This document shows positions 1-64,000 of a stretch of DNA of 64,000 nt, one piece after another; position 1 is the first letter of the stretch; the number at the start of each line of letters is the position of its first letter. The notes beneath the pieces are model-generated. The model worked only from the letters and a program-made list of their open reading frames with translations, was not told the DNA's origin and made no database searches. The translations under genes were made by a program, and so were the position numbers. This DNA comes from Porpolomopsis calyptriformis (Eukaryota; Basidiomycota; Agaricomycetes; Agaricales; Hygrophoraceae): assembly GCA_951640195.1 (NCBI GenBank), contig OX621165.1:1302001-1366000 (forward strand), given 5' to 3'.

Positions 1-1
1 G

Positions 2-988
2 GTGGACACAGAGGAGACAGTAAAGCTATATATGAATCATATTTGGAGGCTACATGGGGTCCCAGAGAAGATGATTTCAGACCGCGGAACGGAATTCACA
101 TCGAAACTAATGAGGGGAATTTTCAAGAAACTAGGGATTGAAGGGGCCTATTCAACAGCCTATCACCCTCAAACCGATGGACAAACTGAACACATTAACC
201 AAGAATTAGAGCAGTACCTCAGAACATTTTGTAATTATCGACAAAATGACTGGGCCAAGTTCTTACCAATGGCAGAATTCGCCCACAATAACAATGAAAA
301 TTCGTCCACAAAAAGGACTCCATTCTATGCTGCAAGGGGATATCATCCAAAGATGGCGATCCCTCAGGCTGGAAAGTCTGAAGTACCAAGAGCCCAAGAT
401 CTGACCGAAGAGATAAAAAGAGTTCAAGAAGAAATCAAGGCATCAATCAGGCTAGCCCAGAATACAATGAAAGACTATTATGATAAGAAAATGGAAGAAG
501 TACATAGGGAGGTTGGAGATAAGGTCTGGCTGGATGCAACAAACATCAGCACTACTGCCCCTAGCAAAAAACTGGCAGATAAGAGATTGGGACCCTTTGA
601 AATAGAAAGGAAACTCTCAGACCAAGTCTACAAATTGAAATTACCAGGGACGTACCGAATACATCCGGTCTTTCATGGAAATTTACTCAGCACTTATGAG
701 GACTCAGAGATAAAAGGGAGAAGATTGGAAGAACCGGAGGGAATAGAAATAGAAGGGGAGGAAGAGTACGAGGTTGACCAAATCCTGGATGGAAGGCTCT
801 GGCAAAACCAAAAACAATATTTGGTACAGTGGAAGGGGTACTCTATTTCGGAAAACTCCTGGGAACCCAGAAAAAATCTGGAGAATGCGGCGGAAAAGGT
901 CTCGGAATTTCATGACAAGCATCCCGACTTCAAATTTGAGAGGAGAAGAGCTTTGGGTCCATCCTCGCATAGCTCCGGTGGACTCTAG
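2..988 (+). CDS. Ty3-type integrase core and chromodomain, C-terminal part of pol (element A)
   Basis: The open frame enters from the left edge, so the true start lies outside the window. It carries the end of the integrase catalytic core (ISDRGTEFTS, then YHPQTDGQTEHINQE with the catalytic Glu), the GPFEIERKL and RIHPVFHGNLL segments typical of Ty3 integrase C-termini, and a chromodomain at about residues 255-310 (YEVDQILDGRL, then YLVQWKGYS and NSWEP). Integrase inserts the cDNA. The chromodomain of chromoviruses is known to guide insertion towards marked chromatin. The frame is intact to its TAG stop, which lies 11 bases before the 3' LTR, with a purine-rich tract (GGGAGGGGG) between them. 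I see no internal break in this part. Confidence 0.95.
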   Translation: MDTEETVKLYMNHIWRLHGVPEKMISDRGTEFTSKLMRGIFKKLGIEGAYSTAYHPQTDGQTEHINQELEQYLRTFCNYRQNDWAKFLPMAEFAHNNNENSSTKRTPFYAARGYHPKMAIPQAGKSEVPRAQDLTEEIKRVQEEIKASIRLAQNTMKDYYDKKMEEVHREVGDKVWLDATNISTTAPSKKLADKRLGPFEIERKLSDQVYKLKLPGTYRIHPVFHGNLLSTYEDSEIKGRRLEEPEGIEIEGEEEYEVDQILDGRLWQNQKQYLVQWKGYSISENSWEPRKNLENAAEKVSEFHDKHPDFKFERRRALGPSSHSSGGL

Positions 989-1157
989 GGAGGGGGTAAT
1001 GTCATAAAATTGGTGTTCACTCTCTTAAAATTCCTCTCTTTTCTTCGTTCTTTTCTTTTCTTTCTTATGCCAGTTCTTTTGGAGGGGAGGCTGTCTTTAT
1101 TGGCAGCGGAAACTACTTGTACAAAAGGAGGAATTCATGTCCGACTAGCTAATTATA

Positions 1158-2036
1158 CTAGTCCATCTTGGCAATCTCCTGCACCATACTGTCCCTCAAG
1201 AACTCTACAAAACTTGACACTACTTGACCATCTATTGCAGCCAACTTATTACCCCAGTAGATTGCCCCATTGGTGTCACCACCGGAGGCCTGCAACTTGG
1301 CAGCCTTCCCTTCAATGAAACTCATCACTATCTTTCTCGCTTCCTCACCCAACCAATCGTTGGTGGGACTCCACAACAAACTGGGAGGAATTTCTTCCTC
1401 CTCGATCTTGACGTTGACATTAGTCAATGACAACGACAAATCTTCCACTAAGAATAAAGAGTCAACAATCACGAAGAAAGTGAGGGAATTGAGAAGCTTA
1501 CCACTAGATAAAGAACTCAATGGACCAGGGGTCCAAGGACGGAAGGGGGGACTGGCAGCCTAGTCAACTGCCTCCTTCTTGACAGAAGGGAGGGAATCAG
1601 CCCACTTGTAAGACCCCCAATTAACCTGCTCCTCCAAAGGGAGCTGGGAAGTAGGGGGAGGGGCGTCATCATCCCAAGCTAAAGAAGGGAAAGCCTATTA
1701 TCAACAAACACAGACTAATAAAGACAAAACAAAATACTCACCAAGCGGATCCTCCATCAAGCCGCAAGCATGCTGGATTGGCCGGCGAATGAACGGACAC
1801 TTCTTGACTTTGTGCTTGCCACCGCAAGCAAAGCAGGAGAAAGAAGACTAACAGAGGTCAGTGTCGGAGGGGATGCGCTGGAGGTAGTAGTGAAACGAAT
1901 CGCAATCGAGAAAGACAGGAGTAGTGCAGTGCACCACTCCAGACTGCTTGAAGAATCGGACATAGTGGCCTTGGTGGGAGGGAGTCATGATGAATTGACA
2001 AGGATTGAACTGAAGCGTAGGGATACAACCCCACAC
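1158..2036 (-). pseudogene. antisense two-exon gene inside the A LTR, broken copy
   Basis: This corresponds to the intact gene at 30628-31506 in the solo A LTR. Exon 1 is 2036-1742 and exon 2 is 1678-1158, with the same GTGAGT donor and TTTAG acceptor positions. Here exon 1 has a TAG at 1860-1858 and exon 2 a TAG at 1562-1560. Both replace a tryptophan codon of the other copy (TGG to TAG). The protein family is not recognised. The gene runs against the LTR transcript, so it must have its own promoter or be expressed from outside. Confidence 0.75.
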
Positions 2037-2346
2037 CTTTTATATGCTCAGACACAAAGGGAAGACCAAAAGGAGGTTCCTCAGTCAAAGAAGAGAAACC
2101 CGATACGCCAGACAAGAGATAGAAACAACAGTGATCTCATGACTAGAAGAACAATAGGAACCAGTCATGAGACAGCACAGCCTGATACTGTGGAAGGCTA
2201 TGCCCAATAGAGTTGAGTCATCAAGACAACACAGCCTTCCGCAGTATGACTAAGAACAATGGCAAACCTTAAAACGGAGGCTGTGAATAATAGAAAATGG
2301 GGTGACTGCAGAAGCTGACTCATAGTGACTCCTATTTTAGAAATAC

Positions 2347-2354
2347 TATATAAA
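2347..2354 (+). promoter_or_regulatory. TATA box of the A LTR
   Basis: TATATAAA lies in the last quarter of the LTR, about 350 bases before its end, in sense orientation. The same box is conserved at 31818-31825 in the solo LTR. It is the likely Pol II promoter of element A. Confidence 0.65.
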
Positions 2355-2707
2355 CCCTGAGGGCGAAGTGGATCATCACTTCATCCTCCTGTGAGATTAC
2401 TTGTAGTAGCACGAATGCAATCAGAATCATCAGACTTCTCTTCCATCAGAACAAGAAAAGAGAAACACAAAACTATAACTACTGAGCCAATCGTTCATGC
2501 CCATATTCCCTAAACTCTCAGCAGAGGCACGCAATGGATTCAACTCACAGAACAACTTCTTTGTAGAAGTAAAACTTAACTCAGGAGGAATCATCACCCT
2601 TTACGAGGACGTCCCCATCAGAACTTTCTTCTACATCCTACTAGACTTATTAAGCTCCAAGGCTTGCCTTGTGATTGACGAAAAGACTTGCAACTACAGT
2701 TGTGACA

Positions 2708-2747
2708 GATAAGATAAAGGAAAAGAAAGAAAATTACGACTGTGACA
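2708..2747 (-). repeat. residual end of the 3' LTR of element H
   Basis: These 40 bases match the last bases of the H LTR at 45320-45719 and of the J LTR at 63046-63467 (AAAATTACGAC then TGTGACA). The rest of this LTR lies beyond the left edge, displaced by element A. The first bases, GATAA, are the expected right-hand TSD copy of A. A reverse-complement polypurine tract (TACACCTC) follows, as expected for an element on the minus strand. Confidence 0.85.
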
Positions 2748-2782
2748 TACACCTCAGCTTCAAAGGAAATTTGTCCTGAATT

Positions 2783-3520
2783 TCAAACTTGGGTGGTGTC
2801 AGTTGTTTCATTCTCTGAGGCCTGGGTCAGGATTTCCTCAGTGGCGGGGGCCTCAATGACCACTGAGAGGGAAGCAATGGGGTTGGCTTCCAAGGCTGCT
2901 TTGATGGGGGAAGGGGCTTGGACTGTCATGATGTTGTCGTTGTCGTCCGGGTATTCCAAATCAAGGTTGATTGGGTATTCGACTGATTTCCTGTACTCAA
3001 TTAAAGTCTCCGTCATTGCGAGGTCTTGTTGAGACCAAAGGAAATCTTCCCTAGTGAGCTGTTCGGCTCGACGACTCTCTTCTACGAGCTTGACGATGAT
3101 GGCGTGGGTGGTGACATCATAGCAATCTACCCACATTCGCTTCTTTTGTCGTTGGAGCTCCCAGAGTTTGAGCTCGCTTCTGTCCAAACGGTCTTTCCAA
3201 AATCCAACGCTTTTCTGTAGCGATTCGTTCTCGGTCTGCAGGGCGTCGCGTTCTTCACAAAGTTCTCAGTTCCAGTTGCTGACGCTGTTGCTGTGAACTG
3301 TGAGATGGGAGATGGTGACGGTGGGATCTTCGGGAGGAGGGGTTCATCCTACAAAGAAATCTTCTGCGCAAGAACGAGCTTGTTGGTGTAGCTGTTGAGG
3401 AGAGGAAGCAGTGGTGGAGGGACTGGGGGTAGGGGATCAGATGGCAGACAAGGGAATTCGTCCAGTATGTTGGATAGCAACTTGAGGGGAGGGGGATCAT
3501 GTGGATCGTGTGGCAGGCAT
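2783..3520 (-). pseudogene. ORF3 of element H: coiled-coil protein downstream of pol
   Basis: This is one frame of 246 codons starting at ATG 3520 (MPATRST...) and ending at 2783. It lies between pol and the 3' LTR in the same direction as pol, a position where gypsy elements normally have nothing or an env-like gene. The N-terminal third is Ser/Pro/Thr rich. The middle is a charged coiled coil (LCEERDALQTENESLQKS) followed by KLWELQRQKKRMWVDCYDV, and the tail is acidic and Pro/Thr rich. Several in-frame TGA codons break the first 90 codons, and where the J copy can be compared (NWNRELC) TGA stands for Arg. A homologue lies at 63503-64000. I do not recognise the family and see no signal peptide or membrane segment. 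Confidence 0.8.
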
Positions 3521-3682
3521 GATGAGATTATTGCGACGTTTTGGTTGAGTGGTCTTGATCATTGCAACAAAGTTATTGAATCGTGAAGGAAAGTGGAGAT
3601 GTCTTCGCAGTATATAAGGAGTGATTCTAAAAATAGAGGTCAATTCTTGGCAAATGATATGATGACAAATGAATGAATGGAA

Positions 3683-5617
3683 TCAGGTCACCGTTTGAAT
3701 TGAGTCTTCGTACATCTTCATAATTTCCTTGGCGTGTCGTAAAATGTTTGATCGATCTTCCCAAGTGGCTTCTTCGATCAGATAGCCTTTCCATTTGACC
3801 AAATATTTTCATCGTTGTTTGGCTCTGGAATGTTGTAATATGGATTCGACCTCGTATTCTTCTTCGTTTTTGATCAGATCAGGAGGAGGCCGTGATGTGT
3901 CGATGACATCAGGGTGGAGTGATTTATTTCTGATGTTGGGTCTCAGGAGTGAAATGTGAAAGACTGGGTGTAGTCTCCATGTTCCAGGAATGTCGATCAG
4001 ATAAGCAAGGTCCAATATCTTCTTCAAGACCTTGAATGGTCCAGTCCGTTGGTTGTCGAGCTTCTTCGAGGGTTGTGTCATCTTGATGTTTTTGGTGTCC
4101 AACCAAACCAGGTCTCCTTCTTCATAGGAGGGTGAGGGTTTCCATTTATGATCAGCATATTTCTTCATCGATTCCGTTGTCTTCAGTAAAGATCATTCGG
4201 CATTTTGCTGTGCGCGCATGAGGCGTTCATGAAAGGTATTGGCTGCGGGCACATTACTTTGATCCGGAATAGTCGTGGGGAGATGGGGATGGCATCCGTA
4301 TTCCATATAGAATGGTGATTGTGAAGTTGCAGAGTGTTGTCGATTGTTGTAGGCAAATTCTGCAGAAGCGAGCCATTCCAACCAGTCGTCTTGCATGAAG
4401 TTGGTATAGAAATGTAGATAGACCTCGAGTTCTTGATTGGTACATTCTGTTTGACCATCTGTTTGAGGATGATATGCAGTGGAGAGACCGGAGATGATTC
4501 CTAAGGAATTATTGAGAGCTTCTGTGAATTTCGATGTGAATTGCACTCCACGATCGGATATAACCTTTTGGGGCCATCCATGATGTTTCCAGATGTGATT
4601 CTGAAAGAGTTTTACAGCACCTTCTGATGAAAGATTGGAAGTTGTCAGGATGAAATAAGCACGTTTAGTGAAACGATCGACAACAACCATCACAGCATCG
4701 TAGCCTTGTGACTTGGGGAGTTCGATGATAAGATCGACGGTGATCTCTTTCCATGGTTCTATAGAAGGGGGTATGGGTTGGAGTAATCCTGACAGTTTCG
4801 AAGGGTAGTTCTTGTTTTGTTGACAAGCTGGGCAGGATTGAATGTAGTTGGTGATGTCTTGTGGGGCACCATCCCAAATGAAGTTACGAAGAATAAGTTC
4901 TTTCATCTTCTCAATGCTAGGGTGACCAGCGTGGGGGTAGGCATGGGACAGTTGTATAATGTCTGTGTGCAAAGATACTTCCTCCGGCACCACTATTTGA
5001 CCTTCAACATCGCGTACAAGCCCATCTGCTTGGGTCCAAGTGAGTGAGGCATCCTCGAGTTTATCTTGGATCTTCTGTGGGAGTGGGATTTTGAAGTGTA
5101 ATCTGGAAAGAAAACCTGGATTCGACAACTTGACAATTGAATTAATCCATTGGTCACGCGCTATCAGAACTTTATTCTCCACATCGGCTTTGACGCTGGG
5201 TAAGTAATCCAGATGTCTGGACAGACTGTCTGCTTTGTTCTTCCTCCCTGGAATGTACTCGATTTTGAACCCGAATCTGGACAGATACTCAGACCAATGA
5301 GTCTGGCGATTCAACAAGCAAAGATTCTTGGAGAAGTATCATAAGGCCAAACTGTCTGTTCTGATGAGAATATCATGTCTTGCTCCTTTGAGGAGATGGC
5401 GCCATTGTTTGAAGGAATCAATGATCGCTAGGAGCTCCAGATCATGAGTTGGGTAGTTCTTTTCAGCAGGGGAGGTAGATCTTGAGTGATAGCCAATAGG
5501 CTTCCAGTGTCCATCGTGAAGCTGAGAGAGTATTCCCACGATCCCAATAATGGAAGTGTCGGTTTCTAAGCAGTAAGGGAGATCGCAATCAGGAATATAA
5601 AGGACGGGCGCATTCGT
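3683..5617 (-). pseudogene. pol of element H, 3' part: RNase H, integrase, chromodomain
   Basis: This continues the reading of 43719-42108 after removal of element G. In order it shows the RNase H start (TNAPVLYIPDCDLPY...ETDTS), the YPTHDLELLAI segment, the integrase zinc region (H-x-H...C-x2-C, ending SCPACQQNK), the catalytic core (TVDLI, ISDRGVQFTS, HPQTDGQTE), GPFKVLKKI, and a chromodomain (YEVESILQH, then KYLVKWKGY and ATWEDR). In-frame stops interrupt it, for example a TGA before KYLVKWKGY and one before SLLKTTESM, both where related elements carry Arg. The frame ends with TGA at 3685-3683. The chromodomain makes this a chromovirus. It is inactive in this copy. Confidence 0.92.
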
Positions 5618-6205
5618 TGATATGACCCCTCCGTCCCCTGAGCACTGTATATTCAACTATACAAATACTAGACGCCTATCAAGTCCTTCGAACATGAACT
5701 CGAACCCTCCAAATGCTCCCGATAGCTCCCGAACATCCTGAATGACTTCGAGAATCATCGAACGCTCCGAACGCGAATGAAAGTTTGTATATCAAAGGGA
5801 AGACACTATTCAAAGGCATCGATTCTCTTCTATTTCTCCCTTTTCATTCGATTCCTTCATTCCCATTCACTACTTTCCCCTTAGATCATTAGAGAGGCTC
5901 CCCTTTTATCATATACACTCAAAGGGATCCTTATACTAGAAGATATATATACTGTATGTTGTAGCTAGTGATCCAACAAGTTAGATATTCGCTTCTCTCT
6001 TGCTCTCGAGTCTAGATCTTCTAAGACTTCCTCTCGATTTCCTCTTTCGACTTTCCAATCCTTCTGATTCCCTGATCAATCACATTCGCGAACGATTGAA
6101 GACTCCCTTTCCACGATTATTGATCATAGGCTGTGTTGAGACTCTTTATAGTCGTCCTTGCACCTTGTTCTGTGTTCGGTTCTCATATATGAAGCAGACG
6201 TATCA
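5618..6205 (+). repeat. 5' LTR of element G (588 bp)
   Basis: It starts TGATATGACCCC and ends GACGTATCA; the family consensus ends are TGATACG/CGTATCA. Further copies are at 41531-42107 (3' LTR) and 54350-54957 (solo). It interrupts H pol exactly between the codons for ...SLLT and NAPVL. The flanks are TCGT on the left and TTGT on the right (42108-42111), consistent with a 4-bp TSD carrying one C-to-T change. Confidence 0.93.
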
Positions 6206-6207
6206 TT

Positions 6208-6224
6208 TTGGAGCCCACCACGAG
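6208..6224 (+). other. tRNA-type primer-binding site of element G
   Basis: TGGAGCCCACCACGAGG starts two bases after the LTR end. The leading TGG is the complement of a tRNA CCA end, which suggests conventional tRNA priming. The specific tRNA cannot be named from the window. This contrasts with the self-complementary sites of B, C, E and H. Confidence 0.5.
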
Positions 6225-6466
6225 GGCCCACTATTAAATCTTAAAAGGTTCCTTCAACTCAGTCCTTCGAACCGCCATTCCCGATACACAATCGAGTGAC
6301 TTGAAGTACTACCCTATGAGATAGATTCACTCAGAACACCAATCTGACCCAACTAACACTTCCTAGCTCTCAAATAAATCGAAATTCAACTTCGATCAAC
6401 CAACCCGATTCGCCCGACGAACCATCTTCTACCCTATCACTTTCGTCATTATCTTCGATTTCTACA

Positions 6467-7131
6467 ATGACTATGACGACTCCACCAACTCTAGTTATGC
6501 CCGCTCGCGGTCACTCAACCGCCCCGAAGTTCAATCCCGAACAACCACAAGAACTTCGAAGATACTTCCAAGACCTCAGAGGTCTTTTCGCTAATTGTAG
6601 CATCACCGATGACGATGCTAAGAAGACTTACACTTGCAAATATGTTGACATTGATACCTCCGAACTCTGGGAATACCAAACAGAGTTCCAAGCTGGACAT
6701 ACATTCAATGAATTCATCGCAGCCATCTATAAGCTATACCCAGGATCGGAAGACGATCGAAAGTGGTCCATCACCGACATGGACAAGATAGTCGGAGAAC
6801 AGCTTCGACTAGGGATCATGAACATGAACGAACTCGGAGTGTATTTCCGATCGTTCCTGGTGATTACTAAATTCCTGCAATCGAAGAACAGAATCTTCGA
6901 AGCGGAACAAAGTCGTGCCTTTGTCCGAGGATTCCAACCCGAACTCTGGACTAGAATCATCCAACGACTGGAAATCAAGTTCCCCGACCACTTCCCCAAT
7001 GATCCTTATGGGGTAAATGATATCAATGAGGTGGCCCATTTCATTCTCTATGGAACATCTCCGAACACTTTCTTACCGCGCGAAACTACAACTTCGATAA
7101 TGACTACTACCCCTGCCATGAAACAAGAAGA
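6467..7131 (+). pseudogene. gag of element G, N-terminal part, cut off by element E
   Basis: The frame opens with MTMTTPPTLVMPARGHS, 261 bases after the 5' LTR, and reads 221 codons of helical, charged sequence of Ty3 gag character (FNPEQPQELRRYFQDL, later LRLGIMNMNELGVYFRSF). It forms the structural capsid. Element E is inserted at 7132; the few codons that remain open past that point are LTR sequence. No zinc knuckle is found on either side of the insertion, and the protease resumes directly at 35300, so part of the gag C-terminus appears to be missing from G altogether. Confidence 0.8.
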
Positions 7132-7388
7132 TGTTAGGTCCGAAGTTTCGGAGTTGAATTCAGAGATCGGAGATGGATAAATGACGGGACTTAGTCGATA
7201 TTCTGTCTACAGATACAGGGGAAAAAATGCAGTACTTATATACCTGCTAGATAATTATATCTGAGACATAGTGACGATAGAGGACGTTATAAGTAGGAAA
7301 CATGTGAAAAGTATGGAGTGTTCGGAGTTGTCGGAGTAATCGGAGTTCATCGGAATTCATCAGAGTTCGTCGGAACTGGGATGTAACA
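7132..7388 (-). repeat. 3' LTR of element E (257 bp)
   Basis: In element sense it begins TGTTACATCCCAG and ends GGACCTAACA. The partner LTR is 35043-35299 and a solo copy is 35994-36250. The two LTRs of E differ at about a dozen positions, all transitions by eye, so E is not recent. The element-sense polypurine tract (AAGAGGGAGATAC) lies immediately inside it. Confidence 0.93.
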
Positions 7389-8375
7389 GTATCTCCCTCT
7401 TAAGGGCGAGCCCTCGAGACTGCATATTGGACTTGACCATATTTGGTAATGACCAAGAAATCGGAGTTTCGGAATGTGGCGGATTTCGGAGAATCGTCGG
7501 AGTTTGAAATCGGAACATATATAACGAGGTCCGGTGGACCACCCTTCTTCATTAACAATGCCCACTCGCAAAGAAATCCAAGCCCAACTCGCACAGCTGC
7601 AAGTCCAGCTCGAAAACGAAGAGCGACGAGAACGCGAGGAAGCGGAGAAAAAACCGGAGGAGGCCCGGAGGGCGGAGGAAGAGCGTCAGTTGGCAGAGGA
7701 ACGACGGGCAGCCAGAAAGGCAGCCAAAGCTGCAAAAAGGGAGGCAGCAAGGACAACGGAGCAAGCAGAGATGGCAGAGATGGCGGCGGAGGAAAGATCA
7801 GGGCAAGAGGCCTTGATCAGAAGGCCGTAAGTATTTTCTTTTTCATCTGCCTTATTCCGGAGTTGACTGGAGTTCATTTAGGAGAGCTCCGTGTGAGCCT
7901 TGCATCAAGAAAGGGAGCGCGGAGGAGTGCGTGTGGCCGACCGGACAGGGGAAGGCCTGGAGTTGTACTGCCTGCCAACAGGTGAAGGCCAAATACTGGG
8001 TTGGGGAAGAACCAGCAAAAAGGAAACGCGTCCGGAATACCACGGAGGAACCGGAACACGGAGGAAAAGGCGGCAGGGAAATGCGGAGTCGTCGGAGATG
8101 GCGAATTTGAGGGAGGAGTTGCAGGGAGTTTGGGGGGAAATGAGGAAGATGAGAATGGAGATGAAGAGAATGAGGGAGTCCATGGAGAGGACTGAGGAGT
8201 TGTTAGATGGGGATTATAAGGACAGTGGAGAAAGCGGAGAAAGTTCAGAGGAATCGGAGGTGTCGGAGATGTCGGAGGAGGAGGAATTACCCATACTGTG
8301 CCTGGCCTAGTACTTGGTCAGGCTAGCTAAAGCAGAGTAGTATACAATAAATACAGTCTGCACAGTATGTTAGGA

Positions 8376-10100
8376 ACTTCAGATAGCAAGGCCAACTAGT
8401 TGTCTCCCATCTGACATGCTTTCAATATTTTTATGTGATGCCGCTGCCATGATATGAATATTTTGCCAGAGGGAGTGCTAAATTGCGCCAGTTCAGGTAC
8501 TCGGTCACCCGTGGGAACTTCCTGCACAGCCACCACTACCAACACCACCTCGCATGGGCACGACGTGCCAGACCACTGCAAAGACGGCGGAGGTGACCCA
8601 CTGTCACAAGGTAGTCCCCTGCCAACTGGCAAGGGTAGAAATGGTGCAGATGAGGCACACCAGTGTGTGCTCTGATTCTTGTTGAGTGACTCCCAACAAC
8701 ACCACTCTGGCTAACTGCTGGCCACCCTTGCCCTCAGGCCCATCCCAGACGTATCATTCTAGAGCCCAGTGCGATGGATTGTGCTCCTTTGCTTCACTCA
8801 GTTCTCTTCATTTTGCCTATGCACTTTTCAGTGTATCTCCACCCTCATTTTCTTCTTCATTGTCCTGTCTCCCATCGTTCTCGACAACACCATATCATCC
8901 CTGCACTCAGCTTGCCTTTCAAGACCATCTGTACCACCATTCAAGATCCCCATCTCAGGACTTTGACCCATTCCCCAACCTACCCTTTGACGTCGATCTC
9001 ACTCAGTTTCGGTTCGTTTCGCATGATATCTATATCGCTCGATTCACGTTTTCAAGGGCTTTCCGACGGTTCCAAGCTCATAAGATTCGGCCCAGTAGTT
9101 CCACAGATTCTCGCATGTCTTTGTTGTGGCATACCTGGAGGATGATTTGGCGATATCGACAGTTTGACAGCTCGTCAATCGTTCATTCTTGGGTCTCGAT
9201 AAGTCCCATTTCGTGCCCTTCTAACGAGCCCGATATCACTCAGATCCACCCACACGTCGTCGACAAACACCTTTGTCTTTGTACCCTTCTCTTACATTGT
9301 GCCCAATTTCGTTTTCACTCGATATTCCACGTATCCCTTGTCGATTGCATCCCTTCGGTTCGTCTCGTCAACCGCATCAAAACGACCCCGCATTTGTAGG
9401 ATTCCGTTCAGCGGTTCCAAAGATATGTATTTCTTTGTTCTTTGGACCAGATAGGATTATGATTCGGCCATATCTCCAGATTGACCCCACAGATTCCCTC
9501 CATCTTTGGATCGTCACGACGCCTCGTCCATACCTTTCCAACGACCCCAAGATCGTCCATATCCGTCCACGCGTTATTGACCAACGACATACCCCCTCCC
9601 CCCTCATCACCAGGCAGACCCATTTCATGGCTCTTTCCTCACCGTTTCGGACCGTTAGACACTTGTCCTAGAGCTCCCCCTCGAGCTCCTCATGGTTTCC
9701 TCATCTGCTTTCATCTATTTCGCCTCCCCCATCATTACCGTCATTGTCTCTACGACTTTAGATTTTGGACCCCTATCCAGACCAATCTGCTAATATTGCC
9801 TTCGTTTTATGCCCAATTCTTTCGTCAAGTGCTCATTTTGCACCCCTCATCTTCGTCTCTCAGTGTCATCATCATTCCCGGCCCAACTTCCGGTCAATTA
9901 TCCTCCAATTTTCGCTTTTTCAGCCATATCCTCATCATTCATGTACGATTTCTTCGACTAAGCCTATCTTTGGAAGCTTACAGGATGGTTTGCAGTCGCT
10001 TTTCGTTTGACTGGTCATCAGAGTATGGTTCGCAGTCCCCTTTTCGGCCATCAGAGGATGGTTCGCAATCCCCTGTCATTGACTGACCATCAAGCAGGGT
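8376..10100. other. T1 interior without a convincing gene
   Basis: About 1.3 kb of this (8750-10090) is strikingly pyrimidine-biased on the plus strand and gives long but low-complexity open frames (Ser/His/Pro/Phe-rich), which I take as by-products of composition. At 8749-8770 the string GACGTATCATT...GAGCCCA resembles the LTR end and priming region of element G, so part may be an old LTR fragment. The minus strand at 8396-8632 shows a short open frame of no known type. Confidence 0.35.
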
Positions 10101-10249
10101 TTCCTTTGCCTATGGATTTTTTTCATTTGTGTTTTGTATTGATGTCGGAACAAGACCGACGTTGTCGATATCGAGGCCATCACGAGGCACAGGATGTGCC
10201 ACGTCACCACCAACGGCGGGCTATGTCTCCACGCTGTATCGCCCACGTC

Positions 10250-10696
10250 CTACTCGTTACAACTAGAATAGCCGTACAACCATCCAACGACGGTTGCGAT
10301 CAAGATTGGGGGATGCCACAACATCGACCACGACCTGTTGGCGTAGACGATGACGAGCCATACAGCTCTAGCCACCACCTCAATGACGCAATGCTGAGCC
10401 CAATGGCTAATTCCTCGGCGACCTGCCACTTGGATCCACTCCGTGAGCACCTCCTCCTGTGCAGTAGTAAGCAGGAGCTCATGCGCATGGCCCTCCTTGT
10501 GGGTAAGGATGCCATTCCATCTATCAGTAAGAGTGCTTCGAGGGACCTCAAACTGCATTGCCACGTTTTGGATGGAGAGATTTGGCTTGCCATTGGGTTT
10601 GGTACCTGAGGCAACAAGCACAGTGAGTGCGTGCTCCATTAGCTGTGCCTGAGTGAGATCTACAAGCAAAGGGGGTTCAGCAAGAGGTGGAGCCAT
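10250..10696 (-). pseudogene. pogo-like transposase remnant of T1
   Basis: From ATG 10696 the frame reads MAPPLAEPPLLVDLTQAQLM, then a psq-type helix-turn-helix (SIQNVAMQFEVPRSTLTDRW) and the start of a CENP-B-like second DNA-binding domain (LLTTAQEEVLTEWIQ, then GRRG). This order is typical of pogo/Fot1 transposases, which bind the inverted repeats. After GRRG the similarity moves to another frame, and the catalytic DDE domain is not found, so the copy is dead. Upstream codons to 10756 are open but lack family features. Confidence 0.65.
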
Positions 10697-11412
10697 GGTG
10701 GGAAGCCAAGATTTGTGTGGGGGGAAGGATTCAAATGTAAAGTGATAAAAACACATTGAAGGTATGTATTGTTGTGATCAAAGTTGAATGTGGAATTGCT
10801 GAATGTAAAAAATTGGATAAAATCTGTAAATAGCAGAGAACAAAAGGGGTGGTGCTGAGGTTTGACATATGAAAAAAAAGTAGAGCAAATTGTTCCCTCC
10901 TTGTTCGGTAGGCTTGCATTGATTTTGTCTGGTATGAAACAGGCTTTAATGCTACAACACAGGAATATGAGGAAACATAGGCTTTACTTGGTGCAGTGTG
11001 AGGAGGAGGAACTTTCGAAATGAAGGGTTAATTCGCCAGCTGTGTTGTGCCAAATTTTGAAGTAGAATGGATAAGAAATCGAGGAGAATGAAGCCTTGGC
11101 TGGATTAGTCATCCCCAGCCCGATAGCCAAAGCTGACCAAATCCTCATGAGTCACCCATCAAACAGTTGTAATCCTCGATGCAGGTGGATCAGTAACTTG
11201 AAATTTGGCACAGACATGGCCTCAAGTACAGCTTGTTAGTCTATACTGCAGAAAGTATCTAAAAAGCATTGCCTTCAGATATAGAAGCAACTGACCGAGT
11301 ACCTGGTCTGACCGACTTCCTGACCAGGCACAGTAAGGGATGTAGAAATAGTCCCTTTGGAATAGATAATGAATTTTTTGAATCGAAGAAAAATAAATAA
11401 GAGCGAAAGAAA

Positions 11413-14400
11413 TCAATAGTCAGGTCCGGGTTTCTCCAGATAAGCGGAGTGGAACTCTGAGACGAGTTCCAAAGCATGTCCTAGCTCAGTAGCAAGGATC
11501 CATGAGGTTTCTTTGTTGGTACCTTCATAGCCTTCCCAACGAACCAAATACAATAATTTGCATAAGCAACGCCTATTATCAATTTTCGAGTCTAGGATTT
11601 CGGAGATCTCGAACTCCGGTTCTCCATCTATGATTACCGGAGGAGGCGGAGGTTGTACTCAGTTTGGAATCTTATTTGGTGAGGCTGGTTCCAACTGTGA
11701 TACATGAAAGACAGGATGGATAGCTTTCATGGAACTAGGCAAACGGAGAGTATAGGAATGGGTTCCAACTCAGGCAATGACCTCGAAAGGACCTAAGTTC
11801 TTCTCCAAGAGTTTCTTGGAGGGTCTGGTAGTTCAGAAAAACTTGGCCTTTACGAAGGCTTGAGTTCCTATTTCGAAATCAGGGGCTGGAATGCACTTTA
11901 AGTCAGCGTAGTGCTGATAATGCTTTTGAGCTTCAGAGATGGTATTTCAGAGTTCGGAGTGGAGTTCATCCAAATCAACAGCAAGTTCTCTGGCTCGAAT
12001 GGAAGTAAGATCACGCTCAGGGTGTACTGAAATATTTGGATGATAACCCTTGTTGGCGAAAAAAGGGGATATCCCAGTAGTAGCGTTCGGAGCATTGTTA
12101 TACGCAAATTCCGCAATAGCCAGGAGATAGGACCAGTTGTCCTGTTGATAGTTACAATACATCCGTAGGTATTGCTCCAAGGTTTGATTGACTCGTTCAG
12201 TTTGTCCGTCACCTTCCAGATGATACCCAGAGGTAAAATGGAGACGCATGTCAAGGACTTTACCCAATAACCGGAAAAAGTGGGAGACGAACTCTGAGCC
12301 TTGGTCACAGGTGACATGTGAGGGAACTCCATGTTTGGAGAATACATGGACAAGGAAAAGTTGAGCGAGTTGAGGAGCAGTGATAGTGTTGAAGGTTGGT
12401 ATGAAAATAGCTTGTTTGGAGAATCGATCAACAACAACAAGAATAGCGGAGAATTCATTGGGGTTAGGGAGTTGCTTGATGAAATCCATGGAGATGGAAT
12501 TCCAAGGCTTCTCCGGAATTGGGAGTTGCTTGAGCAAACCATAAGGTCGATGGCGAGGGATTTTGGACCTAGTGCACACAGTACAGGAGTTACAGTAATC
12601 CTTTACAAAGGTCCGGAGTTCCGGCCATGTGTATTCTCGTCGGATCAATTCAAGTGTTTTGTTTTGACCAAAATGACCAGCAATTGGATGATCATGTTTC
12701 ATACACAAAATTTGAAGTCACAAATCATCTACGTCGGGCACATAGATATGACCATCGTGACGAAGGAAACCGGAAGTATCGATAGTCCATCGGAGATCGG
12801 AGTTGGCATCGGAGTTGGACTCCACAACCTTTAGGTGCTCCATAGCCACTGGATCATCACGAAGTGAATTCCAAATTTTCGAGTGGAGGGAGTCTACATC
12901 CATAATGAATGCAGCCTTTAACACTGGATCCAATAAGGATAAAGCTCGTAGGGACGAAGCCAGTTGCTCCGAGGTAAAAACTGGTTGGAGGTTCTGAGGA
13001 TTGATACTGGCGTAGTCGCTATCTCCCTCTTTAGGATTTATGTCATATCGACGTGTTAAGAAGTCTGGTTTCGCTCCGAGTTTTCCAGGGTGAAAACGAA
13101 TGACGAGATTAAAGCCCGACAAAAATTCAGACCAATGAGCCTGACATCGTGATAGGAGTTTGGTTGTAGAAAAGTATACCAAATTCTTGTGATCAGTGAC
13201 AACGTCGATTGGGTCAGAAGAGCCTTCAAGGTAATGACGCTAGTTGCGAAAACTATCATGAATAACTAATAGCTCCTTGTTGTGAATATCGTAATTCAAC
13301 TCCGGCAGAGTTAAAGTCCGAGAGTAGAATGCGATGGGATGTAATGATTCATCATCCGTATAAGTTGATAAGATGCCCGCTATGGCGTAATCGGAGGCAT
13401 CTGTTTCTACCACCAGACGTGATCCCAGAGTGAAGTTGACAAGAACAGGAGCGGAAGTGAAGGCCTACTTCAGAGATTTAAATGCAAATTTGCATTGACC
13501 ATCGAAATTCCATGGAACGTTTTTCTGCGTCAGTTGCATAAGCGGAGATACCAATCCCAAGTAGTTGTTGATAAAACGCCTATAGAAATTTCCAAAACCT
13601 AAGAATGACTGGACATCCTTGATTTTCCGTGGTTCCGGCCAATCCAGGATAATTTGAACTTTGGCAGGGTCCATGGTAATTCCACCAGGGGAAAGGATAA
13701 AACCAAGGTATTCAATTGTATCTTGATGAAAGAAACATTTCTCCAGTTTTCTGAAAAGACTGTTAAGTCGGAGTCTTCGGAGTACCTCGTGGACATGTCT
13801 CCGGTGATCCGCAACGTTATCTGAGTAGATAAGGATATCGTCAAGATATACTACAACGGAGATATCGGAGAGGTTGGAGAAAATCTCATTCATGAAACAT
13901 TGAAATGTTGATGGGGCATTGCATAGACCTAAGGGCATAACCAAGAATTCGAAAGCACCATATCTGGTATGGAAAGTGGTTTTCCATTCATCCCCTTCCG
14001 CGATCCGTACATTGAAGTATCCAATTCACAAATCGATTTTGGTGTAGATACAACCTTTGCTGGCACGGTCCAGGAGATCGGAGATGAGCGGAAGTGGGTA
14101 ACGATCTTTCTTGGTGATTTTATTGATGCCTCGATAGTCCACGCATAAACGTAAGGAACCATCTTTTTTGCGGATGAAAACAATTGGAGCACCACCCGGA
14201 GATCCAGAGGAATGTATCCAACCTTTTCTAAGGTGCTCATCCAAGAATATACGAAGGGCTTCTTGTTCCGCAACAGAAAGAGAATAGATGCATCCCAGTG
14301 GAGGTGTCATACCTTCCTCTAGATCAATATGGTGATCGCTATAATGATGAGGAGGAAGACATTTAGATTTTCCTTCACTGAAAACATCAGCATAGTCATG

Positions 14401-14680
14401 ATATTCCGGAGGAACTTTCGCATAAAATGTAGGGTCCGGAGGAACATCGGAGATGTCGGCAGAACGCACTTTTGAAATATCAGCAGCTTGAAGAACAAAG
14501 GACTGAGATCCTTCTTGCTTGCTAGCATGTACAAAGGCGGCTGCCGAAATAATAGACACAGGAGGAAGTGAAGTCGGAGCTGGAGGGTCGAGCGGAGTTG
14601 CCTCGGAGGGCTTAAGTGTCGACAACAAAGACAAATACATCAGTTTTGGTGTCCCGAATGAAATACTGCTTGTAACCCAG
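11413..14680 (-). pseudogene. pol of element E: reverse transcriptase, RNase H, integrase, chromodomain
   Basis: This continues from 33378 after removal of element C. Reverse transcriptase shows RKKDGSLRLCVDYRGINK and the catalytic [11 protein letters not shown]. RNase H shows VVETDASDYAIAG. Integrase shows H-x-AGHFGQNKTLE...C-x2-C, then VTCDQGSEFVS and DGQTERVNQ. A chromodomain-like end follows (FEISEILDSK, YLVRWEGYE). In-frame stops occur after KIDL (TGA), after KSLK, in SFRN-stop-RHYLEG (TAG for Trp), after VDDL, and more than once near the end. It ends with TGA at 11415-11413. The protein family is clear, but this copy cannot make an active enzyme. Confidence 0.92.
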
Positions 14681-15039
14681 TGTTAGATGGCAGTCTAGGG
14701 TTGATCGCAAGGTTTTACTTCAGGCTCTGGGTGTAGGGTTTTAAAGGGTTGGAAGACTACTGATTGGGGTGTTAACAAAAGAAACAGACTTATCCTAAGT
14801 CTATCTACTGCTAGCTTTATATACTAGTCAAGTATGAGTCATGCTGACTACGTGTGAGTCGTAACGACTATGGATGAGTCATGTAGATAAGGAGAGTGAT
14901 GGTAGACTAAATATAGATATGGCTTGGTCACCTTCTATTACTAAGCGGAGCTTGGGTGGCTAAGCAGTTATTGATGTAAACTGTCTGATGTAAATAGAGA
15001 CAGACGAGCAAAGGAAAAAGAAAAAATATATCTCTGACA
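14681..15039 (-). repeat. 3' LTR of element C (359 bp)
   Basis: It reads TGTTAGATGGCAG... to ...TATCTCTGACA on the plus strand. It differs from its partner at 33014-33372 at three positions by eye. TSD CCCAG flanks the element (14676-14680 and 33373-33377), so C inserted into the linker of E between protease and reverse transcriptase. Confidence 0.95.
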
Positions 15040-15318
15040 TTCACCTCCACAAAAAGGAAATTCGTCCCGAATTTTGAGAAGACCCTTCGAAGCAAAGGAA
15101 GGATGTCAAGGGGAGGTGTAAAGGGATGGTAGAGGTGGGTAGAGGGGTGATGAGATGGGTGAGCGATGAAGAGGAGGGATGAGTGGACAGATGTCGGATC
15201 AAAGACTATCCACTAGGTATACTTTTCCTCAACTCTCCAGTAGATATCACCTTCTCTAACCACACATCCAGAAGGGAGGCGTAAGGAATACTGTTCATTA
15301 GGGAACAGCATCCGCTCC

Positions 15319-16011
15319 CTAGGTCGCGCCATCATAAACTGGGGGTTGAAGCAGGTGTCCATCTGGGTCAAACCAGTGGTAATGGCCATCCAACTCCCGG
15401 GCATGTCGCAACCAAGTTTTAGCCAGCTCCCTACACATCACAGCATTCTCCTCCAGGTCAAGGATCCTTTCGTACTTGGCATCCATCATCGAGCGGTACC
15501 CGTTCTGGGCAGTATAGAGTTGGTCAGCAACGCGATGGATGTGGTGCGAGATAGGGTCTTCAGGGATAGTGGGGGTGGTGACGTCGGATTCGTCCTGGTC
15601 CGGTATAACCATCAAAAGTTGGCACCCAACTTGGTACGCCTCCAGCCAATCTTCGAGTTGATTCTTCTTGTCGTCAAAGTCGCTGTCCTTGTCGAACGTG
15701 TACCAGTGATGGTCGTAGTTGAGTTCACATCGACATGCTCCAGAAATAAATGGGATGTAGGTCTCGGGGCACCCAGATAGGTGCTCGACCTTGGCAAAGG
15801 GGAGCCCTCGGTAGTTACGATTTCGTCCCAGTTTGTCAATGGTATCGGTATGTCGTCTCGGCTTCTTGAACCATTGGGTAACTAAGACACTGTTGGATGA
15901 GGAAGAGGAGGAAGAAGAATCGGGGGGGAGGTTGGAGGTAGAAGCAATGGGGTTCCCTCGGGGTGGACGCCTCCCAGTCGACTTGCGGGCGTAAAGAACT
16001 TGGCGGGGCAT
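15319..16011 (-). CDS. ORF3 of element C, unknown protein downstream of pol
   Basis: This is an intact frame of 230 codons from MPRQVLYARKSTGRRPPRG to a TAG in the same direction as pol, between pol and the 3' LTR. The first 35 residues are basic. A long Ser run follows, then KKPRRHTDTIDKLG, a conserved central block (GLPFAKVEHLSGCPETYIPF, CELNYDHHWYTFDKDSDF), an acidic stretch, a helical segment (YRSMMDAKYERILDLEENA) and the end HWFDPDGHLLQPPVYDGAT. Copies in B (29384-30076) and I (62677-63045) match closely. I see no signal peptide or membrane segment, so it is not an obvious envelope. The family is unrecognised. It is in the same frame for its full length, unlike its broken relatives. Confidence 0.85.
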   Translation of the reverse strand: MPRQVLYARKSTGRRPPRGNPIASTSNLPPDSSSSSSSSNSVLVTQWFKKPRRHTDTIDKLGRNRNYRGLPFAKVEHLSGCPETYIPFISGACRCELNYDHHWYTFDKDSDFDDKKNQLEDWLEAYQVGCQLLMVIPDQDESDVTTPTIPEDPISHHIHRVADQLYTAQNGYRSMMDAKYERILDLEENAVMCRELAKTWLRHARELDGHYHWFDPDGHLLQPPVYDGAT

Positions 16012-16249
16012 TTCATGCTTCTTTTGATAATTGTTAGGAAGGGGAAGTCCTTATAGTCGTCGGAGATTGAAAAGGAGAAAAAGAGATTTATAGCTATTTT
16101 CATTTGTATTGGAAAAACAAAAAAATTCGTTAGTGGCTGTGTCCCCTGAGTAGGTGGCTGCTGAGATGCCTTGGAAGTATATTCAAGTTACGACTACCAG
16201 ATTGTAAACTCAAACTCAATAAAAAAAATTTTGTCGCTGTCGCTGCATT

Positions 16250-17846
16250 ATGGGTGACTTATCAGATGGTAACAGTAGTTCTGATGAAGATCCTTCACCA
16301 TTGGCAGTACCACCCATGCCAACCCCAGCCCAACGTCCTCTACGAGAACAGGAGTTCTCTTTACAGCTTATCTATACGAATGCCAAGAAGAAAGGCAAAG
16401 GTCAGTGCCGTCAGGGCAGTAAAAAGGAAGTGCGCGGAAAGGACTTATTTTTCACATGTTCCTCATCAAACTACCTGGATTTTCTCAAGGCTCTACTGGA
16501 TCGTTTCGGTGAAACCAAATACACTGTTACATGGAAGGAACAATTTCCATTCAAGTATTACTACCCTGGGCGCATGTACGTCAATTTGTTATGATCTATA
16601 ATAATTACTAACCCATTTCACAGTAAATCCGCTGCCCTTGACATAGAACGTGAACAAGAATACTGCAAGATGGTTGACAAAATCAAAAAAAATACGTTCA
16701 AAATGGTAAATATTATCTTCATGATTGATGATATCCGCAAACGATGTGTATTGAATGTATGTGTCCCTTTTCTTCTTTTCTTATCTCACTACTGACAATC
16801 TATCTTTGCAGGAGTCATCAGATCCTGATGATGAAGACGATAGCGAATTGTTGGGCCCTGTTACAGAACTGTCGGAACTTGACCGCAACATCGCTCGCAT
16901 CCAGCTGAAGCTCGAGAAGAAGTATGGAAATAAGAACGACAAAAGCTGCACCTATGAGGCTCCCGATGGCACGAAAATCCACCTTACGCCATTTATGATG
17001 AGAGCATGGTCGCTTGCAATCGTAAGTTATTTTTCTACTTCTATTATTCATACTAATACACTCCCTTGATAGCATGAAGGCGAAACGACAACATCTGAAC
17101 CTCCAAATACGACAGCTTTTGATAAGACGTACAGGTTGCCCCCCCGCCCAAACCTGGATGCGAAGGCTAAGATCCCAGTGACGCCTCCAAAGTCAGAACT
17201 CATGGCCTTTGCCCAGCTCCTTACGGCCATCATACACAAGCCAGACAATGCGCAGCCTCAAGCTGCCGCATCAAAAATGATAACCCCCCCACGCAAAGTG
17301 TCCCCGCCGCTCACTCACAGTCCCTCCGATATCTGTCGATACCTCACCTATGCTGAAGAAACCCTGGGTGTGCAGGGTGCTACTAACTATGAAGCTGCAC
17401 TACAGCTCAAAAAATACAGCCCCGACATCCTTCCTGAAGTCCCAATCAGCAATTTAGCCGCATCCGATGTGGGCATAGCACCCGGAGATGCACTCCGCCT
17501 CAAACGGGGTAGTGTGGACTGGTGGAACCACACAGCTAAGTGCCAGCAGATGGAAGAGGCTGGTCCAGAGCGGTATAGCTGGGGTGACACAGGTTCAGTC
17601 AATTTGGCTGAAAAAAACCTACTGGAGGATTTAAACAAGGAGAATCCAGTGAGATACAAAGAAACGTTTCCAGGTGGTGGAGCCCAACGGTTCTATGGAC
17701 CATATATGCAACCTGGCAGTGGGGATGCCTTTTCAAAGCTCGTCACATATTTTTGTGAGGCCCGTCAAGATTGGTTCCCTATCCCTCCTGGATTCAGTGC
17801 CCCCCACCCTTCTGGAGGCTTTGCAGATACATTGACGGAGTATTAG
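16250..17846 (+). CDS. accessory gene of T2, SAM-like region, four exons
   Basis: The exons are 16250-16575, 16624-16705, 16812-17021 and 17073-17846. All introns are GT-AG and the phases agree, giving 463 residues without a stop. The protein opens MGDLSDGNSSSDEDPSPLAV. It has a Lys-rich stretch, a block with YTVTWKEQFPFKYYYPG, an acidic segment (SSDPDDEDDSE), a helix (LDRNIARIQLKLEKK), a Pro-rich linker, and near residue 280 a helical region, DICRYLTYAEETLGV to DVGIAPGDALRLKRGSVDWW, whose spacing resembles a sterile alpha motif (GI-x-x-GD-x-LRLK). The tail holds FPGGGAQRFYGPYM. A SAM-like domain would suggest protein or nucleic-acid binding. This is a structural guess, and no enzyme motif is seen. 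It lies wholly between the T2 inverted repeats. Confidence 0.8.
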
Positions 17847-17931
17847 TTTATCACACATGTTCATAGCTACAGAATACAATTGCGCGCTGTCGCGCGATTC
17901 TCATTTGAGTTATGAAACAAAGTTACAAGCA

Positions 17932-18965
17932 CTACATATACCTGCCATTCCGAAACCAACCCATAGCCTTTGCCAGCGTTATGCTATTGCAAGCCTGAAC
18001 GATGTCGTACACTCCATCGGAGGATTTCCCGTGGCGCCAAAGGTGAGCCTTGACTGATGAAAACGCATTTTCGATCGGGTTGAGGTCAGGGGAATATGGC
18101 GGAAGATAAACAAGTTTGCATTCTGTAAAATAGTTAGTGAAATATAATATTATGCATAGTTGATACATATGTGCTTCTTCTTCGACAAGCTGGCGGACTT
18201 CCTTAGCGTGGTGAATCTTACAGTTATCGAGTACAAGGACACTGCGAGTGCCGGGATAGGGATTTGTCAGAGGAATCTGTAGTGATGATATAGGAACAAA
18301 AGCTGACTTACGACAAATTCGCCAAGAAACTGAACAAATCTCTCAGCGGTCACAGAGCCTTCGATAATGTCATAGGTAATGAAACCATCTAGGGTAAGGA
18401 TGGGAAGTAATGAGTACCGGCACCCATGAATAAATTCTTGCTGTTGGATGCATCATCGGCCAAGTCTGGCCCAACCTTTCCTCCTAAACATGGTCTGCTG
18501 GTCTTTCGAGGACTCATCAGTGAACATCAACATATCGGGGTTGGTGACAATCTCCCCGATATGGTTCAAAAAAGCCACCCACTGCAGCTCATCCCGCTCT
18601 GACACCTGTACAGTGATTTTCTTGCTGGAATAATTGATGCGATGTAGGGTTCGCGTGAGTGTTGCCAATGATATTTTGATATTCCTCTGTTGACGTAGAG
18701 AACCCTGAATTTTATCAAGGTAGAGAGTGGGGTGTGATTCAAGGAGTGAGCACAGAAACTGGAGGTCAGGTCCAGTGAGTGTGCATTGTTGATGGAGATG
18801 ATGCGGGTCATCTGTGAGACCATATCTTCGGTGGTAATCCAGTGCCTGGTATACTGTAGATTTGCGGAGACCAAGATATTTACATATGGTGAAAATAGAG
18901 AGGCTGTGCTCATAATATAGGATAGGGACATGAGCCTTGAGTGCCTTCGCGATGTGTTTAGGCAT
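17932..18965 (-). pseudogene. Tc1/mariner-type DDE transposase of T2
   Basis: From ATG 18965 (MPKHIAKALKAHVPILYY; a second in-frame ATG is at 19001) it shows an N-terminal helix-turn-helix (CKYLGLRKSTVYQALDYHRR), the first catalytic Asp (MLMFTDESSKD), the second Asp ([11 protein letters not shown]) and the Glu block ([15 protein letters not shown]). Exons run 18965-18312, 18276-18167 and 18122-17932. A TGA at 18455-18453 stands where Arg is expected. The last splice junction is one base out of phase, so this copy is probably dead. The enzyme would cut and rejoin the T2 ends at TA. Confidence 0.85.
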
Positions 18966-19133
18966 GATAAATATTACACTATCTACGACCTGCGGCGCCA
19001 TTTAGATTTACTTCTATGGCTTCTCGGCTCTCCTTTCTCAGGAACACAGCCACCACTGAATTTTTTTTCGTTTTCCAATACAAATGAAAACAGCTGTAAT
19101 GATCGTGATGTCGGTAGTATTCATGAAAGAGAG

Positions 19134-22100
19134 TTAAGTCACCGCCTGAATAGACTTTTCATAATTCATCAAGACGTCTTTTGCATGCTTGAGGTTCCAT
19201 CGTGGTTCCTAGGTAGCTGCCTCTATTGGGTAGCCTTTCCACTTGATTAGATATTGTCGGTTTCGCTTTCCTGGGGTGTGATTTAAGATACGTTCCACTT
19301 CATACTCGGGTTCTCCCTCAATCACATCTGGAGGCGGTCGGAGATTGTCATCTTCTCCGATTGGGGGGTGGAGATCAAGATTCTCTTCTAGAGCCTTGAG
19401 TAGTGAAATGTGAAACATGGGGTGGATCCTCCATGACAGTGGTAGCTTTAGTCGGTAAGCCACAGGCGATACTTGTTTTAGAATTATAAAAGGTCCGAGC
19501 TGGCGGACATCCAGTTTCTTCGTGGGCCGGCCAGTTTTCAAATTCTTGGCATCAAGCCAGACCCTTTGTCCTTCGTAAAACGTGGGTTCCTTTTGACGTT
19601 TTTGATCGGCATAGAGCTTCATTGAGTTAGCGGTCTTTTGAAGAGACTCTTCAGCGTTCTCTCTAGCTCTAGTAAGCTGCATGTAAAACTCATTGGCATC
19701 GGGATTTGAGGTTTGGGTTGGAACTGATAAGGGGGTGTGAGGATGTTGACCATATTCAAGCCAGAAGGGGGATTGGTGAGTGGAGGAATGTTCTTGGTTG
19801 TTATAAGCAAACTCTGCCGGGGCTAACCAGTCTTTCCAATCGGCTTGCATGAAGTTAGTGTAGAGCCGTACGTACTGCTCTAACTCTTGATTGGTTCACT
19901 CAGTTTGTCCATCTGTTTGGGGGTGATAGGTGGTAGAAAGCCCAGAAGTGGTTCCTAGGAGTTCGTTCAATGACGTAGCGAACTTCAATGAGAATTGGGT
20001 TCCTCGATCAGTAATGATCTTCTCTGGCCATCCATGGTGCTTCCAGACATGTTCTTGAAACAGCGCAGCAGTTCCTTTAGCAGACAGGTTTCCAGTTGTT
20101 AGGATGAAGTGAGCCCATTTGGTGAATCTGTCTACCACAACTAGAATGGCATCGAATCCTTTTGAGTTAGGGAGTTCCACAATAAGATCAGCAGTGATTT
20201 GTTGCCACGGTTTAGTAGGAGGGGGTAACGGTTGGAGAAGTCCAGTGGGTTTCTGTGGATAAACCTTGGTCTGTTGACAAGCAAGGCAGGACTTCACGTA
20301 ATTGGTGATATATTGTGGGGCACCTTCCCATGTGTAATTACGGAGGAGCAGTTCCTTCGTCTTCTCAATGCCGGGATTGCCACCAGTGGGTGTGTCGTGG
20401 GTCAATCGAATAATTTCTGTGTGCAAAGATACGTCCTTTGGCACAACTATACGATCTCCAGCATTGCGCACAATGCCATCTATGTGGGTGTATCCGGAAG
20501 AGGGATCTTCAATTTTGGCCATGATCTCAAGAGGTAGGGGGGAATGAAAACAAAGCTTGGATAAAAAGTTGGGGGACGATAAACTGATAATCGCATTGAT
20601 AAAAAGCGCATTGACAAAAAGTTCTTTTGGCAGAAGGACCTTGTCCTCCACCTCCTCATAAGACTCTGGGTAATGGTCTGGACGTTTGGAGAGTCCATCA
20701 GCCTTATTCTTGATTCTAGGCTGGTAGCTGATTCTGAACCAAAAGCGAGCTAAAAACTCGGACCATCTAGCCTAGCGTCTAGAGAGTTGATGACTGGTCA
20801 TGAAGTATTGGAGGGACTGGTTGTCAGTCTTGATCATAATGGGTTGCCGTGTCCCTTGCAGGAGGTATCTCCATTCATTCAAGGCAGATATGATGGCCAA
20901 AAGCTCTTGGTCATGGGTGGGGTAATTTCGTTCAGCTGGGAGGAGGGTCTTAGAGTAGAAGCCAATGGGGTGCCAATCTTCTTTGTCATTCTCTTTCTGG
21001 GTTAAGACTGCACCCAGGGCAACACCAGAGCCATCCGTCTCCAGAAGGTAAGGAAGGTCTGGCTTCGGGGTCCTCAAAACAGGAGCAGAGGTAAGTGCAT
21101 TCTTGAGGGTATCAAAAGCACGTTGTTGCCTAGGGGTCCAAATCCATTCTTGATCCTTTCGTAGGAGCTCATTGAGAGGACGAGCAATCAGGGAGTAATC
21201 CTTGATAAACCTTTGCCAAAAGTTGGCAGTGCCAAGGAAGGATTGGAGATCTCGTTTCTTCTGGGGGATAGGCCAGGTTCTGATTGCCTCAACCTTCTTG
21301 GGGTTAATAGCAATGTGGCCTTTAGAGATCATCATCCCCAGATAAATCACTTCCTTTTTCTCGAACTGGCACTTGACAGGTTTGCAGGACAGTTGGTTCT
21401 TCTCCATGATCTCTAGAGTTCGTTCCGTCCAATAGGTGAGTTCAGTAAGGTCCTTTCCCATGATCAAGATATCATCAATATAGATATGGACCTGCTTGGA
21501 ATCGATAACCTCTTTGAAGAGAACATCGATCATTCGTTGGAAGGAGGCAGGTGAGTTTCGCATTCCAAAGATCATAACGGTGGGCTCGAACAGCCCTCGT
21601 TGAGTGTTGAAGGCTCCTTTCCATTCGTCTCCTTCTTTGATGCGAATATTGTTAAAGCCCAATTGGATATCCATGACTGTGAATAGTTCCGCCTCTGACA
21701 ACTTGGTCTGTTGAATAATCTCAGAGATGAGAGGTAAGGGATAAGCATCTGGGATTGTGTGAGCATTCAGATAGCGATAGTCTTGGATTGGACGTAGTCC
21801 AGCATCTTGTCCTTGGGCATTAACTTCTTCACCTTTGGCAGCAAAGAAGAACGAGGCAGCTTGTTTGGAGTTTGATCGTCGTATTCGTCCACTTGCAAGT
21901 TGTTCCTCCAGGAATTCATTCAGCTTTCCCTGTTCGTACTCAGTGAGTTTGTACACCTTTCCAATCTTGGGTCTAAAGGTAGGTTCGAGATCGATCGCAT
22001 AGTCAAATTCTGGTTGTCGTGGGGGAAGTTCATCGAAGGTGGTCTTCATAAACACCTTCCAGTGCCTCCAGTATTTCTTCGGCACATACTTCTTCATATC

Positions 22101-22715
22101 TTCCTCCATGGTAGTGGGTCTTGCATGGTCTCCCAGTGAGACCAATCTGATAATCTTGGCATAGGAGTTGCCATTCAACGTAGAGCCTACTCGTGACACT
22201 ATCACTCCAGCCTGAGAAGTCTTGGTTGGGGCCACAGTCTGACGTGAAGTCAGTGTTCCAGCCTTCCAGTCAACCAGGGGATCGTTACATTTGAGCCACA
22301 GGTAGCTGAGGATAACCTGTATCATATCTCCTAAATTTGTCACTTCCAAATGGGTTCGTTCCCTAGGAAAATCCGGCGTCTCCAACCACAGGTCTACAGC
22401 ATATTCAATGGGACCTCCTCGGTTGTCTGTCCCATCTGCGTTCCGCACAGGAATTAGTCCTTCCAATTGATAAAAAGGGATATCGCGTTCCTGCACGAAG
22501 TTCCAGTTTATAAAACATCCAGAGGCACCAGAGTCTATCAATGCACTGGCGGCAATTCGTCTACCAGTGTCTGTGGTTTCCAACCAAAGGGGTATGGTTA
22601 AAGCTTCTTCGCTTGAATCAAGTGCACCAAGAATTTGAGAAATAGATTGCATAGGGGTAGTGGTACACATAGAAAAGGAGTCCACAATGCATGAGCTATT
22701 GTCCGGACTGTTCAA
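19134..22715 (-). pseudogene. pol of element C: protease, reverse transcriptase, RNase H, integrase, chromodomain
   Basis: It is read in the -1 frame from the slippery site at 22721-22715. Order: protease (ALIDSGASGCFINW), reverse transcriptase (LRPIQDYRYLNAHT, VHIYIDDILIMG), RNase H (YLLETDGSGVALGAV), integrase (zinc region ending SCLACQQTK; ITADLIVELP; IITDRGTQFS; HPQTDGQTE) and chromodomain (YEVERILNHT, YLIKWKGYP). Nonsense codons are a TAG in LSRR-stop-ARWSE (Gln in B), a TGA in GQTE-stop-TNQE (Arg in B) and a TAG in AAT-stop-EP (Trp in B). Otherwise the frame is open over 1,190 codons and differs from B mainly by scattered transitions. It ends with TAA at 19136-19134. Confidence 0.95.
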
Positions 22716-23730
22716 AAACCCTGTTTCTCCAAAGCTCTCTTCAGCTCTTCTTTCCTCTTAGGCTCCCAGTTGATGATACCACACTTCTCGAAATCTTGAT
22801 GAGAATCTTCATTGGAGTTGACCTCCTCAATTGAGGCTGAGGTCTCTAGAACTCGAATGTTTCTCCCTCGACCAGGTTTCTTTCCTCCACGACCTCTAGC
22901 TGCTGGGGTGAAGGAGCGGCTTCCAGAACCAGAAGTACTCGTCCTAGGAGTATTGGGACAAGACCTGGCAAAGTGGCCAAATCATCCACAGTTGAAACAT
23001 GCTCCTTTGGGAATTCCTCCTAGTGAAGCAGGCTTTTCTTCTTGTTTGATTCTGGGGGCAGCAGGGTTGGAATAGGTGGAGGGACCAGTAGGTGGTCCTT
23101 GTCAGTAGGGGGTGTTGGTGATGCGAGTGTTACGAGTCTGGGGCTTAGAAGATGTTCTAGCTAGGAATTCTCGATGTCGTCTGTCAAGTTCTGCAGCACG
23201 AGACTGCCATTCAAAGAGGGTGGTGGGTTGACGATCTGAGAGGTAGATCTGTCACAAAAGGGAGGGGTTGAGTCCGTCTTTATATAAAGTCACCGAAGCT
23301 TCTTGTCCGTATCCAGTATCATGGGCCCATCGATTGAAATTGATGTTGTACTCCTCTGCGCTCTTGTTGAACTGCTTGACGTCCTTGATCTTCAGTTGAG
23401 CAGTTGACTTGGGGTCCAAGTCTCCAAAGTCTCGGGTGAGGGCTTGTTCAAAGACAGCCCAATTGGCACTAACCCAGTTCAACATTGTGTAAGCATCTAC
23501 TTGACGCTCAGCCCATGGTTCTGCATTTCCTCCAATCATAAACGACAAGGCATAGATAATCTTGTTGGCCTCTGAGATTCCTGGTCGTTCCAAATGATTC
23601 AACTTCACTTGACGCAGGAAGTTGCGGAGCTCGGTGGGATCACCAGAGAATTCATCAGGAGGGTTCATCTTGATCTTGGCGGGGGCAGGGGCAGGGGCAG
23701 GGACAGGGGCAGGGGCAGGGACAGGTTGGG
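22712..23730 (-). pseudogene. gag of element C, C-terminal two thirds
   Basis: It continues from 32434 once element B is removed. It contains the capsid-like region (MNPPDEFSGDPTELRNFLRQ, later YGQEASVTLYKDGLNPSLL) and the zinc knuckle CFNCG-stop-FGHFARSC (C-x2-C-x4-H-x4-C), followed by an Arg/Gly-rich tail. At least three TGA codons (after NPSLL, in TNTPY-stop-QG and inside the knuckle) stand where B has CGA for Arg. It ends ...EKQGF with TGA at 22714-22712. Confidence 0.9.
22715..22721 (-). other. -1 frameshift heptamer GGGTTTT at the C gag stop
   Basis: In gag phase the sequence reads CAG GGT TTT TGA. The heptamer G-GGT-TTT fits the X-XXY-YYZ rule for -1 ribosomal slippage and sits directly before the stop; pol is open in exactly that frame. 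The same site is present in B and H. Confidence 0.75.
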
Positions 23731-24089
23731 TGTCAGAGATATATTTTTTCTTTTTCCTTTGCTCATCTATCTCTATTTACATCAGACAGTTTACATCAAT
23801 AACTGCTTAGCCACCCAAGCTCCACTTAGTAATAGAAGGTGACCAAGCCATATCTATATTTAGTCTACCATCACTCTCCTTATCTACATGACTCATCCAT
23901 AGTCGTTACGACTCACACATAGTCAGTATGACTCATACTTAGCTAGTATATAAAGCTAGCAGTAGATAGACTTAGGATAAGTCTGTTTCTTTCGTTAACA
24001 CCCCAATCAGTAGTCTTCCAACCCTTTAAAACCCTACACCTAGAGCCTGAAGTAAAACCTTGCGATCAACCCTAGACTGCCATCTAACA
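23731..24089 (+). repeat. 5' LTR of element B (359 bp)
   Basis: It begins TGTCAGAGATATATT and ends GACTGCCATCTAACA. The partner is the interrupted LTR 30356-32428. TSD TTGGG flanks the element (23726-23730 and 32429-32433) and splits the gag of C. By eye it differs from its partner at eight positions, all transitions. A TATA box (TATATAAA) is at 23947-23954. Confidence 0.95.
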
Positions 24090-24101
24090 AGAAACAGACT
24101 T
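24089..24101 (+). other. self-complementary primer-binding site of element B
   Basis: AAGAAACAGACTT spans the LTR end and the first leader bases. It is the exact complement of AAGTCTGTTTCTT at 23979-23991 in the LTR, 32 bases downstream of the TATA box, where the transcript should begin. There is no TGG of a tRNA-type site. This is the arrangement of Tf1/sushi-type self-priming elements. Confidence 0.7.
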
Positions 24102-24269
24102 CCTTCTTGCTCACTCCACGCTATACAACCCTTATTCTGTCTGGCCAGCACTGAAGGTCTTCACCCACCAGATCAATTTCACCACCCAGACATCAACATT
24201 GATTAGGCTTGCTCTCTCCCCTTGTATTCCCGTCAAGCCCCCCAATATCCAACTGCCACCATTCCACTA

Positions 24270-25691
24270 ATGGTTTTGACTCGTTCATCATCCACTATCC
24301 CTCACCCTGCTATCCCTCTCTCCCAGGAAGGCTCTCTCCCTCCTGCCCCAGCTCCCATCCCCGACGAGACGGTTAACCCTGCCCAAGAAGAAGAACAAGA
24401 AGAACAAAAAGAATAAGCGGGTCCCTCTCACTCAAAAGGGAAAGGTCGAGCTGAGGACAATGATGAGGATGAAGAAGAAGATCCACGCATAGCCTTCAAG
24501 ATCATGAAGCAGGATTATCAACAATTGCTGCAGGTCCAACAAGACCAAGTGCAAGCGAGTCATAGAATCGAACAACAACTTCAAGTATTGATGGCTAACC
24601 TCATAGGCCCCCAACCTGTCCCTGCCCCTCTTGGGCTATTTCCCCAACCCTTCCAAGTACCCCCAGTATTCCCCCAACCTGTCCCTGCCCCTGCCCCTAT
24701 CCCTGCCCCTGCCCCTGCCCCTACCAAGAGCAAGATGAACCCTCCTGACGAATTCTCTGGTGATCCCACCAAGCTCCGCAACTTCCTGCGTCAAGTGAAG
24801 TTGAATCATTTGGGACGACCAGGAATCTCAGAGGCCAACAAGATTATCTATGCCTTGTTGTTTATGATTGGAGGAAACGCAGAACCATGGGCTGAGCGTC
24901 AAGTAGACGCTTACACAACGTTGAACTGGGTTGGTGCCGATTGGGCTGTCTTTGAACAAGCCCTCACCCGAGACTTTGGAGACTTGGACCCCAAGTCAAC
25001 TGCTCAACTGAAGATCAAGGACATCAAGCAGTTCAACAAGAGCGCAGAGGAGTACAACATCAATTTCAATCGATGGGCCCATGATACTGGATACGGACAA
25101 GAAGCTTCGGTGACTTTGTATAAAGACGGACTCAACCCCTCCCTTTTGCGACAGATCTACCTTTCAGATTGTCAACCCACCACCCTCTTTGAATGGCAGT
25201 CTCATGCTGCAGAACTTGACAGACGACATCGAGAATTCCTGGCTAGAACATCTTCTAAGCCCCAGACTCGTAACACTCGCATCACCAACACCCCCTACCG
25301 ACAAGGACTACCTACTGGTCCCTCCACCTATTCCAACCCTGCTGCCCCCAGAATCAAACAAGAAGAGAAGCCTGCTTCACTAGGAGGAATTCCCAAAGGA
25401 GCATGTTTCAACTGTGGACGATTTGGCCACTTTGCCAGTTCTTGTCCCAATGCTCCTAGGACGAGTACTTCTGGTTCTGGAAGCTGCTCCTTCACCCCAG
25501 CAGCTAGAAGTCGTGGAGGAAAGAAACCCGGTCGAGGAAGAAACGTTCGAGTTCTGGAGACCTCAGCCTTGATTGAGGAGGTTAACTCTAATGAAGATTC
25601 TCGTCAAGATTTCGAGAAGTGTGGTATCGTCAACTGGGAGCCTAAGAGGAAAGAAGAGCTGAAGAGAGCTTTGGAGAAACAGGGTTTTTGA
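24270..25691 (+). pseudogene. gag of element B
   Basis: It starts MVLTRSSSTIPHPAIPLSQ, about 180 bases after the LTR. A TAA at 24414-24416 falls in an acidic Glu-rich stretch (EEEQEEQKE), where C reads through. Then come a coiled segment (MKQDYQQLLQVQQDQVQAS), a Pro/Ala repeat (PVPAPAPIPAPAPAP), the capsid-like block (MNPPDEFSGDPTKLRNFLRQ), the zinc knuckle CFNCGRFGHFASSC and a basic tail (RSRGGKKPGRGRN). Apart from the one stop it is intact to TGA 25689-25691. Gag packages the RNA and forms particles. Confidence 0.92.
25682..25688 (+). other. -1 frameshift heptamer GGGTTTT at the B gag stop
   Basis: Gag reads CAG GGT TTT TGA and pol is open from TTG at 25688 in the -1 frame. This is a canonical X-XXY-YYZ site, conserved with C (22715-22721) and H (43719-43725), where the stop is TAA instead. 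Confidence 0.75.
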
Positions 25692-28600
25692 ACAGTCCGG
25701 ACAATAGCTCGTGCATTGCGGACTCCTTTTCTATGTGTACCACTACCCCTATGCAATCTATTTCTCAAATTCTTGGTGCACTTGATTCGAGCAAAGAAGC
25801 TTTAACCATACCCCTTTGGTTGGAAACCACAGACACTGGTAGACGAATTGCCGCCAGTGCATTGATAGACTCTGGCGCCTCTAGATGTTTTATAAACTGG
25901 AACTTCGTGCAGGAGTGCGATATCCCTTTTTATCAATTGGAAGGACCAATCCCTGTGTGGAACGCAGATGGGACAGACAACCGAGGAGGTCCCATCGAAT
26001 ATGCTGTAGACCTGTGGATGGAGACGCCGGATTTTCCTAGGGAACGAACCCATTTAGAAGTGACAAATTTAGGAGATATGATACAGGTTATCCTCGGCTA
26101 CCCGTGGCTCAAATGTAACGATCCCCTGGTTGACTGGAAGGCTGGAACACTGACTTCACGTCAGACTGTGGCCCCAACCAAGACTTCTCAGGCTGGAGTG
26201 ATAGTGTCACGAGTAGGCTCTACATTGAATGGCGACTCCTACGCCAAGATTATCAGATTGGTCTCACTGGGAGATCATGCAAGACCCACTACCGTGGAGG
26301 AAGATATGAAAAAGTATGTGCCGAAGAAATACTGGAGGCACTGGAAGGTGTTTATGAAGACTACCTTCAATGAACCTCCCCCACGATGACCAGAATTTGA
26401 CTATGCGATTGATCTCGAACCTACCTTTAGACCCAAGATCGGAAAGGTGTACAAACTCACTGAGTACGAACAGGGAAAGCTGAATGAATTCCTAGAGGAA
26501 CAACTTGCAAGTGGACGAATACGACGATCAAACTCCAAACAAGCTGCCTCGTTCTTCTTTGCTGCCAAAGGTGAAGAAGTTAATGCCCAAGGACAAGATG
26601 CTGGACTACGTCCAATCCAAGACTATCACTATCTGAATGCTCACACAATCCCAGACGCCTATCCCTTACCTCTCATCTCTGAGATTATTCAACAGACCAA
26701 GTTATCAGAAGCGGAATTGTTCACAGTCATGGATATCTGATGGGGCTTCAACAATATTCGTATCAAAGAAGGAGATGAATGGAAAGGAGCCTTCAACACT
26801 CGACGAGGGCTGTTCGAACCCACTGTTATGTTCTTTGGAATGCGAAACTCGCCTGCCTCCTTCCAACGAATGATCGATGTTCTCTTCAAAGAGGTTATCG
26901 ATTCCAAACAGGTCCACATCTATATTGACGATATCTTGATCATGGGAAAGGACCTCACTGAACTCACCTTTTGGACAGAACGAACTCTAGAGATCATGGA
27001 GAAGAATCAACTGTCCTGCAAACCTGTCAAGTGCCAGTTCGAGAAAAAGGAAGTGATTTATCTGGGGATGATGATCTCTACAGGCCACATTGCTATTAAC
27101 CCCAAGAAGGTTGAGGCAATCAGAACCTGGCCTATCCCCCAGAAGAAACGAGATCTCCAATCCTTCCTTGGCACTGCCAACTTTTGGTGGAGGTTTATCA
27201 AGGATTACTCCCTGATTGCTCGTCCTCTCAATGAGCTCCTATGAAAGGATCAAGAATGGATTTGGACCCCTAGGCAACAACGTGCTTTTGATACCCTCAA
27301 GAATGCACTTACCTCTGCTCCTGTTTTGAGGACCCCAAAGCCAGATCTTCCTTACCTTCTAGAGACGGATGCCTCTGGTGTTGCACTAGGTGCAGTGCTA
27401 ACCCAGAAGGAGAATGACGAAGAGGATTGGCACCCCATTGGCTTCTACTCCAAGACCCTCCTCCCAGCTGAACGAAATTACCCCACCCATGACCAAGAGC
27501 TTTTGGCTATTATATCTGCCTTGAATGAATGGAGATACCTCCTACAAGGGACGCGACAGCCCATTATGATCAAGACTGATAACCAGTCCCTCCAATACTT
27601 CATGACCAGTCACCAACTCTCCAGACACCAGGCTAGATGGTCTGAGTTTTTAGCTTGCTTTTGGTTCAGAATCAGCTACCAGCCTAGGATCAAGAATAAG
27701 GCTGATGGACTCTCCAAATGTTCAGATCATTACCTGGAGTCTTATGAGGAGGTGGAGGACAAGGTCCTTCTGCCAAAAGAACTTTTTGTCAATGCGCTTT
27801 TTATCAATGCGATTATCAGTTTATCGTCCCCCAACTTTTTATCCAAGCTTTGTTTTCATTCCCCCCTACCTCTTGAGATCATGGCCAAAATTGAAGATCC
27901 CTCTTCTGGATACACCCATGTAGATGGCATTGTGCGCGATGCTGGAGATCGTATAGTTGTGCCAAAGGACGTATCTTTGCACACAGAAATTATTCGATTG
28001 ACCCACAACACACCCACTGGTGGCCATCCTGGCATTGAGAAGACGAAGGAACTGCTCCTCCGTAATTATACATGGGAAGGTGCCCCACAAGATATCACCA
28101 ATTACGTGAAGTCCTGCCTTGCTTGTCAACAGACCAAGGTTTATCCACAGAAACCCACTGGACTTCTCCAACCGTTACCCCCTCCTACTAAACCGTGGCA
28201 ACAGATCACTGCTGATCTAATCATGGAACTCCCTAATTCAAAAGGATTTGATGCTATTCTAGTTGTGGTGGACAGATTCACCAAACGGGCTCACTTCATC
28301 CCAACAACTGGAAACCTGTCTGCTAAAGGAACTGCTGCGCTGTTTCAAGAACATGTCTGGAAGCACCATGGATGGCCAGAGAAGATCATTACTGATCGAG
28401 GAACCCAGTTCTCATCAAAATTCGCTACGTCATTGAATGAACTCCTAGGAACCACTTCTGGGCTTTCTACCGCCTATCACCCCCAAACAGACAGACAAAC
28501 TGAACGAACCAATCAAGAGTTAGAGCAGTACGTATGGCTCTACACTAACTTCATGCAAGACGATTGGAAAGATTGGTTAGCTCCAGCGGAGTTCGCTTAT

Positions 28601-29269
28601 AACAACCAAGAACATTCCTCCACTCACCAATCCCCCTTCTGGCTTGAATATGGCCGACACCCTCACACCCCCTTATCAGTTCCAACCCAAACCTCAAATC
28701 CCGATGCCAACGAGTTTTATGTGCAGCTCACTAGGGCTAGAGAGAATGCTGAAGAGTCTCTCCAAAAGACCGCTAACTCAATGAAGCTCTATGCCGATCG
28801 AAAATGTCAAAAGGAACCCACGTTTTACGAAGGACAAAGGGTCTGGCTTGATGCCAAGAATTTGAAAACTGGCCAGCCCGCGAAGAAACTGGATGTCCGC
28901 CAGCTCGGACCTTTTATAATCCTAAAACAAGTATCACCTGTGGCTTACCAACTAAAGCTACCGCTGTCATGGAGGATTCATCCCGTGTTTCACGTTTCAC
29001 TACTCAAGGCTCTAGAAGAGAATCTCGATCTCCACCCCCCGATTGGAGAAGATGACAATCTCCGACCACCTCTGGATGTGATCGAAGGAGAGCCCGAGTA
29101 TGAAGTGGAACGTATTCTCAATCACACCCCAGGAAAACGGAACCAACAATACCTAATCAAGTGGAAAGGCTACCTGATAGAGGCAGCCACCTGGGAACCA
29201 CAATGGAGCCTCAAGCATGCAAAAGACGTCTTAATGAATTATGAAAAGTCTATTCAAGCAGCGATTTAA
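25688..29269 (+). pseudogene. pol of element B: protease, reverse transcriptase, RNase H, integrase, chromodomain
   Basis: There are about 1,190 codons in the same order as in C: protease (ALIDSGASRCFINW), reverse transcriptase (LRPIQDYHYLNAHT, VHIYIDDILIMG), RNase H (YLLETDASGVALGAV), integrase (HPGIEKTKELLLRNY...SCLACQQTK, IITDRGTQFSSK, HPQTDRQTERTNQE) and chromodomain (YEVERILNHT, YLIKWKGYL, ATWEPQW). Three TGA codons break it, at 26387-26389, 26738-26740 and 27241-27243. At the first two C has CAA and at the third CGA, consistent with an ancestral CGA throughout. Everything from 27244 to the end, including RNase H and integrase, is open. It ends with TAA. Confidence 0.95.
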
Positions 29270-29383
29270 CTCTCTTTCACAAATACTACCGACATCACGA
29301 TCATTAAATCTCTTTTTCTCCTTTTCAATCTCTGACAACTATAAGGACTTCCCCTTCCCGACAATCATCAAAAGAAGCACGAA

Positions 29384-30076
29384 ATGCCCTGCCAAGTTCT
29401 TTATGCCCGCAAGTCGACTGGGAGGCGTCCACCCCGAGGGAACCCCACTGCTTCTACCTCCAACCTTCCCCCTGATTCCTCTTCCTCCTCTTCCTCATCT
29501 GACAGCGTCTTGGTGACCCGACGGTTCAAGAAGCCAAGACGACGTACTGATACCATTGACAAGCCGGGACGAAATTGTAACTACCGAGGGCTCCCCTTTG
29601 CCAAGGTCGAGCACCTATCTGGGTGCCCTGAGACCTACATCCCATTTATTTCTGGAGCACGTCGATGCGAACTCAACTATGACCATCACTGGTACATGTT
29701 CGACAAGGACAGTGACTTTGACAACAAGAAGAATCAACTCGAAGATTGGCTGGAGGCATACCAAGTTGGGCGCCAACTTTTGATGGTTATACTGGACCAG
29801 GACGAATCCGACGTCACCACCCCCACTATCCCTGAAGACCCCATCTCGCACCGTATCCATCGCGTTGCTGACCGACTCTATACTGCCCGGAATGGGTACC
29901 GCTCGATGATGGATGCCAAGTATGAAAGGATCCTTGACCTGGAGGAGAATGCTGTGATGTGTAGGGAGCTGGCTGAAACTTGGTTGCGACGTGCCTAGGA
30001 GTTGGACGGCCGTTACCACTGGTTTGACCCAGATGGACACCTGCTTCAACCCCCAGTTTATGATGGCGCAACCTAG
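29384..30076 (+). pseudogene. ORF3 of element B
   Basis: It is the counterpart of the intact ORF3 of C. It starts MPCQVLYARKSTGRRPPRG, 115 bases after pol, and reads the same blocks (GLPFAKVEHLSGCPETYIPF, YRSMMDAKYERILDLEENA). A TAG at 29996-29998 cuts it after RRA. The remaining codons to TAG 30074-30076 still match C (ELDGRYHWFDPDGHLLQPP). Conservation of reading frame between copies argues that this is a real element gene of unknown function. Confidence 0.8.
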
Positions 30077-30468
30077 GGACCGGATGCTGTTCCCGAATGA
30101 ACAGTATTCCTTACGCCTCCCTTCTGGATGTGTGGTTAGAGAAGGTGATATCTACTGGAGAGTTGAGGAAAAGTATACCTAGTGGATAGTCTTTGATCCG
30201 ACAACTATCCACTCATCCCTCCTCTTCATCGCTCACCCATCTCATCACCCCTCTACCCACCTCTACCATCCCTTTACACCTCTCCTTGACACCCTTCCTT
30301 CGCTTCGAAGGGTCTTCTCAAAATTTGGGATGAATTTCCTTTTTGTGGAGGTGAATGTTAGAGATATATTTTTTCTTTTTCCTTTGCTCATCTATCTCTA
30401 TTTACATCAGACAGTTTACATCAATAACCGCTTAGCCACCCAAGCTCCACTTAGTAATAGAAGGTGAC

Positions 30469-32177
30469 TGTTATGAAATTGGCATTCACTCTCTTAAAAT
30501 TCCTCTCTTTTCTTCATTCTTTTCCTTTTCTTTCTTATACCAATTCTTTTGGAAGGAAGGCTGTCTTTATTGGCAGCGGAAACTACTTGTATAAAAGGAG
30601 GAGTCCATGTCCGACTAGCTAATTATACTAGTCTGTCTTGGCAATCTCCTGCACCATACTGTCCCTCAAGAACTCTACAAAACTCGACACTACTTGACCA
30701 TCTATTGCGGCCAACTTATTACCCCAGTAGATTGCCCCATTGGTGTCACCACCAGAGGCCTGCAACTTGGCAGCCTTCCCTTCAATGAAACTCATCGCTA
30801 TCTTTCTCGCTTCCTCACCCAACCAATCGTTGGTGGGACTCCACAACAAACTGGGAGGAATTTCTTCCTCCTCGATCTTGACATTGACATTAGTCAACGA
30901 CGACGACAAATCTTCCACTAAGAATAAAGAGTCAACAATCATGAAGAAAGCGAGAGAATTGAGAAGCTTACCACTAGATAAAGAACTCAATGGACCAGGG
31001 GTCCAAGGACAAAAGGGGGGACTGGCAGCCCAGTCGACTGCCTCCTTCTTGACAGAAGGGAGGGAATCAGCCCACTTGTCAGACCCCCAATTAACCTGCT
31101 CCTCCAAAGGGAGCTGGGAAGTAGGGGGAGGGGCGTCATCATCCCAAGCTAAAGAAGGGAAAGCCTATTATCAACAAACACAGACTAATAAAGACAAAAC
31201 AAAATACTCACCAAGCGGATCCTCCATCAAGCCGCAAGCATGCTGGATTGGCCAGCGAATGAACGGACACTTCTTGACTTTGTGCTTGCCACTACAAGCA
31301 AAGCAGGAGAAAGAAGACCAACAGAGGTCAGCGTTGGAGGGGATGCGCTGGAGGTAATAGTGAAACGAATCGCAATCGAGAAAGACAGGAGCAGTGCGGT
31401 GCACCACTCCAGACTGCTTGAAGAATCGGACGTAGTGGCCTTGGTGGGAGGGAGTCATGATGAATTGACAAGGATTGAACTGAAGCATAGGGATACAACC
31501 CCACACCTTTTATATGCTCAGACACAAAGGGAAGACCAAAAGGAGGTTCCTCAGTCAAAGAAGAGAAACCTGATACACCAGACAAGAGATAGAAACAATG
31601 GCGATCTCATGACTAGAAGAACAATAGGAACCAGTCATGAGACAGCACAGCCTGATACTGCGGAAGGCTATGCCCAATAGAGTTGAGTTATCAAAAACAA
31701 CACAGCCTTCCGCAGTATGACTAAGAACAATGGCAAACCTTAAACCGGAGGCTGTGAACAATAAGAAATGGGGTGACTGCAGAAGCTGACTCATAGTGAC
31801 TCCTATTTTAGAAATACTATATAAACCCTGAGGGCGAAGCGGATCATCACTTCGTCCTCCTGTGAGATTACTTGTAGTAGCACGAACGCAATCAGAATCA
31901 TCAGACTTCTTTTCCATCAGAACAAGAAAAGAGAAACACAAAACATAACTACTGAGCCAACCGTTCATGCCCATATTCCCTAAACTCTCAGCAGAAGCAC
32001 GCAACGGATTCAACCCGCAGAACAACTTCTTTGTAGAAGTAAAACTTAATTCAGAAGGAATCATCACTCTATACGAAGACGTCCCTGTCAGAACCTTCTT
32101 CTACATCCTACTAGACTTATTGAGCTCCAAGGCCTGCCTTGTGATTAACGAAAAGACTTGCAACTACAGTTGTGACA
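30469..32177 (+). repeat. solo LTR of the A family (1,709 bp)
   Basis: It starts TGTTATGAAATTGG and ends GTTGTGACA, with TSD GTGAC on both sides (30464-30468 and 32178-32182). No internal element sequence remains, so it arose by recombination between two LTRs. It is the innermost layer of the nest and matches 1000-2707 throughout. Confidence 0.95.
30628..31506 (-). CDS. antisense two-exon gene inside the solo A LTR, open copy
   Basis: Exon 1 is 31506-31212 and exon 2 is 31148-30628. The donor is GTGAGT, the acceptor TTTAG, and the phase joins PL to AWDDDAPPP, giving 271 residues without a stop. It begins MWGCIPMLQFNPCQFIMTPS and has HYVRFFKQSG and FLDCDSFHYYLQRI. A Cys/His cluster (CFACSGKHKVKKC, C-x2-C-x3-H-x4-C, one residue short of a gag-type knuckle) follows. 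The tail has IPPSLLWSPTNDWLGEEARK and QVVSSFVEFLRDSMVQEIAK. The protein family is unrecognised. Nucleic-acid binding is possible from the Cys/His cluster but unproven. It is preserved in a solo LTR that has no pol, while the copy at 1158-2036 has decayed. Confidence 0.7.
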
Positions 32178-32433
32178 GTGACCAAGCCATATCTATATTT
32201 AGTCTACCATCACTCTCCTTATCTACATGACTCATCCATAGTCATTACGACTCACACGTAGTCAGCATGACTCATACTTAGCTAGTATATAAAGCTAGCA
32301 GTAGATAGACTTAGGATAAGTCTGTTTCTTTTGTTAACACCCCAATCAGTAGTCTTCCAACCCTTTAAAACCCTACACCCAGAGCCTGAAGTAAAACCTT
32401 GCGATCAACCCTAGACTGCCGTCTAACATTGGG

Positions 32434-32833
32434 GGAATACTGGGGGTGCTTGGAAGGGTTGGGGAAATAGCCCAAGAGGGGCAGGGACAGGTTGGGGGCC
32501 TATGAGGTTGGCCATCAGTACTTGAAGTTGTTGTTTGATTCTATGACTCGCTTGCACTTGGTCTTGTTGGACCTGCAGCAATTGTTGATAATCCTGCTTC
32601 ATGATCTCGAAGGCTATGCGTGGATCTTCTTCTTCATCCTCATCATTGTCCTCAGCTCGACCTTTCCCTTTTGAGTGAGAGGGACCCGCTTGTTCTTCTT
32701 CTTCTTCTTCTTGTTCTTGGGCAGGGTCAACCATCTCGTCGTGGGAGGGAGCTGGGACAGGAGGGGGAGAGCCTTCCTGGGAGAGAGGGATAGCAGGGTG
32801 AGGGATAGTAGATGATGAACGAGTCAAAACCAT
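32434..32833 (-). pseudogene. gag of element C, N-terminal third
   Basis: From ATG 32833 (MVLTRSSSTIPHPAIPLSQ) it continues through an acidic run (QEEEEEEQAGPSHSKGKG) and the coiled segment DYQQLLQVQQDQVQAS to PPVFPQ, where element B is inserted. It joins 23730 in frame once B and one TTGGG are removed. There is no stop in this part. The leader and self-complementary primer site (33002-33014) precede it. Confidence 0.9.
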
Positions 32834-33013
32834 TGGTGGAATGGTGGCAGTTGGATATTGGGGGGCTTGATGGGAATACAAGGGGAGAGAGCAAGCCTAA
32901 TCGATGTTGATGTCTGGGTGGTGAAATTGATCTGGTGGGTGAAGACCTTCAGCGCTAGCCAGACAGAGTAGAGGTTGTATAGTGTGGAGTGAGCAAGAAG
33001 GAAGTCTGTTTCT

Positions 33014-33372
33014 TGTTAGACGGCAGTCTAGGGTTGATCGCAAGGTTTTACTTCAGGCTCTGGGTGTAGGGTTTTAAAGGGTTGGAAGACTACTGATTGG
33101 GGTGTTAACAAAAGAAACAGACTTATCCTAAGTCTATCTACTGCTAGCTTTATATACTAGTCAAGTATGAGTCATGCTGACTACGTGTGAGTCGTAACGA
33201 CTATGGATGAGTCATGTAGATAAGGAGAGTGATGGTAGACTAAATATAGATATGGCTTGGTCACCTTCTATTACTAAGCGGAGCTTGGGTGGCTAAGCGG
33301 TTATTGATGTAAACTGTCTGATATAAATAGAGACAGACGAGCAAAGGAAAAAGAAAAAATATATCTCTGACA
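33014..33372 (-). repeat. 5' LTR of element C (359 bp)
   Basis: It reads TGTTAGACGGCAG to TATCTCTGACA on the plus strand, followed by TSD CCCAG (33373-33377). The primer-binding site AAGAAACAGACTT (33014-33002, minus) is complementary to the LTR segment read from 33124 to 33112 on the plus strand as AAGAAACAGACTT, as in B. Confidence 0.95.
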
Positions 33373-33377
33373 CCCAG

Positions 33378-33763
33378 TTAATCAACGGATTGTAGCGGGT
33401 AAGCCAGCTGAATCCAAGAACAGCAGAACATGATGCATCCAACGGAGTGACCAAAAACTCAATATCTAGAGTTTCTCCAGATGGAAATTGGACAGGGAGG
33501 ATAACTCCCGTATCAATGGTTCTCCCTTGAGATCCATCAAATAATCGGAGTTGCTTTGGAGGAAGCGGAGATGTTTGGAGCTTGTTTCGATGGACAAAGT
33601 CAAAGTCCAAGAAACAGTGTGTGGATCCTGAATCGATAAGAGTCGGAATAGATAATGAATCGATAAAAAAAGTGATCAAAAAGGAATCAGAGCAAGGAAC
33701 GGAAGTGTTGAGCTTTACAATAGAAGACGCAGGAATGGTTTCAATGCAGTCCACATTCCGCAT
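33378..33763 (-). pseudogene. protease of element E, cut off by element C
   Basis: The frame starts at MRNVDCIETIPASSIVKLNT and reads to ...LTRYNPLIN, where C is inserted; the remaining codons run into the C LTR. The aspartic protease signature LIDSGSTHCFLDFDFV is complete, as is the second conserved patch (AVLGFSWLTRYNP). It is in the -1 frame relative to E gag and overlaps no longer ORF. Retroviral-type protease cleaves the polyprotein. It continues into the reverse transcriptase at 14680. Confidence 0.88.
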
Positions 33764-33780
33764 CTCATGCAGACTGCCTC

Positions 33781-35007
33781 CTATTTTTCCAGAGCAGCCA
33801 GAGGGGCGCTCGGAATAGGAGTAGGGGATTCCTGATTAGGTGGTTCAGCGACAGTAGTGGCACATCCAGAAGCCTTCTTTGAAGCAGAGGAACTAGACTT
33901 TGGACATTGCTTTGCCATATGACCTGGGGATCCACAAAACATACATAAGTTGTTATCCAAATGACGTTTTCGTTTGGCCGGAGTAAGCTTTCCATCTTTT
34001 CCGAGCTTATCGGAGAGGTCAGGACGCTTCGGAGTTGAGGTAGTCAGGGTAGATTTCATAGGAGTTTTTTTGAAAGTAGAAGGTGTCATCGGAGTTGAAG
34101 GTGGTTTAGGAGCATTCGTCGGAGGTGCCAGAGCACGACTGGAGTCACGCTTAAGCTCTCCTTTACGTTCCCAATACCTAGCATCAATCATTTGAGCTAA
34201 CTCCTTCATAGCTACCAACGTGGCTGGTTTTCCAACTTGAGACATTTAATCCTTGATTCGATCTGGAAGACCACGGTAAAAGATATGCCGCAGTGCTCCA
34301 ACATCCCATTGGACTTGAACCGCTAGCCTATTGAAGTGCACAATATATTTGGCGATCTGTTGATTATCGAACATCTTCAAAGATTCCAATTCTGCTTTGG
34401 CAGTTCCTATTGGATCCAAAGGTCCAAATTGGTCCTATAACTCGGAGCAGAACTCCGAGAAGTCTGAGAGGAACAACGGAGGGTTAGGAATAGTCTCCAA
34501 AAGGTAAGGTTCGAATAAAGATAATGCCATTCCCTTCAGAAATGACATAGCATAATTGACCTTAGCTTCATCGGAAGTAAACGCAGAAGGCCTATCCTTG
34601 AAATTCAATTGAAGTTGAACCAGGAAAGGTCAGAGTTTCATCGGATCAGAGCCGTCGAAAGGATCAGGCTCTCGGACTTTGGATTTTGTGGGTTTGGCTC
34701 CAGAAGAAGCTTGAGCGATGGTGGCAATATTTTGAAAAGCCATGATCAATCTCTCTTCAGCTGTCTCCTGTTCCAGAGCTTCCTGAGTTGGCTGGACTTG
34801 AGGTGTTTCTTCAACCGAAGTTGATGCTTGACCTTGAGTAGTCCGCGGAGTTACAGGTCATAATGGATTTTCTTGATCATGAAAAGCAGTAGGAAGCCTT
34901 TCAGATATACGCGTAGTCAGAGATACAGGACTTGTTTCGGAGTCGGTCGGAGATAATCGACTTCTAGTTGAAAATCCCGTGAAACGTTCGAGAGTGCGTT
35001 GTGTCAT
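33781..35007 (-). pseudogene. gag of element E
   Basis: It begins at ATG 35007 (MTQRTLERFTGFSTRSRLS), only 35 bases inside the 5' LTR, and ends ...LAALEK TAG at 33783-33781. The capsid-like middle includes VREPDPFDGSDPMKL and FNRLAVQVQWDVGALRH. A Lys/Pro/Thr-rich linker and the zinc knuckle CMFCGSPGHMAKQC follow. In-frame stops occur after ENPL, PMKL, FCSEL and DRIKD. The stop is preceded by five A residues (GAA AAA TAG) and protease lies in the -1 frame, but the site is not a perfect X-XXY-YYZ heptamer. Confidence 0.88.
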
Positions 35008-35029
35008 CGTGAATAAAAACCTGAGCTAG

Positions 35030-35040
35030 AGACAGAATAT
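35030..35040 (-). other. self-complementary primer-binding site of element E
   Basis: ATATTCTGTCT (element sense) lies just inside the 5' LTR and is the exact complement of AGACAGAATAT in the LTR (35119-35109, element sense), which starts 34 bases after the TATA box (35153-35147). The arrangement is as in B and H but the sequence is unrelated. Confidence 0.65.
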
Positions 35041-35042
35041 AC

Positions 35043-35299
35043 TGTTAGGTCCGAAGTTTCGGAGTTGAATTCGGAGATCGGAGATGGATAAATGACGGGA
35101 CTTAGTCAATATTCTGTCTACAGATACAGGGGAAAAAACGCAGTACTTATATACCTGCTAGATAATTATATCTGAGACATAGTGACGACAGAGGATGTCA
35201 TAAGTAGGAAACATGTGAAAAGTACAGAGTGTTCGGAGTTGTCGGAGTAATCAGAGTTCATCGGAATTCATTGGAGTTCGTCGGAACTGGGATGTAACA
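35043..35299 (-). repeat. 5' LTR of element E (257 bp)
   Basis: It is the partner of 7132-7388. The outer flanks (GAAGA before 7132, GATTC after 35299) do not match, so E has no recognisable TSD in G. Confidence 0.92.
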
Positions 35300-35868
35300 G
35301 ATTCCGAACAATGCTCTTCCCTATTGCGACGACGACAATTGTTCCATCACTGTTCCCGACCTACGAATCGTATCTAAACACTCTCTCATCTGATGAAACC
35401 CCTCACACCATAACTGTCGCAAAAGAATTGCACACTCTCCAATCGATCGTCATGTTGATCGATCATAAAGAAACGATCAAATGTATCGTCGATCCCAGAT
35501 CTCAGATAATCGCCATGTCTGAAGCTGTTTGCCATGACCTAGGACTAATCTACGACCCGACCATTCAACTCAATATGCAATCAGCCAACGGCAAAATAGA
35601 CCAGTCGTTAGGCCTTGCGAGGAATGTCCCCTGTCAAATCGGCGACATAACCCTCTACCTCCAGATCCACGTCATTCACACTCCCGCCTACGATATCCTG
35701 CTCAGAAGACCGTTCAATGTGTTAGCACAAAGCCTTGTCAAGAATTTCACTAATGAAAACCAGATGATCACTATTTGCGATCCGAATAGCAGAAGAACCG
35801 TCACGATTCTGACGGTTCCACGAGGTCTACCGAAGCACCGTTCGGATTTTCACTCATCGAGGATTTGA
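35300..35868 (+). pseudogene. protease region of element G
   Basis: Reading from 35302 onward, the frame shows ELHTLQSIVMLIDHKETIKC and the altered active site IVDPRSQIIAMSEAVC, where DPGSQ would be expected, then LGLARNVPCQIGDITLYLQ and PAYDILLRRPFNVL, typical of fungal Ty3 proteases. It ends at a TGA at 35866-35868. Gly changed to Arg at the catalytic loop would inactivate it. The zinc-knuckle part of gag that should lie before it is absent. Confidence 0.8.
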
Positions 35869-35993
35869 TTCCTGATCAAGGAGAGATCGCAATAATTCTA
35901 GATTACAACCACGCTATGTCTATGCTATCTATCAATTCCTGTGCGCCTCTATGCGCAACAAATAAAGTTTCAACAGTTTCTCATGCTTATTTA

Positions 35994-36250
35994 TGTTAAA
36001 TCCCAGTTCCGATGAACTCCGATGAATTCCGATGAACTCCGATTACTCCGACAACTCCGAACACTCCGTACTTTTCACATGTTTCCTACTTATGATGTCC
36101 TCTGTTGTCACTATGTCTCAGATATAATTATCTAGCAGGTATATAAGTACTGCATTTTTTCCCCTGTATCTGTAGACAGAATATTGACTAAGTCCCGTCA
36201 TTTATCCATCTCCGATCTCCGAATTCAACTCTGAAACTTCAGACCTAACA
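35994..36250 (+). repeat. solo LTR of the E family (257 bp) inside element G
   Basis: It begins TGTTAAATCCCAG and ends GACCTAACA, with TSD ATTTA on both sides (35989-35993 and 36251-36255). The orientation is opposite to element E. No internal sequence remains. Confidence 0.95.
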
Positions 36251-39200
36251 ATTTATCCACTTGTGACCTCCCCGACCTTATCTCTAAATCTCAATCGACT
36301 AGCAATCGACCTTCCGATTCTGACCGTCTCGATCGATCGATGGAAATTGCAACCTTCCTCGCATTGAAAAAGAAATACAAACCTGTATCAAAGAAAGTTT
36401 GCTCCATAGTAGCTGAACTCCCCGACAAGTTCCGAATCATTTGGAAAATCCTTGGCGATCCACTCGCGGATATGCCAACACTCGACCTGAACCCCCTGAC
36501 ATTTACTCTAACCGAAAGATATACGATCGAATGAATGGAGCTTTTTGATAAAGCTCACCCCAGAGATTTCCTTTGGCCTCAGGAAAGGGCCCTGCTTCAC
36601 AATTTCATGAGAAAGCAAGATCTTGCTTTTGCCTGGAACAACTCCAAATGAGGATGCTTCAGATCTGACTTTTTCCCTCCCATCAACCTTCCGGTCGTAC
36701 CACATATGCCCTGGGTACAAAAGAATATTCCGATTCCCCCAGGTATCTATCATGAAGTATGTAAAGTTATCCAGCGAAAAATCGACGCTGGTGTCTACAA
36801 ACCCTTGAACTCCTCCTACTGATTGTGATGGTTCACTGTTCTAAAGAAAGGAGGAAAAGAACTTAGAATCGTTCATAGTCTCGAACCACTCAATCAAGTC
36901 ATGATTCGACATTCGGGAGTGACGCCAATCCCTGAACACTTGGCTGAACAGTTCAGTGGTTGATCCTGCAGCGCTATGTTCAATCTTTATGTCAGATATG
37001 ATGAATGAGTAATTGCGCCCTCGTCCCACGATCTAACCATGTTCCAAACACCCTATGGGGCTCATCGACTGGTTACCCTACCCATGGGATGGATGAATTC
37101 TGTACCAGTTTTTCACGATGACATCACCTATATCCTCCAACCGGAGATTCCTGAGTTTACAATCCCCTATATCAATGATATCCCTGTGAAGGGTCCCACG
37201 ACTGGATACCTATTACCTGATGGATCCTGCGAAACGATTCCAGAGAACGACGGAATTTGACGATTCATATGGGAACACTTCAGGAATCTCAATCGGATAG
37301 TCCAGCGAATGAAATATTGCAGTGGAACCATGTCAGGCTATAAATTGTTCTTGTGCGCAGAAGAAACCACCATTCTGGGACATCGATGTACTCACTTAGG
37401 ACGACTACCCGATGAATCGCGTGTCTCAGTGATCCAAAACTGGGGCCCTTGTAAAGACCTCTCTGAAGTTCGAGCCTTTCTTGGCACTATTGGCATCATC
37501 CGGATTTTCATTCGCAACTTTGCGCATCGAGCAAACCACCTAGTCAAGCTCACTAGGAAGGATATGCCCTTCGAATTTGGTCCCGATCAACTCGCCGCTC
37601 AAGAGGACCTAAAACAAGCTCTTCTAGAATCGCCCGCTCTACAAGTCCTCAATTATACTTCTGACGCTCCTGTCATACTCACCGTTGACACCTCCTATAT
37701 CGCTGTTAGCTTTCACTTGTGCCAATGCGATCCTGACGACCCGAAGAAATGGTACTATAATCGATTCGGTTTGATCATGCTGAACGATTGAGAAAGAAGG
37801 TTCTCTCAACCAAAACTCGAAATCTACGGTCTCTATCGAGCCTTGCGATCGCTCTGACTCTACCTCATCGGTGTTCGGAACCTTATTATAGAAGTCGACG
37901 CTCAATATATCAAAGGAATGCTAGCGAACCCAGACATCGCGCCTCAAGCTAGTATTAACAGATGGATCGTAGCGATCCTAACATTCCATTTTACCTTGGT
38001 ACACGTCGCTGGTTCGAACCATGGTCCCAACGGTCTCTCTTGATGCCCCCGACAGCCCGATGACCAAGACGACGAAGAGCCAACCGATAAAGACTTCGAC
38101 GATTGGATCGATCGCGTCCACAGACTAATGCACCATATCAATGATTCACCCGCGCCCCGAACGAAATCTGTCCGAATGCCCACCTCAGTTTACTCGCAGA
38201 GTAAACATTTCAGTGAGGAGGAGGAGGATCCTAACCACCCATGGGCCGATTCCTACAACATCGTTCTGCGATTGGAAGCAGCTCAGCAAGACGATCAATG
38301 ACTTCTCCTTGTTCGAAAATAGCTCTCAGATCTCGAACGACTGAGCAACATGTCTGACAACGACTACGCGAGTTTTATACGATACTGCGAAGAGTTCTTT
38401 ATCAACAACCATTGACTATGGCGAAAGGATAGACAAGGTGCTCACAAATTAGTCATCGATCTGGATCGCCGATTAGCGATCATGACGGAACTTCACGATC
38501 GAACAGGTTACAAGGCTATTTTCACTACCCGATCAATCGTTTCTGAACGTTTCTGGTGGCCTCATATGGCCCCCAACATAGTCTGGTTCGTTCGGACGTG
38601 TCATACCTGTCAGGTTCGCCAAACCACGCAAGCCCTTGTCCCTCCGACCGTCTCCATGCCAGCTCCCCTTTTCACTAAAATCTACGTCGACACTATGCAC
38701 ATGCCCCAATCCAGTCCATTCCAATATATAGTCCAAGGGCGATGCTCCCTCACCCACTATCCCGAATTTCGAATGCTTCATTCGGAAACAGCGAAATCGA
38801 TTGGCGAATGGATCTTTGAGGATATAATCTGTCGCTGGGGCTCTCTTCGAGAAATCATCATGGACAACAGAACAGCTTTCTTAGGAGCCGTAGATCACCT
38901 CGCAAAGCGCTATCGGATCAACCACATTCGCATCAGCGGATACAACTCTCGCGTGAACGGAATAGTTGAATGATCTCACTTTGACGTACAACAATCGCTA
39001 TTCAAAGCTGTCAATGGCGATCAGAAACAATGGTCGATCGGAGCCTACTCCATATTTTGGGCTGACCGCGTCACTACTCAAAAGTGATTGGGATGCTCAC
39101 CCTACTTCGCTGTCACTAGATCTCAGCCATTGCTTCCTCTAGACATTTCCAAAGCGACATATCTCCTTCCCGCTCTGGATTCGGTTCTCTCGACGACTAA

Positions 39201-39651
39201 TCTAATTTCACAATGCGCGATCGCTCTACAGAAACGAGACACTGACTTAGAGCAACTTCGATTGAAGGTTCTCACCACTCATCTACGATCCGCCGTTCGA
39301 TTTGAGAAGAGACACGAGAAAACCATTCGCGACTACGACTTCAAAACTGGCGATCTCATACTCATTCGGAACACGAAAATCGAGAAGTCTCTCAATCGGA
39401 AGATGCATCCTCAATACCTAGGACCCCTGGTCGTAATATCTCAAAACCTAGGGAAAGCTTATATTGTCGCAGAGCTTGACGGATCTGTCTTACATCGCCC
39501 AATCGCTGCATTTAGAGTCATCCCGTACTTCACTCGAAGGTCGATCGCAATTCCCAAACGATTCCTCGACATATCGACTTCACGACTTAGAGAGATGGAA
39601 TGTTCGCTAGCTAGCGAACCACTCGATAGCGTTGCAATTGAGGACTTGTAA
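36251..39651 (+). pseudogene. pol of element G: reverse transcriptase, RNase H, integrase
   Basis: The frame is riddled with stops but collinear. Reverse transcriptase shows WFTVLKKGGKELRIVHSLEP, TPYGAHRLVTLPMGW and IPYINDIPVKGP (YIND instead of YIDD). The linker shows KYCSGTMSGYKLF and RAFLGTIGIIRIFI, and RNase H VILTVDTSYIAV. Integrase shows an HHCC region ending CHTCQ, KIYVDTMHM, EIIMDNRTAFLGA and ISGYNSRVNGIVE. The C-terminus (LIRNTKIEKSLNRKM, YLGPLVVI) has no chromodomain. More than a dozen TGA codons stand mostly where Arg is expected; one run reads TAC TGA TTG TGA where Tyr-Arg-Ser-Arg is usual, i.e. three CpG-to-TpG changes in a row. It is an old, dead copy of a non-chromoviral Ty3 lineage. 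Confidence 0.9.
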
Positions 39652-39782
39652 CCTGCCATAATGCATCGCTACGCACTTCTTTTTCATTTCAAATCTTTCT
39701 TTCATTTTTTTTAGAATCAAAAAATACAATTTTAAAGGAGAAGACTAGAGGCTACAAAAATTATACAAAAACAAAGTAAAAT

Positions 39783-41363
39783 CTACAACTGGTCCAAGAC
39801 CATCTCCTCTTCCCTCTCTTCTAAACCCCTTAATATCTCTTCGAGAATGACGATCCGCACTTTTACGCATGCTTTCTCCTCTGCGATTACTGCCAAAACC
39901 TCCCGCGACTTGTCTTCATCGACAGCCGCCGTCTTCGCCTTCGCCTTCCCTTTCCAACCTGCAATCAGCTGCGCTGTTTCCTTCGAGCCTTCGCCCACCG
40001 TCTCCTCCTTGAAAGGCGGCATCTCGTCGATATAGACAACTGGACCTGAAAAAAGAATTAGTTAGAAAGAATAAAAGACAACGATAGAAAAAGAGACACT
40101 TACGAGAGACGGCCCTTGCCGACTTTCGAACTCCCTTTGACTCTTCCGCCATCGCCGACTTGTTCGCGCCCTTCGACTCCCCCTTGGGCCGCAGTTTGTA
40201 CTTCTTCCCCAGCCGATTCTCCCCCTTCCAATAACACCCATGCTTATCTGTTATGCACTTGGCGCACAATGGATCGGTGGGGCCGATTTTGCATTCCGCG
40301 CTGACCTTTTTGCAGAAATCGCACTACGAAATAAAAGAGTCCATTAGTAAAAACAAAAATAAAAGAAAAGAAAGAGACTTACTTTGCCCTCAACCAGGCA
40401 CAAAGCCTCTTCTACCGCCTTTTGCTTGTAGTACTCCCGCGTCGTCATCACCAGAAGGGAGCATCCCTTCTCTGCCATCCTCTCCTGATACACTGCCTTG
40501 GACCTCTCGATCTCGTCTTCTGCAGTCAGCGATTGCGCTGCTGCCGCTGACTCGTCTTTGCTGTCCAGGAGCTGGTGCCCATCCTCCGTCGTCTCCATCG
40601 TCACCCCTGTCGTGTCTGCCGTGTCTGCCGACACCTCCGCCGCCTTCATTTCGCCTTCACCCACTGCCTTTTCCGTCTCTCAACGGAACTCCTCCTTGTC
40701 GATCTTCCTGTCCATAAGCCACTGGAGGAGCCTCTCGTAGGCTTCCTCCACCTGCTTCCGGCCCTCCGCGTCCTGTTCCTCCTGTTCTCGTTCTTCTCAC
40801 TCCTCTCGCTCCTGCTTCTCTCGCACCTCCCATTCCGCCCTCTCAACCCGCTCGCGCTCCTCTCGTTCCTCTCATTCCTCACGCTCTGCTCGCTCTCGCT
40901 CCTTGCGCTCGACCCTCTCTCGTTCCTCCCGCGCAGACATCTCCGCCCTCTCCTTCGCCTTGTGTTCCTCTTCTGCCCTTCGTTCCTGCTCGACCCTCTC
41001 TACCTCCGCTTTCTCCTCCGCCTCGCGACGTACCACCTCTGCCAACCTTGGCATCAGCAGCTCCCCCGCCCATTCCAACCACTCTTGCTCTTCGAAAGTG
41101 TCGAAGGTCTCGCGGGCCTCCTTTTGCCACGCGATGACCTTGTCGTCCATCGATGTTTGCTTCAGGGCCTTCACGACCCAATTATATGCGATCTAAAAGA
41201 TGGATTAGCGAAGAAAAACGATTAAAAACATGAGACTTACTAGTAGCTTGCAGAATTGCTGCCCCCAGACTTTATAGTCTTTGGGCTTGGCAACTCCATC
41301 TGGAAGTGACCTCATTTGGTCGCAAATCTTCTGTTTCGCAATATTTATGACATTCTTCGACAT
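39783..41363 (-). pseudogene. opposite-strand gene of element G: coiled coil with Zn2Cys6-spaced cluster
   Basis: Four exons with matching phases: 41363-41241, 41192-40383, 40323-40104 and 40045-39783 (471 codons). The introns are GTAAGT-type with TAG/CAG acceptors. It begins MSKNVINIAKQKICDQM. Exon 2 is a long Glu/Arg/Ala coiled coil. Exon 3 opens with C-x2-C-x6-C-x8-C-x2-C-x6-C followed by YW, exactly the spacing of a fungal Zn2Cys6 cluster. A Lys-rich stretch follows (GKKYKLRPKGESKGANKS), and exon 4 ends in an acidic helix (EEILRGLEEREEEMVLDQL). Three in-frame TGA codons in exon 2 stand in Arg positions of the repeat. It lies between pol and the 3' LTR on the other strand, as in element E. 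A regulatory DNA-binding role is inferred only from the cluster. Confidence 0.75.
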
Positions 41364-41530
41364 CTTGAATGACTTGACACAGTTTTCTTGGTGTTGTGGT
41401 ACGCGATGTGGAAGACAGTCGTGTCTAAAGATGAATGTGACACACTAGTCACACTTATAAATGCGCCTCGGCAATTACTGGCAAATCACGTGATTGACTG
41501 AGGACAGTCAACATTTCAGTGAGGAGGAGA

Positions 41531-42107
41531 TAATACGATCCCTCCATCCCCTGAGCACCGTATATTCAACTATACGAATACTAGACGCCTATCAAGTCCT
41601 TCGAACACAAACTCGAACCCTCCGAACACTCCCAATAGCTCCCGAACATCCCGAATGACTTCGAGAATCATTGAATGCTCCAAACGCGATTGAAGCTTTC
41701 CGAACGCGAATGAAAGTTTGTATATCAAAGGGAAGACACTATTCAAAGGCATCAATTCTCTTCTATTTCTCCCTTTTCATTCGATTCCTTCATTCCCATT
41801 CACTACTTTCCCCTTAGATCATTAGAGAGGCTCCCCTTTTATCATATACACTCAAAGGGATCCCTATACTAGAAGATATATATACTGTATGTTGTAGCTA
41901 GTGATCCAACAAGTTAGATATTCTAAGACTTCCTCTCGATTTCCTCTTTCGACTTTCTGATCCTTCCGATTCCCTGATCGATCATGTTCGCGAATGATTG
42001 AAGACTCCCTTTCGACGATTATCGATCATAGGCTGTGTCGAGACTCTTTATAGTCATCCTCGCACCTTGTTCTGTGTTCAGTTCTCATACACGAAGCAGA
42101 TGTATCA
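41531..42107 (+). repeat. 3' LTR of element G (577 bp)
   Basis: It follows the purine tract GTGAGGAGGAGA. It starts TAATACGATCCC (the terminal TG is mutated to TA) and ends GATGTATCA. Beyond it, H pol resumes at 42108. Confidence 0.9.
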
Positions 42108-43719
42108 TTGTCAAGAGGGATTTGATGTTGTTGAAGGCTTCTTGTCTTCGAGGAGTCCATTCCCACACAGTTCCATTGTGCAAGAGTTCGTAGAGAGGGG
42201 TAGTGACCTTGGAGAAACCTTTGATATATCTTTGCCAAAAGTTCGCACTGCCCAAGAAGGATTGGAGTTGTTTCACCGTTTCTGGAACAGGCTAGGACAT
42301 GATTGCATTGACCTTCTTTGGATTGGTGGTGATTCATCCCTTAGATAGGACGACTCCAAGATAAATAACTTCTTCCTTCTCGAACTGGCACTTGATGGGT
42401 TTACATGAGAGCCCGTGTTTCTTCATGATATCTAGGGTTTTGAAGGTCCAGTATCGCAGTTCTTGTAAATCATCTCCACAAACAAGCACATCGTCAATAT
42501 AGATAAAAATGTTTCCAGAATCCAGGACTTCTTTGAATCTTGTGTCGATCATCCGTTGAAAGGTGGCTGGGGAGTTTCGCAAACCAAAGAACATAACAGT
42601 GGGTTTGAAGGCATCTACTTCAGTGATGAAAGTGGCTTTCCATTTGTCGCCTTCCTTGATCCTGACATTGTTGAATCCCCATCGGATATCCATGACCATG
42701 AATAAGGATGCAGTTAGGAGTTTCAGTTGTTGGAGTATTTGGTGAAGAAGGGGGAGGGGATAATGGTTAGGAACTGTGTGTTCATTAAGGTAGCGATAAT
42801 CTTCGATAGGACGTAAGCCAGCACTTTTACCTTTGGCGTTCACTTCTTCGGCTTTCTTCCCAAAGAAGAACGGAGAAACTTGTTTCGACTTGGAGGTTCG
42901 TATTCATCCAGTGGACAGGTTTTTATCGATGAATTTGTATAAATGATCCATCTCAAGAGGGGACATTGCGTATTTCGCACCTTTGACTGGTTTGAAGGTT
43001 TCGTCCAGTTCTATGGCATGGTCGAATTCCGAATGCGGTGGAAGGCAGTCGAAGGATTCTTTGGCAAAGATGCGAGAATAGTCTTTCCAGTATACCTCCG
43101 GTACAAACTTTCACATATCTTCTTCCACCGTGCTGGCTCGGGATTCATCTGACCTTGATACACGTCGATTCATGGCCAGCGTGACTGATTCCATTCCCAG
43201 TAACTCTGCATCACTGACTATCCATCAATGGAAAATCTCTTTGCTATCTAGAGCCAGTGTTGCCTCTTTCCAATCGATGTTGGGATTGTGCTTTTTGAGC
43301 CATGGGAAGCTGAGGATAATATCCGTCTTAGATCCGAGATTGGTCACTTCCAATCAGATCCATTCATTGTGTCCTCCAGGAGCCTCTAACCAAATATCAA
43401 TATTATTCTCAATGGGTCCACCTCAGTTTTCAGATCCATTGGCATTCTGTATGGGGATTGGGGTTTCCAATCGTGTTAGAGTAAAATTGTGGCGAGTTGC
43501 GAAGGATTCGTCCACAAAATTTCCAGAGGCTCCACTATCAACCAGAGCAGTGGCCGGAACACGTCGACCAGTGTCGGTGGCTTCAATCCAAACATCCAAA
43601 ATGAGTCTGAGATTGCCTTCTTCAAGAGTACCAAGAATTCAAAATAGATTGCATGGGGTGATGATACATTCTTGAGTAGATACATCCATAACGGCAGGCG
43701 AAACGTTCAGACTCCTTAA
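42108..43719 (-). pseudogene. pol of element H, 5' part: protease and reverse transcriptase
   Basis: It is read in the -1 frame from the slippery site at 43725-43719. Protease: TALVDSGASGNFVDESF. Reverse transcriptase: LRPIEDYRYLNEHTVPNHYP, VMDIRWGFNNVRIKEGD, MFFGLRNSPATFQRMI and the catalytic IFIYIDDVLVCG, then QLQSFLGSANFWQRYIKGF. It runs to NNIKSLLT, where G is inserted, and continues at 5617. Several stops interrupt the protease-RT linker (for example in GSEN-stop-GGP and LSKG-stop-ITT). Confidence 0.93.
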
Positions 43720-45233
43720 AAACCCTGTTCTTTCAGTTCCTTGACGAGCTGAGCTTTTCTCTCTTTCAGCCAGCGATCGATCCCGCAGTTGTCCACCACT
43801 CAAGTAGTTTCCTCCATAGTAGCTGGGGAAACCACCTCATCGACTCATTCCGTCTCGATACCTTGTATGTTTCGTCCTCGACCTTGCCCTGTGTTTGGTC
43901 TTCCTCGTCGTCCAGCAGGGGCACTACTCGATGGACGCGCTGATGAAGAAGAGGCGAGAGGGGTATTTGGACACTTGTTCACCCAATGACCTGGTTCTCC
44001 GCAGCAATAGCAGTTGCCTTGCGGAACGCGTGATATTAATGAAGAGGAAGTTGTCTCCTGTTTGACAGGAGCAGAGGAGGGAGTTCGGGTTGCCAGTCGA
44101 GCCACAGTTTCCCTGGGAGTGTAGTAGTTACTCCGGGGAGCGGCACAATGCTCAAGTGCAAGTTCGAGACATTGTCAGTCAAAGGTGGAAGCTTTTCACT
44201 TCCATGCATTAAGGGTGGCTGGGATAGGATTGAGGGCATAGATCTTTTCGAGGATCCCGGGATTGAGGCTGTTTTGGTAGAAAACTTTGAGTGCGTTGTC
44301 GTTGAAACCAGTTTCATCCACGAGAGCTCCAAATTGTACATTATAATTGTCCACAGTGGAAAGTCCTTGAGTTACCTTTTGTATCTTGACCTGCGCTGTT
44401 GCCTTAGCATCCACATCTCCAAAGCAGTCCTTGATTTCTTCCATAAAATCCTCGTAATCGGCTCTGATCCACTGGTTGCGATTGAAATCCTGGGTCTGCT
44501 GTCGTGCCCATGATTGGGCAACACTGATCTTCATAAACGACAAGACATAGGTAATCTTCTGTCTGTTGGACCACAGGCTGTCGTCAAGGACTAGATGACA
44601 AGCCTGGATGAAGTTCAGGCATTTGGCTGCAGATTCGTCGTATTCATTGGGTTTCGCAATCTTGATGGGGGAAGGAGCAGGTTGTTGAGGCAAAGGAAGT
44701 TGTTGGGATGGTTGAGGAGGTTGGGGAGGTTGAGGCTGTTGTTGTTGTTGAAGCTGGGTGATCAGCTGAGTTTGTTGAGCAATGGTCTGCTTGAGTTGGT
44801 GAACTGTGGCCATTAAGGTTATGATATCAATGGCAGGGGGATTGGTGGGGGCATTGGTGGATGTTCCTGACATGTTGGTGGATGTCGTAGGTAATGGGGT
44901 TGTTGGAGCTGTTAGTGTTGGTGTTGATATCGCCGAAGAAAGCTGGGAGTAAAGGGAACCATATTGTCCTGGTGGGGTAGCAGTTCGTTGATGAACTGGT
45001 CTTGTTGCTGGAGCTGAAGATGAAGAGAAGGGTCCTCTTGTTCTTGATCGAGTTTGTGGTCCTAGGGGAGCAGGAGTGGGGGTAGGAGTAGGAGCAGCTA
45101 GTGTTTCTTCAAGATCAGAGGAAAAGGAAGGTTCTTGACCTCGAATAGTAGCTGAAAAGGTCGATCTTGAAAGAGGGTCTTCATATTGTTCAGCGTCTGA
45201 GTTATCAGTGGAAGCCAGGATGGAAATGGACAA
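43716..45233 (-). pseudogene. gag of element H
   Basis: It is open from at least 45233 and ends TAA at 43718-43716. The N-terminal part is Ser/Thr/Pro rich, a Gln run (QTQLITQLQQQQQPQP) follows, then a capsid-like region (PSPIKIAKPNEYDESAAKCL, VDNYNVQFGALVDETGF) and a zinc knuckle CYCCGEPGHWVNKC with a basic tail (GRRGRPNTGQGRGRN). TGA or TAG codons occur after NAWK, in TFD-stop-QCLE, after IETE and after EETT. No ATG is found at the expected start and an in-frame TGA lies just upstream, so the initiation codon may be lost. Confidence 0.88.
43719..43725 (-). other. -1 frameshift heptamer GGGTTTT at the H gag stop
   Basis: Gag reads CAG GGT TTT TAA, with pol open in the -1 frame. It is the same heptamer as in B and C although the families differ in LTR, ORF3 and most of gag. 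Confidence 0.72.
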
Positions 45234-45319
45234 GGGTAAGAGATGTGATGTTGATGATCACAGTGATGAAGGGTGTTTGGATAAGCAAGTGGGAGAGAAC
45301 CAGAAGGAAGTCTGATTCT

Positions 45320-45719
45320 TGTTATAAACCAGTTGTTCAGAACGCGTTTTACTTTAGGTGTTCTGTCCCAAGAGATATAGGGTATGGTTCCAAGTCCTTG
45401 TTATGAGTAGCTAACGAGGAATCAGACTTAAGGTCTGATATGTACAAAAGTACCCTTTATATACTGACTACTTATCTGTGTGAGTCAGTGCGACATAACA
45501 TGTGTAAGAGATAAGGGATGAGTCATTGTGATCGATGATGAATCATAAGGGGTTGAAACATAATGGAAATGAAGTGTGTCCGCATATGGATAGAGTAATG
45601 GGGAATCCCAGAGAAAGGCAATGGGGAATCCCAGCAAAAGAATGTGGGGAATCCCAAGATAAGATACAGGTTTGCATACAATAAGATAAAGGAAAAGAAA
45701 GAAAATTACAACCATGACA
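45320..45719 (-). repeat. 5' LTR of element H (400 bp)
   Basis: It reads TGTTATAAACCAG to ACCATGACA on the plus strand; the related J LTR is 63046-63467. TATA (minus) is at 45463-45456. The primer-binding site AAGAATCAGACTT (minus, 45320-45308) pairs over 11 bases with AAGTCTGATTC in the LTR (45429-45419, minus), 34 bases after TATA. Confidence 0.93.
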
Positions 45720-46039
45720 CCAACCTGATGTGCATCTTCCAAGATGAGAAGACAAAGGAACTCTTTCATACTGCATTTCAAATAAAAATACATCTTCACC
45801 TTAATACCGAGGTGTGGTTAAAGGCTCTCAAATCTGTTATGCCTGTGTTCTTCTATATGGTGATGGTACATTCAATGGCATTGAATTCTTATACACACTT
45901 GATCTGATATTTTATTCTTGCAGAAAGATGGAAAAAGAGATAGATATGCTCCAGTGGCATACCCTGACCTATCTGAGCAGGTGGAGATGTTCTTTCAACA
46001 GATATTAGGACTGAGGAACTACAAACCAGTGGTTGATGC
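45720..46039 (+). other. unassigned exon-like fragment between elements H and I
   Basis: A TTGCAG acceptor at about 45922 precedes an open frame reading KDGKRDRYAPVAYPDLSEQV, then EMFFQQILGLRNYKPVVDA, cut by the I LTR at 46040. Upstream, 45720-45820 reads FQDEKTKELFHTAFQIKI in another frame, possibly the preceding exon. I do not recognise the protein. It may be the only piece of host gene, or a trace of an older element. Confidence 0.4.
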
Positions 46040-46158
46040 TGTTAGATGGCAGTCTAGGGTTGATCGCAAGGTTTTACTTCAGGCTCTGGGTGTAGGGTTT
46101 TAAAGGGCTAACAGACTACTGACTGGGGTGTTAACGAAAGAAACAGACTTATCCTAAG

Positions 46159-46583
46159 CACACTGGAAATTAAAAAATTTCAGTTGTACTGAAAACTAAA
46201 CTGAAACTTAAGATCTTGCTGTAAATTTCAGGACCACCAAAAACAGAATTGAAATTTAAAAAATGAGGATTTCTGAAATTTACACAGAAACTATATGAAT
46301 ACGTGCTGTTTTAGGGTGCACTGAATTTTTGCCTGACATTCAACATTTTAGGTATCTTGAAACTCAAAATGATAACTCAAGTTTCGGGACTAATTTTCCA
46401 ACTCCTGAAATCAAAAATTTCAGGCTGCCAGGAATTTATTGCCGAACTTCAAGTTTCTGTACTGATTTCGGACATGCCGAAAGCAAAAGTTCCGTCCCCA
46501 GCCTCAGAACTCCCGAAATGGATCCCGAAACTAATAGTTTCGGTGCACCCAAAACTAATCGCATGGTGAGCGTACGACAGGTG
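46159..46583 (+). repeat. left terminal inverted repeat of T3
   Basis: It is about 425 bases, matching 61732-62154 in reverse complement with roughly ten differences, all transitions by eye. The short motif TGAAATTT/AAATTTCA recurs many times on both strands within it, as expected for subterminal transposase-binding repeats. Confidence 0.9.
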
Positions 46584-46782
46584 TACGATCATCGCACGCT
46601 TTTACAGACTTACATTCTTACGAGTTACCATTATCAAAATCAATCTATTGAGGAAAAAATTCATAACAGTAGATAAATTCAACAGCGACTAAGGAATTCA
46701 CTAGCCAGTCCATCATTGGCTTTGGCAGTGAGAAGAGAGCTCCTCGTGAATTTCAAAGAGTGTTTCCAAACTGCTGGGCCCC

Positions 46783-49331
46783 TCAGATCTGCCTTCCCAA
46801 TCTTGATCTCGCCAAGGCATTTTTGAAACTACGACTCACAATCTTTGGACCAGTAGCCAACATTGAGACCCGAAATAAGCCAAGCTGAGGGTTTCGGCCA
46901 CCATGAAACGTCTGTCGTCTGATGTCCATGCTGTCTATCTCATTGGCCTGGAATATAGCTAGATTAAACTACGCGATTCATTGACAACAAACTTACCAGT
47001 GTCCACCTTATAGACGCTGCAGATTAAATTGACCTCATCGTCGGTCAATTGATCATCCCAGTAAGCTGATGGTGCATTTTTGTCCCAAAGACAAAACCCA
47101 TTCTCAAAGACCTCATCTGAAGGTCCATAGTATACCTTTTCATAATCAACGACCTCCCTAGCAAGACGAGCAACAATACCACCCATTAACATGGCTGCCC
47201 GCCCTCGTGCTGAACTGAGGAATCGATAACGGACAGCTTCATAAGCGGCATAGTCAAGGTTATCGGGTTTGTAACCTTGCGGGCGGTACCCGAGACCACT
47301 ATAACAGGGTACATACTTGGGTGGTGATGGCCGGAGAGGCTGGCCGCGGATGCAGGTGTTGAAAGAAATTCCCCTGTTCAGTAGCTGGTGCATTATTTCT
47401 ATGAGACCTGGGCCCCACTGGCGGCAGACAATTTCAATCACGGAGGCACCACTGGATAAAACCAATTCCAGCGGGGTTGCCTTTGCTTCCGTAGGTTTAG
47501 GCATAATGAAGTAGTATTGTTTGTCACCTAGTGTCTCACAGCGAACACTGATTTTCCATGGCTGGTGCGGAACAGTGTCATCTTGTCGAAGGTCATAAAG
47601 GTCCACGGGCATGCCATCTAGAGATTGGGCGGAAGTGAGATAGCCCATGAAAGTCGCCAAGGAATCTTTTACAGTTCCTGGCAAGTCAAGGGAATTGTCC
47701 TGCCAACCTTCACCTAAAACCTTTTTTACCGTTCCCCAGTGAGGTTTTGCCTTGGGATCCGCCACGCAGCCCATGGGAGTTAAGCCAAAGCGATAATATG
47801 CCAGGTCATCAAGGTAGTCGTCGAAATGAAAGACATGATCATCGGGATCCTGCCTATCATGGATACGCTGTAGATTAATGTTGGAGGAGTAGTCCCCCTC
47901 GCGGTGATCTGGAGGGTGGGGATCATCCTCGAGCAAGGGGGGGGGATCAGGAGCTGAAAAAGAGTAGGGGTCATCGTCGTTGTCATATTCATCATCAAGT
48001 ACTGGCTCATCGGTAGGGCTAAGCATTTGGCAGAGATCCCACTCATTACGGAACGAGTCATATCTGCATTGCTTTGGACCAAAATCTTCCCAGTAGGACT
48101 CGTAATTTTTGCGACCGGCTGCTCGGCGTATCAAGAAGCCATCTACATCCTCCCAGAAATAGACTCGTGTGCCTGCCTTCCCTGGTATATTACTGGTAGC
48201 CGCATGTGTGATTCGCTGGTTACGACGCTCTCTTTCTGCATCGGTTTCCCTCTCGGCCAATATTACATCGTGTGCTTCTCGGCGAGCGAAGAAGGATCGC
48301 CAGTCCTCGTCTTGCTTTTGACCACTGTATCTTTCAACAGGAGGGAATGGCAAAGGGGGCGCAGGATCAGGAGGGGCGGAGGGGACAGAAACATCGTTGC
48401 GAGGAGATCAGACATCAGAGGGGATAGCGAGAGGAGATTGGACATGAGGGGCAATAGTACTCATATCGGTAGGAAGATGGGGGGATGCTAATAGCCTGCG
48501 AAGATTGGCGAGGTCGCTATTAGTGGGGGCAAATTGACAAAGGTAGTCGGGCACATGGAGAGGTGTTTCGTGACCCCAGTAAAGATACAACGGCATGTTC
48601 ATTTGCCAAAGCATCAGTAGCATCCACTTGAACTGGCAAGTTGCCATATCGATGAACCCGCCAACTTTGGGAGTATTAAAGAAATCTCCTGCTACCGAAT
48701 ACTCCAGTTCAGCAAGCCATTGATGATGAATCCCTGTCTGTTCCAATACCCTTTCACACCAGTCGACGGTTGGGCGAATCGCTGATTCCCAGTCCATAAG
48801 CATGAACATGAACGAGACTGATGCGATGAGGGGGATAAATGCATCCCTCGATCGGGATGATATGAGTTCAACTTGCCGGCGGGTGCGATAATTCAGCATG
48901 TAGCCATACTGCGTTGGCCAGGGCCAAAAATGGAAGTAATCAGGAAGCCTTGCAGAGGAAATGTTGAGCATTGCGTAAAGTATCGCTTGTAGGTTTCACT
49001 CCAAAGTTGTCCACTCCAATTGAGCTGCAGTAGTGAGTGACCAATTCCTCTGGGAGTGACGTTGTATAATGGACAAGTTTTCATAGCGTAATCAATGGAA
49101 GAGAGTGCCGTAAAAGGGTTGATGGAGGGGGACTAAGAGCATGAACGGCACTTCGTTGTAGGGCCAGCCAATCTACCAAATTTTATCGAATATCATGGTC
49201 GAGGAAGGAGCAGGGGTGTCTTGAGGATGCGGCAGGTGGTTGAAGATCCTGACGTCGCCTTTGATGACAGTATACAGTTGGTCCCTGAAAAGAACATGAC
49301 GGCCATCGTAAGCGAAAGACTGAGAACCCAT
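46783..49331 (-). pseudogene. T3 leftmost gene, unknown 836-codon protein
   Basis: Exon 1 is 49331-46997 and exon 2 is 46958-46783, joined across a 38-bp intron (GTAAGT...CTAG) with correct phase. It starts MGSQSFAYDGRHVLFRDQLY. Midway it has a hydrophobic helical part (FIPLIASVSFMFMLMDW, KWMLLMLWQMNMPLYLYWGH), then a Pro-rich acidic linker, a charged segment (EAHDVILAERETDAERERRN) and a conserved-looking block (RVYFWEDVDGFLIRRAA, CRYDSFRNEWDLCQML). The rest includes KPHWGTVKKVLGEGWQDNS, DLYDLRQDD and, near the end, MDIRRQTFHGGRNPQLG. Four in-frame stops break it: three TGA and one TAG, the TGAs at plausible Arg positions, for example 48410-48408. No known domain is recognised. It is probably a cargo gene of this transposon type. 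Confidence 0.75.
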
Positions 49332-49440
49332 CTGAAAGGGAGCGTATCAGAAAAGCTGTGTGCAGGAAAGGAATTGGGAAAACTTACAATTTCAGAGAGA
49401 TGATCGCGAGGTCTGAAATGTACAAATCGACAGCAGGAGT

Positions 49441-49870
49441 GAAAGATCTGATTGGTGTTAGAACACCTATTAGACTGGTAGGATTGTGATAGAGTCCAAT
49501 TGGCGTTAGAACGCCTATTGGAGGATTATGGGTGTTGGTTTAAAGGAGATGCTTGGCTTTGTTTGCAGGAGCGCTGTCCTAAGCGTAAGCAGGGTTTGAA
49601 TTATAAATCCACGTGAGCCCACCTGTTGCGATCTGGTGTGCTGCACATCGTTCAACGATGTGCAGAGCTAACCTTGCACAACGTTCTAACGATGTACAAG
49701 GCAACTCTCATATATCTCAGACACTGTTCTAACGGCGTCTGGGTGTTCAACAACTCTGTAGTTTCAGTCTCATGTTATTTATGCCAGTGGTCTCTCCTCC
49801 TTCGCACCTTTCAATCTTGTCCAGGGCTGAACTCTTCAATACTCCTAAAAGCTGTTCTAACAGCATCTAG
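49441..49870. repeat. left cluster of GTT-AAC palindromes in T3
   Basis: Six inverted repeats share a centre of GTT, one or two bases, then AAC: 49454-49467 (GGTGTT/AACACC), 49502-49515 (GGCGTT/AACGCC), 49641-49665 (perfect 12-base arms CTGCACATCGTT/AACGATGTGCAG), 49672-49701 (14-base arms, 12 matching), 49718-49741 and 49851-49864 (GCTGTT/AACAGC). The rest of the 830-bp gap between the first two leftward genes (49332-50159) shows no gene. Confidence 0.75.
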
Positions 49871-50159
49871 GCACAGCTAGTTTTTGTCTGCTAGCCAATG
49901 TGGTTTGTCGTTTCTCGGAGAACTATCAAATATTCAAGATGCAGATAGATCATCTTGTAAGTGTCCTTCTACCATCCCATTCTCCGCAAATCAGATTTTG
50001 ACTTTGGGTTGGCAAGCCAGTGACCACCAGCGTGTTCAAATTCGCCGCCATGATTCTCATTTGTCATTGTCCCCTGCTTTCCCATATTCTTTCGTTCCTA
50101 GTAAGTCTTTCGTGAATGGCTCATTCAACTTCCGTTGTAATAATACAATTTCGTCCATA

Positions 50160-52727
50160 TCAGATATTCGCTGTAGCCAGTACCAGAAGCTCAAAAGCTT
50201 CCTCAGACACACATAGTTCATCCATAACATAGAATGGTCTCTCCCTCTCCTGCACCTCGAGCCATTCTGGATTGTACATCTTCCGTGGAAGATTTGTTGC
50301 CACCCTCGATCTCCCAGGCGAGATAGTTCTGATCCTAGGAGCGGTTTTAGCCCCCTTTGTGCCACAAATTCCGGGTACCTCCCCAGCCTTGTCAATCATT
50401 CTGAGATAGTCACCTATCTCCTCCGCTCACCATACACACAACTTCACACGATACACAGCCATTGTACGGTTACCTATCTTCTCAGTATCAGCCTCTTCAG
50501 ATGACATACCCCCGACAGATAGCTTATTGAGGATTTCTCGGAAGTATTCCCACATGGAGAGATCGATAGCATGTTGGCTGGCTTTAATTTGGATCACCCT
50601 CTCCATGATGTCGGCACATTTATCATGCTTCTGTCACTAGGTTAGTACCTTATGGTTGTCTCATACAGATAGTGGACTTACTCATTTCCAAAGTGACCTA
50701 CCGCTTACATCTGCCATCCACCTTTTGGAATACGCTTGAACACGTGTTGCGACCTGCGTAGGTGTCTTGATCTCACCACTCGCAGGTAAGAAACGGGGCT
50801 GAACCAGTGCCCAGGCTTCTTGCGATCTCTTAAGCTGGCCCCGTAGTTCTCCCATGACATAGTCCTTGGAAACATCAGGAAGACCCCAGCCTCCCTGTTC
50901 CTCGCACATAGCCTGTAGGATATCGCAAATTTTCTTGAGGATTAGGTTGTTCCATCGAGAGTTGGTGTAGCCGTGGCCAAAGTAGAGCCTCAGGTCTTCG
51001 CTAGGTCCATTCCCCCCTCCGATGTTGCAAGCTTCAACGTCATCTTCATCCGCAGGCACGTAGGATGCAAAGTCATTAGCTCCTGTTGTGTGGAATATGT
51101 TCTTCCATATTTCGCGTATTGCTTGCTGCAGGCAGATCAGCCAAGTGAACCCATCAGCGGAATAGCTGCTATTATGTACCTTCCACCAATGATCTTGTTC
51201 TGAGCTGATGAGTGCCTGCTGAGCTTTGATTGCCATCACCCTGGACCTTCTCGAGTTCGCGCCCTTCGATCTTCTGCAGGCGCCCTCAGCTATTATCTCC
51301 CCTTGACCCAACCTTCTCAACACCTCTTCCACGATCAACTTCACCATTTCAATAGACTGGGGATCTTGCGGATCAAATCTTAGGACTTCGTCTGGTATTG
51401 CAGAATCCGCTGCTGGAGTCGCTGGATTCACCGTCATAGGAGGAGCTGGCTGCAGGGGCACAGTGGGGAGTGTACTACCCTGACTTTTGAACAAGCGATC
51501 TGCAGCTTGGAGATTTCGGGCGGCTCGCACAACCGGCGTGACAAACCGTGGAACTCCTTGCAGTGGGCCTTTTGGGAAACTTTCTTGTGCTACCTGGGGG
51601 ACAGCTCTGGGGGAAGATGTTGCCGCAGAATGGTGCTTTCGAGTCAAGTGTCAGCTATAGGAAAGTTAGAGATGAAATCCAAAACCCACTTGGTGGCACT
51701 GCCTCATTGTCATAATTTCATTCGTTTTGTTGCTCTATAGAAGTTGTTATTTGCAGGCGACCAACACACGTGAAAACTTGTTACCATTGCTTTCTCAAAT
51801 TCTATACGCAATGCATCCTTCTCTCGTTCCTGGTGGGTCCCGGTGTCAACGACTGTCTATGTGCAATGCACAATGCGCAAATCACTTACGAGCTCGCCGT
51901 TGACATCTCGTAGCTGTTCAATGTGGGTTTCGTACTCCAGCAGCTGCTCCACAAGCTGCCTCTCAGTGTCATTGTTGCGGTCGTCAGTCTGGGCCATATT
52001 CGTATTCTGTTGCAGCGTTTGCGATTGAGTTTCAAGTTCTCGATTGAACTGTTCACGAAGTAGCGCCATCTGCTACTGCCATGCTTCTCGTTCCTGCTTC
52101 ATAGTGTCCTGGGCTTGCTGGAGGTGCCGTGACATTTCTTGCAGTCGACTACTTTCTTCCTTCCGCTCGTTAGCCACTAATGTTACCCTCTTTTTGTGAT
52201 AGCGGGCATCTTCCACCACCTAAAAGACACGTGAATAATTCTGGTGCTTTTTAAAAAATAGCCAGCTCACTTGATCATATCGAGCACGCGAAGGTCCTGC
52301 TACAGCATGCCTTTTGGATTGCAATGTACCTCTTTCTATTACGTCCTGAGGTCATATCAGTTAACCGAACCATGCCATATATATGATTCATACATACTTA
52401 GTGGTCATGTTGCGTATCATCTGAGGCTGCGGCATACTCTCCTGGCATGGATTGCAAACGTTTACTGTTATCTCTGCTGGCGCTGTTGTGCCGAGAGTCT
52501 TGTGCAGATAACGGCCAAGTATCTGACATTTGCGTGGATGAGCTTGACTTTCCTAGGCTGGACGAAAGGATTAACGGATAGGGTGAATCAGTGGGGGATA
52601 CTACCTGGGTGTCGGTGCCAGTCTCTGGTGTTGGAACACCTGAGACAAGGAAGGATATGGTTCTGGAAGACGCACGCACCTCATCTATTTGAGGTCTCCC
52701 GATTCCTGCGTCATCAGATTCCTCCAT
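50160..52727 (-). pseudogene. T3 second leftward gene, multi-exon coiled-coil protein
   Basis: It starts at ATG 52727 (MEESDDAGIGRPQIDEVRAS). Exon 1 is Ser/Thr rich and ends at 52398. Later exons give ERGTLQSKRHAVAGPSRARY, VVEDARYHKKRVTLVANERK and a coiled coil (LQEMSRHLQQAQDTMKQERE, MALLREQFNRELETQ, LEYETHIEQLRDVNGEL). A large exon (51644-50682) has TRKHHSAATSSPRAVPQVAQ, HWWKVHNSSYSADGFTWLIC, DEDDVEACNIGGGNGPSED and YSKRWMADVSGRSLWK. After a 51-bp intron the last exon reads HDKCADIMERVIQIKASQHA, GGMSSEEADTE, AEEIGDYLRMIDKAG and ends ANI at 50160. Stops lie at 52398, about 52072, 50684-50682 and 50429-50427. The exact joins between 51850 and 51644 are uncertain. No catalytic motif is seen; such proteins recur near basidiomycete transposons as far as I recall. 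Confidence 0.7.
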
Positions 52728-52948
52728 TGTTCCAATGGCTTCAGTAATCCATTGTCCTCACTCCTTTTCATTGTCCCAGACATGGCAAATCATAGATCGG
52801 CCAATCATTGCAGCATTGCGATTCATTCCTGCCTGCTACGTGCAACTCATAGATTGGCCGATCATTACAATGCATACCATTCCACCGACTCTGCTTGGTT
52901 TGCATAGCATATTCATTGTCTGATTGGTTACGCTACTACTGTTTCTAA

Positions 52949-53650
52949 TTAGTGTCTACGCCTGATCTGGGTTGAGCAGATCTCAATCTCCTGGGGGAGA
53001 CGCTTCCTTGGGCAATTTTGTAAGCGTCGAAGCAAAGGCGCAACTCTATACACCATGATCAGTTGTGCCCACCTTTCAAATGGTGACTTACTGTTTGGCT
53101 ACATGGTCAGCCAACCGTGAATCAGATCCTCGCATATTTACAACTGAGTCCTTATTTCTGGAAGCAACCCTCATGACGACAATGCTACCTTGCATCTTGA
53201 GACTGCGATTAATGGGAAGTAATGTATGCCTCTTGAAGAATATGCGAAAAGTGGTACTTGATCGATGCTTCTTGATGCGGACATACATATTGTGGATATA
53301 CGATTGAACCTTCAAGTGATCTAGAACACTTTCGATGCAAGGGTAGCGGGAAGTTTGTGGATTGGATGACGAGCATCGTGTATGAACCAAAAGGTTCATT
53401 GGGGAGGCGGATCCAGCTTCATACAGTCGGCTACGAAGAAAGATGTCGTTTGCCTGAAACATGGTCATCAGTTCCACTAATGTCTGCAAATTATTCAAAT
53501 ACTCACCTGGGACGAGTGTGGGATGAATAGACGTTGATTAACCATAGTAAAGAGTCGATGTTCAGCCGGCTGAGTGTGTTGATAGGTGAGAGATGCCCCG
53601 ACGATCTTTGACGCATTCTTATGTAGGAAGGAACAATGACAATATAACAT
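52949..53650 (-). CDS. T3 third leftward gene, unknown 200-residue protein
   Basis: Exons 53650-53507, 53453-53092 and 53045-52949 join in phase (603 bases) with no stop. It starts MLYCHCSFLHKNASKIVGAS and has EHRLFTMVNQRLFIPHSSQ, a helical Arg/Lys-rich middle (YVRIKKHRSSTTFRIFFKRH) and the end RLADHVAKQVAPLLRRLQ. Introns are 46-53 bp with GTGAGT/GTAAGT donors. It is basic, with no signal peptide or clear membrane span, and the family is unknown. It is one of only two T3 genes that are still fully open here. Confidence 0.7.
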
Positions 53651-53729
53651 AAAGCATCGATATTTTTCTCAATTTATGTATTTGGCGATGAAACAATAAA
53701 CATTATATGTTACAATCGGGCGTGCGAAC

Positions 53730-55200
53730 CTAACGGCGATGGGTCCTGGAGCTGATCCGATTAGTAGCGGTATTCTTGGCTGTAGACCCCTTTAATACGG
53801 CGGAGCTGTACTTCAGCTGGGCGATGAGCATGAGGTCAAGAGGCCAGAGGCTGTCGTACTCATCCAGGACAGGGAATTCAGCTACCATCTAAAGGAAGAG
53901 GTCAGCATGAAGTCTGAGGGTATGTAATATTCTTACCTGTGCCCTGACCTGGTCAAGCCAACCTTTATCTTGGTTGGTGAAACACTCTGATTTATTCAGG
54001 TGTTGAGAAATATAAAACTGAAGGCGATTCTGAACAACATGTTAGGGATGGATTGGAACAGTGGATGTAAAATAGAAAGCCGACCTTAACATCTTCTACA
54101 AAGGCTACCTCCCAATTCAGGAGTTCACGCAATGGCTTCCATCCTGCTCCCTTTGGCCTAGGTATCTTGATTGTTGCAGGGGTCGGTCGTGAGGATGCAA
54201 AAGTGAGATGGCGAGAATTGTCCAACAGTGGGAGATCGGGATGCTCGCTCTCAGCCCCATCAGAGGTCTCTTCATCTTCAGATGGTCCAGGTGAGCTCAA
54301 CGGGCTACTCTTCGCACGGGAGGATGGAGGGTGAGGTGTGGCATCTCGGTGATACGTCTGCTTCGTGTATGAGAACCGAACACAGAACAAGGTGCGAGGA
54401 CGACTATAAAGAGTCTCGACACAGTCTATGATCGATGATCGTGGAAAGGAAGTCTTCGATCGTTCGCGAACGAGATCAATCGGGGAATCAGAAGGATCGG
54501 GAAGTCGAAAGAGGAAGTCTTAGAAGATCTAAAGAGGATCTAGACTCGAGAGCGAGAGAGAAGCGAATATCTAACTTGTTTTATCACTAGCTACAACATA
54601 CAGTATATATATCTTCTAGTACAAGGATCCCTTTGAGTGTATATGATAAAAGGGGAGCCTCTCTAATGATCTAAGGGGAAAGTAGTGAATAGGAATGAAG
54701 GAATCGAATGAAAAGGGAGAAATAGAAGAGATCAGATGCCTTTGAATAGTGTCTTCCCTTTGATATACAAACTTTCATTCGTGTTCGGAAAGCTTCGATC
54801 GCGTTCGGAGCGTTCGATGATTCTCGAAGTCGTTCGGGACGTTCGGGAGCTATCGGGAGCGTTCGGAGGGTTCGAGTTCGTATTCGAAGGACTTGATAGG
54901 CGTCTAGTATTCGTATAGTTGAATATACGGTGCTCAGGGGATGGAGGGGTCGTATCATCGGTCTCGACGATTTTCTCCCTCACTGTTTCGGGATGAGCGA
55001 TAAGGATGAAAACGAAGTTCAGGGGTGGGGGACAGTTGGCGAGATGCACCCAGATGACTGCCCGTGAGATCTTCATGTGCCAGCAGAGACTGACCATCGC
55101 CAACATCACCAACAAGATCCGTAGCGCACAATAAAACAATCATCGGGCGGGGAGGAGGAGCAATCAAAGCAAAAGGAGGAATAGACTTGGACGTCGCCAT
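53730..55200 (-). pseudogene. T3 fourth leftward gene, split by a solo G LTR
   Basis: It starts at ATG 55200 (MATSKSIPPFALIAPPPRPM) and reads to ENRRDR, where a 608-bp solo G LTR (54350-54957) is inserted. With LTR and one TCGG copy removed it continues in frame (DATPHPPSSRAKSSPLSS, EHPDLPLLDNSRHLTFASS, GWKPLRELLNWEVAFVED). Two further exons follow, 54029-53937 (NRLQFYISQHLNKSECF) and 53888-53730 (MVAEFPVLDEYDSLWPLDL, ending SSRTHRR). The total is 251 codons without any other stop. The family is unknown. Its start is 195 bp from the divergently oriented WD40 gene, suggesting a shared promoter. Confidence 0.72.
54350..54957 (-). repeat. solo LTR of the G family (608 bp) inside a T3 gene
   Basis: It reads TGATACGTCTGCTTCG to GGTCGTATCA on the plus strand, reverse to the G LTRs. 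TSD TCGG on both sides (54346-54349 and 54958-54961) is four bases long, as for element G. Confidence 0.93.
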
Positions 55201-55395
55201 CGAGGTAATCGCGAGGATGGTGAGATAGTTTTGGGTGCAGAAAAGCGATCGGATTCATATAAGGAAATCAATTAGAGCATGTGTCATGCTCATATGTTAT
55301 AATGGGATAGTAGAGTCCGCCATTGTTAGTAGTGCCCACCATTGTTGGCACGGCGTTAAAATTCAGACATCGGGATTTTTTTAAGTAGTGTTAAA
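55201..55395. promoter_or_regulatory. divergent promoter region of T3
   Basis: These 195 bases separate two genes transcribed outward. I see no clear TATA box. The position alone suggests a bidirectional promoter. Confidence 0.35.
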
Positions 55396-56927
55396 ATGAC
55401 CCAACCCCCATCTTCACTGAACGGTAAATACATCCTCAAAGGTACCCTGAAAGCACACCGCGGCGCCATTTTATGTTTCGGTTCAACGGACGATGGTAGG
55501 ATCCTTGCCAGCGGAGGTGAATATCCAAAACCATTCCCCTTATTTGTGCTAATACAATTACAGGAACCGACGGCATGAGGTTGTGGAATATCCTGACGAT
55601 GAAGGCCATAGACTGTCCAGGTGGCGCAGGAATGAGAGGGGCTACTACTGCTGTTGTGTGGATTAGACGCGAGGATGAACCCGATGAAGCGTTGTTTTAT
55701 GGAACACAAAATGGCTATCTTGTTTGCTGGAAGCAAATGAAAAACGGGCGTGGTTCTGTGAGTGCTCATCTTCTGTGTAGGTTTCGGTGTTCATGGATTA
55801 CCAGGCATCATTTGAGGAGCTGCACTGTGTACAGCTCGCCAAGCCTGGAGAAATCACTGGACTTGCATTCAATGCGGCATCAAACCACCTCGTTGTCTGC
55901 AATCGTAATTCAGTTGTACAATTATTCACTATAGATGGGTTGATGAAACCGCGTGCCATCTTCTCTGTCACCATTGAGAACTTTCTCCCAAAGGCGATCA
56001 CATTCGGCCATATGAATGGAGACACAAGAGAGGTATTGACTTTCGGACTCCACGGTGGTCAAATGTGAGCCTTACTTTCTCTCTACTGCTGTAACCTGAT
56101 ATCCAAGTATTCGCAGACACACCTTGCAAGGAAGCGATGGGAAGATTGAGCATACCCGAACTATCGGGGGAATGATGTACATTGGTTGAGATGCTGAATT
56201 CTGTTCTACGTTTACACATTCATGCTCAGAGGGGATGTGGCGGTGAACGCGAGGAAAGGTGTCTTCTGCATTGATGAGCCTTCTCAAGGGGTGGCTCTCT
56301 ATCGGCTGGATACAGGGATGCGAATTCGCACATTCCCCATACCTATTACACGATCGCAAAGGCCCCGACAAGTGTCCTTCGCAGAAGACTGCAGCATCAT
56401 CGTCAGTGGTAGCAATCACGGAGTTGTCTATGTTTTTGACAGGAGAGGCGGCGCTGTATTAGATAAACTGAAGATGGATCCAGATGATTGGATTCAGACC
56501 ATTACGGTGAGAGAGGTTGTCTAGTAAACTCCCAACTAAGACAATTCCAGGCAATGGACGTGAACGGCACCCCAGTCATTCTTGCCGCGAAGTCAAGAGA
56601 CATTGGTGGAGATAACGATATCTTCGTCTGGAAAAAATGTGTGAACAAACGTCCGGAACATGATAATCGGGCTTCTAGTCCCACCTGGAACAGCTTGCGT
56701 ATCGCGTGTCAGATTCTCATGTTCTTAGCTTCAGCCGCCTTCGTCTACCAAAACCTTAAGGTATGATTCCATCCGCACAAGGAAGGTTCTCCTGATGAAC
56801 TGTCAAACAGGTCAGTGCATCTTGGGAAATAGAACATATGGGTCGCAAGATTTTGGATAGGGATTGGCTTGCTGAGAGCCGCATTGCTGATGGGGATAAT
56901 TGGGATAAATTCAGGGTCTGGGGATAA
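55396..56927 (+). CDS. WD40-repeat protein with C-terminal membrane segment, T3 cargo
   Basis: Seven exons (55396-55516, 55564-55757, 55805-56064, 56108-56176, 56230-56506, 56551-56760, 56811-56927) join in phase to 415 residues without a stop. Introns are 43-53 bp, all GT-AG. WD40 blades are visible as GTLKAHRGAILCFGSTDDG ending MRLWNI, EITGLAFNAASNHLVVC, RRHTLQGSDGKIEHTRTIGG and ITRSQRPRQVSFAED with GSNHGVVYVFDRR. Near residue 360 a hydrophobic run (IACQILMFLASAAFVY) predicts one membrane span, followed by a charged tail (DNWDKFRVW). WD40 propellers bind other proteins. The membrane anchor is unusual for a transposon product. The gene lies between the T3 inverted repeats and is intact while most neighbours are broken. 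Confidence 0.85.
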
Positions 56928-57081
56928 GGAATGTCTAGACACGGTTAGAACCACCTCTAGAAATGAGAGTGGCGATAATAGCAATGATGGTGGAATATCA
57001 GGCGCTGACAGTGATGACGCACAAACTTGAAAGCGCAGACTGCCGAATCGATAGGCCATTAGCAAGGGATCTAGCAGCACC

Positions 57082-57660
57082 TGCACAGCGTTGAACATTG
57101 TGCACGCAGGAATGGCAGAGCACTTCACAACTTTGAACATTGTGAAGGGATGAGAAAAGTGTAAGAGGAGGAATAGCAAAGCACTTCGCAATGTTGAACA
57201 TTGTGAAGCGTGGAAGGAAGCAGTTACGCGCTGTTGCAGATTGTTACACTTTGTTATGCTTTCTGTTTGTTCTTGTTCCTGATGCTTACGCTCTCATCAA
57301 TTAAAGCTCCGCTTGTGCAAAATGCTCCTCAAAGCCTAACAACAACTAACAAGTTCTATACCCACCCTTGAAGTTTCCCATCTGCCCCATCTTGTTGGTG
57401 TTCAATGCCAACAAGACTGCTTCTCGAAGTCTAACAAATTCCCACCCACTCGTCTGCCCCATCTTGTTAGCGTTCAATGCCAACAAGACTAATTCTCGAA
57501 GCTAACAAGTTCTGCCCACCCTTGTAGTCTCGTCCGCCCCCTCTTGTTAGCATTCAACTCTAACAAGACTGATTCTCAAAGCCTAACAAGTTCCGCCCAC
57601 CCTTGAAGTCTCTTTATATCACATCTCATCAAACCCTTGTTAGTGTTCAACGCTCACAAG
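57082..57660. repeat. right palindrome cluster and tandem array upstream of the T3 transposase
   Basis: Three hairpins centred on GTTGAAC or TTTGAAC (about 57082-57104, 57122-57147 and 57182-57206, arms such as CTTCGCAATGTT/AACATTGTGAAG) are followed by four copies of CTTGTT-x-x-x-x-TT-C-AA-x-x-x-x-AACAAG at 57391-57415, 57463-57487, 57543-57567 and 57636-57660. These four sit in an imperfect tandem repeat of 72-93 bases with shared filler (CTAACAAGTTC, GCCCACCC, TTCTCGAAG). A possible TATA (TTTATATC) is at 57611-57618, about 110 bases before the transposase start. No gene is seen in 56928-57724. Confidence 0.78.
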
Positions 57661-57724
57661 TTCATCCTCCCCTTTCATCTCTCATTGTCGTTCCCAAATC
57701 TTTATAGTCTGGTATTCCTCAGGG

Positions 57725-60700
57725 ATGAAGCAGTATTATCTATGTCAATGCGAACTCCAGGATAACGAACACATGGTCCCCAAATCTGAAAGACTTGCTC
57801 ACAACCTTGTGCTGCAGCTGAAGGCATCCGAGGTGGGTTTCTAATGCTATATATCCCTCCCGGCTAATTCACTCAACCCCTCTTAGAATTCGTCCCTTGT
57901 CGACTTGATGAAAGCCTTAATGGTGACAGACAAGCCTGAGACCAATGTAGTATGTGTTCCTCAGTCCTTTTCACCTTATTTTTTGAATAACAATTGCTTC
58001 AGGATGCAGATTGCTCAATTTCTGATAGCAAGCTCACTGATTTAATGACAGCCGTGACCCTCACTGATGATGCCTCTAATGTGACTGAGCAGCCAAGCAA
58101 GCTGTGGGCCTCTCGCACCAAGTTTCAACAGTCCAGGGCTGCCCATTCGGTGATTGGGGGGAGTATTCCCGTTGGCGAGCTAGAACACAGTGTCCAGGCA
58201 CTTCTCCTCAATCCACCTCCCTTTATCAGTACTCCTCCGCATTCCCAACCTGCTCGCCACAATCCACTTCCCTTTATTAGGACTCCTGCGCATTCTTCAC
58301 CAGCTCGCTTTTCTGCTTCGACTATACCCCCCGCCACTCCCAAACAAAACCCCTCTGCTCTTATGAGCAAACCTGTTGGGGTGGTTGTCAGGAAAGCTCT
58401 TAATATCATTGCAAAGATTGAGGAGGAGATGCTTGCCATTGGCCCCACACTCATTGTACCACATGACATCGATTATGGAGATGTCGCCCAAGTTTTTCAA
58501 ATGCGGGCACAACTGGAGGCAGCTGCAGCCCATGTTGACGCCACTGAGCAATCCTTAAAATGCATCCGATGCTCGGAACGGGAGGTCCTTGCTCATATAG
58601 ACACTGTGGTCACCTTGTTGAAAGAGATGGACGCTCATCTCAGTTTCTTAGGAGCCGCTTTGCCTTCGCTGCCTGAGACTAAACCCATCTTTTTCGATGC
58701 GAGTACGTTTTGTCCATCACCACTGCTTGGCATTTTTAAAAATATACTGTGTCCTTAGCTCATATCTACGAAAATCCCATAGAGAGGTTAGACTTGATCG
58801 CTCAACTAGCAATATTGTTGGGAATTGTGTGCAACGTGATAATGGGCATCAGCACCAAGCCGTGTAACTTTATCATCGGCGTGGTGATGCTCATAGTGAA
58901 AATGGCTATGGCTACGGTATCTATGAAGGGAAATGAAGAATACGAACGTTACATTTTCAACCAGCTGCCAACAAGTTTGTACACTGCCCTGAATCGGTTC
59001 AACATCGATGGACAGACCACAATCTATGCTGTGTGTCCTGAGTGTAACTACACATACAAACCTTCTTGTGCCAGTTTCAAGGCTAGCTACCCTACTCGAT
59101 GCACCAATCGTATACTGGGACCCTCTGGATCTAGTATATGTCATACAGAGTTGCTTGAAAATCGTCATGGCTGTCTCCGGCCATTGAAGCCATTCCTTGC
59201 GGCATCTTTTACAGACTATCTTGCCCGATTGATGAGTAATGCTGACATTGAGCGCCTTTGCGACAAAGCCTGCGATGACGCTGTGAACGCTCTCAAGGAG
59301 CCTCCTGATCTGGACGTGACGAATATCTTCCATGCTGAGTTCATGAAAACCTTTGAAGGTCCCGCCCCAGGAAAATTGTTCATTGACAGAGGGGATAGGG
59401 TTCACTTGGCATTTGCCATACAAACTGACTTTTTCAATCCGAATGGCACCAGAATGCATGGGAATCACGACTCGATCAGTATCATCTCCCTGGTCAATCT
59501 CAATCTTCCCGTTTCAATTCGCTACAAGCTAGAACACTTATTTTTAGCGGGTATCGTACCAGGCCCCAGGGAACCTGAGAAGGAAGAGATTTCGTATTTC
59601 TTGCGACCAGTCATTGATGAATGTGTCATTGCGTGGAAACCGGGAATTCATGTCTCCAAAACTGCGTCTTGTCCTGAACAAGGTCGTGACGTTGAAGTAG
59701 CGATCGTTCTCTCTGTCAATGATCTGCCTGTGGCCTGCAAGGTATCGGGGAATGCAGGTTGTCGGTCTGACTTTTACTGCACTGCCTGTTGTTGTTACGG
59801 CCGGGAGACTATGTATCGTAGCGACTTCTGCAATTGGGAACCAAGAAATGGATCAGAAATGCGTCGGCAGGCTGAAGTGTGGCAGCATGCTCAGACTTCC
59901 AAAGAGAGAGATGTCATCTTTACCCAGTATGGCGTGCGATGGTCTGAGTTCTGGAGACTACCCTACTGGGACCCCTCACGGATGCTTGTAATTGACAGCA
60001 TGCATTGCATTCTTGAGGGTCTGGTCCATTATCACTGTCGCTATGTCCTCCAACTTCATGCCAAGCAAGCAATGACCAAGGACTCCGTAGTTCCTGCGTT
60101 CCTCTATCCCTGGACACAGTATAGTCTGAATGTACCTCCAGAATATCGTATCAAGCACGAGAGGGAGATAAAGCAGATTTCAGAGATTCACTCGATATTA
60201 GTTCTGCCCTTTAATAGTGGTGCAGGATCGATCACCTCGGATGAGCTGATGGTTAAACTCCTCAACAAAAATTTACCTGCTCTCAAATTCATTTGCTACT
60301 CTCTTGATCTGCAGATGAAGGTTGTATGCCAGCAGGGAAAGATAGTCCCTGCGCAAACGAAAAGACATTTCGCAAGTCTGCTGATAGACTGGGTGAGTCG
60401 AAACGCCATCTTCATTCGTAACAACTCTAACATATATTCTGCAGTGTCATACCATGCCTCTGACCTCTGTTACCTTCCTTCCTAGAGTCACCACCCCTGA
60501 AACCATCAAGTACATCCAACGAGTAATCAAGGAGACCTTAACGCCCTCCTGGATCAATTCTGTGCCCACCAATTATGGTGAGAACTCTGCAGGCACCATC
60601 AAGGCTGATGAATGGCGCACTTTGAGCACGGTGTACCTTCCGATAGCCCTTGTCACCTTGTGGGCAGGAAAGGGTGACAAGCGGCCAGAAGAGCGCTTGC

Positions 60701-61535
60701 ATTTCGCTGCCATTTTAGACCATACGATGACACTATTTCAAGCAGTTAATATCATTTGTCGATATACTATGAACCTCCAACATGCAACGGCTTATCGCAA
60801 TCTTATCAAACAATGGGTTGATGGTTTGCATATGCTTCACCCACACACAATGAATCACGCGCGCCAGCCAAATGTCCATGCTTCCTTCCATCTATACGAC
60901 TACATCCTCCTCTTTGGACCTGTTGTCTCCTGGTGGTGTTTTCCCTTTGAGCGTCTGATTGGCACATTGCAGAAGATTAAGACCAACAATCAGATTGGTG
61001 GTAAGTATTATTATTTATTCATGAAGTTGGCGTATTTATTGTTGACATTATGCTAGGTGAAATGGAAGCGACCATCACGAAGTCGTACATGAGAGGAGCA
61101 AATCTTCGGAGGTGGTTGAACAAACCAGGATGCCCTGAGATCATACGACAATTCAAACGCCTTTTTGATAAGTCCTTTTCCTCTCAGGGCTAAGTAGATG
61201 GGAATGATGACCGGGACAAGGTGCAGTCAGAGCGTGCTTACTACAAACACAATGATATCATTTTTTCCCGTTCCTCAACACATCTTGGCAACAGTCTTAT
61301 TTTGTACTATCCTACAAATTCTTCAACAACGCCAATTGCTGGGAGCATTCAAAAGATAGAGACCATTAACAACCAGGTGTTCTTTTTTGTCAAGCGCCAA
61401 ACTCCACTTCCCCCAACCCAATCGGATCCGTTTTGTCAATACACGTTCTTTCCTGCCACAGTTTATTCCTTGAAGATAGATGATGGGCCTGATGATGTGA
61501 TTGATCCACAGTCAGTGGTGTCTCATATAGCATGA
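57725..61535 (+). pseudogene. Tnp2-type transposase of T3 (CACTA-like), nearly intact
   Basis: Exons 57725-57832, 57887-57949, 58003-58702, 58759-60392, 60445-61000 and 61057-61535 join in phase to 1,179 codons. The N-terminal 270 residues are linker-like (Ser/Pro repeats, then a coiled region). The body carries a zinc-like CPECNYTYKPSC and the Tnp2 core: LAFAIQTDFFNPNGTRM, IPVSIRYKLEHLFLAG (here NLPVSIRYKLEHLFLAG), IVPGPREPEKEEISYFLRP, CRSDFYCTACCCYG, WSEFWRLPYWDPSRMLVIDS with MHCILEG. The C-terminal half has FHLYDYILLFGPVVSWWCF and FERLIGTLQKIKTNNQ. One in-frame TAA at 61191-61193 precedes a tail that stays open and family-like (RAYYKHNDIIFSRSSTHLGN, VAGSI-type repeat) to TGA 61533-61535. 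Whether the TAA ends a functional enzyme or is a nonsense change (CAA to TAA) is unclear. The enzyme would cut at the T3 inverted repeats. Confidence 0.85.
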
Positions 61536-61731
61536 TTCGAGTATTCTTCTGAATGTGCTGTCGTTGTAAATCTATCAAGGATATAGGTAGATTTATGAAC
61601 ATGTATTTATGTAGCTCTAATTGTAATCTTTCGTTTATTTGAGAATGTAAGAACAGTAGCGTATGATGATCGTACGCCTCTCGCACGCTTGTCGGACGCC
61701 TGTCGTACGCTTGTTGGAGGCCTGTCGTACG

Positions 61732-62154
61732 CTCAGCGTACACTCACCATGCGATTAGTTTTGGGTGCACCAAAACTATTAGTTTCGGGATCCGTTTCGG
61801 GAGTTCCGAGGCTGGGGACGGAACTTTTGCTTTCAGCATGTCCGAAATCAGTACAGAAACTTGAAGTTCGGCAATAAATTCCTGGCAGCCTGAAATTTTT
61901 GATTTCAGGAGTTGGAAAATTAGTCCCGAAACTTGAGTTATCATTTTGAGTTTCAAGATACCTGAAATGTTGAATGTCAGGTAAAAATTCAGTGCACCCT
62001 AAAACAGCACGTATTCATATAGTTTCTGTGTAAATTTCAGAAATCCTCATTTTTTAAATTTCAATTCTGTTTTTGGTGGTCCTGAAATTTATGGCAAGAT
62101 CTTAAGTTTCAGTTTAGTTTTTAGTACAACTGAAATTTTTTAATTTCCAGTGTG
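61732..62154 (-). repeat. right terminal inverted repeat of T3
   Basis: It is the near-identical counterpart of 46159-46583. Just inside it (about 61670-61740) lies a tandem run of GCGTACGACAGGC-type units of about 22 bases that is reduced to one unit on the left side. Confidence 0.9.
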
Positions 62155-62397
62155 AAGTCTATCTACTGCTAGCTTTATATACTAGCTAAGTATGAGTCAT
62201 ACTGACTACATGTGAGTCGTAACGACTATGGATGAGTCATGTAGATAAGGAGAGTGATAGTAGACTAAATATAGATATGGCTTGGTCACCTTCTATCACT
62301 AAGCAGAGCTTGGGTGGCTAAGCGGCTATTGATGTAAACTGTCTGATGTAAATGGGAATAGACAAGCAACGGAAAAAGAAAAAATATATCTCTGACA

Positions 62398-62676
62398 TTC
62401 ACCTCCACAAAAAGGAAATTCGTCCCAAATTTTGAGAAGACCCTTCGAAGCGAAGGAAGGGTGTCAAGGGGAGGTGTAAAGGGATGGTAGAGGTGGGTAG
62501 AGGGGTGATGAGATGGGTGAGTGATGAAGAGGAGGGATGAGTGGATAGTTGTCGGATCAAAGACTATCCACTGGGTATACTTTTCCTCAACTCTCCAGTA
62601 GATATCACCTTCTCTAACCACACATCCAGAAGGGAGGCGTAAGGAATACTGTTTGTTTGGAAACAGCATCCAGTCC
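62398..62676 (-). other. 3' untranslated part of element I
   Basis: These 279 bases between ORF3 and the 3' LTR match elements C (15040-15318) and B (30077-30355), including the polypurine tract (GTGGAGGTGAA in element sense). They are C/T-rich in element sense, with no gene. Confidence 0.75.
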
Positions 62677-63045
62677 CTAGGTCGCGCCATCATAAACTGG
62701 GGGTTGAAGCAGGTGTCCATCTGGGTCAAACCAGTGGTAACGGCCGTCCAACTCCCGGGCACATCACAACCAAGTTTCAGCTAGCTCCCTACACATCACA
62801 GCATTCTCCTCCAGGTCAAGGATCCTTTCATACTTGGCATCCATCATTGAGTGGTACCTGTTCTGGGCAGTATAGAGTCGGTCGGCAATGCGATGGATGC
62901 GGTGCAAGATGGGGTCTTCAGGGATAGTGGGGGTGGTGACATCGGATTCGTCCTGGTCCAGTATAACTATCAAAAGTTGGCGCCCAACTTGGTATGCCTC
63001 CAGCCAATCTTCAAGTTGATTCTTCTTGTCATCAAAGTCGCTGTC
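62677..63045 (-). pseudogene. ORF3 of element I, C-terminal part
   Basis: It matches the last ~120 codons of C ORF3 (DQDESDVTTPTIPEDPI, DAKYERILDLEENAVMCREL, HWFDPDGHLLQPPVYDGAT). A TGA at 62766-62764 stands where C and B have CGA. The 5' part is removed by insertion of element J at 63046; the rest of element I lies outside the window. Confidence 0.85.
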
Positions 63046-63467
63046 TGTTATAAACCGGTTGTTCAGAACGTGTTTTACTTCAGGTGTTCTGTCCCAAGAG
63101 AAGAAGGTATAGTTCTAAGTCCTTGTTATGAGTAGCTAACGAGGAATCAGACTTAAGGTCTGATATGTATAAGAGGTACTCTTTATATACTGACTACTTA
63201 TCTGTGTGAGTCAGTGTGACATAACATGAGGTAGAGATAAGAATGAGTCATCGTGATCGATGACGAATCATAAGGGGTTGAAACATAACGGAAATGAAGT
63301 ATGTCCTTATATAGGTAGAGTAGTGGGGAATCCTGGAGAAAGGCAATGGGGAATCCCGGAGAAAGGCAATGGGGAATCCCAGTGAAAGAAGGTGGGGATT
63401 CCCAAGATAAGATAAGGGTTTGCATATGATAAGATGAAAGAAAGGAAAGAAAATTACGACCATGACA
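63046..63467 (-). repeat. 3' LTR of element J (H family, 422 bp)
   Basis: It reads TGTTATAAACCGG to ACCATGACA on the plus strand, followed by the reverse-complement polypurine tract TACACCTCGG. The left flank is CTGTC (63041-63045); the matching copy is outside the window. It contains a short tandem of GGGGAATCCC-type units. Confidence 0.92.
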
Positions 63468-63502
63468 TACACCTCGGCTTCAAAGGAAATTCATCCCGAA
63501 TT

Positions 63503-64000
63503 TCAAACTTGGGCGGTGTCAGTCGTTTCGTCTTCCGAGGCCTGAGTCGGGATTTCCTCGGTGGCGGGGGCCTTGACAGCCACTGAGGGGGAAGCAATGA
63601 GTTTGACTTCTGAAGTCACTTCAACAGGGGAGGGGGCTCAGACTGTCACAACGTCGTCATTGTCGTTGGGATACTCTAAGTCGAGATTGATGGGGTACTC
63701 GACTGATGCTCCATATTCGATCAACGTTTCCGTTGTTGCGAGGTCTCGTTGCGCTTGAAGGAAGTCCTCTCTGGTGAGCCGTTCGCTTTGACGACTCTCT
63801 TCTATGAGCTTGGCGATGATGGCGCGGGTGGTGATGTCGTAGCAGTCAACCCACGTTCGTCTCTTCTGTCGCTGGAGCTCCCAAACTTTCAACTCACTCT
63901 GATCCCAACGATTCTTCCAAAATAAGGCACTTTTCTCCGACGCCTTGAGCTCCACTTGCAGGACTTCACGTTCTTGGCAAAGTTCACGGTTCCAGTTGCT
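63503..64000 (-). pseudogene. ORF3 of element J, C-terminal part
   Basis: It enters from the right edge reading NWNRELCQEREVLQVELKAS, then KVWELQRQKRRTWVDCYDI and an acidic tail to TGA 63505-63503. It is the counterpart of the H ORF3 at 2783-3520. One TGA at 63640-63638 breaks the tail, where H has CAA, both explained by an ancestral CGA. The coiled coil and WVDCYD block are well conserved between the two copies. Confidence 0.8.

Follow-up and report, generated by a model that had tools for sequence, protein, structure and literature searches.

A fungal CACTA/EnSpm-type transposon with a probable set of six element-borne genes, represented by a decayed copy in Porpolomopsis calyptriformis

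CACTA transposons are usually described with one or two genes. A 64,000-nucleotide stretch of the Porpolomopsis calyptriformis genome (contig OX621165.1, positions 1,302,001 to 1,366,000; hereafter, the window) contains an element of approximately 16 kb (46159-62154), inserted in an LTR, in which a transposase gene is accompanied by five others. The question raised by this locus is whether these five companions belong to the transposon or were picked up by it. Plain coordinates below are window positions, and the labels C1, C4, C5, C6, C7, C9 and C12 denote sequences of the same genome.

The limits of the element, as proposed in the initial annotation, hold. The left terminal inverted repeat (46159-46588, plus strand) starts with CACACTGG and the right one (61725-62154, minus strand) terminates in CCAGTGTG; both are 430 nt long and 97% complementary, with 15 mismatched sites between the arms, 14 of which are transitions. 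The 3-bp duplications AAG at 46156-46158 and 62155-62157 are supported both by the sequence and by alignment with element-free relatives of the target LTR on C12 and C5, which span the junction uninterrupted and overlap by exactly 3 bp, as a duplication predicts. Ends and target duplications were established in four elements of this genome, namely those in the window (AAG), C4 (AAT), C12 (AGT) and C6 (CTT), the last of which has the termini CACTCC...GGAGTG.

Comparison with a copy of approximately 70% nucleotide identity, which contains all six genes enclosed by its own inverted repeats, supports six genes, A to F, in the window element, and the six-gene element noticed earlier in the sequence is thus confirmed. 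Genes A, B, C and D are transcribed leftward, and E and F rightward; F lies inside the long CAC...GTG inverted repeats, A adjoins the opposite end and reads outward, and B, C, D and E occupy the middle of the element. Gene F (57725-61535) encodes the Tnp2-type transposase initially annotated, a DDE enzyme with five conserved blocks (PF02992, 52.4 bits against a cut-off of 28.6). A CTAC stretch is visible in it. Gene A (46962-49331) is a single continuous frame of about 790 codons. Gene B (50163-52733, ends approximate) consists of several exons, including a main exon of 322 codons (50685-51650), and its middle part, judged by eye, is coiled-coil-like. Gene C (52949-53545) is the fully open leftward gene that had been reported, although the splice model (three exons) gives a product of 165 rather than 200 amino acids; the low-confidence predicted structure of a relative suggests a small beta-rich protein. 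Gene D (53733-55200, ends approximate) has at least three exons and is broken by an LTR-like insertion of 608 bp (54350-54957; TGATACG...CGTATCA, flanked by TCGG) that is missing from the C12 copy. The start codons of D (55200) and E (55396) are separated by a 195-bp spacer (55201-55395), the centre from which two arms of genes had been seen to diverge. Gene E (55396-56927; seven exons in the model, 422 amino acids, open) encodes the expected WD40-type protein with a C-terminal membrane span, namely a hydrophobic peak from about residue 362 followed by a tail of about 40 amino acids. Upstream of the two outer genes are repeat arrays with copies in both orientations: seven copies of CTTGTTAG upstream of F (57346-57643), and five copies of GTTAGAAC upstream of A (49457-49861), with a sixth at 56944.

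The window copy is decayed. In-frame stops are present in A (four), B (at least two) and F (one, at 61191), D carries the insertion, and only C and E are open. Compared with the C12 copy in aligned pieces of at least 400 columns, the window copy differs at 646 of 15,081 sites (46 gap columns excluded), and of these differences 623 are transitions and 23 are transversions; 447 of the transitions fall at C followed by G (C/T) or at G preceded by C (G/A). The in-frame stops look like a product of decay. An alternative reading in which the stop codons of gene A (three TGA and one TAG) are translated as residues was rejected because all four positions are occupied by sense codons in the C12 copy and nearly all differences between the copies are transitions.

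In comparison with the copy of approximately 70% identity, dN/dS is 0.19 for A, 0.23 for B, 0.12 for C, 0.22 for D, 0.12 for E and 0.14 for F, with the caveat that dS is 1.3-2.1, that is, near saturation. Shifted sense frames (+1 and +2) gave 0.85-1.65, and one antisense frame per gene was also low (0.19-0.36), which counts against the low values. The C-to-T decay seen in the stops and in the differences from C12 is a further caveat on these ratios. Random capture as the main reading was rejected, the true-frame ratios being far below those of the +1 and +2 frames, and for the companions it appears unlikely. Most of the gene set is also present in distantly related elements and carries this mark of selection, so the companions have the appearance of functional components and not of junk.

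The companions follow one group of transposases. Within 30 kb, they are found at 10 of the 13 F-group loci versus 3 of the 37 other Tnp2 loci, where the F group, defined by search scores rather than by a tree, comprises 17 of the 29 F matches, grouped into 13 loci (12 weaker ones excluded), and the Tnp2 census counts the 50 of 58 matches above the cut-off. All 21 matches of A (13 loci) and all 11 of C were used, and the profile of E was built without P0117-P0127. An F locus is present within 30 kb of nine of the 13 A loci, compared to a maximum of four in 20,000 random placements; the copies are related to one another, so that the counts of loci are not independent observations. The two genes of each of these nine A-F pairs face away from one another and are the outer genes. 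At the other four A loci, F is absent from the surrounding 30 kb, and two of these are lone matches (C7:539936 and C1:2853992). Transposases devoid of companions, the case that would speak against a unit, thus exist in part: at three F-group loci, no A, C or E was detected within 30 kb, and these may be truncated or have companions too diverged for detection.

Low dN/dS in the companions would also be expected if they were cargo that aids the fungus, for example in self/non-self recognition or stress, with selection acting via the host. Host benefit has been proposed for the cargo of Starships, and WD40 proteins take part in numerous pathways of the host. Most of the matches in this genome, however, are clustered or near an F-group transposase, and because the set follows one Tnp2 group, a function for the element fits better than a shifting benefit for the host, so that host cargo appears improbable.

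The set of genes recurs more faithfully than their order. The C12 and C4 copies contain six genes each and the C1:2612562 copy five; in C4 and C1, the block from B to E, flanked by A and F, has been inverted. The C6 element, in which F is approximately 30% identical, keeps A, B, C, E and F in the order A-, E-, C-, B+, F+. Four of these genes (A, E, C and B) were detected by profile search and F by protein search; for B, the main-exon profile was not significant (best E 0.16), and a match was obtained only after addition of the 3' exon. In the decayed C6 copy of gene E, no membrane span was recognised. Matches of gene D in the genome search are limited to the window element and the three copies closest to it, and the search detected no C in the C9:1181428 element. 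The elements with A, C and F on C9, C1 and C6 share stretches that are 97-98% identical. A fixed gene order, accordingly, is not conserved.

The inversion of the whole B-E block in C4 and C1 suggests another reading, namely two superimposed units: a CACTA element of two genes, A at one end and F at the other, and an independent B-C-D-E module that entered it and is able to flip or move alone. The outermost position of A and F in the nine pairs and the joint presence of C and E at a C12 locus (near 1.50 Mb) that lacks A are compatible with such a composite. The repeat searches of the window element, however, revealed no inverted-repeat pair bounding the block, and in C6 the block is reshuffled rather than moved intact. 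A check of the edges of the inverted block for repeats revealed nothing that accounts for the inversion; short repeats were found upstream of A and F. This composite structure seems even somewhat less probable than host cargo.

That the companions are mere passengers, i.e., host genes or fragments captured as in Pack-type elements and of no role for the transposon, is very improbable: CACTA and other transposons do capture host genes in plants, WD40 proteins are common among host proteins, and gene E weakly and generically matches a likely host WD40 gene (C4:2355239, E 1.9e-4), but the dN/dS values of all five companions are as low as that of the transposase, four of the five are kept in C6 at approximately 30% identity, the splice models of C and E give complete, intron-containing genes, and, apart from that single weak match, no evident intact single-copy host gene matching any companion was found in this genome.

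Relatives of the companions in other species, where named, belong to other Agaricales (Mycena, Armillaria, Lentinula, Pleurotus, Hypsizygus, Agrocybe and Rhodocollybia). The searches yielded 30 proteins for A (E <= 1e-3), 7 for C (E <= 0.01) and 89 for E (E <= 1e-10); 56 of the 89 relatives of E contain a strongly hydrophobic 19-residue stretch within the last 110 residues. Three of the 12 named relatives of A and C are located on a contig equal in size to one with a same-species relative of E: C and E in Rhodocollybia butyracea (129,835), and A and E in Mycena venus (43,830 and 2,679,734). Co-occurrence of the companions in other species, a check proposed in the initial annotation, is indicated only by these equal-sized contigs and not by ordered gene maps; among the copies in P. 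calyptriformis, the order varies. No Pfam family or PDB fold was matched by A or C (for A, none of 31 alignment rows had a Pfam match), although the protein database assigns PF28437.1 to two relatives of A. The NCBIfam scan of four reading frames gave no match, the viral_contigs scanned with F, A and C contained no confirmed relative, and the bacterial and archaeal genomes scanned with A contained none.

Taken together, these observations make it probable that the window element is one decayed copy of a fungal group of CACTA/EnSpm (Tnp2) transposons with a six-protein, element-borne gene set instead of the usual one or two. On sequence comparison, it is well supported that A-E form a putative conserved unit of the element: the six genes recur between inverted repeats at approximately 70% identity with low dN/dS, and five recur in C6, which argues for a unit and against random capture. 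The interpretation in the initial annotation is supported in part: its conserved unit stands as a set, with the qualification that the order varies and D is confined to the closest copies. That no intact copy of the element was demonstrated in this genome counts against this explanation.

The roles of A-E can be assigned only in a speculative manner, and any particular assignment is doubtful. F would cut and join the CAC...GTG ends. The TnpA protein of plant En/Spm binds subterminal or promoter repeats and shapes the end complex, and by analogy A might act as a second transposition protein in the same way. B, C and D could assist or regulate it. E might act as a scaffold, a propeller bound to a membrane, possibly that of the nuclear envelope or the ER, and might serve the element through localisation, by evading silencing or by allowing passage from one nucleus to another. 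The host appears to respond with C-to-T decay, mostly at CpG, which has broken the window copy.

It is quite possible, if slightly short of probable, that an Agaricales-wide CACTA group evolved a six-protein system for mobility and survival that includes two families without a Pfam or PDB match (A and C) as well as a beta-propeller, anchored in a membrane, that the element itself employs, e.g., for placement at the nuclear envelope, escape from methylation-linked decay, or passage between nuclei of a shared mycelium. It would be unusual for a DNA transposon to retain a membrane-anchored protein, and this can be tested. With selection estimable on six genes, the needs of a DNA transposon beyond its transposase become open to direct study. 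The results also suggest that, in mushroom genomes, some of the genes annotated as 'hypothetical' or as WD40 (relatives of A, C and E) may be transposon genes, in which case counts of host gene-family expansions would change.

Judged by its CAC...GTG inverted-repeat termini, the 3-bp target duplication (2-3 bp expected) in four elements and the Tnp2 transposase, the element is of the CACTA/EnSpm type. Plavaka (PF18759), a related group of mushroom transposases, matches only weakly (14.5 bits, below the cut-off of 26.3), in contrast to the clear Tnp2 match, and was rejected. Starships, which have no inverted repeats and employ a tyrosine-recombinase captain, are likewise large fungal elements with a gene set; they were rejected given the long inverted repeats and Tnp2 of the window element, and no captain domain was found among the ten frames scanned. 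Plant En/Spm encodes TnpA and TnpD and shares with this and other CACTA elements the CAC-type termini, the 3-bp duplication, Tnp2 and, in the simplest view, two element proteins (here A and F). In contrast to En/Spm, however, A and F are separate genes that diverge from each other, each close to a different end of the element, four more genes are present, the inverted repeats are 430 nt long, and A lacks a Pfam match.

In the literature searched (titles and starts of abstracts, most subscription papers lying outside the search), no fungal CACTA element that carries a WD40 gene or six genes was found, and the available portions of PMC6431247, PMC8290104 and PMC6416283 mention none. Fungal EnSpm families encoding a TET/JBP dioxygenase, as far as described in the available part of the report (PMC12730594), have in common with the window element the CAC..GTG termini, the 3-bp duplications and the presence of an accessory gene; here, the companions are A-E, and no TET/JBP domain was found in the ten reading frames scanned, which include the main frames of all six genes. 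A parallel in size and in the enlarged gene set, by the cited description, is found in a red alga, Chondrus crispus, whose large EnSpm families are 16-20 kb long and contain 4-5 ORFs (Kojima et al., 2013, cited in PMC6431247). Going by that citation, multi-gene CACTA elements have already been reported from a red alga, so the enlarged gene set is not in itself a first; what differs from that description is the fungal host and the fact that, for six genes, conservation and a low dN/dS were measured.

The limits of the element at 46159-62154, which carries the Tnp2 transposase gene F and its five companions A to E, proved as firm as the initial annotation had held. Its termini, CACACTGG...CCAGTGTG, are flanked on both sides by AAG, and its left (46159-46588) and right (61725-62154) arms, 430 nt each, are 97% complementary to each other. 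Insertion into an LTR is established, along with these limits, by two empty-site relatives of that LTR, on contigs C12 (765560-765822) and C5 (1597785-1598129), which cross the junction without the element and whose alignments overlap there by exactly the three duplicated bases.

The six genes were recognised by reading-frame comparison of the window with a diverged copy on contig C4. Four are directed leftward, namely A (46962-49331), a single frame (about 790 codons) containing four stops; B (about 50163-52733), a multi-exon gene with two or more stops; C (52949-53545), which is open and encodes 165 amino acids; and D (53733-55200), interrupted by a 608-bp LTR-like insertion that is not found in the C12 copy. 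The rightward genes are E (55396-56927), open with 422 amino acids, and F (57725 to 61535), a transposase with a Transposase_21 match of 52.4 bits and one stop, at 61191. The E protein alone shows weak similarity to WD40 proteins and close similarity to Agaricales proteins named WD40; its hydrophobic stretch starts at about residue 362. The E gene model requires a 23-nt GT...AG stretch (55758-55780) to maintain the frame, unusually short if it is an intron.

The six genes had been proposed to form a conserved, ordered unit; among the close copies, the content is kept but the order is not. All six genes are present in the copies at C12:736067-773976, where nested insertions disperse them over 38 kb, and at C4:1514193-1529313, where they lie within their own inverted repeats flanked by an AAT duplication. 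The copy from C1:2612562 onward contains A, E, D, C and B, and neither F nor the right arm was found in it. The B-C-D-E block is inverted in C4, between A and F, and in C1, between A and the expected place of F. The C12 copy also encloses another Tnp2 match (C12:753829).

Comparison of the window and C4 copies by the Nei-Gojobori method yielded dN/dS of 0.19 for A (781 codons), 0.23 for B (559), 0.12 for C (130), 0.22 for D (168), 0.12 for E (379) and 0.14 for F (1116), exact values being soft because dS is 1.3-2.1. The contrast with the +1 and +2 frames of the same alignments (0.85-1.65) is clear. Two antisense frames give 0.84-2.21, and one per gene is low (0.19-0.36), as expected from coinciding third codon positions. 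The window and C12 copies, compared over aligned pieces of at least 400 columns, differ at 646 of 15,081 sites, 623 of them by transition and 23 by transversion; 447 of the former are C/T changes followed by G, or G/A changes preceded by C, as read in the window, and 14 of the 15 differing sites between the arms are transitions. Such differences, nearly all transitions and mostly at CpG, fit methylation-linked deamination or RIP-like decay in P. calyptriformis. Transition decay would account for the stops in the window genes, with no need for a special genetic code.

Among the 50 Tnp2 loci above the Pfam cut-off in this genome, A, C or E lies within 30 kb at 10 of the 13 grouped with F, compared with 3 of the 37 others, one of which is inside the C12 element span. 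Thus, the companion set tracks one transposase group, as drawn by search score rather than by a tree. Transposase copies devoid of companions, which the initial annotation had named as a case against the unit, occur at the other three loci of the group (C14:1347164, C9:1383221 and C9:882030), where neither A nor C nor E was detected within 30 kb. These loci and isolated A matches, including C7:539936 and C1:2853992, are the chief evidence against strict dependence. A single weak E match (C4:2355239, E-value 1.9e-4), in a 750-codon open frame, probably represents a regular WD40 gene of the host.

When matches were grouped into 13 F (12 weaker matches excluded), 13 A and 11 C loci, F was found within 30 kb of 9 A loci, and 8 C loci had F and 9 had A nearby, these counts reflecting related copies rather than independent events; random placement of 13 + 13 loci (20,000 runs) put at most 4 A loci near F. 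An element at C6:1006443-1022235, with 443-nt inverted repeats (85%), CACTCC...GGAGTG ends and a CTT duplication, encodes an F protein 33% identical to that of the window across the main stretch. Profile searches of its frames, with E-values computed on the small frame set of this stretch only, detected leftward A (1.1e-22), E (5e-15) and C (1.3e-12); a B profile from the main exon alone found nothing significant (best 0.16), and addition of the 3' exon revealed B rightward (4.2e-11). The C9:1181428-1192412 element has inverted repeats (at least 323 nt, 97%), and the four genes found in it, A, B, E and F, follow the window order; C was not found there. We also observe a second A-C-F element family (C9:286020-300778, C1:3808398-3823282 and C6:1006443-1022235) with 97-98% identical stretches in common.

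Relatives of A, C and E were sought among 5.8 billion proteins. For A, 7,996 scored candidates yielded 30 relatives, the ten named ones coming from Arthromyces matolae, Mycena, Lentinula edodes, Armillaria ostoyae and Pleurotus ostreatus; C has seven, two of them named (Agrocybe pediades and Rhodocollybia butyracea). The 89 relatives of E are mostly from Mycena, the best being from Hypsizygus marmoreus (52%); in 56, the last 110 residues include a 19-residue stretch averaging 1.6 or more on the Kyte-Doolittle scale, and some of the remaining 33 are partial or have such a stretch further inside. Lists compared by eye show contigs of equal size for the C and E relatives of R. butyracea (129,835) and the A and E relatives of Mycena venus (43,830 and 2,679,734). 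We read these coincidences as same-contig pairs; the great length of the last contig makes that pair weak evidence. For the remaining nine A and C relatives with a species name, no equal-size contig is shared with an E relative of the same species.

Gene A, the largest companion read in the window element, is the strongest candidate to encode a second transposition protein, given its Agaricales relatives and its divergent pairing with F (the two point apart in 9 of 9 pairs). AlphaFold2 gave a fair model for a relative of A, for which a fold search found no match, and a poor, beta-rich model for a relative of C. The E protein is a putative membrane-bound scaffold. Five copies of GTTAGAAC lie upstream of A (49457-49861), with a sixth elsewhere, and seven of CTTGTTAG lie within 298 bp upstream of F (57346-57643); these repeats are possible binding sites. 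CTTGTYAG has 12 matches in the whole window against 5.3 expected, a number reached in none of 100 shuffles. Both octamers contain GTTAG/CTAAC, and the C4 copy has GCTGACAA both upstream of F (four copies) and upstream of A (one). In the window, gene A is also preceded by a hairpin-like palindrome of 25 nt, CTGCACATCGTTCAACGATGTGCAG (49641-49665), and similar 22-mers are found upstream of F (57081-57205).

Literature searches, with most subscription journals outside their coverage, found no description of a fungal six-gene CACTA set with low dN/dS, two unmatched families and a membrane WD40 partner. Fungal EnSpm elements are described as having CAC..GTG ends and 3-bp duplications and, in some cases, a TET/JBP gene (PMC12730594). 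Red algal EnSpm families of 16-20 kb with 4-5 ORFs are cited in a review (PMC6431247), which indicates that CACTA elements with several genes are not a new kind.
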